Below are positions 1 to 64,000 of a stretch of 64,000 bases of DNA, piece by piece. How positions within the stretch are numbered: position 1 is the first letter of the stretch; the number at the start of each line of letters is the position of its first letter. Both the position numbers and the translations under genes were made by a program. The notes beneath the pieces are model-generated. The model made no database searches and was not told where the DNA came from. It was given only the letters and a program-made list of their open reading frames with translations. Source of the DNA: an uncultured Pelagibacteraceae bacterium (GTDB lineage: Bacteria; Pseudomonadota; Alphaproteobacteria; Pelagibacterales; Pelagibacteraceae); assembly GCA_902566785.1 (NCBI GenBank), contig CACFKI010000003.1:1-64000 (forward strand), given 5' to 3'.

Positions 1-151
1 ATGTAGCTATTATTTTATCATTTGGATATATCGGTTTAGGATTTATAACTGTTAGATTTGAAAAATTAAAATTTTTCATCGCTCTTGCGCAAGCACCTAT
101 ATTTTCGGATAATTGAGGTTTATGTAAAATAAATTGAATATTTTTAAACAT
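1..151 (-). CDS. trmJ: tRNA/rRNA methyltransferase, SpoU/TrmJ family, N-terminal part (runs off window)
   Basis: Reverse complement from ATG at 151 reads MFKNIQFILHKPQLSENIGACARAMKNFNFSNLTVINPKPIYPNDKIIAT..., a typical TrmJ N-terminus; not in the ORF track because truncated. Confidence 0.75.
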   Translation of the reverse strand, partial: MFKNIQFILHKPQLSENIGACARAMKNFNFSNLTVINPKPIYPNDKIIAT

Positions 152-1752
152 TAAAGACTAGCGGGCGCATTATCCTTAAACAATTTATAATCTAAACTAT
201 CTATAAGTGCTTTAAATGAAGCATCTATAATGTTTGGCGAAACTCCTATTGTAAACCAATTTTTTCCTTTAGAGTCAGTGCTTTCAATAGATACCCTTGT
301 AACTGCTTCTGTACCGGTATTTAAAATTCTAACTTTATAATCAACTAATTTTAAATCTTTCAAATACTGAGAGTATTTTGCGAGTTTGTCTACGTTATTT
401 CTAATTGCGTTATCTAATGCATGAACTGGGCCATTACCCTCTCCCTCACAAAGAATAATTTTTTTGTCTACCTCTAGCTGAGCTTTAGCGGAAGAAATTA
501 TATTTCCAGATTTATTTTTTTTTACACTAACATCATATTCGTTAATAGAAATAAATCTTGGAATTTCTCCCATGATTCTTCTTGCTAACAATTCAAACGA
601 AGCATCAGCCCCATCATAGCTATAACCAATAAACTCTCTATCTTTAACTTCCTCTAAAAGTTTTTTTATTTTAGGGTCATTTGGTTTAAAATTAATTCCA
701 ATTGCTTCAAGTCTAGAAACAATATTTGATTTTCCTGATTGATCAGAAACTACAATATTTCTTACATTTCCAACAAGTTCAGGTTTAATATGCTCATAAG
801 TCTTTGGATCTTTTTGAACTGCGGAAACGTGTAAGCCACCTTTGTGTGAAAAAGCAGCAGCGCCAACATAAGGTAAATGCTTATTGGGTTTTCTGTTTAA
901 AATTTCGTCTAATAATCTTGAACATTGTGTAAGTTGCTTGATATTTGCTTCATCAATACTAGTTTTGAAATTATTTCTAAAAGTTTCTTTTAAATGGAAA
1001 GTAGGAATAATTGACATTAAATTTGCATTACCACATCGCTCTCCTAAACCGTTTATCGTACCTTGGACATGTCTAACGCCAGAAATTACTGCTGCTAAAG
1101 AATTGGCTACAGCATTTCCAGTATCATTATGAGCATGAATACCTAGATTTTTTCCTGGAACAGTTTTGGAGACTTCATCAACAATTTCAGAAACTTCATG
1201 AGGCAATGTTCCTCCATTTGTATCACAAAGAACTATCCATCTTGCTCCATTATCATATGCTGATTTAATACATGATAATGAATATTCTTTATTATGTTTA
1301 AAACCATCAAAAAAATGTTCAGCATCAAACATAAATTCTTTTTTTTCTTTAACAAAAAGTTTTGTACTTTCTGAAATATTTTCTAAGTTTTCTTCTTTTG
1401 ATATTCCAAGGGCAACATCAACGTGGAAATCCCATGATTTTCCTACCAAACAAACTGAGGGGGTATTACTATTCAATATAGAAGATAAACCAGGATCATT
1501 TTCTGCACTTCTTCCAGCCTTTTTTGTCATTCCAAATGCAGTCATAATTGAATTATTTAACTTAATTTTTTTTTGAAAAAATTCAGTATCAGTTGGATTA
1601 GCTCCTGGCCATCCACCTTCAATATAATCAACACCTAAGGAGTCTAGGGCATGAGCAATTTTAATTTTATCATCAATTGAAAAATCTACTCCTTGAGTTT
1701 GAGCTCCATCTCTAAGTGTAGTATCAAATATAAATATTTTATCTTTCGTCAT
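151..1752 (-). CDS. cimA: (R)-citramalate synthase / 2-isopropylmalate synthase family
   Basis: FDTTLRDGAQTQGVDFSIDDKIKIA, HAHNDTGNAVANSLAAV, GLGERCGNANL motifs; 533 aa. Confidence 0.9.
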   Translation of the reverse strand: MTKDKIFIFDTTLRDGAQTQGVDFSIDDKIKIAHALDSLGVDYIEGGWPGANPTDTEFFQKKIKLNNSIMTAFGMTKKAGRSAENDPGLSSILNSNTPSVCLVGKSWDFHVDVALGISKEENLENISESTKLFVKEKKEFMFDAEHFFDGFKHNKEYSLSCIKSAYDNGARWIVLCDTNGGTLPHEVSEIVDEVSKTVPGKNLGIHAHNDTGNAVANSLAAVISGVRHVQGTINGLGERCGNANLMSIIPTFHLKETFRNNFKTSIDEANIKQLTQCSRLLDEILNRKPNKHLPYVGAAAFSHKGGLHVSAVQKDPKTYEHIKPELVGNVRNIVVSDQSGKSNIVSRLEAIGINFKPNDPKIKKLLEEVKDREFIGYSYDGADASFELLARRIMGEIPRFISINEYDVSVKKNKSGNIISSAKAQLEVDKKIILCEGEGNGPVHALDNAIRNNVDKLAKYSQYLKDLKLVDYKVRILNTGTEAVTRVSIESTDSKGKNWFTIGVSPNIIDASFKALIDSLDYKLFKDNAPASL

Positions 1753-1874
1753 TTAAATTTCCAGTGGGTTTTATCATCTTTATCCTCAATTAAAACTCCT
1801 TTGTCCTCTAATTCATCTCGAATTTTATCAGCCTTTACAAAATCTTTATTTTTTCTAGCATTATTACGATTCAT
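1749..1874 (-). pseudogene. cysS: C-terminal fragment of cysteinyl-tRNA synthetase in a different frame
   Basis: Reads MNRNNARKNKDFVKADKIRDELEDKGVLIEDKDDKTHWKFK*, a typical CysS C-terminus; its TGA overlaps the cimA ATG. Confidence 0.85.
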
Positions 1875-3090
1875 CTTCTGTAATTTTTAATTTCCTTTTT
1901 TTAAATTCATTCCATTTCTCATCACTTTCGTTTAAAAGGCCAATGAAGTTGCAGGCAGATACGAATATTTCTTTGTCTTTTAAAGAACCATTCTGAGATT
2001 TTTCATATAACTCGTGGAGCTTTGCTATATATCCAGGCGTATTTAAATCATCATATAGTGGAAATAAATATTCATCTGGTATTAAAATAGTTTTTCTTAT
2101 TTTTGTATAACTTTCGTACCATTTGTTTAAAGTTTTTTCACACTCAGACAAAAGATTATTGTTCCAATCTAACGGTTGTCTATAATGAGAACTTATCAGT
2201 GCGAGCCTTAGTACTTGACCATTAACTTTATTTTTAAAATCATCAATTTTTAATATATTGCCAAGTGATTTTGACATTTTTTCTTTTGAAATAGTTATAA
2301 ATCCATTATGAACCCAGTAATTGGCAAAAGAACTTTTATTACTTGAACATCTAGACTGGGCGATTTCGTTTTCATGATGGGGAAATATTAAGTCTCTACC
2401 ACCTCCATGTATATCAAATACTTCACCAAGTAATTTCTTTGACATTGCTGAACATTCAAGATGCCAACCCGGTCTACCCTTTCCCCAAGGTGAATCCCAA
2501 GCAGGTTCATTTTCAGATGATGGTTTCCATAAAACAAAATCCTCTGGGTTTTTTTTATTTTCAGATATTTCAACTCTAGATCCAGCAATAAGCTCATCTA
2601 AGTTTTTATTTGACAATTTTCCATAGTCTTTAAAATTTTTTACTTCAAAGTAAACATGGTTATTGCTTTCATAAGCGAAATTGTTTTTAATAAGCTGTTT
2701 TATCATTTCAAGCATTAAAGAAATATTTTCTGTTGCCTTCGGCTCAAATGTTGGGTTTTCACATTTTAAATATTTGCAATCTTCATGGAAAATTGATGTG
2801 ATCTTATTAGTAAGTTCGTTTATAGAAATTTTTTTTTCTATTGAGCTAGCAATAATTTTATCATCTATATCAGTAATATTTCTTACATAAGTAATTGCAT
2901 CTTTACCATATTTACATTTTAGGACTTTAAATAATATATCAAAAACTACTAACGGTCTTGCATTACCAATATGTGGATTATCATATACGGTAGGTCCACA
3001 GACATACATGCCTATTTTTTTTGGATTGATAGGATTAAATTTAACTTTTTCGTTACCTAAACTATTTGTTAAAAAAATATCTTTATTCAT
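1864..3090 (-). CDS. cysS: cysteinyl-tRNA synthetase, main fragment (C-terminus out of frame)
   Basis: YVCGPTVYDNPHIGNARP, GWHLECSAMS, FPHHENEIAQS, KEKMSKSLGN motifs; ends prematurely with KITEDES*. Confidence 0.92.
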   Translation of the reverse strand: MNKDIFLTNSLGNEKVKFNPINPKKIGMYVCGPTVYDNPHIGNARPLVVFDILFKVLKCKYGKDAITYVRNITDIDDKIIASSIEKKISINELTNKITSIFHEDCKYLKCENPTFEPKATENISLMLEMIKQLIKNNFAYESNNHVYFEVKNFKDYGKLSNKNLDELIAGSRVEISENKKNPEDFVLWKPSSENEPAWDSPWGKGRPGWHLECSAMSKKLLGEVFDIHGGGRDLIFPHHENEIAQSRCSSNKSSFANYWVHNGFITISKEKMSKSLGNILKIDDFKNKVNGQVLRLALISSHYRQPLDWNNNLLSECEKTLNKWYESYTKIRKTILIPDEYLFPLYDDLNTPGYIAKLHELYEKSQNGSLKDKEIFVSACNFIGLLNESDEKWNEFKKRKLKITEDES

Positions 3091-3135
3091 TATTCTAGAA
3101 ATATACTTTAATTTTAGATTTGTGAATCTAATAGA

Positions 3136-3873
3136 TTAGTTGGGAATCTTGCATACTGGAATTGGCTCCATTTTATGCAAGTTTAAATTTCTTATTTTTT
3201 CGTATTTTTGTCTATTATTTGAGCTAGGATTCATCATTGCTTCTTCTAATTCAGCATATTGCAAACCTAATTGCCCAGTATCTGTTCTCCCATCATCCCA
3301 AAGACCATCTGTAGGCTCAGCTTTTATAATTTCATCAATAATGTTTAGTTCTTTACCAAGTTCCCAAACTTCAGTTTTATTGCAGTCTGCAATTGGAGAA
3401 ATATCAACACCTCCATCTCCATATTTTGTGTAAAATCCAACACCAAAATCCTCAACTTTATTTCCAGTACCTACAACAATCCCATTATTTGCTGCGGCTA
3501 CTTGATATAAAGTTGTCATTCTCAGTCTTGCTCTTGAATTGGCCATACCATGCTCATTATTAAAATTCGATAAAGTAGATTTAAATGTATTAAAAACTTC
3601 ATCAAGTTTTAATGTGTGAGCTTCAACATTTTTGAATTTTTTAGTCAACCATTCCTGATGTTTTAAACTTAAATCATGTTGGGATTTTATTTGATTAATA
3701 GGCATTGATAAAACAATTGTTTTTATACCTGTCATTGCGCTTAGAGTGCTCGATACAGATGAGTCAATTCCACCAGATATACCAATTACTAATGATTCTG
3801 CTTTCTTTGGCATAGCATTTACATATTCTAAAATCCAATTACTGATATATTTAACTTTGTCTGAAGGTTTCAT
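3136..3873 (-). CDS. nadE: NH3-dependent NAD+ synthetase
   Basis: GISGGIDSSVSS P-loop, GTGNKVEDFGVGFYTKYGDGGVDISPIADCNKTEVWELG. Confidence 0.9.
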   Translation of the reverse strand: MKPSDKVKYISNWILEYVNAMPKKAESLVIGISGGIDSSVSSTLSAMTGIKTIVLSMPINQIKSQHDLSLKHQEWLTKKFKNVEAHTLKLDEVFNTFKSTLSNFNNEHGMANSRARLRMTTLYQVAAANNGIVVGTGNKVEDFGVGFYTKYGDGGVDISPIADCNKTEVWELGKELNIIDEIIKAEPTDGLWDDGRTDTGQLGLQYAELEEAMMNPSSNNRQKYEKIRNLNLHKMEPIPVCKIPN

Positions 3874-3911
3874 GATTTTAATTTAATATTTTTTTGTTAT
3901 AAATCAATTGA

Positions 3912-5297
3912 CTAAGAAGCCGCTCTTATTCCATTTTTCGCATAATTTGAATTCTTTTTAATTTCATCTGAAATCAAAAATGCCAACTCTAGCGATTGAT
4001 CTGCATTTAATCTTGGATCACAATGTGTGTGATATCTACTTGATAAGTCTTGATCTGAAATTTTTTGCGCTCCACCAGTGCATTCGGTCACATCTTGACC
4101 TGTCATTTCAATATGCAATCCACCAGCATAAGAACCTTCACTTTGGTGGACTCCAAATACATTTTTTACCTCATTCAGCACATTATTGAATGGTCTTGTT
4201 TTAAATCCTGTTGAAGACACTAAGGTATTTCCATGCATAGGGTCACAAGACCAAATTACATTTAAACCCTCTTTTTTAATTCCCCTAATCAGTTTAGGTA
4301 AAAATTTCTCAACTTTTTCGTGTCCAAATCTTGAAATTAAAGTAATTTTACCTTTTTCATTTTGTGGATTTATTTTTTCACAAATTTTAGCAATTTCGTC
4401 TGGTTTTGACGTTGGACCACATTTAATTCCTATTGGGTTCTGAATACCTCTGCAGAACTCAACGTGACCCCCATCAATTTGTCTTGTTCTATCACCTATC
4501 CAAACAAAATGTGCAGACGTATCATGGTACTCACCAGTAGTTGAGTCTACTCTTGTCATTGCTTCTTCAAAAGGCAATAATAATGCCTCATGAGATGTCC
4601 AAAAATTTACTGTTTTTAATCTTCTATTAAAATCAGAATTAATTCCACAAGCATCCATGAATGCCAAAGCGTCAGCAATTTTATCTTCTAAATCTTTGAA
4701 TTTTTTAGCTAGTGGACTTTTCTTTATATATCCTAAATTCCATAAGTGAACTTTTTTTAAATCAGCAAATCCACCATGACAAAAAGCTCTAATTAAATTT
4801 AATGTAGATGCAGATTGTGAATAAGCCTTAAATAATCTTTTAGGATCTGGTCGTCTAGCTTTTTCAGTAAATTCTATTGCATTAATATTATCACCTAAAT
4901 AGCTTGGTAATTCTTTTTCACCTTGTTTTTCTGTAGGTGCACTTCTAGGTTTAGAAAACTGTCCTGCTATTCGTCCTAATTTTACAACAGGCAAAGATGC
5001 AGAGTAAGTCAATACTAATGACATTTGTAAAAAGACTTTAAAATAATCTCTAATTTTATCTGGATTAAACTCAGCAAAACTCTCTGCACAATCACCACCT
5101 TGTAATAAGAATGCCTTTCCATCTACAACATCCGACAACTGTTGTTTTAGGTGAGTTGTTTCTCCAGCAAATACTAAAGGTGGAAAAGATTTAATTTTGT
5201 TTAATACTAAATTTAAATCTTTCTCATCATCATACTTAGGTATGTGCTTAACTGGATAATTTCTCCAACTGTTTATTTTCCATTTTTTCATATTCAA
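3912..5297 (-). CDS. aroG: class II 3-deoxy-7-phosphoheptulonate (DAHP) synthase
   Basis: FLLQGGDCAESFAEF, GRIAGQFSKPRS, TSHEALLLPFEEAMTR, CDPMHGNT; 461 aa. Confidence 0.92.
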   Translation of the reverse strand: MNMKKWKINSWRNYPVKHIPKYDDEKDLNLVLNKIKSFPPLVFAGETTHLKQQLSDVVDGKAFLLQGGDCAESFAEFNPDKIRDYFKVFLQMSLVLTYSASLPVVKLGRIAGQFSKPRSAPTEKQGEKELPSYLGDNINAIEFTEKARRPDPKRLFKAYSQSASTLNLIRAFCHGGFADLKKVHLWNLGYIKKSPLAKKFKDLEDKIADALAFMDACGINSDFNRRLKTVNFWTSHEALLLPFEEAMTRVDSTTGEYHDTSAHFVWIGDRTRQIDGGHVEFCRGIQNPIGIKCGPTSKPDEIAKICEKINPQNEKGKITLISRFGHEKVEKFLPKLIRGIKKEGLNVIWSCDPMHGNTLVSSTGFKTRPFNNVLNEVKNVFGVHQSEGSYAGGLHIEMTGQDVTECTGGAQKISDQDLSSRYHTHCDPRLNADQSLELAFLISDEIKKNSNYAKNGIRAAS

Positions 5298-5326
5298 CTT
5301 GTAAGTGTTTTAACAGAGTTTAGCTT

Positions 5327-7147
5327 TTATTCAACAGTGACAGATTTGGCTAAGTTTCTTGGTTTATCAATATCATATCCTTTTTTTAATGCTGAGTAAT
5401 ATGCAAGTTTTTGCAAAGGAATTGTAATAAGAAAAGGAAATAGATCTTCCGTAGTATTTTCAACTTCAATTGATTGCCAAATATTTTCTGAAAAAATTTC
5501 ATCTTTATTTTTATTAGTAATTAATAAAACTTTTGCACCTCTTGCAATAACTTCCTGCATATTAGAAATTGTTTTTTTATAGTATTCATCTCTAGGAGCT
5601 ATTACAACAACAGGCATACCCTCTTCAATTAAAGCAAGTGGTCCATGTTTCATTTCTCCTGCTGGATAACCCTCTGCATGAACATATGCGAGCTCTTTTA
5701 GTTTTAAAGCCCCCTCTAGTGCTATAGGAAATGAATAGCCTCTACCTAAAAACATAGATCCTTTAGCTTCAACAAAAGAATTACATACCATTTGTATATC
5801 ACTCTCAGTGTTTAATGTTTTTTTGATTAAATTAGAGAGAGATTCTAATGATTTAATTTTATTATTAAAAATGTCCTTGGATATATCTTTTCTATTTTTG
5901 GCTAATTTTATACACAGCAAATATAAAACTAACATTTGACCAATAAAAGCTTTGGTTGATGCAACACCTATTTCAGGGCCACAATGAATAGGTAAAACAA
6001 ATTTTGAGTCTCTTGCTATAGAACTTTCCACAACATTGACTATTGCACAAGTTTTCATGTTATGTTTATTACAAAGATCTAAAGCTGCATAAGTATCAGC
6101 TGTTTCTCCAGACTGTGAAACAAATATATAAAGAGCATTTTTTTTAAACCTATTTTTTCTATATCTAAATTCAGATGCTATATCTACCGAGACATCAAAA
6201 GTGGTAATTTGTTCAAACCAATATTTAGCCATCAAACATGAATGATAAGCTGTTCCACAACCAATTAAAACTATTGAAGAAATTTCTTTTGACTTCCAAG
6301 GAAAATTAAAAATATTTATATCATTGTTTTTTTTGTCTATGTATTCATTAATACAGTTTTTAATTGTAGTAGGTTGTTCATCAATTTCTTTAGCCATAAA
6401 ATGCTTATATTCACCTTTTTCATAATTATTTTCGTTCGAAGAAAGCTCTAATATTTTCTTATTAACTTTAGTTCCATTTTCATCAAAAAAATCAATATTA
6501 TTCTTTTTTAAAATACAAAATTCTCCATCATTTAAATATGAAATTTTATTTGTCATAGATTTTAAAGCATAAGAATCTGATCCAAGATAATTTTCATTTG
6601 GACCATATCCTACCGCTAAAGGGGACCCCCTTCTTGCACCAACGATTAAATCAGGTTGATCTTTGAAAATAATTCCTAATGCAAAACTTCCATGTAATCT
6701 TTTTAGCATTTTAATAACAGAAGTTTTTAAATCATTTTTTTTTAGATATTCTGTAATTAGATGAGTTATAACCTCAGTATCTGTTTGAGATTTAAATTTA
6801 TGCCCTTTTTTTAAAAGCATTTTTTTTAGTAAAGTAGAATTTTCAATTATTCCATTATGGACGACAGAAACATTTTCAGATGAATGAGGATGTGCATTAA
6901 TTGTGCTCGGAACACCATGTGTTGCCCATCTAACATGACCAATTCCTATATTTCCATAAAGATTAGATTTATTTAGATTTTTTTCTAGAGCATCTACTCT
7001 ACCCTCTGATTTTATTTCATGAATTGTACCTTCATGTAAAGTTGCTATTCCAGATGAGTCATAGCCCCTATATTCCAATTTTCTCAATGAATTTAAAATC
7101 ATTGAACTTACAGGTTTTGAGCTTGTTATTCCAACTATCCCACACAT
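5327..7147 (-). CDS. glmS: glutamine--fructose-6-phosphate aminotransferase (isomerizing)
   Basis: MCGIVGITSS N-terminal Cys, LRKLEYRGYDSSGIA, SQSGETADT, DKPRNLAKSVTVE C-terminus. Confidence 0.97.
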   Translation of the reverse strand: MCGIVGITSSKPVSSMILNSLRKLEYRGYDSSGIATLHEGTIHEIKSEGRVDALEKNLNKSNLYGNIGIGHVRWATHGVPSTINAHPHSSENVSVVHNGIIENSTLLKKMLLKKGHKFKSQTDTEVITHLITEYLKKNDLKTSVIKMLKRLHGSFALGIIFKDQPDLIVGARRGSPLAVGYGPNENYLGSDSYALKSMTNKISYLNDGEFCILKKNNIDFFDENGTKVNKKILELSSNENNYEKGEYKHFMAKEIDEQPTTIKNCINEYIDKKNNDINIFNFPWKSKEISSIVLIGCGTAYHSCLMAKYWFEQITTFDVSVDIASEFRYRKNRFKKNALYIFVSQSGETADTYAALDLCNKHNMKTCAIVNVVESSIARDSKFVLPIHCGPEIGVASTKAFIGQMLVLYLLCIKLAKNRKDISKDIFNNKIKSLESLSNLIKKTLNTESDIQMVCNSFVEAKGSMFLGRGYSFPIALEGALKLKELAYVHAEGYPAGEMKHGPLALIEEGMPVVVIAPRDEYYKKTISNMQEVIARGAKVLLITNKNKDEIFSENIWQSIEVENTTEDLFPFLITIPLQKLAYYSALKKGYDIDKPRNLAKSVTVE

Positions 7148-7148
7148 T

Positions 7149-7766
7149 TTATTTTCTTTTATAATTTTTTATTTCGATTTGTTTTGATCTAGTAAGTGCT
7201 AAAGTTTTTCTTGGAACATTTTTTGTTATCACTGAACTAGCACCAATATTGCTATTTTCATTTAAAGTAACTGGTGCAACTAAAGATGTATTGGATCCAA
7301 CAAACACATTGTTTTTAATTTTCGTTTTATGTTTATTTTTTCCATCATAATTACAAGTAATTGTTCCAGCACCAATATTTACTTTATTTCCAATGAACGT
7401 ATCACCAATATAAGATAGGTGATTAATTTTCGAATTTTTTCCAATTGTACTTTTTTTTACTTCTACAAAGTTTCCTATTTTTGATCCAGATTTTATTATT
7501 GTACCAGGTCTTAATCTAGCAAAGGGTCCTATGGAGACGTTTTTACCTATTCTAACATTTTCAATGTGAGAAAAAGATTTAATTGTACTATTGGTATCTA
7601 TAGAAACTTTTTTTCCAAAAACTACATAAGGTTCAATAGTTACATTTCTTCCAATTTTAGTATCTTTAAAAAAATAAACAGTTTCGGGTGCTACCATTTT
7701 CACACCTTGATTAATAAATTTTTTCCTTAAAGTCTCTTGATTTTTTTGTAAATTTGTATGTTTCAT
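7149..7766 (-). CDS. glmU: GlmU C-terminal half only (left-handed beta-helix acetyltransferase)
   Basis: MVAPETVYFFKDTKIGRNVTIEPYVVFG..., GPFARLRPGT, GNFVEVKKS, GAGTITCNYDGKNKHKT; no uridylyltransferase domain. Confidence 0.85.
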   Translation of the reverse strand: MKHTNLQKNQETLRKKFINQGVKMVAPETVYFFKDTKIGRNVTIEPYVVFGKKVSIDTNSTIKSFSHIENVRIGKNVSIGPFARLRPGTIIKSGSKIGNFVEVKKSTIGKNSKINHLSYIGDTFIGNKVNIGAGTITCNYDGKNKHKTKIKNNVFVGSNTSLVAPVTLNENSNIGASSVITKNVPRKTLALTRSKQIEIKNYKRK

Positions 7767-7836
7767 TTGCTATTTTATTTATAGTTAAGTAAATGTAGTT
7801 TTTAATTCACAAATTATTTCTTATTAATACTTTTTT

Positions 7837-8520
7837 ATGACTCAAAAATTAACAATTTTATTCGATCTTGATGGCACCTTAATTGATACAGCTCCAGATC
7901 TTATGGGAGCGCACAATCATGTGATGAAGAAATATGGTTATCCTACGAAATCTACAAATGAAATCAGAAATTTAGTTGGAAGAGGAGCAGGTGTAATGAT
8001 TGGAAGGTCAATATGGGGGCAGGCTAAAAAAGAGTTTGGAAAAATTGATGATGAAAATATTAAAAAGGAAATGGTTAAAGAGTTTTTAGATTTTTATGGA
8101 AAAAATATTTTAAGAGAAAGTACGTTAATAAATGGGGTAAAAGAATTTTTAACATGGTCAAAAAAAGAAAAAATATCTATGGCTGTATGTACTAACAAAC
8201 CAGAGCATCTTGCGGTTGATCTATTAAAGAAAATTGATATTTATGATTTTTTTGAATATGTTGCCGGCTCGAATACATTTAGCTACTGTAAGCCCGACCC
8301 GAGACACCTTACATCTGTTATTGAAATTTTAGATGGCGACGTAAGTAAATCTATTATGATCGGTGATAGCGAAACTGATGCAGAGTCAGCAAGAAATGCT
8401 GGAATACCTATGATTCTTTTAGAGGATGGATACACAGAAAAAAAAGTAAGTGAAATTCATCACAATCACCTTATAAAAGACTTCAAAGGTATTGAAAAAA
8501 TCATATTAAAATATCTTTAA
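7837..8520 (+). CDS. gph: phosphoglycolate phosphatase-type HAD hydrolase
   Basis: FDLDGTLIDTAPDL, CTNKPEHLA, KPDPRHL, MIGDSETDAESARNAG. Confidence 0.88.
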   Translation: MTQKLTILFDLDGTLIDTAPDLMGAHNHVMKKYGYPTKSTNEIRNLVGRGAGVMIGRSIWGQAKKEFGKIDDENIKKEMVKEFLDFYGKNILRESTLINGVKEFLTWSKKEKISMAVCTNKPEHLAVDLLKKIDIYDFFEYVAGSNTFSYCKPDPRHLTSVIEILDGDVSKSIMIGDSETDAESARNAGIPMILLEDGYTEKKVSEIHHNHLIKDFKGIEKIILKYL

Positions 8521-8573
8521 GATTGATTATTTTTTTTTAACTATTAAAACAAATTCGTTAATTAGGAGTAATT

Positions 8574-10076
8574 TTGATAGTACATAAAATAAAAGTTTAT
8601 CCATCTAAAAAGCATCTACCAAAAAAAAATCAACTTGCATGGAAAATAGCTGAAATTGCAAGTGATAATGCTAAATTAAATAAAGATGCTATAGAAATGG
8701 CAATCAATAGGATCATTGACAATGCATCAGTTGCGATTGCCTCTTTAAATCGTAAATCAGTTATTTCATCCAGAGAGATGGCTTTAAAGCATTCGAGAAA
8801 AAATGGAGCTACATTATTTGGTGTTAATAGCAAATTGAGATTTGATTGCGAGTGGGCAGCTTGGTCAAACGGGACTGCAGTAAGAGAACTTGATTTTCAT
8901 GATACGTTTTTAGCTGCAGATTATAGTCATCCTGGAGACAACATCCCCCCTTTATTAAGTGTGGCACAACAAAATAAAAAAAGTGGTTTAGATCTTTTAA
9001 AAGGGATAATTACTGCATATGAAATTCAGGTAAACTTAGTAAAAGGTATTTGTTTACACAAACATAAAGTTGATCATATAGCTCATTTAGGACCAAGTAT
9101 TGCTGCTGGACTGGGTACAATGTTAAGATTAAATACTGAAACAATATATCAAGCAATACAACAAGCTTTACACACAACTATATCAACAAGACAATCGAGA
9201 AAAGGTGAAATCTCAAGTTGGAAAGCTTATGCGCCTGCACATGCAGGAAAACTTGCGATAGAGGCGGTAGATAGAGCTATGAGGGGAGAAGGAGCGCCAA
9301 GTCCAATTTATGAAGGTGAGGATAGTGTAATCGCAAGAATTTTAGACGGTAAAAAGGCTTTATATAAAGTTCCATTACCTAAAAAAGGTGAAACAAAAAA
9401 AGCAATTCTTGAAACATATACAAAAGAATATTCTGCAGAATATCAGTCACAAGCCTTGATTGATTTAGCTAAAAAATTAAAAAGTAAAATAGAAAATTTA
9501 AATCAGATAAAAAAAATTGATATTTATACAAGTCATCATACTCATTATGTTATTGGTACAGGTGCAAATGATCCACAAAAAATGGATCCAAACGCAAGTA
9601 GAGAAACTTTAGATCACTCTATAATGTATATATTTGCTGTTGCATTAGAAGATGGAGATTGGCACCATGTCAAATCTTATTCTAGATCAAGAGCCAAAAG
9701 AAAAAGCACAATTAAAATATGGAGATCAATTAAAACTCATGAGGATAAAAAATGGACAAGAAAATACCACGATCCTAACCCTAAAAAGAAAGCATTTGGA
9801 GCAAAAGTGGTAATCACACTCAAAAATGGAAAAAAAATAACTGAACAACAAGACAGAGCTGATGCACATCCATATGGTTCAAGACCGTTTAAAAGAGAAA
9901 ACTATATAAAAAAGTTTTTAACTTTAACTGAAAACATTTTAGATACAAATGAAAGTAATAGATTTTTAAAAACAGTACAAAATATTAGAAAATTAAAACC
10001 AGGACAGTTGATAAAATTGAATATAGAAATAAAAAAAAATAAACTTAAAAATAATTTTAAAAAAGGGATATTTTAA
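8574..10076 (+). CDS. prpD: 2-methylcitrate dehydratase (MmgE/PrpD family)
   Basis: PrpD-like sequence ([44 protein letters not shown]); TTG start preceded by AGGAG; followed by prpB and prpC. Confidence 0.9.
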
Positions 10077-10972
10077 TGCATTTTATTGAAAAAGAACCTA
10101 GTCAAAAAAGGATAGATTTGAATGAAAAATTAAATTCAAATAAAATCTTAAGAGTTCCGGGTGCTTACAACCCTCTTACTGCAAAATTAATTGAAGAAAT
10201 AGGTTATGATGCAGTCTATGTTTCAGGTGGAGTTATGGCAAACGATCTAGGGTTTCCCGACATTGGATTAACAACTTTGCAAGATGTAAGTACAAGATCA
10301 TATTTAATCTCAAGAGTAACAAATCTTCCTACAATTGTAGACATAGATACTGGATTTAAATCATGTACAGAAACAATAGAAACCTTTGAAGAATTTGGAA
10401 TTTCAGCTGTTCATTTAGAGGATCAAATTGAAAGAAAAAGATGTGGTCATCTAGATAATAAAGAATTGATAACAAAAGATGCGATGGTTAAAAAAATTAA
10501 AGAGTGTGTTTCAGCAAAAAAAGATAAAAATTTTAAAATTATTGCTAGGTCAGACGCAAAAAGTGTTGAAGGTATAGACAAAATGATTGAAAGATGTAAA
10601 GCATACATAGATGCTGGTGCAGAGGTAATTTTTCCTGAAGCCTTAGAGGATGAAAAAGACTTTGAGAAAGTTAGAAAGGAGTTATCTTGCTACTTATTAG
10701 CAAATATGACTGAATTTGGTAAATCTAAATTATTTAATTACAAAGAATTAGAAAATTTTGGATATAATATAGTTATTTATCCAGTTACAACACAGCGATT
10801 AGCTATGAAAAATGTAGAAGATGGGCTCAGGGACATTTATAAGAATGGACACCAAAATAACATTATTGATAAAATGCAAACTAGGAAACGTTTATACGAG
10901 CTTGTTGATTACGAAAAATATAATAGTTTAGATGAAAAAATTTATAATTTTAGTTCAGAAGGTCATGAATGA
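10076..10972 (+). CDS. prpB: methylisocitrate lyase
   Basis: VPGAYNPLTAKLIEEIGYDAVYVSGG, VDIDTGF, HLEDQIERKRCGHLDNKEL. Confidence 0.93.
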   Translation: MHFIEKEPSQKRIDLNEKLNSNKILRVPGAYNPLTAKLIEEIGYDAVYVSGGVMANDLGFPDIGLTTLQDVSTRSYLISRVTNLPTIVDIDTGFKSCTETIETFEEFGISAVHLEDQIERKRCGHLDNKELITKDAMVKKIKECVSAKKDKNFKIIARSDAKSVEGIDKMIERCKAYIDAGAEVIFPEALEDEKDFEKVRKELSCYLLANMTEFGKSKLFNYKELENFGYNIVIYPVTTQRLAMKNVEDGLRDIYKNGHQNNIIDKMQTRKRLYELVDYEKYNSLDEKIYNFSSEGHE

Positions 10973-12093
10973 GTGAAGAAATAAAAAAAGGTTTACTTGG
11001 CATAGTCGTTGATGAAACTGAAGTTTCAAAAGTAATGCCGGAAATAAACTCTCTTACATATAGAGGATATGCGGCACAGGATTTATGTGCAAAATGTAAA
11101 TTTGAGGAAGTTGCATATTTAATTTTAAACGGCGAACTCCCTAATAAAAAACAATTGAAAAATTTTGAGACACAAGAAAGAAAAGAGAGAAAATTATCAA
11201 ATACTTTGCTTGCTGATATAAAAAAAATCCCTAAGAAAGCGCACCCAATGGATGTTGCAAGAACAGCAGTAAGTATTATGGGTTTAGAAGACAAAGAAAC
11301 TAGAGATAATTCTCCTAAAGCTAATATGAGGAAAGCGATGAGAATATTTGCAAAAACTCCTGTCGCATTAGCAGCATTTTATAGAGCAAGAAAAGGAAAG
11401 AAAATTATCCCACCAAAAAAGAAATATTCAATGTCAGAGAATTTTTTTCATATGTGCTTTGGTAAAGTCCCAAATAAAGAAATTGTTAAAGCTTTTGATG
11501 TTTCTTTAATTTTATATGCAGAACATAGCTTTAATGTTTCAACATTCACTGCTAGAACAATTACAAGCAGTTTGTCTGATATTCATGGTGCAATAACTGG
11601 TGCTATTGCTAGTTTAAAAGGACCTTTGCATGGTGGTGCTAATGAAGAAGTAATGCATATGATGAAAAAAATTAAAAAACCTGAAAATGCTTTAAAATGG
11701 ATAAATAACGCTCTTGATAATAAAGAAGTAGTTATGGGTTTTGGTCATAGAGTTTATAAAAGTGGAGACTCTAGAGTTCCAACAATGAGAGAATATTTTG
11801 GTAAAGTTGCTAAACTTAAAAAAGATAAAAAATTTGAGAAAATCTACGATATTGTTGAAAAAGTTATGATTGATCGGAAAAATATACATCCGAATGTAGA
11901 CTACCCTACTGGTCCGACTTATCATTTAATGGGTTTTGATACTGATTTTTTTACTCCAATTTTTGTAATATCAAGAATTACTGGTTGGTCAGCTCACATA
12001 ATGGAACAACACGCTGCAAATAAGTTAATAAGACCTCTTGCAAGTTATAAAGGTAGCAAGTATCGAAAAGTTGTTCAGTTAAATCAAAGATAA
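10969..12093 (+). CDS. prpC: 2-methylcitrate synthase / citrate synthase II
   Basis: LTYRGYAAQDL, LYAEHSFNVSTFTARTI, GPLHGGANEEVM, GFGHRVYKSGDSR. Confidence 0.93.
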   Translation: MSEEIKKGLLGIVVDETEVSKVMPEINSLTYRGYAAQDLCAKCKFEEVAYLILNGELPNKKQLKNFETQERKERKLSNTLLADIKKIPKKAHPMDVARTAVSIMGLEDKETRDNSPKANMRKAMRIFAKTPVALAAFYRARKGKKIIPPKKKYSMSENFFHMCFGKVPNKEIVKAFDVSLILYAEHSFNVSTFTARTITSSLSDIHGAITGAIASLKGPLHGGANEEVMHMMKKIKKPENALKWINNALDNKEVVMGFGHRVYKSGDSRVPTMREYFGKVAKLKKDKKFEKIYDIVEKVMIDRKNIHPNVDYPTGPTYHLMGFDTDFFTPIFVISRITGWSAHIMEQHAANKLIRPLASYKGSKYRKVVQLNQR

Positions 12094-12098
12094 CTTAT

Positions 12099-12263
12099 TT
12101 AGTTTAAATCTAAATCCCCACATTGAGCTTTTGTAAACACACATGTGCTGTAGTGGTGTATTGTTTTGACATCTTTTACGATACCTAAGGCTGTTCCCTC
12201 GACTGTACCAGTTACTGTATTACAACTTGTTAAAAAATTTATTGATATAATTAAAAGTAAAAT
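12099..12263 (-). CDS. small putative lipoprotein (entericidin-like), start codon unclear
   Basis: Open frame reads ILLLIISINFLTSCNTVTGTVEGTALGIVKDVKTIHHYSTCVFTKAQCGDLDLN*; LTSC lipobox; no in-frame ATG; an SD-GTG upstream is one nt out of frame through an A9 run. Confidence 0.5.
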   Translation of the reverse strand: MLLLIISINFLTSCNTVTGTVEGTALGIVKDVKTIHHYSTCVFTKAQCGDLDLN

Positions 12264-12283
12264 TTTTTTTTCACCTTTTATTA

Positions 12284-13300
12284 TTATGAAAAAGCTTCAG
12301 TCCAACTACCTTGTGTAGATGCTTTTGAATACTCGGTTGCTCTTCCTTCAAAGAAGTTCATATGCTCAACTGCATTAAGCATTGTATCTAACCAAGTTAA
12401 AGGATTTTTATCAACTTTATAAATAGGCTCGAGACCCAATTGAGTTAATCTTCTATTTCCAATAAACCTAATATAATCTTTAACTTCTTGTGCTGTTAAT
12501 CCTTGCATAGGACCCATTTCAAAAGCTAAATCAATAAAAGCATCTTCATGCTCGATTATAGTTCTGCATGCTTCGTACAATTCTTTCTTAAGCTGTGGTG
12601 TCCAAATTTGAGGATTCTCTTTAATAAATTCTTTAAACAATCTTATCATCGAATTACAATGTAAGGTCTCATCTCTCACTGACCAAGTTACTATTTGGCC
12701 CATGCCTTTCATCTTATTGTGTCTTGGAAAATTTAACAAAATTGCAAAACTTGCGAATAATTGTAATCCCTCTGTAAACGCACTGAATACTGCAACTGTT
12801 TTCGCTATATCTTCTTTAGAGTTAACATTGAAACCTTGCATATAATCGTACTTGTCTTTCATTTCTTTATATTTCATGAATGCAGAATATTCTGACTCAG
12901 GCATTCCAATAGTATCGAGTAAATGTGAATATGCAGCAATATGTACTGTTTCCATTGCAGCAAACGCTGTCATCATCATTAAAACTTCAGTGGGTTTAAA
13001 TACAGTTGTGTAATGTCTTAAATAACAATTATTTACTTCAACATCAGCTTGAGTAAAAAATCTGAAAATTTGAGTTAATAAATTTTTTTCTGATTGAGTT
13101 AAGTTTTTTTGCCAGTCTCTTACGTCATCACCAAGTGGAACTTCCTCAGGCAACCAATGAATTCTTTGTTGAGTTAACCACGCATCATAACACCAAGGAT
13201 ATCTAAATGGTTTATAAACTGGGTTCTCAGTAAGAAGACCCATTTTTTTTGGTTGAATAATTTCTTGTTTAACTTGTTTAACTACTGACATGATAAGCAC
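12284..13300 (-). CDS. nrdB: ribonucleoside-diphosphate reductase beta subunit, class Ia (start more likely 13291, MSVVKQ)
   Basis: MMTAFAAMETVHIAAYSHLLDTIGMPE, WSVRDETLHCNSMIRLF metal ligands; C-terminal radical-transfer region. Confidence 0.95.
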   Translation of the reverse strand: MLIMSVVKQVKQEIIQPKKMGLLTENPVYKPFRYPWCYDAWLTQQRIHWLPEEVPLGDDVRDWQKNLTQSEKNLLTQIFRFFTQADVEVNNCYLRHYTTVFKPTEVLMMMTAFAAMETVHIAAYSHLLDTIGMPESEYSAFMKYKEMKDKYDYMQGFNVNSKEDIAKTVAVFSAFTEGLQLFASFAILLNFPRHNKMKGMGQIVTWSVRDETLHCNSMIRLFKEFIKENPQIWTPQLKKELYEACRTIIEHEDAFIDLAFEMGPMQGLTAQEVKDYIRFIGNRRLTQLGLEPIYKVDKNPLTWLDTMLNAVEHMNFFEGRATEYSKASTQGSWTEAFS

Positions 13301-15219
13301 TCCTCGTATTCTGGTTGGTTGTCTTGTTGTTTTTTTGATTTATATACATTAGCTGTTATATCTGTTGAGCTTGCATCATTAACATTCTCTGCTCTTTGAA
13401 TAGATTTAGATCTACAATAATAAAGGCTCTTTAAACCCTTTTTCCAAGCTTGATAATGTATTTGATGAAGTTCTTTTTTATGAACATCAGCTGGTAAAAA
13501 GATGTTTATAGATTGTGCTTGAGAAATATGTGGTGTTCTATCAGCACTTAGTTCTACAATCCATTTTTGATCTAATTCAAATGCAGTTTTGAAGACGTCT
13601 TTTTCCTCTTTAGTTAAAAAATCTAAGTGTGATACAGATCCTTGATTTGTGGTAATACTAGACCATATTTCATCGTTATCTTTATCATGTTTTGCTAATA
13701 ATTTTTTGAGATACTTATTTCTAACATTAAATGATCCAGATAATGTTTTGTGTGTATAGCTATTAGCAGCAATTGGCTCAACACCTGGTGAAGTTCCTCC
13801 ACATATTATAGATATTGATGCTGTTGGTGCTATTGCAGTTTTATTTGAAAATCTTTCTTTAATTCCATATTCTTGAGCATCTAAACAAGCTCCTCTTTCT
13901 TCAGCTAAATCTTTTGAGGATTGGTCAACCTTTTTTTGAATATTTTCAAATATTTTTTTATTCCAAACTTTACTCATAACAGACTCTAAAGGAACCATTT
14001 TTTTTTGAAAATATGAATGAAGACCCATTACCCCAAGGCCTACACTTCTTTCTCTAATAGCTGAGTAAGTTGCATCACTAAATTCTTCTGGGGCGTTGTT
14101 AATGAAGTCTGTTAATACATTATCCAAAAATCTCATAACATCTGAAACAAAATTTTCATCATCTTTCCACTCATCATATTTTTCAACATTTAAAGATGAT
14201 AAACAGCAAACTGCTGTCCTATCTCTACCTTCTTTATCTAATCCAGTTGGCAATGTAATTTCACTACATAAGTTAGATGTCTTTACTGTTAAACCAGCAA
14301 GTTTATGGTGTTGAGGTATTTGTCTGTTAACAGTATCAATAAAGATTATGTATGGTTCACCTGTTTCAATTCTTGCAGTTAATAACCTTATCCACAAATT
14401 TCTTGCCGAAACAGTTGATTGTACAGCTCCATCTTTTGGACTTTTTAAAGCCCATTGCTCGTCAGTTTCTACAGCTCTCATAAAAGCATCTGAAACTAGA
14501 ACTCCGTGATGCAAGTTTAAAGCTTTCCTATTTGGATCACCACCGGTAGGTCTTCTCATTTCTATAAACTCTTCTATTTCAGGATGATCAATTGGAAGAT
14601 AGCACGCAGCAGAACCTCTTCTTAAAGATCCTTGGCTAATTGCCATTGTCAACGAGTCCATTACTTTGATAAAAGGAATTATTCCTGAAGTTTTTCCTAC
14701 TCTTCCAATTTTTTCACCTATAGATCTTAAATTTCCCCAGTAACTTCCAATTCCTCCACCTCTTGCTGCTAACCAAACGTTTTCACTCCATAAATCTAAA
14801 ATGCCATTTAAACTGTCTCCCGCTTCATTTAAAAAACATGAGATCGGTAAGCCCCTGCTAGTTCCTCCATTTGATAAAACAGGTGTAGCAGGCATAAACC
14901 ATAAATTGCTTATATAATTGTATAATCTTTGCGCGTGTAAATTGTCATCAGCATAGTGACTAGCTACTCTTGCAAATAGATCTTGAAAAGATTCGTTTTC
15001 TCCTAAATATCTGTCACTTAATGTTGCTTTACCAAAATCAGTCAAATTATCATCTCTAGATCTATCAATTTTAATGGTTATTCCTTTAGAGTTTTGAAAT
15101 AATTCAGTGTTATTATTTAGAGAAAATAGATCTGGTCTTTTTTCTTTATTTGTTTCTTGATTTAGTGGTGTAAATTCAGAGACAGCTTTCTTGATGGCTT
15201 GAGACAAAACTTTGTTCAT
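13282..15219 (-). CDS. nrdA: ribonucleoside-diphosphate reductase alpha subunit, class I
   Basis: FMPATPVLSNGGTSRGLPISCFLN, NLCSEI, TASISIICGGTSPGVEP, YYCRS, C-terminal CLSCQ. Confidence 0.95.
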   Translation of the reverse strand: MNKVLSQAIKKAVSEFTPLNQETNKEKRPDLFSLNNNTELFQNSKGITIKIDRSRDDNLTDFGKATLSDRYLGENESFQDLFARVASHYADDNLHAQRLYNYISNLWFMPATPVLSNGGTSRGLPISCFLNEAGDSLNGILDLWSENVWLAARGGGIGSYWGNLRSIGEKIGRVGKTSGIIPFIKVMDSLTMAISQGSLRRGSAACYLPIDHPEIEEFIEMRRPTGGDPNRKALNLHHGVLVSDAFMRAVETDEQWALKSPKDGAVQSTVSARNLWIRLLTARIETGEPYIIFIDTVNRQIPQHHKLAGLTVKTSNLCSEITLPTGLDKEGRDRTAVCCLSSLNVEKYDEWKDDENFVSDVMRFLDNVLTDFINNAPEEFSDATYSAIRERSVGLGVMGLHSYFQKKMVPLESVMSKVWNKKIFENIQKKVDQSSKDLAEERGACLDAQEYGIKERFSNKTAIAPTASISIICGGTSPGVEPIAANSYTHKTLSGSFNVRNKYLKKLLAKHDKDNDEIWSSITTNQGSVSHLDFLTKEEKDVFKTAFELDQKWIVELSADRTPHISQAQSINIFLPADVHKKELHQIHYQAWKKGLKSLYYCRSKSIQRAENVNDASSTDITANVYKSKKQQDNQPEYEECLSCQ

Positions 15220-15249
15220 TTACTCCCTTTTTATACGTTTTTTTGTAAA

Positions 15250-15293
15250 ACAACTAGATGTTGTATGCAGATTTCTTTAATATACTATATAAA
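15250..15293. promoter_or_regulatory. putative NrdR-type operator pair upstream of nrdA
   Basis: Inverted repeat ACAAC-TAGAT-GTTGT (15250-15264) and TATACTATATAAA (15281-15293), centres about 30 nt apart, in the nrdA/pgm divergent intergenic region. Confidence 0.4.
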
Positions 15294-15371
15294 TTAGAAA
15301 TCAATAGAACATTTATAGAACAAGTGAAATAAATATCAATAAAAAAATAAAAAAAATGTACATATATCAAC

Positions 15372-16826
15372 ATGGAAAATTCATTAAAAATTGACCCTTA
15401 CGGATTCAGAGAATATGACGCAAGATGGATTTTTGAAAAGGACATCAATCTAGAAGGAATCAAAGACCTTGGTCGTGGATTAGGAACACAAATTATCAAG
15501 CATACAAAAAATAAAAATCCTAGAGTGATAGTTGGACATGACTATAGATCTTACAGTGAAAAAATTAAATCTTCTCTAAAAGAAGGTTTGATTTCAACAG
15601 GATGTTATATTGAAGATATAGGATTATCACTTTCTCCAATGGTATATTTTTCTCAATTTAAATTAAATGCAGATGCAATTGCAATGGTTACAGCAAGTCA
15701 TAATGAAAATGGTTGGACTGGAGTTAAAATGGGTATTAAAAAAGGATTAACTCATGGGCCAGAAGAAATGAAAGAGTTGAAAGAAATAACACTAAATGAA
15801 CAATTTATTGAAGGTGATGGTAATGAAAAAAAGATTGATGACTTCCACTCTATTTATAAAAAAGATTTGATTGATAAAAATAAAATTAATAAAAAAATTA
15901 AAGCTGTAGTTGCCTGTGGAAATGGTACAGCTGGTATATTTGCTCCAGATATTTTGAGAGGTATAGGATGCGAAGTTATTGAATTAGACTGTAATTTAGA
16001 TTGGTCTTTCCCAAAATATAATCCAAATCCAGAAGATATGAAAATGCTACATGCAATTAGTGAAGCTGTTAAAATAAATAAAGCTGACATTGGTTTCGGA
16101 TTTGATGGGGATGGAGATAGATGTGGAGTGATAGATAACGAGGGTAATGAAATATTTTCAGATAAAATTGGACTTTTAATTGCTAGAAACTTATCTTCAA
16201 AATTTAAAAATTCTAAATTTGTTGTGGATGTAAAGTCTACTGGGTTATTTAATACTGATAAAGTTTTATTAAACAACAATTGTAAAACGATTTATTGGAA
16301 AACAGGTCATTCTCATATCAAAAGAAAAGTTAATAAAGAAAAAGCTTTAGCTGGATTTGAAAAAAGTGGACACTTTTTTTTCAATCAACCATTAGGTTAT
16401 GGTTATGATGATGGTATTAATTCAGCAATTCAGGTCTGTCATTTATTAAATAATCAAAATAAGAAAATGAATGAAATAATAAAAGAACTCCCTATTACTT
16501 ACCAATCACCAACAATGGCACCATTTTGCAAAGATGAGGAAAAATATAATGTTGTTGATAAAATGGTAAAAGAATTTAAAAAAATAAAAGACCGAAAAAT
16601 CAAAATAGATAAGCAAGAAATAAAGGAGATTATTACTGTTAATGGAGTTAGATTTTCTTTTGAAGATGGCTCTTGGGGTTTAATTAGAGCTTCATCAAAT
16701 AAACCATCTTTGGTTGTTGTAACTGAAAGCCCTACCTCAAATGAGAGAAAAATTAATATATTTAGATTTATTGATAAGATTTTAAAAGAAAATGGGAATA
16801 TAGGGGAATATGATCAAAAAATTTAA
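15372..16826 (+). CDS. phosphomannomutase/phosphoglucomutase
   Basis: YGFREYDARWIF, VTASHNENGWTGVKMG (catalytic Ser), FGFDGDGDRCGVID, GFEKSGHFFF. Confidence 0.93.
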   Translation: MENSLKIDPYGFREYDARWIFEKDINLEGIKDLGRGLGTQIIKHTKNKNPRVIVGHDYRSYSEKIKSSLKEGLISTGCYIEDIGLSLSPMVYFSQFKLNADAIAMVTASHNENGWTGVKMGIKKGLTHGPEEMKELKEITLNEQFIEGDGNEKKIDDFHSIYKKDLIDKNKINKKIKAVVACGNGTAGIFAPDILRGIGCEVIELDCNLDWSFPKYNPNPEDMKMLHAISEAVKINKADIGFGFDGDGDRCGVIDNEGNEIFSDKIGLLIARNLSSKFKNSKFVVDVKSTGLFNTDKVLLNNNCKTIYWKTGHSHIKRKVNKEKALAGFEKSGHFFFNQPLGYGYDDGINSAIQVCHLLNNQNKKMNEIIKELPITYQSPTMAPFCKDEEKYNVVDKMVKEFKKIKDRKIKIDKQEIKEIITVNGVRFSFEDGSWGLIRASSNKPSLVVVTESPTSNERKINIFRFIDKILKENGNIGEYDQKI

Positions 16827-17924
16827 TTAATTTTTTTCCTCTTTTTCCAAATTATTATTACTCTCATTTTCTGTTTTTGATGGTTTTGAATGATCGCTGT
16901 AAAATTTTTTAATTAATTCCTCTTCTCTAATTCTTTGCTCTTGATCAAATTTGTCTTCCCATTCTTTTATTCTACGATTTTCCTCTTTAATCCTCTCTTC
17001 CTCTTCTTCTTTTTCTCTCAATAATTTAGCTCTTTCTTCGTCTAAAAGTCTTTGTTCTTCTTGTTCTTTTCTTAAATCTTCTGCTTTTTCCCTTTCCTCT
17101 TTCTCTTTTAATAATTTTTCAGCTTCATCAGCTTTTAATTGTTCCTCTATTTGTTTGAGTTCTTCTTCTTTGGCTCTTTGTTCAGATTGTTCTTGTAAAA
17201 TTTGTCTATCTAGCTCTTGTTGTCTATCTAATTCAAGTTGTTTTAACTTATTCTCAGTCTCTCTTAATTTTTCTTCTTCATATTTCAATTTTCTAGCAGC
17301 TTCTCTTAATCTTTGTTCTTCATCTAATCTTTTTTGTCTTTCTATTTCTTTTATTCTATTCCTTTCTTGTCGTTCTGCCTCTTTTGCTTCTCTTCTCTTT
17401 TGAGTTTCTAATTCTTTTGATTTTATATTTTCTAATTTAATTTTATTTTTTTCTTCTCTAATTTTTTGTCTTTCTAGTATTTTTATTCTTAATTCTTCTT
17501 CTTTTAGTTTTCTAGCATCTTCCCTTAATTTTTTTTCTTCTTCATCTTTTAATTTTTGTTGTTCTATTTGTAATCTCTTTGCTTCAATTTTTTTTCTTTT
17601 TTCCTCATTTTTTATAATTTGTCTATCATTTTCAACAATTAATCTTTGTTGAGCTAATTTTTGAAGTTTCTCCTCTTTAGCTTTGATCATTTTATCTTTT
17701 TGAGCTTGTTTTTTTTGCTGCTCTATTTCTTTATGTTCTTGGATCTTTTTTTCTTTTTCTAATCTTAATTTTCTTTTTTCTCTGTCTTTTATAAAATCTT
17801 TATAAAAATTTTGAATTTTATTATTTATTCCACCAATTATGCTTTCTGGTAATGATTTTAAAATTTTTAGATTATTATTAGCTTTCTTTTTAATCTTATT
17901 TTTACTCATATTGTAAAGTATCAA
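16827..17924 (-). CDS. extremely charged coiled-coil / single-alpha-helix protein
   Basis: 365 aa, about 290 residues almost entirely E/K/R/Q/L (EEEERIKEENRRIKEWEDK...). Confidence 0.7.
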   Translation of the reverse strand: MILYNMSKNKIKKKANNNLKILKSLPESIIGGINNKIQNFYKDFIKDREKRKLRLEKEKKIQEHKEIEQQKKQAQKDKMIKAKEEKLQKLAQQRLIVENDRQIIKNEEKRKKIEAKRLQIEQQKLKDEEEKKLREDARKLKEEELRIKILERQKIREEKNKIKLENIKSKELETQKRREAKEAERQERNRIKEIERQKRLDEEQRLREAARKLKYEEEKLRETENKLKQLELDRQQELDRQILQEQSEQRAKEEELKQIEEQLKADEAEKLLKEKEEREKAEDLRKEQEEQRLLDEERAKLLREKEEEEERIKEENRRIKEWEDKFDQEQRIREEELIKKFYSDHSKPSKTENESNNNLEKEEKN

Positions 17925-17990
17925 TTTTTTATGTTAGCTGCATATAAAAAGTTATGTTTAAATTGATTTCAATCCTTGAGTGTAAAATTT

Positions 17991-18062
17991 AATATTTTTG
18001 AATTTATCCATAAATTAACTCAAAAAAGCAGAAAAATTGGAGATTACGATCAAAAGATATAG
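17991..18062 (+). pseudogene. remnant of a second phosphoglucomutase/phosphomannomutase C-terminus
   Basis: Reads NIFEFIHKLTQKSRKIGDYDQKI* versus NIFRFIDKILKENGNIGEYDQKI* at the end of the intact gene at 15372-16826. Confidence 0.8.
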
Positions 18063-18069
18063 AATTTAA

Positions 18070-18510
18070 TCAGTGACATGCCTCATTAAATTTTTTAAGT
18101 CTCCAATAATTGTATGGCCATGGTGTTAAGAAACCAACAGTTAACATTATCGGAACTACCCACCAAGTTAATATTGCTCCACCTGTTAATAGGTAATCAG
18201 TCAAATTCATAGCTATTTCCATGCTAATCATTGAAATAAAACTCATACCAAGAGCTGTTTTTATGGCCTTAGATAAAGGAAATCTTTGTCTTAAAAGTAC
18301 AATAGTTTCAAGGATAATGCTTGTTATCAAACCATTAATTATTGCCAAAATCATTATACTTAATACCGGAAATGGAATTTTTGTTATCTGAAAAAAAAGA
18401 ATCGTACCAAAATCACCAATAGAACAACCTAAAACACACCATGCAGTATTTTGAGCGCTTCTTTTCCATGTATGTTTACAATTCCAATTAAAGTTTGATG
18501 CGACTTCCAT
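18070..18510 (-). CDS. DUF4396-like membrane protein
   Basis: NTAWCVLGCSIGDFGTILFFQ, MEIAMNLTDYLLTGG, several hydrophobic segments. Confidence 0.65.
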   Translation of the reverse strand: MEVASNFNWNCKHTWKRSAQNTAWCVLGCSIGDFGTILFFQITKIPFPVLSIMILAIINGLITSIILETIVLLRQRFPLSKAIKTALGMSFISMISMEIAMNLTDYLLTGGAILTWWVVPIMLTVGFLTPWPYNYWRLKKFNEACH

Positions 18511-18603
18511 GATGAATATTTAATTATCAAATATAAAAAATCAATGTGATAATTCAATCATTAAGTGTTTTAGAAAATTTAGAGAATCAAATATAAAAAT
18601 TAA

Positions 18604-18641
18604 TTAGGGGCGGTAGAGGGAGACTGAAACCGCCTCTTTTT
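18604..18641. terminator. GC-rich stem-loop, probably bidirectional terminator
   Basis: GGGCGGT-AGAGGGAGACTGAA-ACCGCCTC followed by T9 on +; on - the stem follows the stop of the gene at 18644 and leads into TAATTAATTTTT. Confidence 0.75.
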
Positions 18642-18643
18642 TT

Positions 18644-19477
18644 TTACAAGTTTAAATATCTGTAAATAAAAGTAGTTCCAACAACAAATAAAAATATACC
18701 AAATAAAGCTTGTACCTTAGATTTGTTAATTTTATGAACAGTATTTGCCCCTACTCTTGCCATTATAGTTGTAATTGGAATAAAAATTAAAAAAGCAGGA
18801 ATATTAATAAATCCAATACTTAATGGTAGGTTTGTATCTAAATATGATCCCGAAATTAAAAATCCTATAGCACCAAAAAGAGCAATAATAAATCCAATTG
18901 CAGCAGCACTTCCTATAGCTTTTTTAATCGGATATCCAAAATATTTTAAAACAGGAACATTCATGACGGCACCACCTATACCCATCGGGGCTGACACAAA
19001 TCCTGATATAAAACCAAAAGCTATTCTCGGTACAATGTTAAATTTTTTTTTAGTATTGATCTTTGAGTCAGTATTTAACAATAAATATGTTCCTAGAAAA
19101 TAAACTACTAGAGAAAAAAATAATACCAAGGACTTAGTTTGCATTATGGCAGCGAAAATTGTACCAATTAACACTCCAATAACAACAAATATTCCATAAG
19201 TTTTAATTATATTTGCATCTACAAAATTATTTTTTCTATGGGTTAATACAGAAACTACAGAAGTTGGAATGATTATTGCAAACGATGTCCCTACTGCTAA
19301 GTGCATTATATAATTTTTATCAATATTAAATGTTTCGAAAATAAAAAATAAAAAAGGAACTGTTATTAATCCTCCACCTATACCAAAAAGACCCGCAAAA
19401 AATCCAACTGGAAAAGCAGTTATTACCATAAGTAATATAAAAAGAGAATATTCGTTTGATAAAATCGAGTTTATCAA
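18644..19477 (-). CDS. TauE/SafE-family sulfite/anion exporter-like permease
   Basis: GFFAGLFGIGGGLITVPFL and GFVSAPMGIGGAVMNVPVL duplicated motifs. Confidence 0.85.
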   Translation of the reverse strand: MINSILSNEYSLFILLMVITAFPVGFFAGLFGIGGGLITVPFLFFIFETFNIDKNYIMHLAVGTSFAIIIPTSVVSVLTHRKNNFVDANIIKTYGIFVVIGVLIGTIFAAIMQTKSLVLFFSLVVYFLGTYLLLNTDSKINTKKKFNIVPRIAFGFISGFVSAPMGIGGAVMNVPVLKYFGYPIKKAIGSAAAIGFIIALFGAIGFLISGSYLDTNLPLSIGFINIPAFLIFIPITTIMARVGANTVHKINKSKVQALFGIFLFVVGTTFIYRYLNL

Positions 19478-19478
19478 T

Positions 19479-20462
19479 TTAACCTACTGAATGTGCTTGA
19501 GGTGCTAATTTTACTTTATCCATTATATGATCTATTTTTTTTATGTCTGCATCTCTTACACATAAATTTTCACTTAAATACCTTTTCCAAAAACTTGATC
19601 CTGTTTGTCCATGGAATAATCCAAGTGTATGCCTCATAATTTGATTTAGTTGAGTTCCATTACTAATCTCTTTTTTAATATATGGTATTAAACTTTCAAT
19701 AACTTCTTGTCTTGTTAGTACATTGTTATTATTAAAAATATTTTTCTCAATCTCAGCTAAAAAATATGGAGAATGATATACTGCTCTACCAATCATCACG
19801 CCATCAACTTTAGTTAAGTGTTCTTGGATCTGATCAGTAGATGTTATGCCTCCATTAATTATTACCTGATCATTTTTAAAATCTTTCTTTAATTTATACA
19901 CAACATCATATTTTAAAGGAGGAATATTTAAATTTTGTTTAGGTGTGAACTTGCCCAATACTGCTTTTCTTGCATGAATAATAAACTTGCTAACGCCAGT
20001 GTTTTTAAGTTTGGTTATAAAGTTATATAAATTTTCATAATCTTCTATATCGTCATAACCAATTCTAGTTTTTATTGTTACCGGTAAATTCGTAGAATTT
20101 TGCATTTCAGATAGACATTCAGCTACCAGATCAGGTTCCTTCATTAAGCATGCTCCAAATTTATTTTTTTGAACCTTTTTACTTGGACAACCCAAATTTA
20201 AATTAATTTCATCATAACCAAATTCCTCACCTAGTTTAGCTGCGTTTGCTAAAAGTTTTGGGGATGATCCACCAACTTGTAGAGCTACTGGTTTCTCATT
20301 TATATTAAATGAAAGTAATTTTTTTTTGTCTCCCCTATCGATTGCCTCTGAAACAATCATTTCTGTATACAAAAGAGTATTCTTGCTTATTAACCTTAAA
20401 AAATATCTTTCGTGACGATCTGTGCAATCCATCATTGGAGCTACTGATACTTTTCTGATCAT
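19479..20462 (-). CDS. dusA: tRNA-dihydrouridine synthase A
   Basis: VAPMMDCTDRHERYFLR, NLNLGCPSKKVQKNKFGACLM, HARKAVL, MIGRAVYHSP. Confidence 0.93.
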   Translation of the reverse strand: MIRKVSVAPMMDCTDRHERYFLRLISKNTLLYTEMIVSEAIDRGDKKKLLSFNINEKPVALQVGGSSPKLLANAAKLGEEFGYDEINLNLGCPSKKVQKNKFGACLMKEPDLVAECLSEMQNSTNLPVTIKTRIGYDDIEDYENLYNFITKLKNTGVSKFIIHARKAVLGKFTPKQNLNIPPLKYDVVYKLKKDFKNDQVIINGGITSTDQIQEHLTKVDGVMIGRAVYHSPYFLAEIEKNIFNNNNVLTRQEVIESLIPYIKKEISNGTQLNQIMRHTLGLFHGQTGSSFWKRYLSENLCVRDADIKKIDHIMDKVKLAPQAHSVG

Positions 20463-20486
20463 AATATAAGTTATTATATTATTTAA

Positions 20487-21023
20487 TTAATTATTTGAAG
20501 TGTCCGAATCCTCTTGCTCAACACCAGCGATTTCTTCATCCTTTAGATTGTCTAAAGAAACATTCTGTTCACCATCATCAGATTCGTCAACCGAAGGTTC
20601 ACTTTCAATTTTTTGATCCTCAGGTGAATTTTGAAGTTCTGCTAAGTCTTCTTTTGAAACCTGAATTTTTTCTGGAATTTTTCTAGCTCTTTTAGAAGGA
20701 AGTATAGGTACTCCACTTTTTGAAATTTCACCTTTATACAAGTTTTCAAAATCATCACCTACAACTTCGTCCTCATCTGAAGTATCGTCAATTTGTTCAA
20801 CATGTTTTCTCAACTTATATACTGCGCTTTCAACTAAATCTTTTACTTGAATTTTTTCCTCTGCTATTTCTCTTAAAGATATAACAGTGTTTTTATCATT
20901 ATCTCTATCTAACGTAGGTTCTAATCCTGAGTTTAATTGTGTAGCTCTCTCTTTCGCTACTAAAACAAGTTCATAAGGACTTTCTACTTTATCAATACAA
21001 TCTTCTACTGTAACTCTTGCCAT
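20487..21023 (-). CDS. rpoZ: RNA polymerase omega subunit with long acidic C-terminal extension
   Basis: [30 protein letters not shown]...[16 protein letters not shown]; 178 aa. Confidence 0.88.
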
Positions 21024-21064
21024 GCCAGGTGTTTATACTCACAATAAAACAAAATCAAGGATTT

Positions 21065-22273
21065 TTACAATTTTATTGGATTGAGTGTTTTTCGTATTAA
21101 AAAAAGAGATATTAAGGATATTGATATATAAATAGCAGAAATTAAAGCAATTTGCTCAATTGAAAAACCATTATCAATAAGAATACCAAATAAAGCAGTT
21201 CCAAAAGCTGTTGCAAATACCATTAAAGCTGTTGTCAAAGCCTTTATCGAGCCAATATATTTTACCCCATAAATCTCAGCCCATGTTGATGATCCCAACA
21301 CGTTGGCAAATCCATTAGAGATACCTATGAGACCTAAAAAGATAAAAGAAGTTATTGGGTGGTTAAAATAAATTATAACAATAACTGAAATTAACAATGG
21401 TATATTCATAAATACTAAAAGTTTTCTACTTGTAAATTTATCTATTAAGAAACCCGATAAAAATAATGTTATTACAGATAATACTGAATAAGCCATAAAA
21501 GATTGAGCTATAATAAAAGGGCCCCAATTTTTAGACTCTAAAATGAAAGATTGATAAACAAATGTACCAGTAGCAATCCAAGGCATTGCAAGCATATTTG
21601 CACAAATAATATAAAATCTATAATCTTTAATAACTTCAATTCTTTTCCAATCTTTTATTTTATTAAATGTGGAATTTTTATCATCCCCAGTTTCTCTAGA
21701 GTCAAAATTTAGATTTCTGACAAGAAAATATGAAGCAGCAGGAAGAAAAATAATTACAATTATTGAAATTATTAACCATATATTTTTCCAATCATATATT
21801 GCTAGAAGATAAACTATTAATACTGGAAGAATAAATTCAGCTGTAGACAATCCAAACCAGCCTGTGCTTAAAGCTTTTCCTCTTGATTTTGTAAAATATC
21901 TTGAAATAGTAGTAGTTGCAGTATGAGACATCATGCCTTGGCCAGCGAATCTCATTAAAAAAATTGCAATAAATAAAAATGTTATTGATGAAATTTTTGA
22001 AAAGAAAAAAGATGAGAAAGAAAGTAATATAATTACAAATAAAGCAAACTTAGAAATATTAATATCATCTATTTTTTTACCTACCCAAATTAAAAGGAAG
22101 CTACTTAATAATGTTGCTGATGCATAAATTGAGCCAAACTGGCCATGCGTAATAGAAAGTTCATTTCTGATGCTTGAGTTAAAAAGTCCTAAAAAAAAAC
22201 TCTGTCCAAAACTAGAAAAAAATGTAAATATGAATCCAAATAAAATTACTTTTAAACTTAAATTTTTAAACAT
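21065..22273 (-). CDS. major facilitator superfamily transporter
   Basis: 402 aa, about 12 hydrophobic segments, MFS-type loop motifs. Confidence 0.85.
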   Translation of the reverse strand: MFKNLSLKVILFGFIFTFFSSFGQSFFLGLFNSSIRNELSITHGQFGSIYASATLLSSFLLIWVGKKIDDINISKFALFVIILLSFSSFFFSKISSITFLFIAIFLMRFAGQGMMSHTATTTISRYFTKSRGKALSTGWFGLSTAEFILPVLIVYLLAIYDWKNIWLIISIIVIIFLPAASYFLVRNLNFDSRETGDDKNSTFNKIKDWKRIEVIKDYRFYIICANMLAMPWIATGTFVYQSFILESKNWGPFIIAQSFMAYSVLSVITLFLSGFLIDKFTSRKLLVFMNIPLLISVIVIIYFNHPITSFIFLGLIGISNGFANVLGSSTWAEIYGVKYIGSIKALTTALMVFATAFGTALFGILIDNGFSIEQIALISAIYISISLISLFLIRKTLNPIKL

Positions 22274-22281
22274 ATAAATTT

Positions 22282-23151
22282 ATGACTTGTAACGTTACTT
22301 TCATTGGTCTTGGTGTAATGGGTTATCCAATGGCTGGTTATATATCAAAAGCAGGACACAATGTAACTGTTTTTAACAGAACAAAATCAAAAGCTGAAAA
22401 ATGGATTAAAGAATATAAAGGGAAAATGGCAGAAACACCTGCTGAGGCATCTAAGGATGCTGAATATATTTTTACATGTGTTGGAAATGATAATGATTTG
22501 AGAGAAGTGACATTTGGAGAAAATGGAGCATTTAAAACTATTAAAAAGGGATCGGTATATATTGATAACACAACAGCCTCCGCAACAATTGCTAGAGAAA
22601 TTTATGAATACGCTAAAAAAAATGGATTTGGAGCTTTAGATGCACCTGTATCTGGTGGACAAGCTGGTGCAGAAAATGGTGCCTTAACAGTTATGATTGG
22701 TGGAGATCAGCCAGACTTTGATAAAGCTAAAGACAAAATTGATTGTTACAGTAAAAAAATGAAGCTTCTTGGTAAAGCAGGAAGTGGTCAACTTGCTAAA
22801 ATGGTAAATCAAATTTGTATAGCTGGATTAGTTCAGGGTTTATCTGAGGGAATTAATTTTGGAATGAGAGCTGGATTAAAAATGGAAGATGTTATTGAGG
22901 TAATATCAAAAGGTGCGGCTCAATCTTGGCAAATGGAAAATAGATACAAAACAATGATTGATGATAAATTTGATTTTGGTTTTGCAGTTGATTGGATGAG
23001 AAAAGATTTAAAAATTGCAATGGATGAAGCTAAAAATAATGGCTCACTTTTACCAGTAACAGAACTAGTAGATAAATATTACGGTGAAGTTCAAGGAATG
23101 GGTGGAAATCGTTGGGATACTTCAAGCTTAATTAAAAGATTTAGAAAGTAA
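22282..23151 (+). CDS. 3-hydroxyisobutyrate dehydrogenase / tartronate-semialdehyde reductase family
   Basis: FIGLGVMGYPMAGYISKAGHNVTVFNRT, DAPVSGGQAGAENGALTVMIGG, KMVNQICIAG. Confidence 0.9.
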   Translation: MTCNVTFIGLGVMGYPMAGYISKAGHNVTVFNRTKSKAEKWIKEYKGKMAETPAEASKDAEYIFTCVGNDNDLREVTFGENGAFKTIKKGSVYIDNTTASATIAREIYEYAKKNGFGALDAPVSGGQAGAENGALTVMIGGDQPDFDKAKDKIDCYSKKMKLLGKAGSGQLAKMVNQICIAGLVQGLSEGINFGMRAGLKMEDVIEVISKGAAQSWQMENRYKTMIDDKFDFGFAVDWMRKDLKIAMDEAKNNGSLLPVTELVDKYYGEVQGMGGNRWDTSSLIKRFRK

Positions 23152-23154
23152 TGT

Positions 23155-23754
23155 ATGCAACCAGCATACTATGAAAATTTAGGCGAAATTCAGAATAAAT
23201 ATTGGTCAATGTTGAATGATGCTGTAACTAATAGATCTTCACCATTTAGAATTCCGGTTTTTATTTGTGCATATCAAAATGAAATTGAGGGAAGAATAGT
23301 TGTTTTAAGAAAATCTGATAGGGATAATAATTTACTACAGTTTCATACAGATCTTAGATCTCCAAAAGTAGAAATTTTAAAAAAGAACAATAGAGCATCA
23401 TTGCTTTTCTATGACAAAGAGGAAAAAATCCAATTAAGAGTTAAAGTTGAGTGTGAAATAAACAATCAAAATTCAATAACAGAAGAGTCTTGGAAAAAAA
23501 CACAACATATAAGTAGAAGATGTTATTTAACGGATAGTCCACCTGGAACTCACTCAGAAACTCCAACTTCTGGAATGATATCTAAGTTAGAAGATTTTGA
23601 TTATACAATGGAACAAAGTGAAGATGGTTACAAAAATTTTACAGTTATTAAATGCAAAATTAAATCTATTGAATGGCTTTACCTTGCGGCTAAAGGACAT
23701 CGAAGAGCAAAATTTGATTTAGAAAATAAAAAAGAAAGTTGGCTGGTACCATAA
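23155..23754 (+). CDS. pyridoxamine 5'-phosphate oxidase-like FMN-binding protein
   Basis: Split-barrel pattern RIVVLRKSDRDNNLLQFHTDLRSPKVEILKKNNRASLLFYD. Confidence 0.7.
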   Translation: MQPAYYENLGEIQNKYWSMLNDAVTNRSSPFRIPVFICAYQNEIEGRIVVLRKSDRDNNLLQFHTDLRSPKVEILKKNNRASLLFYDKEEKIQLRVKVECEINNQNSITEESWKKTQHISRRCYLTDSPPGTHSETPTSGMISKLEDFDYTMEQSEDGYKNFTVIKCKIKSIEWLYLAAKGHRRAKFDLENKKESWLVP

Positions 23755-24149
23755 TGAAGAAATATGAAGCAATGGTCCTATCTTGTATAGACCCAAGGTT
23801 TCAACCAAAAGTTTACAAATATTTAAAAGTAAAAAAACTAACTGGAAAATATAGTTCATTTACTATCGCGGGTGCAGCTATTGGGGTAACAGCAAAAAAA
23901 TTTAAAAAATGGCATTCTACTTTTTTTGATAATTTATCTACGTCAATCAAATTACATAAGATTAATAAGCTAACAGTAATTAATCATCAGGACTGTGGAG
24001 CTGCAAAAATTATAAATGGTAACAAAAAATTTAATTTATTAATTGAAAAAAAAATTCACAAAGACTCATTTCGAAAGATTAAAAAAATTGTTAATAAAAA
24101 ATTTCCAAATTTACAAATAAGTTTTAAAGTTTTAAAGTTAAAAGATTGA
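23754..24149 (+). CDS. carbonic-anhydrase-like protein (ORF track start 23739; ATG at 23754 preferred)
   Basis: MVLSCIDPRF and NHQDCGAAK resemble the beta-CA CxDxR and HxxC metal ligands. Confidence 0.65.
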   Translation: MKKYEAMVLSCIDPRFQPKVYKYLKVKKLTGKYSSFTIAGAAIGVTAKKFKKWHSTFFDNLSTSIKLHKINKLTVINHQDCGAAKIINGNKKFNLLIEKKIHKDSFRKIKKIVNKKFPNLQISFKVLKLKD

Positions 24150-24158
24150 TACAAGAAA

Positions 24159-24449
24159 TCATATCCCTTTTACAATTATATTGATTCCTTCTGCGTTATT
24201 TAAACGAATTTCTTTTACAGGCTTGTATTCATCTGAATTATACCATTCTAAAGCTTTTTCGTAAGAAGGGAATTTTATGATAACAATTCTTGGAAATTTA
24301 TCCTCACCTTCAACAACTTTATATTCTCCATTTCGAACGATATACTCTCCTCCAAATTTTTTAACCACTTCTGTAACCTTTGATACGTACTCTTTATAAT
24401 TTTCTGAATTTGTGACTTTTAATTGAGCTATTACGTATCCTGATGACAT
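24159..24449 (-). CDS. DUF1330 family protein
   Basis: GYVIAQLKVTNSENYKEYVSKV...GGEYIVRNGEYKVVEGE...RIVIIKFPSYEKALEWYNSDEYKPVKEIR. Confidence 0.85.
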   Translation of the reverse strand: MSSGYVIAQLKVTNSENYKEYVSKVTEVVKKFGGEYIVRNGEYKVVEGEDKFPRIVIIKFPSYEKALEWYNSDEYKPVKEIRLNNAEGINIIVKGI

Positions 24450-24459
24450 AAATTTACTA

Positions 24460-24972
24460 TTAAAAAATTGATTTAGAATATTTTTTCCAGTTATCTTGGT
24501 AATGTTTCGTATTTTCAGTTATGGCCTTTTTTTCTTCTTCGGTAACTTCTCTTACAACTTTTCCAGGAGAGCCTATTACTAAAGAATTATCTGGAATTTC
24601 TTTATTTTCAGTGATTAATGCTTTTGCACCTATAATACAATTTTTTCCTATCTTGGCATTATTTAGAATTACTGCACCAATACCAATTAAACTGTTATCC
24701 CCTATCGTACATCCATGAAGCATTACCATATGCCCTATGGTTACATTCTTTCCAATTTTTAAAGGATATCCTGGATCAGTATGCAAAACACTTCCGTCTT
24801 GAACGTTAGACCCCTCACCTATATGAATATTTTCTACATCTCCTCTTAAAGTTGCATTGAACCATATGCTGGTATTTTTTTCTAATGTAACATCTCCAAT
24901 TACTACAGCATTTGGAGCCACCCAATTATCGCCAGAATTTTTTGGTTTTTTATCTTTTAAATCGTAAAACAT
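24460..24972 (-). CDS. gamma-carbonic-anhydrase-like hexapeptide protein
   Basis: [62 protein letters not shown]. Confidence 0.9.
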
Positions 24973-24991
24973 AATTTATAAATAATTTATC

Positions 24992-25549
24992 ATGACACTT
25001 ACAAAAACTCCAATATGTGATTTTGGAAAAAAAGCAGATTCTTTCAACCTTTTATCGACTGATAACAAGAAAATTGAACTTAATAACATTAGAGGTGAAA
25101 AAGGAACATTGATAATGTTCATTTGTAATCATTGTCCTTATGTTAAAGCAGTAATTAAAGATATTGTAAATGATTGTAAAGAATTAGAAAAAATTGGAAT
25201 TAAATCTGTAGCTATCTGCTCAAATGATGTAAAAAATTATCCAGAAGACTCTTTTGAAAATATGATTGTATTTGCAAAGGAGAATAATTTTAATTTTCCT
25301 TACTTAATTGATGAAACTCAAAATGTAGCTAAAACTTATGATGCAGTTTGTACCCCAGATTTTTTTGGGTACAATAGTAATCTGGAATTGCAATACAGAG
25401 GTAGAATAAGAGAGTTAAAAGACTTAAAACCCGTAAGAGAAGGTGAAAGTGATTTGCTGAAAGCAATGAAACAGATAGCAGAAACTGGTAATGGACCAAA
25501 AGATCAAATCCCAAGTATGGGTTGTAATATTAAGTGGTTTAATAATTAA
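24992..25549 (+). CDS. thioredoxin-fold (redoxin/AhpC-TSA) family protein
   Basis: FNLLSTDNKKIELNNIRGEKGTLIMFICNHCPYVKAV. Confidence 0.85.
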   Translation: MTLTKTPICDFGKKADSFNLLSTDNKKIELNNIRGEKGTLIMFICNHCPYVKAVIKDIVNDCKELEKIGIKSVAICSNDVKNYPEDSFENMIVFAKENNFNFPYLIDETQNVAKTYDAVCTPDFFGYNSNLELQYRGRIRELKDLKPVREGESDLLKAMKQIAETGNGPKDQIPSMGCNIKWFNN

Positions 25550-26631
25550 TGTATTTAATTGTAACTAGATCTTTTCCTCCAGAAGTTGGAGGAATGCAAA
25601 ATTTAATGTGGGGGTTAACATATTCTCTTTCAAAATATGATTTGGTAAAAGTCTTTGCTGATTATAATGATAATTATAAAGAACATGATAAAAATGTTTC
25701 ATTTTCTATAGATAGAGTTGGGGGAATTAAATTTTTAAGAAAACATAGAAAAGCATATTTGGTAAATGAATATATAAAAAATAATAAAAATTTAAAATGT
25801 GTGATAGCGGATCATTGGAAAAGTATAGAATTGGTTAATACATCAAAAAAGAAAATTTGTTTAATACATTCAAAAGAAATTAATTTTAAAAAAGGTTCAT
25901 TCTCAAATAAACGAATAATAAAAGCTTTTAAAAATGTAGATAAAATTGTAGCTAATTCTATATTTACCAAAAATCTGGCCGTAGAAATAGGTTTGGATGA
26001 AAATAAGATTGTAGTTATAAATCCAGGAGTGTTCCCAATAAGTGATTTTAGCAAACCAGTTATAAAAGAAGCGGAAAACATATTAAAAGATAAAAGCCCA
26101 AGACTAATTACAGTCTCAAGATTTGATAAAAGAAAAAATCATGAAAAAATCATAATGGCTTTAAGAAATTTAAAACAAATATACCCTAAAATTACATATA
26201 CATGTATTGGTTATGGTGATGAGGAAAAAAATATTAAAAGTCTTGTTAAAGAGCTTCAATTAGATGACCAAGTTACTTTTCTAAAAAATATATCTCAAGA
26301 TCTAAAGAATGCTTTGGTATATAAATCTAATATTTTTGTGATGCCATCAATAGTGCATAAAACTTCTGTTGAAGGGTTTGGTATTGCATATGTGGAAGCG
26401 GCTCAACTTGGAATACCCTCAATTGGTGGAAAAGATGGTGGAGCATCTGATGCTATAAAACATAATGAAACAGGAATCATTTGTGATGGAAATAGCTTAG
26501 AAGATATTTATTCTAGTATTGATTTAATTTTAAAAAATAATTCATATTTAGAAATGGGCAAAAAAGCTAAAGAATATTCTTCTAAATTTGATTGGGGCAA
26601 TATAGTTAAAGAATATTTAAGAATTTTATAG
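25549..26631 (+). CDS. glycosyltransferase family 4
   Basis: RSFPPEVGGMQNLMWGL, VSRFDKRKNHEKII, PSIVHKTSVEGFGIAYVEAAQLGIPSIGG. Confidence 0.88.
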   Translation: MYLIVTRSFPPEVGGMQNLMWGLTYSLSKYDLVKVFADYNDNYKEHDKNVSFSIDRVGGIKFLRKHRKAYLVNEYIKNNKNLKCVIADHWKSIELVNTSKKKICLIHSKEINFKKGSFSNKRIIKAFKNVDKIVANSIFTKNLAVEIGLDENKIVVINPGVFPISDFSKPVIKEAENILKDKSPRLITVSRFDKRKNHEKIIMALRNLKQIYPKITYTCIGYGDEEKNIKSLVKELQLDDQVTFLKNISQDLKNALVYKSNIFVMPSIVHKTSVEGFGIAYVEAAQLGIPSIGGKDGGASDAIKHNETGIICDGNSLEDIYSSIDLILKNNSYLEMGKKAKEYSSKFDWGNIVKEYLRIL

Positions 26632-26645
26632 TATAAATAAAAATT

Positions 26646-27062
26646 ATGATCGAAAAATTTAATGGAATAATTTATCTAACAATTTACATAATTCACTTTG
26701 GAATGTTAGCATTCTATGCTGGTCAATTATTGGTCGGTACAAGAAAATTCATGGATAAATTTGCTATCGATCATACTGCTGCTTTCATGGTCAGGTTTTT
26801 AGGAGCTTTTTTTCTAGGTTGGATACTAATGGCATTATACATTATGTTTGTAAGACCAAATGGTGTAGAGGGAACATGGTCTTTTTTCAACCTAATATTT
26901 ATTACTCATTTAATTGTTACAATAACTAACTACTATTCTAAAAATATAAGTAAGCTAGGCGTAACAGATAAATTTACAGGTGAAGGAATAATTGTTCCAT
27001 TTATTTTATTGATATTAAGTGGAATTCTTTGCTACGGGTTAGCAGATAAAATTTATATTTAA
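26646..27062 (+). CDS. membrane protein of unknown function, about 4 TM
   Basis: 138 aa, four hydrophobic segments. Confidence 0.55.
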   Translation: MIEKFNGIIYLTIYIIHFGMLAFYAGQLLVGTRKFMDKFAIDHTAAFMVRFLGAFFLGWILMALYIMFVRPNGVEGTWSFFNLIFITHLIVTITNYYSKNISKLGVTDKFTGEGIIVPFILLILSGILCYGLADKIYI

Positions 27063-27994
27063 TTTAAATTAATTTTTTCAAAAACTTTTTCAGCACTTAA
27101 TTTATTTAAATCTGTAACTTGAATAGGCTTAAAATTTTCTCTTTCAATGCTAACTTTGTAAGCTGTTGTATGAGAACCAAACAATGTAATACCTTTTGCA
27201 CCCAAATGTGCTGACATGTGAGCTGGACCTGTGTCATTAGCAATAACAAAAGAACTATCTTTTATTAAAGAAGAAAGCTGAGAAATATTTAAAGCCTGAT
27301 TGTTATCTAGAATGCATAAAGCATTTATTTCTTTAGCTTCATTTATTTCATCTGGTCCAGGAGCTACTACAATTTTATATTGGTCATTATATTTATTTTT
27401 GACTATTTCTATAAGTTGATTGTAATAGGGCCATTTTTTTTGTGAAAGATGTGGTGAGCAAAATGGAAATAATAAAATATACTTTTCTAATTTATATTCA
27501 TTTTTTATTTTGGAAATATCATTGCAGCTCCATGTGAAATCTGGAACCATTGTAAATTTAGTTTTTATATTTGAAGTCTCTAATTGGTGTTTAAATCTTT
27601 CTAATACAGATTTTTTATCAAACTCTTCTTTAGTTTTATCTCCTGGAAGCGTTGTTTCAGATGATGACCATATATTGTAATTTGAGCTAGGAAATAAAAT
27701 TTTTTTATAAAAACTTGTCCGAGAAGAATTTTGTAAATCATAAACTTTAGAAACTTTTAATTTTTTGATTTTTCTCATTAATAAATAAAGATAAATTAGG
27801 TTAAACCTAGATAATCTTTTATCTAATATTACGTCTGTTAAATGAGGATTTTTTTTAAAAAGTTCAAAGTATGGCTTAGTTGTTAATAAATATATTTGAT
27901 CATTATTATGATTTTCAGATATATCTTGAATTGCACCACAAGCTTGGGCTATATCACCTAAGGAACCATGTTTTATGATTAAAATATTAGACAT
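27059..27994 (-). CDS. glycosyltransferase family 9 (heptosyltransferase-like)
   Basis: ILIIKHGSLGDIAQACGAIQDI, VIANDTGPAHMSAHLGAKGITLFG. Confidence 0.87.
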   Translation of the reverse strand: MSNILIIKHGSLGDIAQACGAIQDISENHNNDQIYLLTTKPYFELFKKNPHLTDVILDKRLSRFNLIYLYLLMRKIKKLKVSKVYDLQNSSRTSFYKKILFPSSNYNIWSSSETTLPGDKTKEEFDKKSVLERFKHQLETSNIKTKFTMVPDFTWSCNDISKIKNEYKLEKYILLFPFCSPHLSQKKWPYYNQLIEIVKNKYNDQYKIVVAPGPDEINEAKEINALCILDNNQALNISQLSSLIKDSSFVIANDTGPAHMSAHLGAKGITLFGSHTTAYKVSIERENFKPIQVTDLNKLSAEKVFEKINLN

Positions 27995-28026
27995 ATTTTT
28001 AACAACTTAACACACTATAAAATTTT

Positions 28027-28416
28027 ATGAATAAAATTCTAGTCGAAGTATCAGTTGGTGAGCTTTTAGATAAGATTTCAATTTTAGAAATCAAACAAGA
28101 AAAAATTAAAGATCCTGAAAATCTTAAATTTATCAATGATGAGTATAATGTTTTGAAAGCTGAATTAGACAAAAATATTCAGAATGATGACAGTTTATTA
28201 AATCTTTTTAAATCACTTAAAGAAATTAATGGTAAACTTTGGGTTATCGAGGATGACAAAAGGATGTGTGAAAAAAACAAAGATTTTGGAGAAAAATTTA
28301 TTAAGCTTTCTAGAGATGTTCACTTTTTAAATGATAAAAGAGCAAAAATTAAACTTGAGATAAATAACCATACAGGTTCAAAAATAAAAGAGATTAAAGA
28401 ATATACCAATTATTGA
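28027..28416 (+). CDS. DUF6165-like protein
   Basis: ILVEVSVGELLDKISILEIKQEKI...LWVIEDDKRMCEKNKDFGEKFIKLSRDVHFLNDKRAKIK. Confidence 0.65.
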   Translation: MNKILVEVSVGELLDKISILEIKQEKIKDPENLKFINDEYNVLKAELDKNIQNDDSLLNLFKSLKEINGKLWVIEDDKRMCEKNKDFGEKFIKLSRDVHFLNDKRAKIKLEINNHTGSKIKEIKEYTNY

Positions 28417-29087
28417 TATCTATATTTCTTTTCTAAATATTTAATTAAATTGTGAACAAGAAAAGTGATAAATAAATAAATACTACCAGCAACAATAAAC
28501 ACCTCTATTGGTCTAAATGTTGTTGAAATTATAAATTTTGCAACTCCAGTTATATCCATGAGCGTTACAGTGCTAGCTAGAGATGTGCCTTTTAGCATTA
28601 ATATAATTTCATTACCGTATGCTGGTAAAGATTGTTTAACGGCAATTGGAATTTGAATTTTAGTAAAGATAAATATTTTATTTAAACCTAGGCTTCTTCC
28701 AGCCTCAATTATACCTGGTTTTATTGTTTCAAATGCAGATCTTAATATTTCTGAAGTATAAGCTCCAGTATTTAAAGAAAATGCAATTATAGCACACCAA
28801 TAAGGTTCTTTTAAAATAACCCATAAAAAAGTTGTTCTTAAGTATTCAATTTGTCCAAGACCAAAATAAATAATGAAAATTTGAACTAAAAGTGGAGTTC
28901 CTCTGAAAACATATGAGTAACCATATGCAAAACTACTAACTAATTTGTTTTTGTTTAATCTTAAAATTGCAAATAATAAACCAATTAATAATCCAAAAAA
29001 TAATGATGCAGATAAAAGTTTTAAAGTTACCAGTGTAGCACTAAGTAATTTTGGAAAACTTGTTAATATCAATTCTATATCCATCAA
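28410..29087 (-). CDS. polar amino-acid ABC transporter permease (HisM-like)
   Basis: FRGTPLLVQIFIIYFGLGQ, SLNTGAYTSEILRSAFETIKPGIIEAGRSLGL. Confidence 0.88.
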   Translation of the reverse strand: MMDIELILTSFPKLLSATLVTLKLLSASLFFGLLIGLLFAILRLNKNKLVSSFAYGYSYVFRGTPLLVQIFIIYFGLGQIEYLRTTFLWVILKEPYWCAIIAFSLNTGAYTSEILRSAFETIKPGIIEAGRSLGLNKIFIFTKIQIPIAVKQSLPAYGNEIILMLKGTSLASTVTLMDITGVAKFIISTTFRPIEVFIVAGSIYLFITFLVHNLIKYLEKKYRYQ

Positions 29088-29776
29088 TATCCTCTGCTAT
29101 AATTTTTTTCTAATCTATTAATAAATTTCATGCTTAGGTATGTAAGCATTAGATATAAAAGCGCAGCAAATAAGTAAAAGAATAGTGGATCTCTTGTTGA
29201 GCCAGCTGCAATATAAGACTGTCTCATTATTTCAACTAGACCTGTCACAGATATTAGGGATGTATCTTTTAATGTAATTTGCCAAACATTACTTAAATTA
29301 GGAATAGCTAACCTTAGCATCTGGGGCATAATTACTTTGAAAAAATATATATATTTTTTTAAACCTAAAACATGGCAAGCTTCAAATTGCCCTTTATCTA
29401 TTGATTGAATTGCACCCCTAAAAACTTCTGTAGAATAAGCACCTGAAATAATTCCAATTGAAATAGCCCCTGTTAAAAATGCATTTATTTCAATATAGTC
29501 ATAATAACCAAAGATTTGAGCAACATACATTATAGCTCCACTACCACCAAAAAAGAAAAGATAAATTACTAAAAGTTCTGGAACCCCCCTCACAACAGTT
29601 GTGTAAAAATTAGCAATTAAATTTAAAATTTTATATTTAGAAAGTTTTAAAGGTGTAAAAATTAATGCAAATAAAAAACCAATTAACATTGCTGTGATAG
29701 CAACAGCAATTGTCATAAGCGTAGCTACGAATAGCTCATCGCCCCAACCTTTATCTCCAAATGATATTAATTCCAT
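29084..29776 (-). CDS. polar amino-acid ABC transporter permease (HisQ-like)
   Basis: VVRGVPELLVIYLFFFGG, GAYSTEVFRGAIQSIDKGQFEACHVLGL. Confidence 0.88.
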   Translation of the reverse strand: MELISFGDKGWGDELFVATLMTIAVAITAMLIGFLFALIFTPLKLSKYKILNLIANFYTTVVRGVPELLVIYLFFFGGSGAIMYVAQIFGYYDYIEINAFLTGAISIGIISGAYSTEVFRGAIQSIDKGQFEACHVLGLKKYIYFFKVIMPQMLRLAIPNLSNVWQITLKDTSLISVTGLVEIMRQSYIAAGSTRDPLFFYLFAALLYLMLTYLSMKFINRLEKNYSRGY

Positions 29777-29778
29777 GG

Positions 29779-29806
29779 TAAAGGCGGTTAATAATAACCG
29801 CCTTTT
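29779..29806. terminator. stem-loop between binding-protein and permease genes (attenuator/partial terminator)
   Basis: AAAGGCGGTTATTATTAACCGCCTTT; 11-bp near-perfect stem, T-run on both sides. Confidence 0.8.
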
Positions 29807-29817
29807 AAAATTAAAAT

Positions 29818-30681
29818 TTACATTGATGCGTCAAAGCCAAACCACTTAGTTGCAAGTTCACTAATTTTTCCAGCTTTTCTTGCTTTATCAATAGCTTTAT
29901 TGAAATCTACAAGCAGTTGAGCATCTCTTTTACCAAGAGCTGAGTCTGAACCAAATTGTGCTTCTTGTCTTAAGCCAACACCTACACCATTACCAAAGTG
30001 CCCGCCTGAAAAAGTTGGTCCAACTAATACTACATCTTTTCCAGATTTGTCTGCATAATCAGTAAATGCTACTGCAGCAGCTAATGCTGCATCACATCTT
30101 CCAGCAGCTAAATCTAGATTAACTTCATCTTGAGTTTTGTATGTTCTAACATTAACAGAACCTACATCACCTGACTCTAAAAAGTTTTGGTGAATTGTTC
30201 CAGTTTGAGTACAAACAGTTTTGCCAGCTAATGCACCTGTAATTGTTTTAAGTGCAGCCTTCACATCTTTTCCACCTAAAGATAGGTTTATACCTTCAGG
30301 AGTATCCATGCCTTCAAGATCAGAACCTTTCATTACCGCAAGAGACGCTACTTCATCAGCATACCCTTGAGAAAAAGTTATTACTTTTTTTCTCTCATCA
30401 GTAATAGACATACCTGCCATTATTGCATCGTATTTTCTCATCCTTAAAGCTGGAATCATTCCATCCCAGTCTTGTTCAACTATTTTACAATTTCTTTCCA
30501 TGTAAATGCATAGCCAGTTTGCAAGTTCAACCTCAAAACCTATAAGTTTTCCATCTTCAGATTTAGAATTCCATGGAGGGTAAGCGCCCTCTGTTGCAAT
30601 TCTAATTGTGTCTGCAGATAGGGTTGAAGTAAAAAGAATTAAAGAAGCAAAAACGCTTAATATAATTTTTTTAAATTTCAT
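29818..30681 (-). CDS. periplasmic lysine/arginine/ornithine-type amino-acid binding protein
   Basis: Signal peptide; IRIATEGAYPPWNSKSEDGKLIGFEVELANWLC, DGMIPALRMRKYDAIMAGMSITDERK. Confidence 0.9.
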   Translation of the reverse strand: MKFKKIILSVFASLILFTSTLSADTIRIATEGAYPPWNSKSEDGKLIGFEVELANWLCIYMERNCKIVEQDWDGMIPALRMRKYDAIMAGMSITDERKKVITFSQGYADEVASLAVMKGSDLEGMDTPEGINLSLGGKDVKAALKTITGALAGKTVCTQTGTIHQNFLESGDVGSVNVRTYKTQDEVNLDLAAGRCDAALAAAVAFTDYADKSGKDVVLVGPTFSGGHFGNGVGVGLRQEAQFGSDSALGKRDAQLLVDFNKAIDKARKAGKISELATKWFGFDASM

Positions 30682-30750
30682 TATTTTCCCCCGTATTAAT
30701 ATTAATATAATTATATTATTCCATAATTTTTGGGATTTAAAAAGACAAAA

Positions 30751-31791
30751 TTAATGATTTATTGACGAGTAAAAATTCCAAGAACTGTCGAAACTTGGAA
30801 TATAAACTCTATCTAAGGTAGCATTACCAAAATTTTTGTTAAAAACTTTTAGCCAATTTTCAACTTGTTTAGGTTTTTTATCTTGGCTACCAACCTGTGC
30901 GGTTATTACTCCATTAGGTTTTAAAACCCTTACCAATGAGTCCATATTTTTCGCTGCAAGATCAATACAAAATTGATCGTCATTTAAATCTATAAAAATT
31001 TTATCATAACTGTCATCCTCAACTTTTTTGATACTTTGAAATGCATCTCCCCAAACACATTTAACAGAATTTTTTTCAGTAGCATTTTTCCCTATCGAAC
31101 CAATATGCTTTTTACAAACTTCAACTACCTCAGGGTCCAATTCATACCAATCGATAAATCCAAAACCTTTTGAAATACACTCTCTTGCAACACCACCATC
31201 ACCACCGCCAATGATTGCAGCTCTATCTTTGCTATTATTTAATTTTAGAGCTGAGTTAACAAAGGTTCCGCTGTAAATATGTTCATCTTTTTCAGCAACT
31301 TGTAAATCATTATCTATAAATAAAGATTTTCCATACTCAACTAGATCTAGGATTTCAACATGTTGGCCTACTTTTGAAGTAAAATCTTCTAAAACTTCTT
31401 TTACAAGATAATTCTTCTTTAAACCTTTTGTACTAGTAAGATCATGATAAAACGAAATTGTATCTCTATTTAATTCTTTTTTAATAATTCTTTTGTGGTC
31501 AATTTCTTTTTTTAAGACTTCCAATGCAATTGATGGTGAAACAGTTCCACATGTATAAAAATCAAAACTAATTATTCCTTTTTCTGGATAGGTGTGAAAA
31601 CTAATATGACTTTCAGCTAATAGAGCTACCAAAGTAAAACCTTGAGGTTCAAATTTATATTTTGCTATATTTAAAACAGTAACTTTTGCTTTGTCTGCAA
31701 TTTTATGTACTAGACCTTCATAAAAAGAAGGATCATACTCTTTTCTTGTTCCAATAATATCTAAGGTAACATGCTCCCCAACTTTAATCAT
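30751..31791 (-). CDS. fused S-adenosylmethionine decarboxylase (SpeD) - spermidine synthase (SpeE)
   Basis: N-terminal LLAESHISFHTYPEKGIISFDFYTCG (SpeD cleavage-site motif); C-terminal AAIIGGGDGGVARECISKG, YELDPEVVEVCKKH. Confidence 0.92.
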   Translation of the reverse strand: MIKVGEHVTLDIIGTRKEYDPSFYEGLVHKIADKAKVTVLNIAKYKFEPQGFTLVALLAESHISFHTYPEKGIISFDFYTCGTVSPSIALEVLKKEIDHKRIIKKELNRDTISFYHDLTSTKGLKKNYLVKEVLEDFTSKVGQHVEILDLVEYGKSLFIDNDLQVAEKDEHIYSGTFVNSALKLNNSKDRAAIIGGGDGGVARECISKGFGFIDWYELDPEVVEVCKKHIGSIGKNATEKNSVKCVWGDAFQSIKKVEDDSYDKIFIDLNDDQFCIDLAAKNMDSLVRVLKPNGVITAQVGSQDKKPKQVENWLKVFNKNFGNATLDRVYIPSFDSSWNFYSSINH

Positions 31792-31794
31792 AAA

Positions 31795-32454
31795 TTACTC
31801 TTTTTTATAATTTTTAGCTTTTTCCAAAACTTTTTTCATTTCTTCAAACGAAAGAATCTTTGGATCTCCTATTTTTAGAGCAATAACATATTGATGGCAA
31901 ATATTTTCTATCTCTAACGCTAGTTCAAAAGCTTCTTCTAAATTATTTCCAAAAGCAACCTGGCCGTGATTTGACATCAAGCATGCTTTTCTATTTTCTA
32001 GAGCTTTAATAACATTATTAGATAGTTCTTTAGTTCCAAAAGTTGCGTAATTTGCACATTTAATATCTTCACCACCTGCTAATGCTACCATGTAATGAAA
32101 AGGTGGAACAGGTTTTCCATGTGATGAAACTGCAGTAGCATTTGGTGAGTGAGCATGGACTATAGCTTTAGCTTCTTTTTTATTTTTATAAATATCATGG
32201 TGAAATCTCCATTCAGAGGAGGGATTTTTAACTTTTTCATCTAAGGATTCGCTTTTTTTATTAAAAGGCATAAATACAATATCCTCAGGTTTTAAATTTT
32301 CATATTTTTTTCCTGATGGAGTAATTAAATATCCATCTTTATCATCCTCATTTATACGAATAGAAATATTTCCAGATCTTAGAGGAGATAAATTGGTACT
32401 GTTTAATTTTAATGAAAATTCAATAATTTGTTTTCTATAATCTAAATTCTTCAT
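31795..32454 (-). CDS. class II aldolase, FucA/Ald2-like
   Basis: PSSEWRFHHDIYKNKKEAKAIVHAHSPNATAVS, FHYMVALAGGEDIKCANYATFGTKELSNNVIKALENRKACLMSNHGQVA; strongly FucA-like. Confidence 0.87.
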   Translation of the reverse strand: MKNLDYRKQIIEFSLKLNSTNLSPLRSGNISIRINEDDKDGYLITPSGKKYENLKPEDIVFMPFNKKSESLDEKVKNPSSEWRFHHDIYKNKKEAKAIVHAHSPNATAVSSHGKPVPPFHYMVALAGGEDIKCANYATFGTKELSNNVIKALENRKACLMSNHGQVAFGNNLEEAFELALEIENICHQYVIALKIGDPKILSFEEMKKVLEKAKNYKKE

Positions 32455-33521
32455 TTAAAAAGATTTTTTAAACCTAGTTCAGATGCTTCACAAATTCCTT
32501 TTTCAGTGATTAAACCACTTATATATTTTGCTGGAGTTACATCAAAAGCTAAGTTCATAGCTTTGCTTTTTTTTGGGTATATTTGAACTTTTTTTATAAT
32601 CCCGTTTTCATCTAAACCTTCAATTTGCGAAAGTTCCTCTGAATTTCTTTCTTCAATTGGAATATCTTTGTAATTTTTAATATTCCAATCTATTGTTGAG
32701 CTTGGCAAAGCAACATAAAAAGGAATATTATTATCATGAGCTGCTAGTGCTTTAAGGTATGTTCCAACTTTATTGCATACATCACCATTAGCTAAAGTTC
32801 TATCAGTTCCTACAATACACATGTCTACATCACCTCTTTGCATTAATATACCACCAGTATTATCTGCAATAATTGTATTCTTAATTCCCTCTTCATTTAG
32901 TTCATATGAAGTTAAATTTGCACCTTGATTTCTTGGTCTTGTTTCATCTGCCCAAACATGAACTGGAATACCTTTTTTATGCGCATGATAAATTGGAGAT
33001 GTTGCGGTTCCCCAATCAATTGTTGCAAGCCAACCAGCGTTACAATGTGTTAAAATATTTACAGTATCTTTTTTTTTATTATAGATTTTTTCAATTACCC
33101 TAAGTCCATTGATGCCTATGCTTTTACAAAATGAAATATCCTCTTTACAGATCAATTGTGCTTCATTTAATGCTATTTCTAAAATTTTATCACTATTTAA
33201 ACCTGATAGCTTATTCATCATTCTATCTACAGCCCACTTCAAATTTATTGCTGTTGGTCTAGCATTTATCAATTCTCTGGCCGATGTTTTTAAAAAAGAA
33301 TGATCGGTATTTTCAATGATTGAAAGAACTATTCCGTAAGCAGCTGTAGCCCCAATTAAAGGTGCGCCCCTGACCTCCATTTTTTTTATAGCATTTATTG
33401 TGTCTTTTACTGTTTTAAGATCTTTAATTACAAATTTGTGAGGAAGTTTAGTTTGATCGATAATTTTCACAGTATTATTTTCAAACCAAATTGTACGGTA
33501 TTCTTTACCTTCTATTTTCAT
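32451..33521 (-). CDS. mtnA: S-methyl-5-thioribose-1-phosphate isomerase
   Basis: MEVRGAPLIGATAAYG, ILTHCNAGWLATIDWGTA, DETRPRNQGANLTSYEL, VGTDRTLANGDVCNKVGTY. Confidence 0.95.
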   Translation of the reverse strand: MKIEGKEYRTIWFENNTVKIIDQTKLPHKFVIKDLKTVKDTINAIKKMEVRGAPLIGATAAYGIVLSIIENTDHSFLKTSARELINARPTAINLKWAVDRMMNKLSGLNSDKILEIALNEAQLICKEDISFCKSIGINGLRVIEKIYNKKKDTVNILTHCNAGWLATIDWGTATSPIYHAHKKGIPVHVWADETRPRNQGANLTSYELNEEGIKNTIIADNTGGILMQRGDVDMCIVGTDRTLANGDVCNKVGTYLKALAAHDNNIPFYVALPSSTIDWNIKNYKDIPIEERNSEELSQIEGLDENGIIKKVQIYPKKSKAMNLAFDVTPAKYISGLITEKGICEASELGLKNLFK

Positions 33522-34387
33522 TTATTTAAAACTCTTCCTGCTACAGTTTTAAGTTTATCTTTTGTTTTTTGAGTTCTTTTTTCCGGGGCTGTAATAATTG
33601 CAACATCTAAACAATTATTTGTAGGATCTTTAGGGTCAATATAGTTTTCAAAATTTTCAATTAGGTTTTTAATCATACTTTTAGCTTTTTCAGCATTGCC
33701 TAATAAAACTTTTATTACAGATTGGACATCTACATTCTTATGATCAGGATGCCAACAATCATAATCCGTTATCATTGAAACTGATGCATACCTTATTTCT
33801 GCCTCTCTAGCTAATTTTGCTTCTGGCATATTTGTCATTCCAATCACATCTGCTTTCCAGGATCTATAAAGATTAGATTCTGCAAAAGTTGAAAATTGAG
33901 GTCCTTCCATAACAACATATGTCCCTCCTCTTTGATAAGATATACTTTCTTTTTTAATCGCTTCTTCACATGCATTCATAAGACCATTTGAAGTAGGATG
34001 AGCCATTGAAACATGAGCAACTATCTCATCATCAAAAAAAGTTTTGTTTCTTGCAAAAGTTCTATCAATAAACTGATCTACTATAACAAATTTACCAGGT
34101 TCCAAATTCTCTTTTAGCGATCCAACAGCAGAAACTGATACAATATCTGTTACGCCTAATTGTTTAAGTGCATCTATATTTGCTCTAAAATTAATTTTTG
34201 AAGGGGATATAAAGTGACCTTTTCCATGTCTTGGAAGAAAAAATACTTCTTTTTCATTTAATTTAGTTTTAAGAATTTGATCTGATGGATATCCCCAGGG
34301 TGTTTTTATATCTAAAAACTCCCTATCTTTAAATTCTTCCACATCATATAGGCCACTGCCTCCAATAATACCTAATTTGTTTGTCAT
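33518..34387 (-). CDS. mtnP: S-methyl-5'-thioadenosine phosphorylase
   Basis: IGIIGGSGLYD, FLPRHGKGHFISPSKINFRANI, VVMEGPQFSTFAESNLYR, VIGMTNMPEAKLAREAEI. Confidence 0.95.
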   Translation of the reverse strand: MTNKLGIIGGSGLYDVEEFKDREFLDIKTPWGYPSDQILKTKLNEKEVFFLPRHGKGHFISPSKINFRANIDALKQLGVTDIVSVSAVGSLKENLEPGKFVIVDQFIDRTFARNKTFFDDEIVAHVSMAHPTSNGLMNACEEAIKKESISYQRGGTYVVMEGPQFSTFAESNLYRSWKADVIGMTNMPEAKLAREAEIRYASVSMITDYDCWHPDHKNVDVQSVIKVLLGNAEKAKSMIKNLIENFENYIDPKDPTNNCLDVAIITAPEKRTQKTKDKLKTVAGRVLNK

Positions 34388-34427
34388 ATTATTTAAAATG
34401 ATTTAATTATTTATAACTCAAAAATTT

Positions 34428-34955
34428 ATGGATTTAAAAGAATATATTAGATCAATACCAGACTATCCAAAAAAAGGTATTTTATTTAGGGACATTACTA
34501 CTTTAATTAAAAATGAAAGTGCTTTTGCAGAAACAATTAATCAAATTGTAGAAAGATCTAAAAATTACAAATTTGATAAGATTGCAGCAATAGAATCAAG
34601 AGGATTTGTTTTTGCATCAGCTGTATCATATTTGTTAAAAAAGCCATTCATATTATTAAGAAAAAAAAACAAATTGCCTGCTGATACTTACTCTGTAGAT
34701 TTTGAACTTGAGTATGGTACAGCAACAATTGAGATGCACAAAGACTCAATTAATGAAAATGATTCCGTTTTAATTATAGATGATCTTATTGCAACTGGTG
34801 GAACTGCTAAAGCTGCTGCAAAACTAATAGAAATGTCAAAAGGAAATGTATCTACATTTATATTTGTTATCAATCTTTTTGACCTTGGTGGATGTGATGA
34901 TTTAATTAAAAATGGTTACAAAGTTGAAAATTTAATTGAATTCCCTGGGCATTAG
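34428..34955 (+). CDS. apt: adenine phosphoribosyltransferase
   Basis: IRSIPDYPKKGILFRDITTLI, AAIESRGFVFASAVSYLL, VLIIDDLIATGGTAKAAAKLIE. Confidence 0.95.
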   Translation: MDLKEYIRSIPDYPKKGILFRDITTLIKNESAFAETINQIVERSKNYKFDKIAAIESRGFVFASAVSYLLKKPFILLRKKNKLPADTYSVDFELEYGTATIEMHKDSINENDSVLIIDDLIATGGTAKAAAKLIEMSKGNVSTFIFVINLFDLGGCDDLIKNGYKVENLIEFPGH

Positions 34956-34999
34956 AGATGTTGTTAAGGGAACAAAAATAGCTATTGTAAATTATTATA

Positions 35000-36022
35000 A
35001 TGAAAACATTATTAGTTACTGGTGGTCTTGGTTTTATAGGAAGCAATTTGATAGAATTGTTACTCAAAAAAAGATTTAGAGTAATAAATATAGATAAAGT
35101 TAGTTATTCCTCAAATTTTTATAATACAAAAGATTATAAAAATAATAAAAACTATAAGTTCATTAAATGTGATATTAACAATCAAATCAAAATAAATAAA
35201 ATATTAAATAAATATCATCCAGATTGTATTTTTAACTTAGCAGCTGAAACGCATGTTGATAGATCAATCGATAATGCTAAACATTTTATTAAAAGCAATA
35301 TCACTGGTGTCTTTTCATTACTTCAAGTTTGTAAATTCTACGCAAAAAAAAATAAAAAATTTAAATTTATTCATATATCTACTGATGAAGTTTATGGTGA
35401 TAAACTTAGGGGAAGATCCTTGGAAAATGATCCTTATAAACCTAGTTCACCCTATGCTGCATCCAAAGCGTCATCAGATCATTTGGTATATTCTTATATT
35501 AGAACTTTTGATTTTCCTGGAATCGTTACAAATTGCTCAAATAATTATGGACCAAAACAACATCCTGAAAAACTTATTCCAAAAATAATTTACAATATTT
35601 TAAACAATAGACCATTACCAATTTATGGAAAAGGAATTAATGAAAGAGAGTGGATTTACGTTGAGGATCATTGTGATGCACTTTTTAAAATTTATCAAAA
35701 AGGATTAATAGGAAACTTTTATAATATTGGATCCGATGTAGTTTTAAAAAACAATGCTTTAATTAAAAATATTCTTTCAATTGCAAAAAGAGAGATTAAA
35801 GTAGGTAAAAACGTCAAGATGGTATATGTAAAGGATAGACCAGGTCATGACTTAAGATATTCTTTAAATAGCCAAAAAATTATTAAAACCCTTAAATGGA
35901 AACCAAAAACAAAATTAACCAGTGGTTTAAAAAAAACATTTTTTTGGTATCAAAGTAATTTAAAATATTTTTATACACTTAGAAAAAAAGATATCGTCAA
36001 AAGATTAGGTCTAAAAAAATGA
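35000..36022 (+). CDS. rfbB: dTDP-glucose 4,6-dehydratase
   Basis: VTGGLGFIGSNLIELLL, NLAAETHVDRSIDNAKHFIKSNI, HISTDEVYGDKL, YAASKASSDHLV. Confidence 0.93.
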   Translation: MKTLLVTGGLGFIGSNLIELLLKKRFRVINIDKVSYSSNFYNTKDYKNNKNYKFIKCDINNQIKINKILNKYHPDCIFNLAAETHVDRSIDNAKHFIKSNITGVFSLLQVCKFYAKKNKKFKFIHISTDEVYGDKLRGRSLENDPYKPSSPYAASKASSDHLVYSYIRTFDFPGIVTNCSNNYGPKQHPEKLIPKIIYNILNNRPLPIYGKGINEREWIYVEDHCDALFKIYQKGLIGNFYNIGSDVVLKNNALIKNILSIAKREIKVGKNVKMVYVKDRPGHDLRYSLNSQKIIKTLKWKPKTKLTSGLKKTFFWYQSNLKYFYTLRKKDIVKRLGLKK

Positions 36023-36888
36023 TTAAAAAGGGGATAATATTATCAGGTGGACATGGAACAAGAATGAGTCCACTTACTAAAGCTGTAAATAAACAACTTT
36101 TACCAATTTATGATAAGCCATTAATTTATTATTCATTATCTATTCTGATGATGGCCAAAATAAAAGAGATTTTAATTATTGTAAACAAAGGTCAGATAGA
36201 TTTGTATAAAAAACTTTTACTTAATGGAAATAATTTAGGTATAAAAATTGAATATAAAGAGCAGAAGTATCCTAAAGGACTACCTGATGCTTTTATTTTG
36301 GGTAAAAAATTCATTGGAAAAAAAAATGTTGCATTAATTTTAGGTGATAATTTTTTTTATGGTAAATCTTTGGTTAGTAAACTTTTAAAATCCAGTAAGT
36401 TAAAAAAAGGTGCAGAGGTTTTTCTACATAAGGTAAATAACCCAAAATTATTTGGTGTAGCTAAATTAAATTCAAAAAAAGAAATAATTGGTATAAAAGA
36501 AAAACCAAAAAAAAAATATTCTAATTTGGCTATCACTGGATTATATTTTTTTGACAACCAAGTTGTTAAATTATCAAAAAGTTTGAAGCCATCAAAAAGA
36601 AAAGAGCTCGAAATAACTGATTTGCTGAGGAAATATCAATTAAAAAATCAACTTTTTTCAAATGATATTGGTAAAAAAGGTTTTTGGTTAGATGCGGGGT
36701 CTATGGAGGACTATTATAAAACAATTAAATTTGTAGGATCAATTCAAAAAAAGAAAAAAAAATATATAGGATGTTTAGAGGAAATTGCTTTAAAAAATAA
36801 ATGGATATCAAAAAAACATATTATTTCTTCAATAAAATTTTATGGAAACTGCGATTATTCGAATTACTTAAAAAAATTGATTAATTAA
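36019..36888 (+). CDS. rfbA: glucose-1-phosphate thymidylyltransferase
   Basis: GIILSGGHGTRMSPLTKAVNKQLLPIYDKPLIYYSLSILMMAKIKEILII, GFWLDAGSMEDYYKT. Confidence 0.92.
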   Translation: MIKKGIILSGGHGTRMSPLTKAVNKQLLPIYDKPLIYYSLSILMMAKIKEILIIVNKGQIDLYKKLLLNGNNLGIKIEYKEQKYPKGLPDAFILGKKFIGKKNVALILGDNFFYGKSLVSKLLKSSKLKKGAEVFLHKVNNPKLFGVAKLNSKKEIIGIKEKPKKKYSNLAITGLYFFDNQVVKLSKSLKPSKRKELEITDLLRKYQLKNQLFSNDIGKKGFWLDAGSMEDYYKTIKFVGSIQKKKKKYIGCLEEIALKNKWISKKHIISSIKFYGNCDYSNYLKKLIN

Positions 36889-38321
36889 TCTACTTTTACA
36901 AGTGTTAAATATAAATTTTGAAATTGTTTTTCTTCCAAAATAGTTTGATCTGAGATAATTTTTTTACAATTTTCTCCATAAACTAAATATGAACACAAAA
37001 TCCATAGCTTCTTGTATTCATTATTAATTTTATTATTTGATATATATTTTAATTGGCTATACTTATTTTGCTTTGAAATAAAATTTAAATAATTTTTATA
37101 AATTAAAAAATAATTTTTTTTTAAGTTTTCAGTTTTTGCAAAATTTAAATCAACATAATAATTCTTATTATTTGAATCATTTATAAATTGTAAAGCTAAA
37201 TTATATTGAGGTTTAAAGTACTTTCTATCTTCAAATAACTGTTTAAAATTTTGTTCCATGAACTGGTTTGCAAATGTAATTAATATTATAAATGAAATTA
37301 AAAAATTTTTAATGATTTTATTTTTTATCTCATAAATCAAAACAGAAAGTAAGATTATAATTGGAATTAAAACAAATATTATATATTTTGAAGTTATGAT
37401 TGGTTTATAAATTCCATACACAAGTGGCACAAAATAGGATAAAATTAATAGTGACAGTAAAATAATTAAATAATAATTTTTAAATAAAAAAGTTCTTAGT
37501 TTAAAAATTAGAAATAAAAGCAATAATAAATGTATAATACCAAGTAATCTTGAACCAAAATATTGTGAAAAATAAAAATTTGTGTAAAATTTTAAACTTG
37601 GTTGTTCATTCCATAAATAATCACCGCCTATTTTTAAATTAGAATAATGTAGGTATGTGATCATTAAAATTGAAAATCCAGTGATAGCTAAAGTAATTAA
37701 AAAATTTTTATCAATTGGATGCTTATTAATATATTGATAAATTGGCAAGATTGAAATCGAAGCAAAGATAATTAGAGAAAAGGGATGGGTTAATGTTAAA
37801 CAAATTTGTGTAATAAAAAATAAAAATAAAAGGTAATTTTTTTTTCTTTCTAAGTATTTAAAAATAGTAATTAAAGAAAGTGTAGCGATAAAGAACATAA
37901 GCATGTATGTTCTCATCTCCATAGAATATGAGATTAAAAAAACATTAAAACTTATTAAGAATATCCCAAGTTTATAAGTATTATTTTTTACAATTGTTTT
38001 AATCAAATAACCGCTTGAAAAAATACTTAGAATTCCAACAAATGATGAGAAATATCTTCCAACCCCAGGATCATAACCAAAAATTTTATGTAATAAATAA
38101 ATTATAAAATAGTAAAATTGTGGAGCTAGTTCTGTTGCTTTATGCCTCTCTATCATTTCGCTAAAATTTAAAGAGGGATCTGTAACCCAAAATGTAGCCA
38201 TTTCATCTATCCATAGATCATCATAATTGATATTAAATAATCTTAGGAATATTCCTATAATTAGAGAGATAAAAAGTATAAAATTAATTAAAGAGTTCGA
38301 ATTTACCATATAAAATTTCAA
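36885..38321 (-). CDS. polytopic glycosyltransferase (ArnT/PMT-like)
   Basis: DDLWIDEMATFWVTDP, multiple TM segments, 478 aa. Confidence 0.75.
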   Translation of the reverse strand: MKFYMVNSNSLINFILFISLIIGIFLRLFNINYDDLWIDEMATFWVTDPSLNFSEMIERHKATELAPQFYYFIIYLLHKIFGYDPGVGRYFSSFVGILSIFSSGYLIKTIVKNNTYKLGIFLISFNVFLISYSMEMRTYMLMFFIATLSLITIFKYLERKKNYLLFLFFITQICLTLTHPFSLIIFASISILPIYQYINKHPIDKNFLITLAITGFSILMITYLHYSNLKIGGDYLWNEQPSLKFYTNFYFSQYFGSRLLGIIHLLLLLFLIFKLRTFLFKNYYLIILLSLLILSYFVPLVYGIYKPIITSKYIIFVLIPIIILLSVLIYEIKNKIIKNFLISFIILITFANQFMEQNFKQLFEDRKYFKPQYNLALQFINDSNNKNYYVDLNFAKTENLKKNYFLIYKNYLNFISKQNKYSQLKYISNNKINNEYKKLWILCSYLVYGENCKKIISDQTILEEKQFQNLYLTLVKVD

Positions 38322-38386
38322 TTATTGCATAGCTATGCTTCATAATTAACATTTCTTAAATCTAATTTAAATTATATTAATTTGTA

Positions 38387-38941
38387 ATGAAAAATATCAA
38401 AGCAATAAAACCAACAATTAAAGCAAGTATTAGTAAAAATAAAGAAATTTTTAAAAAAGAATTCAAAAATTTTTTTGAATGGATTAAAGGTGCTCAATTA
38501 GTAGATTTAAATGAATGTGACACTTCAGAGGATCCTGTTAGACCAGAATTAGATAATAATTTTAGAACATCATTTGGAAGAAAAATTTATGGTGTAAAAT
38601 ATAAAGATCAAATACATGCTGTTATGTGTTTTGCATTTACCAATAAAATACCAAAGTCAGTAAAAGATCTTGATCAACTAAGTCAGGATGCTTTTTTACA
38701 AAGTGCCTTGAGAGATCAAAAAGTTGGTAAGATTGCTGTTGCATATACAGTCTGGTCTAAAAAAAAGGGGGGCGGTAAGTTAATTGTTAAAGAAGTTTTT
38801 AAAATGATAAAAAAATCAAATCACTTAAATAGGTTAGTAACACTTTCTCCTCTTACAGAAATGGCAACAAAATTCCATCTTAGAAATGGTGCAAAACTTC
38901 TAAGCGTAAATGAAAATACTCAAAATTTTGAATATAAATAA
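38387..38941 (+). CDS. hypothetical, possibly GNAT-like
   Basis: 184 aa; late FHLRNGAKLLSVNE resembles GNAT motif B; no firm assignment. Confidence 0.45.
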   Translation: MKNIKAIKPTIKASISKNKEIFKKEFKNFFEWIKGAQLVDLNECDTSEDPVRPELDNNFRTSFGRKIYGVKYKDQIHAVMCFAFTNKIPKSVKDLDQLSQDAFLQSALRDQKVGKIAVAYTVWSKKKGGGKLIVKEVFKMIKKSNHLNRLVTLSPLTEMATKFHLRNGAKLLSVNENTQNFEYK

Positions 38942-38946
38942 TATTT

Positions 38947-39023
38947 TGGTAGCGGGAAGTGGGATCGAACCACTGACCTCGGGCTTATGAGTCCCGCGCT
39001 CTAACCAACTGAGCTACCCCGCC
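38947..39023 (-). tRNA. tRNA with CAT anticodon (tRNA-Met elongator likely; tRNA-Ile2 not excluded)
   Basis: GGCGGGGTAGCTCAGTTGGTTAGAGCGCGGGACTCATAAGCCCGAGGTCAGTGGTTCGATCCCACTTCCCGCTACCA folds as a cloverleaf with encoded CCA. Confidence 0.95.
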
Positions 39024-39063
39024 ACTTTATCAACGATGTTTTATACTACTTTTAAAATTTGTT

Positions 39064-39924
39064 TCAATCAATTCTGTACCAAGATTTTTTTAATAATAGC
39101 CCATTGATACATCCACTTAATCTTGCTTTATAGAAGGCCTTTTTATTCTTATTTCCTAAAATTGAATATAAAATTGATTTACAAAATGCTGAGGTCAAGT
39201 TTTTAAAAATTTTTAAACAAGCATAAATATAGTTGTCGTGCTTGTGGTGGTAATAAAATTTTGACCACATCCAATGCCAGTTTTTTAAATATTCTATTTT
39301 AGACGAAAAATCAGGATCTGATGATGCTCCACCTTTATGATCAATAAAAGAATTTAAAATAACATAAATTTTTTGATTTATTTTTTTTACTCTTAAACAT
39401 AAATCATTATTTTCAAGATACAAAAAAAAGTTTTCATCAAAATAATTTTCATCTTTGAAACTATTTTTATTGATTAACATCGAGAATCCATCAATATCAT
39501 CAACTTCAAGAATATTAGCATTTATTACACCATACTTATTTCTAATTTTATAATTTGGATAATTTTTATCACTATGCAAAGGTGAAATAATAGCAAAATC
39601 AGAAATATCTAAACAAGATTTGGAAAGATTATCAAAAGTATCTTTTTGAAATGTAACATCGGGATTAAGAATATACGCAAATTGAGTTGCACATTTCTTG
39701 ATCCCTAAATTATTCGAAGCTCCAAATCCGGAATTTTCATTTAACAAAACCGTTAAATTTTTATATTTCTTCTCTAAGTCATTCTTTAAATTAAGATTTT
39801 TAGAGTTTTCTATTATAATTTTTATTGAATTTTCTGGTAATGAATTAAGGCAATTGTATATAATCTTTTCACTTTTATAAGTTACTATTATAAATGTTGT
39901 ATTTTCTATATTTATGTCCATCAA
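39064..39924 (-). CDS. glycosyltransferase family 2 (rhamnosyltransferase-like)
   Basis: TTFIIVTYKSEKIIYNCLNSLP, NSGFGASNNLGIKKC, YILNPDVTF, DENFFLYLENNDLCLR. Confidence 0.85.
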   Translation of the reverse strand: MMDINIENTTFIIVTYKSEKIIYNCLNSLPENSIKIIIENSKNLNLKNDLEKKYKNLTVLLNENSGFGASNNLGIKKCATQFAYILNPDVTFQKDTFDNLSKSCLDISDFAIISPLHSDKNYPNYKIRNKYGVINANILEVDDIDGFSMLINKNSFKDENYFDENFFLYLENNDLCLRVKKINQKIYVILNSFIDHKGGASSDPDFSSKIEYLKNWHWMWSKFYYHHKHDNYIYACLKIFKNLTSAFCKSILYSILGNKNKKAFYKARLSGCINGLLLKKSWYRID

Positions 39925-39978
39925 GAAAAATAAGTATACTTAAAGTAGTGATTATTGTAAAAAAAATTATCGTTAAAT

Positions 39979-40518
39979 TTGAAAAAACTTAAAATGATTA
40001 TAAAAACCAAGTTTAAAGATTTAGTTATACATATCAATAAGCCTTATAGAGATAAAAGAGGTTATCTTAAAGAATTACTTAGAGAAAATAAAATTAAGAA
40101 AAAATTTGTAGTTTCTATTCTTTCATTTTCAAAGAAGAATGTATTAAGGGGCTTACATTTCCAAACTAAAAATCCTCAAGGTAAATATGTATCTGTTTTA
40201 AAAGGTAAAATTTTTGATGTAGCGGTAGATTTAAGAAAAAATTCTAAAACTTTTGGAAAATATTTTTCGTGTATTTTAAGTGAATACAATTTTAAATCCA
40301 TTTATATTCCTCCTGGGTTCGCGCATGGTTTTATGACATTAGAGAAAGAAAACTATGTTCTTTATAGTTGTACAAAATATCGAAGTGCCCAATCTGAAAA
40401 ATCAATAAAATTTAACGATAAAAATTTAAAAATAAGATGGCCATTAAAAAAACCAATTCTTTCAAAAAGAGATAGAAATGCTATGGATTTTAATATGTAT
40501 AAAAATAAAAATTTGTGA
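39979..40518 (+). CDS. rfbC: dTDP-4-dehydrorhamnose 3,5-epimerase
   Basis: RGLHFQTKNPQGKYVSVLKGKIFDVAVDLRKNSKTFGK, IYIPPGFAHGFMTL. Confidence 0.92.
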   Translation: MKKLKMIIKTKFKDLVIHINKPYRDKRGYLKELLRENKIKKKFVVSILSFSKKNVLRGLHFQTKNPQGKYVSVLKGKIFDVAVDLRKNSKTFGKYFSCILSEYNFKSIYIPPGFAHGFMTLEKENYVLYSCTKYRSAQSEKSIKFNDKNLKIRWPLKKPILSKRDRNAMDFNMYKNKNL

Positions 40519-41228
40519 TGAAAAATAAAATTTTAGTAACTGGAGGTGGTGGAAGATTTGCAAAAGTTCTTGCAAAATATAATCAAAAGTTAAATTTATT
40601 CTTCGTTAATAAAAAAGAATGTAATATTCTAAATGAAAATTCAATTAATAAAGCAATTAAAAGAATCAAACCAAAAATAATTTTTCATTGTGCAGGATTA
40701 TCCAGACCCATGTCTGTTCATGAAAAAAATATCGAAAAGAGTATAGATGCAAACATAATAGGAACAGCAAATATTGTTAAAGCATGTAAAAGGAAAAAAA
40801 TAAAATTAATCTATTTTTCGACAGGATATGTTTACAATGGGTCAAAAGGTAATTATGCAGAAAATGATGGCACAAAACCTTTCAATAATTATGGTTTATC
40901 TAAATTAGGTGGTGAGTGTGCAGTGTCTATGTATAATAATTCTTTAATATTAAGAATTACAATGATTGAAAAACCATTTCCATACAATAAAGCATTTTAT
41001 GATTTAAAAAGTAATTTTATGTTCCATGAAGATTTAGTGAAAATTTTGCCAAAAATAATAAGTCAAAAGGGTATTTTAAATGTTGGAGGACCATCTCAAT
41101 CAGTATTTAATTTTGCTAAAAAAACAAAAAAAAATTTAAAAAAAATTTCAGCTAAAAAAAACTCATCTTTGCCCTTGAATCAAACAATGAATCTAAAAAA
41201 ATTAAAAAAAATATTATGGAAAAATTAA
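40515..41228 (+). CDS. dTDP-4-dehydrorhamnose reductase-like SDR
   Basis: ILVTGGGGRFAKVLA, KPKIIFHCAGLSRP, FSTGYVYNGSKGNYAENDGTKPFNNYGLSKLGGE. Confidence 0.78.
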   Translation: MMKNKILVTGGGGRFAKVLAKYNQKLNLFFVNKKECNILNENSINKAIKRIKPKIIFHCAGLSRPMSVHEKNIEKSIDANIIGTANIVKACKRKKIKLIYFSTGYVYNGSKGNYAENDGTKPFNNYGLSKLGGECAVSMYNNSLILRITMIEKPFPYNKAFYDLKSNFMFHEDLVKILPKIISQKGILNVGGPSQSVFNFAKKTKKNLKKISAKKNSSLPLNQTMNLKKLKKILWKN

Positions 41229-41890
41229 ATCCTATTATAAAAAAATTGAATAAAATTTATTATTTCTTATTTAAAGAAAGATTTTCAAAAAAGATAAATT
41301 TTGAATTTGATAATGTATTTAGGTGGGATTTAATTGAGCATTTAGATAATAAGTATAAGTTTTCTGACTATTTGGAGGTTGGTTGTAATGATGATGAACT
41401 TTTCTCTAAAATAAAAATTAAAAACAAAATTGGAATAGATCCTGTTGTGGGGGGAAATATGAAAATTACTAGTGATGATTTTTTTAAGCAGAATAAAAAC
41501 AAATATGATTGCGTATTTATAGATGGTCTACATATATATGATCAAGTAAAACGAGATATTGTAAATTCTTCAAAGTGTTTAAAAGAAAATGGTTTTATTT
41601 TAGTCCATGACTGTTTGCCAAGATCCCTATCTGCTCAAGCAGTTCCTAGACATAGATATAATTGGAATGGGGATGTTTGGAAAGCAATTGTTGATTTAAG
41701 AAGGGACCCCGATTTGGAAATATTCACATGCCTTGCAGATGAAGGAATAGCTGTAATTCAAAACAAAAAAAATTCAAATACTCTTAAAATTGATAAAAAT
41801 ATTTCAGATCTAAAATTCAGGGACTTTTACTACAATCATAAAGAGTATATGAGGCCAATTTCCTTCTCAGAGTTCAAGGATAAATACTAA
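41216..41890 (+). CDS. class I SAM-dependent methyltransferase-like protein
   Basis: SDYLEVGCNDDELFSKI, YDCVFIDGLHIYDQVKRDIVNSSKCLKENGFILVHDC. Confidence 0.78.
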   Translation: MEKLNPIIKKLNKIYYFLFKERFSKKINFEFDNVFRWDLIEHLDNKYKFSDYLEVGCNDDELFSKIKIKNKIGIDPVVGGNMKITSDDFFKQNKNKYDCVFIDGLHIYDQVKRDIVNSSKCLKENGFILVHDCLPRSLSAQAVPRHRYNWNGDVWKAIVDLRRDPDLEIFTCLADEGIAVIQNKKNSNTLKIDKNISDLKFRDFYYNHKEYMRPISFSEFKDKY

Positions 41891-41944
41891 ATTCTATCAA
41901 ATTTAATTTGAATTTTATAATACGCTCTGTATATCTTCACCTTT

Positions 41945-42980
41945 GTGAGAATAGAAGAAGAACTTAAATTAGATTATTCAGATGTTTTGTTTAGACCTAA
42001 ACGGAGCACATTAAAAAGTAGAAAAGACGTTAATCTCCTTAGAACATACAAATTTAAATATAGTAAAAATGAGTGGTCAGGAATTCCAATTATGGCTGCA
42101 AATATGGATGGTGTTGGAGAACTTGGAATAGCAGATAAATTAAATGAATATGGAATGATAACTTGTTTAACAAAACAACATGACGTTAAAAAAATTAAAC
42201 AATTTAAAGGTATTAAAAAAATACATCCCAACATTGCATTAAGTGTAGGAATTAAAAAAGGAAGATTTCGAGAATTTAGATAAAGTTTTAAAAGAATTTG
42301 GGTTTTTTAAATTTATTTGTATTGATGTTGCAAACGGTTATTCCGAACATTTTACATCATTTGTTAAATCCATAAGAGATAAATATCCTACGAAAACAAT
42401 TATTGCTGGGAATGTTGTTACAGCAGATATGACTCAAGAATTAGTACTAAGTGGAGCTGATATAATTAAAGTTGGCATTGGTCCAGGAAGTGTTTGTACA
42501 ACAAGAATTCAAACTGGAGTAGGCTACCCACAATTAAGTGCTGTCATGGAGTGCGCTGATGCAGCTCATGGATTAGGTGCACATATAATTGCTGATGGTG
42601 GATGCACATGCCCTGGTGATGTTGCAAAAGGTTTTGGTGGAGGTGCTGATTTTGTAATGCTGGGTGGAATGTTAGCTGGACATGATGAAGGGAGAGGCAA
42701 GGTAGTAAAAGTAAATGGTTCTAAATATATTGAATTTTATGGTTCCAGTTCAGATGTAGCAAATAAAAAACATTATGGTGGTTTGTCAGATTATAGGAGC
42801 AGTGAAGGAAGAAATGTTAGAGTAAAATATAGAGGTAAAATTAAAGATACAATTTTAAATATTTTAGGTGGAGTAAGAAGTAGCTGTACATATGTTGGGG
42901 CTCCATCATTAAAGCAACTAAGCAAATGTACTACGTTTGTTAGAGTCAGTAAGCAATTTAATGATACATTTACTAAATAA
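41945..42980 (+). pseudogene. guaC: GMP reductase, split into two frames by a one-nucleotide indel
   Basis: ORF 41945-42283 gives the GuaC N-terminus (LDYSDVLFRPKRSTLKSRKDV, PIMAANMDGVG); the rest ([13 protein letters not shown]...[14 protein letters not shown]...[24 protein letters not shown]) continues in the other frame after A6 at 42254-42259. Confidence 0.9.
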
Positions 42981-42988
42981 GTTATTTT

Positions 42989-43019
42989 TTATTAAATAAT
43001 AGATATTTAATAATTTTTA
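42989..43019 (+). terminator. AT-only inverted repeat followed by T-run, downstream of guaC
   Basis: TTATTAAAT-AATAGAT-ATTTAATAA-TTTTTA. Confidence 0.4.
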
Positions 43020-43034
43020 TGATTTATTTGCGAG

Positions 43035-44006
43035 ATGAATAATCAGAAAATTAATTTAAATCTTCCTACAAGAGTTCCAAGCTCAATAATCAGTGATTAT
43101 TTTACTAAAAATTATCAAAAAATTAATACAGAGTTTTTTGAATTTCAATTTGATTGGTTAAATAGAGCATATGCTGCATTTAAAGATTTTGATAAATATT
43201 TAATTTTAGCCTATTTGTTTAGAAAAACTTTTTTTTCATATTCTGAATTATTTAAAGTTATCTCATTTGAAAATTTTTTTTCTAACAAAACTTTAGAGGT
43301 AGAAAAGTTTAACATTATTGATATCTCAAAGGATTTAATGATTTCAAAGGAAACAACTAGGAGAAAAATTCTTGAATTCGAGAGAGATGGAATTATTAGT
43401 AAGAACAAAAAAATAATTACATTAAATTTTGATGCATTTAATATACACAGACCTGAAGCAAGTATTGTATCTTTTTCTAGGCTTTTAGCTTCTATGTCAA
43501 AAATTTTATATGATAATAAAGTTTTCAAAAAAACTTATCAAAGAGAATTTTATGTGGAAAAGATTAAAAAAAAATTTACTCAGATATGGGGTATTTTTTT
43601 AGATTATCAAATAAATTATATTGTTTCTAGATCAGCTTTGCTAAAAAATGATATTGAAATGTTTCATATTTTTGGTTCGTTGGTTTACAACCAAAACTTA
43701 TTTATGAAAAAAAATGGAAAATCAAATCATTATAGAGATGAATGGTGGAGGGATATTGTCCACATGGGTGACAAAAAAGGTATTAGCGCAATGACAATAA
43801 GTGATTTAACAGGCATTCCAAGACCAACTGTTATTAGAAAATTAAAAAAACTTTTAGATGGAAGAAATGTAATTAAAGATAAAAATAATCTTTATTCGTT
43901 TAAAGATGGTCCATTAATGAAGAAATTTAATGATATTAGAATGCAAAATGTAGAAGCGCTCTCAAATACTATTTCTAGTATAAATAATATAGTAATCGAA
44001 AATTAA
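43035..44006 (+). CDS. putative transcriptional regulator with two helix-turn-helix segments
   Basis: DISKDLMISKETTRRKILEFERDGIISKNKK and ISAMTISDLTGIPRPTVIRKLKKLLDGRNVIK both fit winged HTH. Confidence 0.6.
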   Translation: MNNQKINLNLPTRVPSSIISDYFTKNYQKINTEFFEFQFDWLNRAYAAFKDFDKYLILAYLFRKTFFSYSELFKVISFENFFSNKTLEVEKFNIIDISKDLMISKETTRRKILEFERDGIISKNKKIITLNFDAFNIHRPEASIVSFSRLLASMSKILYDNKVFKKTYQREFYVEKIKKKFTQIWGIFLDYQINYIVSRSALLKNDIEMFHIFGSLVYNQNLFMKKNGKSNHYRDEWWRDIVHMGDKKGISAMTISDLTGIPRPTVIRKLKKLLDGRNVIKDKNNLYSFKDGPLMKKFNDIRMQNVEALSNTISSINNIVIEN

Positions 44007-44269
44007 ATTGAGATAATAATTCCTGTAACAACAATAACTGCAGCAACTAAACTAAAGAAAATTGTAGACTCAAGTTTTTCTTTTTTTTGATTTTCTCTTA
44101 CTTTGTTTAAAAGTGTATTGATATCTACTCTTTTTTTTTGATTTTTTAATGAGTGAAGGTCTCCTTCATAATTTTGGGTCTCAACTGAATTATTACTGAT
44201 ATGTTCTCCACTCATATAAATCCAATTAAAGCATACATATCCCACACGGACAATATTTTCTTTGTCCAA
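44003..44269 (-). CDS. small protein with C-terminal TM segment (true start probably the later MSGEHIS)
   Basis: ESTIFFSLVAAVIVVTGIIISI at C-terminus. Confidence 0.55.
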   Translation of the reverse strand: MDKENIVRVGYVCFNWIYMSGEHISNNSVETQNYEGDLHSLKNQKKRVDINTLLNKVRENQKKEKLESTIFFSLVAAVIVVTGIIISI

Positions 44270-44306
44270 ATTGGGTTTGTAAAAAATTATTTGACCAAAT
44301 TGAGTT

Positions 44307-46745
44307 TTATATAGATTTATAGTCTATTTGATTGAGTTTTTTTGTTAAGTAATTCGCTTTATATTTAATTTTTTCGATTTCTATTTCTATGTTGCCTTCG
44401 TTAAGTTGCGACAAGTTTTCAATGCCTACAAAACCGAAGGCAAGATTTTTTTTGTAATTAAAGGAATAGTTAGCTGAAGTTGTTCTTCCTATTATTTTTC
44501 CATTTAAATAAATAGGCTCATCGTGCAGCATCAATGGTTTACCTGGTTCGCTGTTTTGTAAAGTTAGCATCACAAATTGTTTTTTTAGTTTTTTATTTCT
44601 AATATCTTGTAAAGCTTTCTTTCCAACAAAATCGATATTTTTTTTATAACTTATTGCAAAATCAAGTTTGGCCTCATATTGATTTTCCTCTGGCGAAATA
44701 TCATATCCCCAATGTAAAAATCCACTTTCCATTCTCATAATATCCATTGCATGAACACCGCAGTGGCTCAATTGATACTTTTTACCAGCATTAACTATTA
44801 AATTGTAAATTTCTTTTGCTTTAGACATATCGATATATAATTCATAACCTAGTTCTCCAACATAGGATAATCTTTGAACCCAAACATTTATATCATTGAT
44901 TTGAATGTTTTTTCCTATTCCAAACTTGAAATTAGAATTTGAAAAATCATTTTTACTTAAATCACTCATCAAGTCTCTACTTTTGGGTCCAAATATACCA
45001 AGTGTGCAAAAATCATCTGTTACATCAATTAATTTTGTATTTTCTGAAATATGTTTTTTTATGTGAAATTTATCTCTTTCTCTGTTGGCTGCTGCCGTAA
45101 TAATTCTAAAATGATTATCAGCTAAACAAATTACTGTTAGGTCAGTTTCAATACCTCCATCAATATTTAACATTTGTGTATAAGTACATTTTCCTATTTC
45201 TTTTTTAATGTTAGCTGTACAAATTCTTTGTAAATCTTCATAACAGTTTTCTCCCTTTAGTTCATATTTTGAAAAAGGAGTAAGTTCAAAAAGACCTACA
45301 TTTTTTCTGGTATTAATAGTTTCATATTCTGCTGAAGGAAACCAATTTTGATAATTATAAGAATATTTGTATTCTGGTTTTATCCCGTTTAGAGAATACC
45401 ACATTGGTCTTTCGTACCCTCCTGATACACCAAAACAGGCTCCCGCATTTTTTAATTCATCATGGTATGGAACTAATTTTTGATTACGTGATGTTTTATG
45501 TTGTTTGAATGGCCAATGCATTCCATATAAATCTCCAAGAGTTTCAGTAATTCTTTCTTTTATAAATTTTATTTCTGAATGGAAATTTTGAAATCTTTTA
45601 ATATCATAAATGAATAAATCCTCATTAATATGACCATTCATTAACCATTCTGCTGTGACTTTGCCAACTCCCCCGCCACTTCCAATTCCAATACTATTTA
45701 AGCCACAACATACAAATAAATTTTTAAAATCAGGAACTTCACCTAATAATGTATTGGTATCAGGTGTAAAAGATTCAGGGCCTGAAAAAAATTTTCTTAT
45801 TCCAGCTTTTTCTAAAATTGGAACTCTTTTTAATGCAGCTTCTAAATATGGTTCAAAATGTTCAAAATTTTCTGGAAATTCTCCATAAGAGAAATCTTCA
45901 GGGACTCTGTTTGTTTTATCAAATGCTGGTATTGATTTTCCCTCAAAAATTCCAATTAACATTTTGCCTGCATCCTCTTTTAAATATAAACTGTCATTAA
46001 AATCTCTAAGAACTGGTATATTTTTTGGGAGTTCTTTTATTGGTTCAGTAATTACATAAAAGTGTTCTGCTGGATATAATGGAATACTAAATCCCATGTC
46101 TTCTCCAATTTGCCTTGACCACATACCTGTTGCCAAAACTACATACTCACATTCTATTGTTTTATTTTTAACTTTTACACCGGTTACTCTTCCATTTTTT
46201 TTTAAAATTTTTTCTACTGGAGATTGTTCAAATATTTTAACACCCTCTTTTCTTGCAGCCTTTGCTAATAAATTTGTAACTCCAATTGGATCTGCCTGAC
46301 CATCCCCAGGCATAAAAATTCCACCTAATATATTTTTTTTGTTTATTATCGGATAAGTTTTTTCTACATCGTTAGTATCTAATACTTTTACATCAACATC
46401 ATATAATTGAGCTGTAGTTGCTTGTCTCTTTAGCTCCTGCCATCTACCTTCAGTTGTTGCTATTGATAAAGCTCCATTAAGTTTTAGACCACTTGAGAAA
46501 TCAACTTCCTTTTCAAGCTTTTTGTACAATTCTAATGAATATTTTCTAATTTTTGTTATACCAGCTGATGGACCTAGTTGACTTACAAGACCAGCTGCGT
46601 GCCAAGTTGTACCTGATGTAAGCTGATCTCTTTCTAAAAGAATTATATTTTTCCAACCAAACTTTGCTAAATGATAAGCAGTTGAGGTTCCAACAACTCC
46701 TCCTCCAATTACAACAACTTTTGCCGTATTTGGAATTTCATTCAT
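44307..46745 (-). CDS. FAD-dependent dimethylglycine/sarcosine dehydrogenase-like with GcvT-like C-terminal domain
   Basis: AKVVVIGGGVVGTSTAYHLAKFGWKNIILLERDQLTSGTTWHAAGLVSQLG; C-terminal SYVGELGYELYIDM, HCGVHAMDIMRMESGFLHWGYDISPEENQYEA. Confidence 0.92.
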   Translation of the reverse strand: MNEIPNTAKVVVIGGGVVGTSTAYHLAKFGWKNIILLERDQLTSGTTWHAAGLVSQLGPSAGITKIRKYSLELYKKLEKEVDFSSGLKLNGALSIATTEGRWQELKRQATTAQLYDVDVKVLDTNDVEKTYPIINKKNILGGIFMPGDGQADPIGVTNLLAKAARKEGVKIFEQSPVEKILKKNGRVTGVKVKNKTIECEYVVLATGMWSRQIGEDMGFSIPLYPAEHFYVITEPIKELPKNIPVLRDFNDSLYLKEDAGKMLIGIFEGKSIPAFDKTNRVPEDFSYGEFPENFEHFEPYLEAALKRVPILEKAGIRKFFSGPESFTPDTNTLLGEVPDFKNLFVCCGLNSIGIGSGGGVGKVTAEWLMNGHINEDLFIYDIKRFQNFHSEIKFIKERITETLGDLYGMHWPFKQHKTSRNQKLVPYHDELKNAGACFGVSGGYERPMWYSLNGIKPEYKYSYNYQNWFPSAEYETINTRKNVGLFELTPFSKYELKGENCYEDLQRICTANIKKEIGKCTYTQMLNIDGGIETDLTVICLADNHFRIITAAANRERDKFHIKKHISENTKLIDVTDDFCTLGIFGPKSRDLMSDLSKNDFSNSNFKFGIGKNIQINDINVWVQRLSYVGELGYELYIDMSKAKEIYNLIVNAGKKYQLSHCGVHAMDIMRMESGFLHWGYDISPEENQYEAKLDFAISYKKNIDFVGKKALQDIRNKKLKKQFVMLTLQNSEPGKPLMLHDEPIYLNGKIIGRTTSANYSFNYKKNLAFGFVGIENLSQLNEGNIEIEIEKIKYKANYLTKKLNQIDYKSI

Positions 46746-47186
46746 TTAAATCATTTGAATCCCTACCCCAGTTTTTGGGTAGGTGTATAAATTGTAATTG
46801 GCTGTCAATTCTTCGTTGGCCTTTATGTCTCTTACAGCAACCATAAAGAAATATTTAGCGTCACTTTTTTCGTGTAGGTTGTAAAATAAATTTTCACCTG
46901 TTTTATCTCCATTCTCAAATTTTTTTACTGTTGCATTTAAGTCAATTTTGTCCCCAAATTTCAACTTAGGCAACACATCTGATACCATTCTAATTATTGT
47001 AGGTTCGTTTGAATGATTATAAAAACCTCCTAATGGTGTTCTAATATATTTATTTTCAAACTGCTCATCCCTTATATGAGTTATGCCAATAAATGTATTT
47101 TTTTTTATATCTACATTAGTGAATAAGCCAAGGCCTTCGATCGGTGAGTTTTTAATCGTTAATCCATCTGGAAGTGGTCTATACAT
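46746..47186 (-). CDS. SET-domain protein
   Basis: PIEGLGLFTNVDIKKNTFIG, GGFYNHSNEPTI, VRDIKANEELTANYNLY match SET motifs. Confidence 0.75.
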   Translation of the reverse strand: MYRPLPDGLTIKNSPIEGLGLFTNVDIKKNTFIGITHIRDEQFENKYIRTPLGGFYNHSNEPTIIRMVSDVLPKLKFGDKIDLNATVKKFENGDKTGENLFYNLHEKSDAKYFFMVAVRDIKANEELTANYNLYTYPKTGVGIQMI

Positions 47187-48301
47187 TATGCAATTACCTC
47201 ATTAGCTGAAATATACTTATGACCAAAAGTATCCGCAACAGCTTTATGTGTCACATTTCCTTTACAAACATTTAATCCAGCTAAGAAGTTTTGATCATCA
47301 TTTAAGGCTTTTCTATAGCCGTTATTTGCCAATTTAGATAAAAAAGGCAAAGTAGCTTTATTAAGTGCTAAAGTTGATGTTCGAGGAACTCCACCTGGCA
47401 TATTAGCTACACAATAATGGACAATGTCGTCAACTATATAAGTCGGTTCAGCATGAGTGGTTGGTTTACTTGTTTCAACACATCCACCTTGGTCAATCGC
47501 TACATCAACAATAACTGATCCTTTTTTCATTAATTTTAACATATCTTTTGTAACAAGTTTTGGTGCCTCAGCTCCAGGGATTAACACTCCGCCAACCAAC
47601 AAATCTGCATCTGAAATAAGTTTTTTTAAATCAATATTATCGCTTTGTTGAGGAATTATTTTATTTCCGAACTTTTCTGTTAATTGCTTTAATCTTTTTT
47701 CTGATTTATCAACAATATGAACTTTTGCTTGCATACCTGTTGCTATCTCTGCAGCATTTTCTCCGACTACTCCTCCACCTAAAATTACAACAGTTCCCCC
47801 TTCTACACCTGGTGCTCCTCCTAACAATACTCCTCGACCTTTTTGATTTTTTTCTAAACAATGCGCACCTGCTTGAACTGACATTCTTCCTGCTACAGCG
47901 CTCATTGGAGCTAACAAAGGTAATCTACCATTATTATCTGTAACTGTCTCATATGCTATGCACACAGCCTTAGAATTTATTAAACCCTCTGTTAGTTCTT
48001 TAGCGGCAGCTAAATGCAAATAAGTAAAAACGATTTGATTTTCTTTAATCATTTTTACCTCGTTAGATAATGGCTCTTTAACCTTAACAATTATTTCACT
48101 ATCACTGAAAATGTCTTGCGCGTCATTAACTATCTTTGCACCTGCTGTTTTGTATTGATCGTTATCAAATCCAGCTTCATGTCCTCCATTATTTTCCACT
48201 AAAACCTCATGACCACTTGAAACCAACGATTTTACACTGTCGGGAGTAAGGCCTATTCTATTCTCTTGAGGCTTAATTTCTTTAGGTACGCCAATTTTCA
48301 T
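47186..48301 (-). CDS. ald: alanine dehydrogenase
   Basis: MKIGVPKEIKPQENRIGLTPDSV, FTYLHLAAAKELT, VVILGGGVVGENAAEIATGM, NMPGGVPRTST. Confidence 0.96.
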   Translation of the reverse strand: MKIGVPKEIKPQENRIGLTPDSVKSLVSSGHEVLVENNGGHEAGFDNDQYKTAGAKIVNDAQDIFSDSEIIVKVKEPLSNEVKMIKENQIVFTYLHLAAAKELTEGLINSKAVCIAYETVTDNNGRLPLLAPMSAVAGRMSVQAGAHCLEKNQKGRGVLLGGAPGVEGGTVVILGGGVVGENAAEIATGMQAKVHIVDKSEKRLKQLTEKFGNKIIPQQSDNIDLKKLISDADLLVGGVLIPGAEAPKLVTKDMLKLMKKGSVIVDVAIDQGGCVETSKPTTHAEPTYIVDDIVHYCVANMPGGVPRTSTLALNKATLPFLSKLANNGYRKALNDDQNFLAGLNVCKGNVTHKAVADTFGHKYISANEVIA

Positions 48302-48307
48302 TGAAAA

Positions 48308-49654
48308 TTAATTTTTTTTGGATTTTGAATACTTTGTTATACCAGTTCTAAGTTTTTCAATTATTTCATCAATGTGTTTTTTTTCTGAAATAAACATTGG
48401 TGCAATAATTAAACAATCTCCTGTTGCTTTAAAATTAACTCCAACTTCATAACAATGTTTAAAACAAGTATATCCTGCCCGACCAGGTTTTTTGTCCATT
48501 TTAATATCTATGCCACCCATCATTCCATAACCCCTAATATTATCTACTACATCTATATCTTTTAATGAAAATAATGCTTCTTGAAAATAAGATGACATTT
48601 CTTTTGCTCTATTAAAAATATCTTCCTTTTCAAAAATATCTTGAACAGCTAAAGCGGCAGCAACTGATATTGGAATTCCTGAATATGTATAACCATGAAA
48701 CAATTCTATTGTTCCTGTAGGGGATCCGTCCATAATACCATCGTAAATTTCTTCTTTGCATGCAACTACACCCATGGGAACAATTCCATTAGTTGTTGCC
48801 TTTGCCATTGTCATTATGTCTGGTGTAACTCCGAATTCTTGTGAACCAAATGCAGAACCCATTCTTCCCCATCCAGTAATCACTTCATCAAAAATCAAAA
48901 GTATTCCATGTTTATCGCAAATCTCTCTTAATCTTTGTAAGTAACCTTTTGGAGGAACTAACGTTCCTGTTGAACCAGCAACAGGCTCTACTATACATGC
49001 AGCAATATTTTCAGCTCCAAAATTTGTGCAAATTCTCTCTAAATCATCTGCTAACTCCATTCCTGTTTCTGGTTGACCAGAAATAAATTTGTGTTCTGGT
49101 AAATGTGTATGTCTCATATGAACAACGCCTGGCATTAATATGCTAGCAAATGTTTTTACATTATTAATCATTCCACCAACTGAAGTAGCGCCAATATTCA
49201 TACCGTGATAAGCTCTTTCTCTTCCAACAAATCTAAATCTATTTCCTTCTCCTCTAGCTTTGTGATAAGCAACTGCAATTTTTATTGCAGTCTCAACAGC
49301 TGTAGATCCACAAATTGTATAAAAAATTCTATTTAAATTTCCTGGAGTGTGCTTAGAAATTCTTGTAGCCAGTTCAAATGATCCACCAAAACCTTGTTGA
49401 AACGGTTGACAATAATCTAAAGTTTCAAGTTGTTTTGTTATTGCATTTATAATTTCTTTTCTTCCATGACCCAAAGGATTACAAAACAATCCTGAGCTAG
49501 CATCAATTAAGGTTTCTCCATGATGATTTTTCATGTAAACACCTTTTGCCTCAGTAATTAATCTTGGATTTTCTTTAAATTCTTTATTTGTTGTAAACGG
49601 CATCCAATGCTCGTTAAGAGAATTGGGCATTTTGAATTTGTTTTCTGAGCTCAT
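48308..49654 (-). CDS. class III aminotransferase, omega-amino acid (beta-alanine/taurine):pyruvate type
   Basis: LNEHWMPFTTNKEFKENPRLITEAKGVYM, GRERAYHGMNIGATSVGG, LLIFDEVITGWGRMG, FHGYTYSGIPISVAAALA. Confidence 0.9.
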   Translation of the reverse strand: MSSENKFKMPNSLNEHWMPFTTNKEFKENPRLITEAKGVYMKNHHGETLIDASSGLFCNPLGHGRKEIINAITKQLETLDYCQPFQQGFGGSFELATRISKHTPGNLNRIFYTICGSTAVETAIKIAVAYHKARGEGNRFRFVGRERAYHGMNIGATSVGGMINNVKTFASILMPGVVHMRHTHLPEHKFISGQPETGMELADDLERICTNFGAENIAACIVEPVAGSTGTLVPPKGYLQRLREICDKHGILLIFDEVITGWGRMGSAFGSQEFGVTPDIMTMAKATTNGIVPMGVVACKEEIYDGIMDGSPTGTIELFHGYTYSGIPISVAAALAVQDIFEKEDIFNRAKEMSSYFQEALFSLKDIDVVDNIRGYGMMGGIDIKMDKKPGRAGYTCFKHCYEVGVNFKATGDCLIIAPMFISEKKHIDEIIEKLRTGITKYSKSKKN

Positions 49655-49778
49655 TTTTTTTAATTTTATTATCTTTAATTAAATAGACTAATTTTGTGAT
49701 CCTCTCTATAAAAATCGTAATTATAAACTTCAATTCTAAGTTGTAAATGATTTATTAATAAGAACAGTTCAAATAAAT

Positions 49779-49795
49779 GACCATTTACAATGGTC
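49779..49795. promoter_or_regulatory. perfect inverted repeat, candidate operator for the tau-like operon
   Basis: GACCATT-TAC-AATGGTC in the divergent region between aminotransferase and tauA-like gene. Confidence 0.5.
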
Positions 49796-49847
49796 TCAAA
49801 TTCTAATTAAATTGCGTTTTTAAATTTAAAAAAGAACAGGAGATAAA

Positions 49848-50789
49848 ATGAAAAAAATAATTAGTTTTATTCTTGGATGTTTTGTTGCACTTAATTTAAG
49901 CATTTCAGTTGCTAATTCTGCTGCAAATGAAGTTAGAGTAGCTTATTTTTTAGAATGGCCTAGTCCAAATCTAGAAGATATGCAGAAAAAAAACTTCGCT
50001 AAAGCACTGGGAGTTCCAGTAAAATGGACGAACTTTACTAATGGTGGAGCAATGACTGATGCTATGTTAGCAGGAGATATTGATATTTCTTATTCACAAG
50101 GTTTAGTTCCATTTATAAATGCTGTAAAATCAAAAGCGCCTATTAAGCTAGTAGACATAGCTATGGAATATGGAATGGGAGGAACAACTTGTGTTACTTC
50201 TAACGCTTCAGGTATTACAAAAGCAAATGCTACTGAACTTGAAGGAAAAAAAGTTGCAGTACCACTTGGTACTATGGCTGAATATGTTTTCGATGAAAGT
50301 ATGAAAGTAGTTGGTGCTGATAGAAGCAAAATGGATATAATTCAAATGGATCCTGAAGAAGGAGCTGCTGCTTTAGTAAGTGGTGATGTTGTAATGGCAT
50401 GTCTATTTGGAGGTAACTCGATCAAAGCTGCTACAGCTATTGGATCTAGATTACTTACAGTTCAAGAAGCTAGAGATGCTGGTATTTTGGGTATAGATAT
50501 TACATCAGTAACTACTAAGTTTATGAAAGAAAATCCAGGTATGCTTAGAACTTTTATAGAAGTAACTCACGAAGCTAATGCTAGATATAAAGCTGGAAAA
50601 AGCGATATGAATTCTATGGCTAAAGCTTCAGAAATGAAAGTTGCTGATATGAAAGAAACTTTAAGTGGCTTTAAATTTCTAACACCAGAGGAAACTAAAC
50701 AGTCTATGGAAAGTGGAAATCTTAAAGGGTTCTTAGATGGTATGGGAACACCAAAAGGAAATGTAGATACTAGTTTCTTACCTTTATAA
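49848..50789 (+). CDS. taurine/sulfonate-type ABC transporter substrate-binding protein
   Basis: Signal peptide; VRVAYFLEWPSPNLEDMQKKNFAKALGVPVKWTNFTNGGAMTDAMLAGDIDISYSQGLVPFINAV. Confidence 0.87.
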   Translation: MKKIISFILGCFVALNLSISVANSAANEVRVAYFLEWPSPNLEDMQKKNFAKALGVPVKWTNFTNGGAMTDAMLAGDIDISYSQGLVPFINAVKSKAPIKLVDIAMEYGMGGTTCVTSNASGITKANATELEGKKVAVPLGTMAEYVFDESMKVVGADRSKMDIIQMDPEEGAAALVSGDVVMACLFGGNSIKAATAIGSRLLTVQEARDAGILGIDITSVTTKFMKENPGMLRTFIEVTHEANARYKAGKSDMNSMAKASEMKVADMKETLSGFKFLTPEETKQSMESGNLKGFLDGMGTPKGNVDTSFLPL

Positions 50790-50810
50790 TTTGAAGGTAA
50801 ATTAGAATTA

Positions 50811-50849
50811 AATAGGCGCCAATTTTTTAATTGGTGCCTATTTTTTTTA
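50811..50849 (+). terminator. strong stem-loop with T-run between binding protein and ATPase genes
   Basis: AATAGGCGCCAATT-TTTT-AATTGGTGCCTATT-TTTTTT. Confidence 0.85.
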
Positions 50850-50875
50850 TTTAAAATTTAATGTAAAGTTATTTT

Positions 50876-51673
50876 ATGAGCGATCTAGTTTCTCAAAATT
50901 TAAATATGATTTTTAAGTCTCCAAAAGGAGAAACAGTTCATGCATTAAAAGATTTAAATTTCACCATTAAGAAAGGTGAACTTTTAACTGTATTAGGCCC
51001 ATCAGGTTGTGGAAAAACTACATTATTAAATATTGCAGCAGGATTTATAAGACCGACATCTGGAACCATAAAGTTAGGTAATAATGAAATTAATGGTCCT
51101 GGAGTTGATAGAGGTATGGTTTTTCAACAAGGTGCTTTATTTGAATGGTTAACAGTTTCTGAAAATGTCAACTTTGGATTAAGAATGAAAAAAGATGATC
51201 CAATTAAAACTGCAAAAAAAGTTGATGAATGGTTAGATATAGTAGGTCTTAAAGGATTTGGTAACACTCCTACTTATCAATTATCTGGTGGTATGCAACA
51301 AAGAGTAGCTCTAGCCAGATGTTTAATTAATGATCCAGATTTAATTTTAATGGATGAGCCTTTGGGAGCACTTGATGCATTGACTAGAGAAAAAATGCAG
51401 TCATTGGTTTTAAAAATTTGGAAAGAAACAGGAAAGACAATTATTTTAATTACTCACTCTGTAGAAGAAGCTTTGCTGCTTGGAGAGAGATTGTATGTGA
51501 TGGCCCCTAGACCTGGTAGAATTCATAAGGAATATAATCTTCCTTTTGCTGAAATGGGACTCAAAGAAGATCTAAGAGAGATTAAAAAAGATAAAGAATT
51601 TTCATCTAAAAGAGAAGAAATCTTGTCCATGATTTGGAACATGGAAGAAGAAATTATGGGGAAAGATAATTAA
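50876..51673 (+). CDS. taurine/nitrate-type ABC transporter ATPase
   Basis: LGPSGCGKTTLLNIAAGF Walker A, LSGGMQQRVALARCLINDPDLILMDEPLGALD. Confidence 0.95.
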   Translation: MSDLVSQNLNMIFKSPKGETVHALKDLNFTIKKGELLTVLGPSGCGKTTLLNIAAGFIRPTSGTIKLGNNEINGPGVDRGMVFQQGALFEWLTVSENVNFGLRMKKDDPIKTAKKVDEWLDIVGLKGFGNTPTYQLSGGMQQRVALARCLINDPDLILMDEPLGALDALTREKMQSLVLKIWKETGKTIILITHSVEEALLLGERLYVMAPRPGRIHKEYNLPFAEMGLKEDLREIKKDKEFSSKREEILSMIWNMEEEIMGKDN

Positions 51674-53599
51674 ATGTTAACCCAAATAATCACAATATTA
51701 ATTCTTGTATCAATTGTTGGATGCATTCTTTACGGTAGAAAGTTAATAAGAACAGAAAAAATTGATGCGGTATTTGGTAACCCTGAAAGAGCAAAGGGTG
51801 GAACACACTGGGTAATTGTTGGAAGTAGTGCCATTTTATTAATTTGGCTGTATTATTCTTGGGATATAGCAAAAGGTTTTTATCCTAAATCAGCGAATGA
51901 ATTATGTCAGGTAGCTAAAATAAATGAGTCTCTTTTGGGATTAAAATATCAATTTCCAATAGAAGAAAGAGAATTTAAAAGTACCTCAATAATTAAAATT
52001 GAAAATAAAAATCTTCAAAAAATTTCCAATGAAATTAAAAATTCAAAAGATTTAAATAGCCAACAAAAAACAGTTTTGATTGGCTTTGTAAATAAAACTG
52101 GTCAATTAATTCCTCTGCTTACTAAAGACAATTTAATGGAAATGGAAACAAAACAAAAAATAGAGGGAATAACTGAAAAAATCAATCTTTTGATAGAAAA
52201 CTTCAAAAAACCAGATTATCCATTTGAAACAGAGGAAGAATTAAATAATAGACTTCAAGCTGTTAAAGAACAAGGTGAGTGGGGTATTACTACAGTAAGT
52301 GCAGGCACTGGTTCTATTGAAAATACCTTTGAGGTTCCTTTAATACCTGCAACAGATAGGGGTTTAAAATTTAATGCTGCCGCAGAAGAGCTTAAAGTTA
52401 TTGATGAAGAATTTTTCAAGCTAAGAAACCATAATCCACAATTTAAAAATTCAGTTAAACAAATCAAAGATGATATAAAAGCATATAGAGCTGGTTTAGA
52501 TGACTCAGAGGAAGTAGCATCAACATATGCTAAAAATATTGTAAAAATTACAAGAAGAATTGAATTTGCAAGCATCTACCCTCCTAAGGCTTTAAATAAG
52601 ATGCAAAAAGCAATTATCGAATTTGATAATCTTCAAAAATCAGAACAAGGAGGATTGAGAATAATAGATTTGCTTTTATTCCCTGCAGGGACAATAGTTT
52701 CAAGTGGTACTAGTTGCTCAGAACAAGGTTCTGGAAGATGGCTACCAAAACCATCTGATACACTCAACAAATTTATTTTAATGTCAAAACCAAGTGTGGG
52801 TTACAAAAATATTCCGTTGCTTTGGATTGATATGATGGATGTTAGTAAAATAATTGGATTTATTTTGCCTGATTGGATCGCTGATGTTCTGCCAGGAGAA
52901 TACCCAATTCATACTAATGATGGGGTTGTTAAACAAAATTTTAAAGGTAAAGTTCTTAAAATTGTAACTGGAGATTTTAAATTATTTAAAATACCTGTTC
53001 CCTATGGTCACATATGGGATTCTTTTTTAAGAGTATTTCTTGGATTAGTATTTGGAATAATAATAGGTGTTCCACTTGGTTTATTTATGGGTTTAAATAG
53101 ATTTGCCAAAGGTTTCTTTGATCCTTTAATAGAACTTTATAGACCTGTGCCACCACTAGCTTGGGCACCTCTAATTATTTCAGTTTTAGGAATAGATAAT
53201 ACAGGAAAAGTATTTTTATTATTTATGGTCTCTTTATCTATTATGATTATTTCTGCAAGAGCAGGTGCTTCTGGTACTCAGCTATCTAAAATTCATGCTG
53301 CTCACTCATTAGGAGCTTCTAAAAAACAAATACTTAGATATGTTATTTTTCCAAATTCATTACCGGAAATCTTAACTGGTATAAGAGTTGCGGTTGGTAT
53401 GTGTTGGGGGACTTTAGTTGCGGCAGAATTTTTAGCAGGTACTACAGGTATAGGATTTGTAGAAAATGTTGCGAAAAAATATTTCCAATATGAAGTTATT
53501 TGGATAACAATTTTTATAATGGGAATGCTTGGACTTCTTTTTGATGTAACTCTTAGAAAAATTATTGATAAAACAATCCCTTGGCGTGGCAAAGGTTAA
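51674..53599 (+). CDS. TauC/SsuC-like ABC permease with very large N-terminal/insert domain
   Basis: C-terminal permease (HIWDSFLRVFLGLVFGIIIGVPLGLFMGLNRF... EAA-type LGASKKQILRYVIFPNSLPEILTGIRVAVG) preceded by about 380 extra residues. Confidence 0.88.
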   Translation: MLTQIITILILVSIVGCILYGRKLIRTEKIDAVFGNPERAKGGTHWVIVGSSAILLIWLYYSWDIAKGFYPKSANELCQVAKINESLLGLKYQFPIEEREFKSTSIIKIENKNLQKISNEIKNSKDLNSQQKTVLIGFVNKTGQLIPLLTKDNLMEMETKQKIEGITEKINLLIENFKKPDYPFETEEELNNRLQAVKEQGEWGITTVSAGTGSIENTFEVPLIPATDRGLKFNAAAEELKVIDEEFFKLRNHNPQFKNSVKQIKDDIKAYRAGLDDSEEVASTYAKNIVKITRRIEFASIYPPKALNKMQKAIIEFDNLQKSEQGGLRIIDLLLFPAGTIVSSGTSCSEQGSGRWLPKPSDTLNKFILMSKPSVGYKNIPLLWIDMMDVSKIIGFILPDWIADVLPGEYPIHTNDGVVKQNFKGKVLKIVTGDFKLFKIPVPYGHIWDSFLRVFLGLVFGIIIGVPLGLFMGLNRFAKGFFDPLIELYRPVPPLAWAPLIISVLGIDNTGKVFLLFMVSLSIMIISARAGASGTQLSKIHAAHSLGASKKQILRYVIFPNSLPEILTGIRVAVGMCWGTLVAAEFLAGTTGIGFVENVAKKYFQYEVIWITIFIMGMLGLLFDVTLRKIIDKTIPWRGKG

Positions 53600-53601
53600 A
53601 A

Positions 53602-54606
53602 GTGAACCAAAAGGTTTTAAAAAATAAAATCATTAATATTTTTAAAAAACACAAATTAAGTAGCGAACATGCCTTGGTTTGTGCGAACGCAATAATTAAT
53701 GCAGAATTAGTGGGTGCTCCTACTCATGGATTGTCAAGATTGAAAATGTATTGTGATAGAATTAATAAAAAAGTTATTAATCCACAACCAAAATTAAAAA
53801 TTAAAAAAATTTCTCAATCTATTTCTCAAATTGATGCTGATAATAGTATTGGATTTGTTGCAGCAGATATTGGGATAAAACAAGCAATTAAAAATGCAAA
53901 AAAAACTGGAATTGGAATAGTTGGAATAAAAAATAGTGGTCACTATGGTTTGTCAGGCTACTATGCAGAACAAGCTGTTAAAAAAAATCTTTTAGTTTTT
54001 TGTTTTACTAACGCTCCACCTGCAATAGCTCCTCACGGAGCAAAAAAAAGTTTGTTTGGAACAAATCCTATCTGTTTTGGAACACCCACATCCTCAAAAG
54101 TTCCGTTTATTTTAGATACATCGGTTTCTGTGATTAACAGGGGCAAAATTAGAGTTGCAGAACGAACAGGTAAAAAAATTCCTGAAGGTGTAGCTTTAGA
54201 TAAATTTGGCAAACCTACAACCAATGCAAAGAAAGCTTTGGCTGGTGTTCAGTTGCCAATATCTGGTTTTAGAGGATCGGGACTTGCCTGGATGGTTGAT
54301 ATATTAAGTGGTGTATTTACTGGAGGAAATCATGGCGGGAAAGTAAAAGATCCTTTTGATGACTTTTCTGGCCCACAAAATATTGGTCATTTATTTTTGG
54401 TTATGAAATCAAATTTATTTGTTAGCAATTATACTAAAAGAATAAAAGAAAATATTATTAGAGTAAAAAGGTTGCCAAAAATAAAAGGTATAAAAGAAAT
54501 TTTATACCCTGGTCAAAGTAAGCAAAGGCGATATAAAAATAATCTTAAAAAAGAAATTAAAATTACTTCTAATATTGCTGATGATTTAAAAAAACTAGAT
54601 GCTTAA
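53602..54606 (+). CDS. Ldh2/malate-sulfolactate-type NAD(P) oxidoreductase (ORF track start 53581; GTG 53602 preferred)
   Basis: APTHGLSRLKMYCDRI, IKNSGHYGLSGYYAEQAVKKNL, APHGAKKSLFGTNPICFGTP. Confidence 0.88.
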   Translation: MNQKVLKNKIINIFKKHKLSSEHALVCANAIINAELVGAPTHGLSRLKMYCDRINKKVINPQPKLKIKKISQSISQIDADNSIGFVAADIGIKQAIKNAKKTGIGIVGIKNSGHYGLSGYYAEQAVKKNLLVFCFTNAPPAIAPHGAKKSLFGTNPICFGTPTSSKVPFILDTSVSVINRGKIRVAERTGKKIPEGVALDKFGKPTTNAKKALAGVQLPISGFRGSGLAWMVDILSGVFTGGNHGGKVKDPFDDFSGPQNIGHLFLVMKSNLFVSNYTKRIKENIIRVKRLPKIKGIKEILYPGQSKQRRYKNNLKKEIKITSNIADDLKKLDA

Positions 54607-55186
54607 TAAAGATATATTAATTCAAATATTAGAACAATTATTAGAGAAAGCAAAAGAAGTTCATGATGAATTGAATACAATAGATGGAAAAATTGGTGAC
54701 GGGGACCTTGGTATTACAATATTGCATGGTCTAGATGAAATTAATAATAATCTTGATAAATTTACAAATGATATGGGAAATAATTTTATGGTGTGCTCCC
54801 AAGCATTTGTAAAAAAATCAGGTTCAAGTTTTGGTACTTTAATTGCTTTTTCATTTATGAATATCTCTAAGTTATTAAAAGGTAAGAATTCTTGTAATCA
54901 TGAAGATATTGTCAAAATTTTTGAAACAGCATTAGAAACTATAATTCAAAGAGGTAAAACAAATTTAGGCGATAAAACAATCGCCGATAGCCTTAATTTA
55001 ATTATAAAAAAACTCAAAGATGAACAGAATTATTTAATTACATTTAAAAATGCAACAAAAGAAGCTCTTGCAAATTTTAAGGGTAAAAAGATTAAAATCG
55101 GTAGAGCTAGAATGTTTGAGGACAAAACCAAAGATCTTGATGACCCTGGTATGTACGCTTTATATTTATTATGCAGCAAACTTTAG
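54599..55186 (+). CDS. dhaL: dihydroxyacetone kinase DhaL-like subunit
   Basis: LNTIDGKIGDGDLGITILHGL (DGDLG), KKSGSSFGTL, RGKTNLGDKTIADSLN, RMFEDKTKDLDDPG. Confidence 0.87.
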   Translation: MLNKDILIQILEQLLEKAKEVHDELNTIDGKIGDGDLGITILHGLDEINNNLDKFTNDMGNNFMVCSQAFVKKSGSSFGTLIAFSFMNISKLLKGKNSCNHEDIVKIFETALETIIQRGKTNLGDKTIADSLNLIIKKLKDEQNYLITFKNATKEALANFKGKKIKIGRARMFEDKTKDLDDPGMYALYLLCSKL

Positions 55187-55203
55187 ATTAATTTAAAAAT
55201 ATT

Positions 55204-55383
55204 TTACTTAGTTTCTGTACAAATATCTTTTATTACTGGTACATTTGCACAATCAAAACATTTAGTTAATTGAACAATGCATCCATCATCTAAAACTTTT
55301 ACATCAACAACTTTATCACATTTTGAACATGTAGATGAAATTGTTAATCCACATTTTTTACAATTATAAGTTTGAGTTTCCAT
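55204..55383 (-). CDS. 59-aa cysteine-rich (zinc-ribbon-like) protein
   Basis: METQTYNCKKCGLTISSTCSKCDKVVDVKVLDDGCIVQLTKCFDCANVPVIKDICTETK*; 8 Cys with three CxxC; below ORF-track cutoff. Confidence 0.75.
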   Translation of the reverse strand: METQTYNCKKCGLTISSTCSKCDKVVDVKVLDDGCIVQLTKCFDCANVPVIKDICTETK

Positions 55384-55431
55384 AACTTACAAATATGGAT
55401 TAAAAATATTTTATCAATAAATTATTGTTTT

Positions 55432-55448
55432 ATTGATTATCATTCTCA
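55432..55448. promoter_or_regulatory. weaker Fur-box-like site
   Basis: ATTGATTATCATTCTCA. Confidence 0.45.
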
Positions 55449-55481
55449 AAAAAAAAATTTTTTTTACTTAATTTTTTGTAG

Positions 55482-55501
55482 TAATGATAATCATTATCAT
55501 T
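55482..55501. promoter_or_regulatory. Fur-box-like palindrome
   Basis: TAATGATAATCATTATCATT closely matches the classical consensus GATAATGATAATCATTATC. Confidence 0.65.
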
Positions 55502-55625
55502 TTGATAATTGAAATATTAAAAATACAATTAAAATAGCCCAAAATACTCCATAATAATATTTTATATATTTTCTAGCGAATCCTTTAGAAACACTTTCAG
55601 TCTTTGTTACTTTTTTTTTCTGCAT
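55497..55625 (-). CDS. 42-aa single-TM small protein
   Basis: MQKKKVTKTESVSKGFARKYIKYYYGVFWAILIVFLIFQLSK*; ATG lies inside the preceding small ORF. Confidence 0.5.
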   Translation of the reverse strand: MQKKKVTKTESVSKGFARKYIKYYYGVFWAILIVFLIFQLSK

Positions 55626-55773
55626 AAAATAATGTAATTAAAAATATTGCCGTCCAAACTAGACCTATAATACCTTTTAATATTGATGTCTCCGCTCCCC
55701 ATAAATCTAAAAATAAAGCACCTAGAACAATCCCTGCTGCGTATATAATTATTGCTAAAAGGCTTAAGTTCAT
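55597..55773 (-). CDS. 58-aa small membrane protein, two TM segments
   Basis: MNLSLLAIIIYAAGIVLGALFLDLWGAETSILKGIIGLVWTAIFLITLFYAEKKSNKD*; below ORF-track cutoff. Confidence 0.6.
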   Translation of the reverse strand: MNLSLLAIIIYAAGIVLGALFLDLWGAETSILKGIIGLVWTAIFLITLFYAEKKSNKD

Positions 55774-55788
55774 TTTAATTTATGAGAA

Positions 55789-56169
55789 TTATTTTTTTTT
55801 AGTTTTTTTAAGTCCCAATTTATCACTGTGTCTTAATCTTAACACAACAATTGCGCCAGCAATTAATAGTATTGCTACAGCTTCATAAACTAGTCCGGAA
55901 GGATTCATCTCTTTACCTTGAAGAATAATAAACCTAGCTAAGGCCGTAATAGCAATTAACAAAGGTAGAGTTATACTGATTGATTGTTGGTCCCAAAATA
56001 CTCTTACCATTGCTAAAACTTCTAAATAAAGAAACATTAAAAGTAGATCTGCCAATGTTACTGATTTATTTATAAACATTGTTCTTATTTCAATACCAAC
56101 AGCAATGATAGTGCTTATCAAAATAATTGATAATAAAATTAATTGTAAATTTTTAGTTATCTTATCCAT
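55789..56169 (-). CDS. PsiE-like phosphate-starvation-inducible membrane protein
   Basis: LADLLLMFLYLEVLAMVRVFW, ITALARFIILQGKEM; four TM segments. Confidence 0.8.
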   Translation of the reverse strand: MDKITKNLQLILLSIILISTIIAVGIEIRTMFINKSVTLADLLLMFLYLEVLAMVRVFWDQQSISITLPLLIAITALARFIILQGKEMNPSGLVYEAVAILLIAGAIVVLRLRHSDKLGLKKTKKK

Positions 56170-57316
56170 TAGTATTTTTTAATTTTTTTCCGAATTTAAT
56201 AATATCTTCTATCAATAAATCAGGTTTTTCTAAAGCAGCAAAATGACCTCCTGAAGACATTTTTGTCCATTGTTTAATATTATATATCCTCTCAACATAG
56301 GATCTTGGGGCCCATTCCAAATATTCTTTGGGAAATTCCGCTATAGCTGTAGGAACATTTAATGGTAAATGATCTTTTGGAAGCATTCTTCCTCCTTCTT
56401 CTCTTCTGCCATAATAAATCCATGAAGCGGTATTAAAAGTTTTTGTTACCAAGTAAAGCATGATATTTGATAACAAAATATCCTTCGAGTAAACACTTTC
56501 AATGTCACCATTTTTTAAATCAGACCACCCACGCATTTTTTCAATTATCCACGCAGCAACTCCAATTGGACTGTCCATCATAGCATAACTTAAAGTTTGA
56601 GGCTTTGTTGCCTGCTGAGTTCTGTATCCATCTTCTATTCTTTGATCTTTTTTAAATCTTTCCTGCCAATCAATTTCCTCTTTTGTTTGAGGACCATCAG
56701 GATGACGGATAATTAAAATATTTATATGAATACCTAATAAATTATTTGGAAAATCGTAAGCTAACCATGTAGAAATTGTTCCACCAAAATCTCCTCCCTG
56801 TGAAATATATTTTTTGTAGTGTAATTTTTCAGTCATCAGTGAATTAAAAATTGATGCCATTTTTCTTGGACCAATTGGTCTTGCAGGACGATCAGAAAAT
56901 CCATAACCAGGCAAAGATGGAACAACTACATTAAAACCATCCTCTTTGTCCCCTCCATAATTTTCTGGATGTGCAAGCTGGTCTATAATATCTAAAAATT
57001 CAATTATCGAACCTGGCCAACCATGATTTAATAATAATGGCTGAGGATTTGACCCACTCCCTTTTTCATGAATAAAATGAATGTCAATACCATTTATATT
57101 TGATTTAAAATTTTGAAATTTATTAATTTTATCTTCTGTTTTTTTCCAATCATATTTTTCAATCCAGTATTTTGAAAATTCTTTCATATATTCTAAATTT
57201 GTTCCATAATCCCATCCTCCATCATCAGGCATTTCATGCCATTCATATTTTTTGACCTTTGAATATATGTTTTGAAGAACTTTATCTGAAATCTTTACTT
57301 TAAAAGGTTTTGTCAT
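56162..57316 (-). CDS. epoxide hydrolase-like alpha/beta hydrolase (ORF track start 57481 overlaps dhaK; MTKPFKVKIS at 57316 preferred)
   Basis: HEMPDDGGWDYGTNLEYMKEFSKYWIEKYDW, LLLNHGWPGSIIEFLDIIDQLAHP, VPSLPGYGFSDRP. Confidence 0.88.
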   Translation of the reverse strand: MTKPFKVKISDKVLQNIYSKVKKYEWHEMPDDGGWDYGTNLEYMKEFSKYWIEKYDWKKTEDKINKFQNFKSNINGIDIHFIHEKGSGSNPQPLLLNHGWPGSIIEFLDIIDQLAHPENYGGDKEDGFNVVVPSLPGYGFSDRPARPIGPRKMASIFNSLMTEKLHYKKYISQGGDFGGTISTWLAYDFPNNLLGIHINILIIRHPDGPQTKEEIDWQERFKKDQRIEDGYRTQQATKPQTLSYAMMDSPIGVAAWIIEKMRGWSDLKNGDIESVYSKDILLSNIMLYLVTKTFNTASWIYYGRREEGGRMLPKDHLPLNVPTAIAEFPKEYLEWAPRSYVERIYNIKQWTKMSSGGHFAALEKPDLLIEDIIKFGKKLKNTNG

Positions 57317-57359
57317 TTTACTAGTATATATATTTTTAAATTTAAAATATAAAATAGTT

Positions 57360-58355
57360 ATGAAAAAAATAATTAACGATCCAAGTAATTTTGTTGAAGA
57401 GTCTATTGATGGACTTATCAAATCACACCCTGATATATATTCAATTGCTAAAGATAATAATAGAGTAGTTACTAGAGCCAAAAAATCCTCAAATAAAGTA
57501 GGTATTGTAACTGGAGGTGGTTCTGGACATTTACCAGTTTTTACTGGCTATATAGGAAAAGGTTTTTTAGATGCGTGTGCTGTAGGATCTGTATTCGCTT
57601 CACCATCAGTTGATCAAATGTTTTCAGCAATAAAAAATGCAAATAACGGTAATGGAGTATTGTGTATTATTGGAAATTATGGTGGAGACGTAATGAATTT
57701 TGAAATGGCATGCGAAATGGCTGAAGCAGAGGGAATAAAAACGAAAAAAGTTATAGTTGCCGATGATATTGCTAGCGCAAAAATTTCAGAAAAAGAAAAA
57801 AGAAGAGGTATTGCCGGTATGATTTTTGTATTTAAAATTGCTGGTGCTATTGCAGAGACAGGGGTATCTCTTGATGATGTTTTTAAAACAGCAACTGAAG
57901 CAAACAATAATATTAGAACACTAGGGGTTGCGATGTCACCTTGTATTTTACCTGAGGCAGGTAAACCTACTTTTCAAATTGGTGATGATGAAATTGAGAT
58001 AGGAATGGGAATACATGGCGAACCTGGAATTAAAAGAGAAAAATTAAAACCAGCCAATGATTTAGTCGATGATCTTTATAAAAGAATTATTGAAGACTCT
58101 GGGATTAAAAGTAATGACCATATAGCAATCATGATAAATAGTCTAGGAGCTACACCACTTGAAGAACTTTATATTATATCAAAAAGAGTTAATGAAAATT
58201 TGTTAAATTCTAAAATTAAAAATATTAAAACTTTTGTTGGAAGATATGCTACCTCTATGGAAATGGCTGGAATGTCTATTACAACTTTAAAATTAAATGA
58301 TAATTTAAAAAAATATTTGTTTGAAAATAGTGAATGTCCTTTTTGGAATAATTAA
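57360..58355 (+). CDS. dhaK: dihydroxyacetone kinase DhaK-like subunit
   Basis: VGIVTGGGSGHLPVFTGYIGKGFLDACAVGSVFASPS, GNYGGDVMNFEMA, GMGIHGEPG. Confidence 0.93.
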   Translation: MKKIINDPSNFVEESIDGLIKSHPDIYSIAKDNNRVVTRAKKSSNKVGIVTGGGSGHLPVFTGYIGKGFLDACAVGSVFASPSVDQMFSAIKNANNGNGVLCIIGNYGGDVMNFEMACEMAEAEGIKTKKVIVADDIASAKISEKEKRRGIAGMIFVFKIAGAIAETGVSLDDVFKTATEANNNIRTLGVAMSPCILPEAGKPTFQIGDDEIEIGMGIHGEPGIKREKLKPANDLVDDLYKRIIEDSGIKSNDHIAIMINSLGATPLEELYIISKRVNENLLNSKIKNIKTFVGRYATSMEMAGMSITTLKLNDNLKKYLFENSECPFWNN

Positions 58356-59200
58356 GTTTTATTCCTCAAAAAATATATAAATATAAATCCTGTTATATAC
58401 ATAATTAGTGCGTAAGCGGCAGTAGGAATTAAGTAAACAATTTCGTTCGAGATTTGAGTAGCAACAAATACTGCTAAAGTTCCATTTTGTAAGCCGCATT
58501 CGATTGCAATACATTTTCTTTGTTCTAGACCCGTCGCAAATGCTTTTGCAAGATTATATGCAATAAACATCATTACTACATTTAATATTAAAACAACTAA
58601 ACCAGCTTGAGATAAATATTCTACAATATTATCTTTTTCCTCAATCCAAATAGCTACAAATACAATTACAAATAAAATTCCTGTTATTTTATCTATAATA
58701 GAAATTTTAGAGGAAATAAAATTTTCAGCGAATTTTCTAATTATCATTCCTAAGATAACTGGAACTGCCACAACACCTGACATCTTAATTGCTGTTCCTG
58801 TCAAACTAATATTCTGGGATGTTAAATCTATTCCAAGTAAGTCTGCAGAAGTAAAAACAATTAATGGAACAGTAATGATACTTATAACACTTATGACTGC
58901 TGTTAATGATACTGATAAAGCAACATCTCCTTTTGCAAATTTAGTAAGGACGTTTGTGGTTATTCCTCCTGGAGCTGCTGCAATAATCATTACACCTAAT
59001 GCAATTTCTACGGAGGTGTTAAGTATCTTTATTAAAATAAAAGCTACAATTGGTAAAATTACTAGTTGAGAAATAAAACCGACTAAAAAATCTTTAGGGT
59101 TTTTTAGAACTCTAATAAAATCTTGGGTTGTTAGTCCTAAACCTAAACCCAGCATTATCAATGCTAGTGCTATAGGTGCTATTTTTGTTACTATCTCCAT
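58352..59200 (-). CDS. bile acid:sodium symporter (SBF) family transporter
   Basis: MLGLGLGLTTQDFIRVLKNPKDFLVGFISQ, AAAPGGITTNVLTKFAKGDVALSVSLTAV, ECGLQNGTLAVFVA. Confidence 0.88.
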   Translation of the reverse strand: MEIVTKIAPIALALIMLGLGLGLTTQDFIRVLKNPKDFLVGFISQLVILPIVAFILIKILNTSVEIALGVMIIAAAPGGITTNVLTKFAKGDVALSVSLTAVISVISIITVPLIVFTSADLLGIDLTSQNISLTGTAIKMSGVVAVPVILGMIIRKFAENFISSKISIIDKITGILFVIVFVAIWIEEKDNIVEYLSQAGLVVLILNVVMMFIAYNLAKAFATGLEQRKCIAIECGLQNGTLAVFVATQISNEIVYLIPTAAYALIMYITGFIFIYFLRNKT

Positions 59201-59275
59201 AAAGATGATATTTTCTACTCGTAACTATTTTACTATAATTTTAATAAAAATTATATATACAAAAACCTAATAAAA

Positions 59276-60187
59276 ATGCTTTCAGATAAAGAAATAGTTT
59301 GTCCAAACAATCTTTTAAATGTAGCCCACAAAAAAAAGGGTGTGGTAGTTGGAATTGTAAATGCAGGAAAACCTCTTCCAATGCTATCTGTTATGGATGC
59401 TGTAAACGAGAATCTAATAATTCCAATTTTAATTGGCGATAAAAAAGAAATACAGAAATGTGCTGATGACCTAAAATTTGATATTTCAAAATTTGAAATA
59501 GTTCATGAGCCTGTTGAAAATAATACAGCAAAAATTGCGGCTAAACTAGCCTCTGAAGGGAAAATAAAAATAATTGTTAAAGGACACATACATACAGATG
59601 TTTTGATGAAGGAAGTTTTAAAAAGAGAATATAATTTACTAGGAAAAACTAGACTAAGTCATATATGGCATATGACTTTAGATAAAGAAGATTCTCCCCT
59701 AATAATTACAGATGGTGCACTAAATGTAATGCCTAATGTAAAAACAAAAATGCATATTTTAAAAAATGTTATTAATTTTTCTCATAGAATAGGAATAGAA
59801 AAACCAAAAGTTGCAGTTCTATCTGCAACTGAAGAGGTGTTAGATAGTGTTCAAAGTTCTCTAGATGCTAAAGAAATTACCGAATTAGCAAAAAAAGAAA
59901 ATTTAAAAGCTGATGTTTTTGGACCATTGGCATTTGACAATAGCATTTCAAAAAAATCTGCAGCAATTAAAGGAATTAAAAATACAGTTGCTGGCCAAGC
60001 AGATATACTTTTAGTTCCATCAGTAGAAACTGGAAATGGATTGGTAAAAATGATGATCTATTTTATGGGCGCTTGTGCTGCAGGTGTAGTAATTGGTGGA
60101 AAAGTACCAGTAGTAATTACAAGTAGATCTGATGAAGCAAGAGCAAGATTAGCATCAATGGCGGCGGCAGTTGTTGCATTAGACTAA
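59276..60187 (+). CDS. phosphate acetyl/butyryltransferase family
   Basis: VKGHIHTDVLMKEVL, DGALNVMPNVKTKMHIL, ADVFGPLAFDNSIS, ADILLVPSVETGNGLVKMMIYF. Confidence 0.85.
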   Translation: MLSDKEIVCPNNLLNVAHKKKGVVVGIVNAGKPLPMLSVMDAVNENLIIPILIGDKKEIQKCADDLKFDISKFEIVHEPVENNTAKIAAKLASEGKIKIIVKGHIHTDVLMKEVLKREYNLLGKTRLSHIWHMTLDKEDSPLIITDGALNVMPNVKTKMHILKNVINFSHRIGIEKPKVAVLSATEEVLDSVQSSLDAKEITELAKKENLKADVFGPLAFDNSISKKSAAIKGIKNTVAGQADILLVPSVETGNGLVKMMIYFMGACAAGVVIGGKVPVVITSRSDEARARLASMAAAVVALD

Positions 60188-60212
60188 TTAATGATTTAAA
60201 AGATCAAAAATT

Positions 60213-61499
60213 ATGACAATTAAATATCTTAAAAAATCTCCTAAAACTCCTTCAACAGATGACACAAAAACAAGAGAAATTGTTCAAAACCTGTTAAGTG
60301 ATTTAGAAAAATCTAGAGAAGAAGGTTGTAAAGATTTAACAAAAAAATTTGATAAGTACGAAGGAGAAATTGTCGTATCAAAAGATAAAATTGATGAAAT
60401 AACTAAATCACTAGATCAAAAAACTAAAGATGATATTAAATTTTCTTATGATAGGGTAAGAAAGTTTGCCGAAGCTCAATTAAAAAACTATGGACAAGAC
60501 TTTGAGGTTGAACTTTCAAAAGGTTTGTATGCTGGTCAAAGATTAATACCAGTTAATACGGCTGGTTGTTACATACCTGGTGGAAGATACGCACATATTG
60601 CTTCTGCAGTAATGAGTGTTACTACTGCAAAAGTTGCAGGTGTAAAAAATATAATTGCATGCAGTCCTCCTAAAGCAGATGTTGGAGCTCATCCAGCAAT
60701 AATTTATACTGCCAACTTATGTGGCGCTGATGTAATTCTAAATTTAGGTGGTGTTCCTGCGATTGCAGCAATGACTTATGGTATGTTTGGAAATCAACCT
60801 GCTGATATACTTGTTGGACCAGGTAATCAATTTGTTGCAGAAGCAAAAAGAATTTTGTTTGGAAAAGTTGGAATAGACTTGTTTGCTGGACCAACAGAAA
60901 TAGCTGTAATAGCTGATGAAACAGCAGATCCAGAAATAGTAGCCTTTGATTTAGTAGGACAGGCTGAACATGGATACAATTCCCCTGCGTGGTTGTTTAC
61001 TACAAGCCAAAAACTTGCAGATGAAGTAATGAAAAGAGTTCCTGAGTTAATTGCTGATTTACCTGAAATTCCTAGAACAAGCTCTGAGGCCGCTTGGAGA
61101 GATTATGGTGAAGTTATATTATGTGATACAGAGGAAGAAATGGCATCGATTAGTGACGAATACGCTCCGGAACACCTAGAGGTACAAACTAAAAAAGATG
61201 AATGGTTTCACGATAGACTTAAAAATTATGGCTCGCTGTTCATTGGGGAAGAAACAACAGTTGCATACGGAGATAAATGTTCTGGAACAAACCATATACT
61301 TCCAACAAAAGGTGCTGGCAAATATACAGGTGGTTTGTTCGTCGGGAAATTTATAAAAACTTTGAGTTTTCAAAGAATGACTAAAGAGTCTACAAAAGAA
61401 GTTGGTGCAGCAGCGGCAAGAATTTCAAGATATGAAGGTATGGAAGCACACGCAAGAACGGGCGATGTAAGACTAAGAAAATACGGTTATTCGAATTAA
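60213..61499 (+). CDS. histidinol-dehydrogenase-family protein, sulfopropanediol dehydrogenase (HpsN)-like
   Basis: GCYIPGGRYAHIASAVMSVTTAKVAGV, VGPGNQFVAEAKRILFGKVGIDLFAGPTEI, QAEHGYNSPAWL, GTNHILPTKGAGKYTGGL. Confidence 0.85.
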   Translation: MTIKYLKKSPKTPSTDDTKTREIVQNLLSDLEKSREEGCKDLTKKFDKYEGEIVVSKDKIDEITKSLDQKTKDDIKFSYDRVRKFAEAQLKNYGQDFEVELSKGLYAGQRLIPVNTAGCYIPGGRYAHIASAVMSVTTAKVAGVKNIIACSPPKADVGAHPAIIYTANLCGADVILNLGGVPAIAAMTYGMFGNQPADILVGPGNQFVAEAKRILFGKVGIDLFAGPTEIAVIADETADPEIVAFDLVGQAEHGYNSPAWLFTTSQKLADEVMKRVPELIADLPEIPRTSSEAAWRDYGEVILCDTEEEMASISDEYAPEHLEVQTKKDEWFHDRLKNYGSLFIGEETTVAYGDKCSGTNHILPTKGAGKYTGGLFVGKFIKTLSFQRMTKESTKEVGAAAARISRYEGMEAHARTGDVRLRKYGYSN

Positions 61500-61501
61500 A
61501 C

Positions 61502-62761
61502 TTAACTTAATACTAAATCTAAATATAAAGCAGCAGACCAAGAAAAATTATTCGCGCCCATAGATTTTCCGTTTTTACAACTATAATATTCATGAAAACC
61601 TTTCTTTTCTAACATTTGGATAGTCTTTTGTTTTACATACTCAGAAAATAACTTATCTTTATTTTTTAAACCTTGATAGATAATCCAGTTACAATTGATC
61701 CAAACTGGTCCACGCCAATATCTTTTCTCTTCAAAATTTTTATGATTTGGTTTTATAGACGAAAAAATATATTTTTCTTTTTTATTATAATTTTTTAAAC
61801 TATTAATTATTTTTTTATTAATTAATTCATTTTTTAAATCTGCATATAAAAGAAAATAATTTGTAATTGACGGAATTCTTATTTTTTTTTTATTTTTTAA
61901 ATCTTTACAGATAAATGTATTATTTTTGTGATTATACAGTTTTATTATTTTGGTTTCGGTTAAAGCAATATAATTTTTAATTTTTGAAATATTTAAATTA
62001 AATTTCTTAAGTAAAACTAATAGATCTTTGTTTGCTTTTAAGAATATAGAGTTAAAACCTATATCAACAACATTGAACAAAGACGCCTTATAAATTTTTT
62101 TTGTATTGTATTTATTTTTTTTTAGGAAATTTTTAATTGTGACATACCTGTCATAATCTATATCTAGAGGTCTATATTCTGGGTTAACAACTTTAACATC
62201 TCCCCTTTTATACTTTAAATCTTTCTCAACTTTAATTTTGCTCATTGGTATATCCCATAAAGGTGAATTATCATATCCACTCTCCCAAGGATGTAGAATT
62301 GAAACTAAGCCTGTCTTTTTTGGATCTCTAAATTTTATAAACCACTCATGGTATTTATTTAGATTTTTTACAATTTTAATTACCTTTAATTTTTGTTTTT
62401 TATTGAGTTCATTTTTTTCTACAATTTTTTTTAATACACTTGTCATTATTGGTGGTTGTGTAATTCCTGATGAACTAATTTTATTTCCACAATTCCATAC
62501 TGAGTAATTAGGATAATAATTTGTATTTTTGTTATGGAAAAGGATATGTGGAACCATCCCATCCTTCCACTGCCCTTTTAATAAGGTACTAATTTCACCC
62601 AAAGCAAAGTTCAAATTAAAATATGAATAACCTAGTGCAATAAATGCGGAGTCCCAATTCCATTGGGCAGGATATAATTTATTATTTGTTGGCAAAGTGT
62701 AGCCTGATCTTCTGTTACCTAATAATACCTTTTTTGCTTTTTTTATTGATGCTTTCATCAA
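61502..62761 (-). CDS. GH63-like glycoside hydrolase (glucosyl/mannosylglycerate hydrolase-type)
   Basis: LYPAQWNWDSAFIALGYSYFN, LHPWESGYDNSPLWD, YWRGPVWINCNWIIYQGL, NNFSWSAALYLDL. Confidence 0.8.
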   Translation of the reverse strand: MMKASIKKAKKVLLGNRRSGYTLPTNNKLYPAQWNWDSAFIALGYSYFNLNFALGEISTLLKGQWKDGMVPHILFHNKNTNYYPNYSVWNCGNKISSSGITQPPIMTSVLKKIVEKNELNKKQKLKVIKIVKNLNKYHEWFIKFRDPKKTGLVSILHPWESGYDNSPLWDIPMSKIKVEKDLKYKRGDVKVVNPEYRPLDIDYDRYVTIKNFLKKNKYNTKKIYKASLFNVVDIGFNSIFLKANKDLLVLLKKFNLNISKIKNYIALTETKIIKLYNHKNNTFICKDLKNKKKIRIPSITNYFLLYADLKNELINKKIINSLKNYNKKEKYIFSSIKPNHKNFEEKRYWRGPVWINCNWIIYQGLKNKDKLFSEYVKQKTIQMLEKKGFHEYYSCKNGKSMGANNFSWSAALYLDLVLS

Positions 62762-63951
62762 CCCTTAACACTTCCAGCTGTTAACCCACTAACTAAATAT
62801 TTTTCAAAATAAACAAATATAAATAAAACAGGTAATGTTACAATTACTGACCCAGCCATCAAATATTGTCTTGGTGTTTCAGCATCGCCACTCAAATATT
62901 GTATTGCCCTAGATAATGTAAATGAATTTGGATTATCTAAAAACATTAATGAAAATAAAAATTCATTCCAAGCTATCATAAATACGTAAAGCGCTACCGA
63001 AGAAATTGCTGGAATACTGAGTGGAAGAATTATTTTAATGATAATTCCAAACCAACTCAATTTATCTAAAATTGCAGCCTCCTCTAGTTCTTTAGGTATA
63101 CTTTTGAAATATCCTTGTAGCATATAAATAGCGACTGGTAGTGTTGTTGCGGTATAAACTATTAATAAGCCAAAAATTGAATTTCTTAAACCCAACTGAC
63201 TAAAAACTGTATACAGTGGTATTACTAAGACAATTGCAGGGAACATATAAATTATTAATATTGAAGTAGACATGAATGATTTTCCAAAAAAGTTAAGTCT
63301 TGCAATTGCATAAGCAGCTGGAATTGCGAAAAGTAATGTAATTAAAACAGTTCCTAGAGAAACTATTGTACTAGTCAAAATATATTTTCCAAATTTATAT
63401 GACTTAAATATTACAAAATAAGATTTGAATAGTTCCTTTATATCCTGATTAAAATTTATAGAAAAATCTAGTGGGTTAACAAGTAAAGCAATTTGAGTTT
63501 TAAAACTTGTTACCAACATCATATAAAATGGAAATAAAATTACAAATGAAAATAAAACTATTCCAAACAATGTAAGAAAATCAAATATTATAGTTTGAGT
63601 AGAATGTTCATTGATAAAAAAATCATTATTATACTTTTTTAATTTATTAAAAAATAAACAAATAATTAAAAAAGATCCAAAGTTATACCAAAAAGGAAGA
63701 TTTTGAATTAAATATCCATCAATAAAAATAAATATAAACGAAAATATAAATAACCTAATTAAAAAATTTATCTTTTTTTCTATGATTACATTTAAGAAAG
63801 TTACTAAGAATCCTAAGATAAATAAAATTTGAAAATTCAAATTATCTAACTTTACACCTTGCAATGTAGATAGAATTTTCCAAATGGAAATCAGACTTAA
63901 TAAAAGTAAGGAGGAAATAATTGAAAAAATTATAATATTTTTAATTTTCAT
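62758..63951 (-). CDS. carbohydrate ABC transporter permease (MalG-like)
   Basis: SIPKELEEAAILDKLSWFGIIIKIILPLSIPAISSVALYVFMIAWNEFLFSLMF; N-terminal extra TM block. Confidence 0.9.
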   Translation of the reverse strand: MKIKNIIIFSIISSLLLLSLISIWKILSTLQGVKLDNLNFQILFILGFLVTFLNVIIEKKINFLIRLFIFSFIFIFIDGYLIQNLPFWYNFGSFLIICLFFNKLKKYNNDFFINEHSTQTIIFDFLTLFGIVLFSFVILFPFYMMLVTSFKTQIALLVNPLDFSINFNQDIKELFKSYFVIFKSYKFGKYILTSTIVSLGTVLITLLFAIPAAYAIARLNFFGKSFMSTSILIIYMFPAIVLVIPLYTVFSQLGLRNSIFGLLIVYTATTLPVAIYMLQGYFKSIPKELEEAAILDKLSWFGIIIKIILPLSIPAISSVALYVFMIAWNEFLFSLMFLDNPNSFTLSRAIQYLSGDAETPRQYLMAGSVIVTLPVLFIFVYFEKYLVSGLTAGSVKG

Positions 63952-64000
63952 CTACCTTCCTTCCTAAAAGTTTGAAATAGAAAAACATAAATAATAGTAA
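63941..64000 (-). CDS. C-terminal end of upstream carbohydrate ABC permease (MalF-like), truncated by window
   Basis: Reverse complement reads LLLFMFFYFKLLGRKVDEN*, overlapping the start of the MalG-like gene. Confidence 0.55.
   Translation of the reverse strand, partial: LLLFMFFYFKLLGRKVDEN

Follow-up and report, generated by a model that had tools for sequence, protein, structure and literature searches.

A 20-nucleotide gap, seen in a single draft SAR11 genome, separates the C-terminal domain of CysS from its reading frame

Some aminoacyl-tRNA synthetases are naturally split, as is the two-subunit LeuRS of Aquifex, and in such enzymes the split is fixed in the lineage. Bacterial CysS (TIGR00435; E. 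coli 1li5/1u0b, 3tqo) is composed of catalytic, helical and CysS_C domains. The cysS gene described here encodes the same three domains in the same order and, like the naturally split synthetases, uses two reading frames to encode parts of one synthetase. Unlike bacterial CysS, however, it is missing 20 nt ahead of the C-terminal domain, a loss that disrupts the reading frame in this assembly. The break also differs from a natural split in that it occurs in one draft only and removes roughly seven helix residues. A third point of comparison is the artefactual pseudogene. Among the documented origins of apparent pseudogenes, assembly error is a major one (PMC11017572), and singleton frame transitions validated by homologues have been judged to be mostly sequencing errors (PMC3711429). 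The present gene shares with these a private break in a conserved, essential gene, both fragments of which are intact and conserved, although a 20-nt loss outside a homopolymer is unlike their more usual single-base indel. The break most likely stems from an error in amplification or assembly, or from a recent mutation private to this genome, rather than marking a novel form of split enzyme.

The window (the whole stretch of DNA that was analysed, 64,000 nucleotides) is the start of contig C3 in a 939-kb SAR11 draft genome of 58 contigs that is estimated to be 78% complete. Its closest publicly named relatives are genomes of Pelagibacteraceae (SAR11) whose names mark them as single-cell isolates, their CysS sequences being at most 83% identical, and by analogy the window's genome is probably single-cell as well. 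One cysS was found in this 78% complete assembly, with no second, intact copy. The junction 30-mer had no match in viral contigs, a plasmid collection returned distant cysS genes only, and our search of the literature found no paper on SAR11 cysS frameshifts. The features of the locus are as follows.

3090-1864, minus strand: cysS main fragment, a 408-aa ORF that comprises the catalytic domain and the greater part of the helical domain; TAA stop at 1866-1864.
1874-1749, minus strand, +1 frame: cysS C-terminal fragment, a 41-aa ORF, MNRNNARKNKDFVKADKIRDELEDKGVLIEDKDDKTHWKFK, then stop.
1866-1876, minus strand: cysS junction, the GATGAATCGTAA region; 4 nt here, 24 nt in relatives.
151-1752, minus strand: cimA, citramalate synthase (TIGR00977, 646 bits); its ATG (1752) overlaps the TGA of the C-terminal fragment (ATGA).

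The whole cysS gene thus occupies 1749-3090; the preliminary description of this DNA located the tail and junction alone. It had reported a 408-aa CysS ORF stopping at KITEDES, with the usual C-terminus following in another frame, and both the sequence and the ORF listing bear this out, the listed ORF ending in KRKLKITEDES and a stop. The main fragment scores 444.3 bits against TIGR00435 (cut-off 340), which places it in the CysS family, and matches PF01406 with a complete catalytic domain. The C-terminal fragment matches the anticodon-binding family CysS_C (PF23493) at 33.4 bits, above the curated cut-off of 23, and aligns with residues 409-453 of a relative's CysS (E=2.4e-15). The tail is therefore the usual CysS C-terminus and no chance match. 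The catalytic and C-terminal anticodon-binding domains lie in different frames here, and the locus does not have the single continuous frame of a CysS gene.

Comparison with close relatives, as the preliminary description had proposed, gave the size of the missing piece. The main fragment is 82% identical to residues 1-407 of the relative P0001, and the tail from its R residue onward corresponds to residues 415-453 of relatives, with 87% identity to G181. In tblastn searches with three relatives whose CysS is 453 aa long, residues 1-407 aligned in one frame and residues 415-453 in a second; between the two pieces, seven relative residues were lost and one base was left. At the DNA level, the distance from the last shared D codon to the R codon of the tail is 24 nt in close relatives and 4 nt here. 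The protein and DNA alignments together confirm an apparent loss of 20 nt, a length of the form 3n+2, as had been supposed in preference to a one-base error. CysS is exactly 453 aa in 22/22 close relatives. The missing bases lie outside any homopolymer, and the DNA comparison with relatives revealed no obvious long direct repeat flanking the deletion.

We looked for the same break in a genus sample of 399 genomes, 302 of them with matching CysS, the weakest matches being checked separately. Among the matches listed, and the window's own genome aside, full-length carriers have one continuous cysS frame; the CysS of close relatives is likewise continuous, at 450-480 aa. None of the ~300 same-genus carriers seen has the break found in the window. 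Its confinement to one assembly among continuous relatives is the pattern expected of an artefact, whereas the split of a naturally split synthetase would be expected to be conserved across at least two genomes. Indeed, a continuous frame in close relatives had been named at the outset as the observation that would tell against the reported split.

Several other draft genomes from the genus carry cysS breaks of their own. There is one extra A in an A-run in G033, two A-run changes in G032 and one A-run change in G005. A recurrent, genus-wide break at the 3' end of cysS was considered and rejected, since the tail breaks of G033 and G032 are one-base A-run changes at other codons.

The pN/pS of the tail, ~0.16-0.33 in comparisons with most close relatives, resembles that of control pairs, and the share of residues unique to the window is similar in the tail (3/39) and the body (24/407). 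By both measures, relaxed selection on the tail was not seen relative to the closest relatives, which argues that the break is either recent or unreal. Either the tail was a coding sequence until very recently or, in the real genome, it still is. Such conservation fits a very recent mutation as well as an artefact, and taken alone it cannot separate either from a functional split.

The preliminary description had left two readings side by side, an artefact of assembly or mutation and a functional split CysS made by translational coupling, and it is the second that finds no support. A functional split would consist of the 408-aa body and a 41-aa peptide, produced from overlapping frames by termination-reinitiation or joined through +1 ribosomal frameshifting, and acting together. 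In its favor, the ATG at 1874-1872 does overlap the end of the upstream frame, as had been described along with the overlap of the tail's TGA and the cimA ATG, and the pN/pS of the tail is low. However, this low value is equally expected from a very recent or unreal break, and the seemingly split-specific signals have other origins. The tail ATG is an out-of-frame reading of GAT GAA codons that are also present in the intact relatives L043, L049, L052 and L057; cysS adjoins cimA in relatives as it does here, and the ATGA overlap between the two genes is common to nearly all of them. Both features are ancestral or incidental. No Shine-Dalgarno-like site stands at the usual spacing before the tail ATG (an AGGA lies 18 nt upstream), and RNA folding around the junction is no better than that of shuffled sequences (z 0.61). 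The frame transition is unconserved and comes with no RNA structure beyond the shuffles, so the locus does not look like a programmed frameshift either. Given also the absence of ~7 residues of the linking helix, the unshared break and the breaks in essential genes of comparable drafts, we regard a functional split as improbable. The narrower proposal, in which coupled translation of overlapping frames gives a recently split CysS whose body and 41-aa anticodon-domain peptide cooperate, is slightly less credible still.

A technical origin is the explanation that we favor, with moderate confidence. Under this explanation, the locus would be an ordinary single-copy SAR11 cysS from which 20 bases are missing where the last helical segment starts, in this draft only. 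A small deletion would have been introduced when the genome, uncultured and probably from a single cell, underwent whole-genome amplification or was assembled, and in the living organism cysS would be one continuous frame like that of its relatives. Loss of the C-terminal domain of the essential cysS would be costly to a cell. We favor an artefact of amplification or assembly because the break is unique, the gene is essential and single-copy, and sister assemblies contain demonstrated artefacts. Several observations weigh against it. A loss of 20 nt outside a homopolymer is unlike most artefacts of the other drafts, the remainder of the assembly is clean (one other break against 504 intact genes), and the single-cell origin of the genome is itself an inference. 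Furthermore, of the MDA chimeras in one study, only 11/475 joined segments in direct orientation <10 kb apart (PMC1855051).

The clean 20-nt loss in a clean assembly speaks instead for a real, private and recent deletion, which we consider possible, if clearly the less probable account. CysS would then end after 408 aa and have no C-terminal anticodon-binding domain; either the enzyme would work well enough or the cell would be sick, and the tail would be untranslated or irrelevant. The complete catalytic domain is consistent with this, as is the existence of the CysS homologue MshC, which is without a C-terminal domain (3c8z and 8hfm align only to P0001 residue 358). MshC does not charge tRNA, however, so its missing domain is weak support. 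The break falls within the final 10% of the gene, which also favors a real deletion over an artefact, as real truncating indels are enriched among 3'-end frame breaks (PMC3711429). On the other hand, no relative is without the domain except single drafts with evident errors, and the tail is still conserved. Were the deletion real, it would show that a streamlined cell can do without the C-terminal anticodon domain of CysS or provide it in trans. As matters stand, single breaks in the essential genes of draft SAR11 genomes should not be taken as evidence for split enzymes.

Finally, we took a census of frame breaks in four of these genomes, with 365-782 kb covered in each. In the window's genome, two genes (cysS and one short ORF) are broken against 504 intact; G181 has 0 against 447, and G206 has 2 against 546. 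In G240, seven break clusters, three of them in one gene, stand against 297 intact genes. Its rpoB and rpoC are both frame-broken near A- or T-runs (L179 at about 19069 and L180 at about 1541), which demonstrates that such drafts yield artefactual frame breaks in essential genes. Further breaks in this genome fall in L167 and L170, and the set provides a useful benchmark for artefact rates among drafts of this kind. The other break in the window's genome affects an ORF of ~101 aa near a T10 run (L278 at about 8361, contig C2).

Three further drafts have unusual cysS genes. In G116 (L232, contig C33), 11 conserved codons (33 nt) are lost in frame beside an AAATTT stretch. In G279 (L228, contig C18), ~125 catalytic-domain codons are lost in frame, such that IKSF is joined straight to DIHGGG; the predicted product cannot be a working enzyme, and the loss is probably a deletion artefact. 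Contig C12 of G315 (L230) contains two cysS genes, at 286-1635 and 9102-10274, that lie ~9 kb apart and are identical over 391 residues, the second being shortened; this duplication is probably a misassembly or an amplification chimera.
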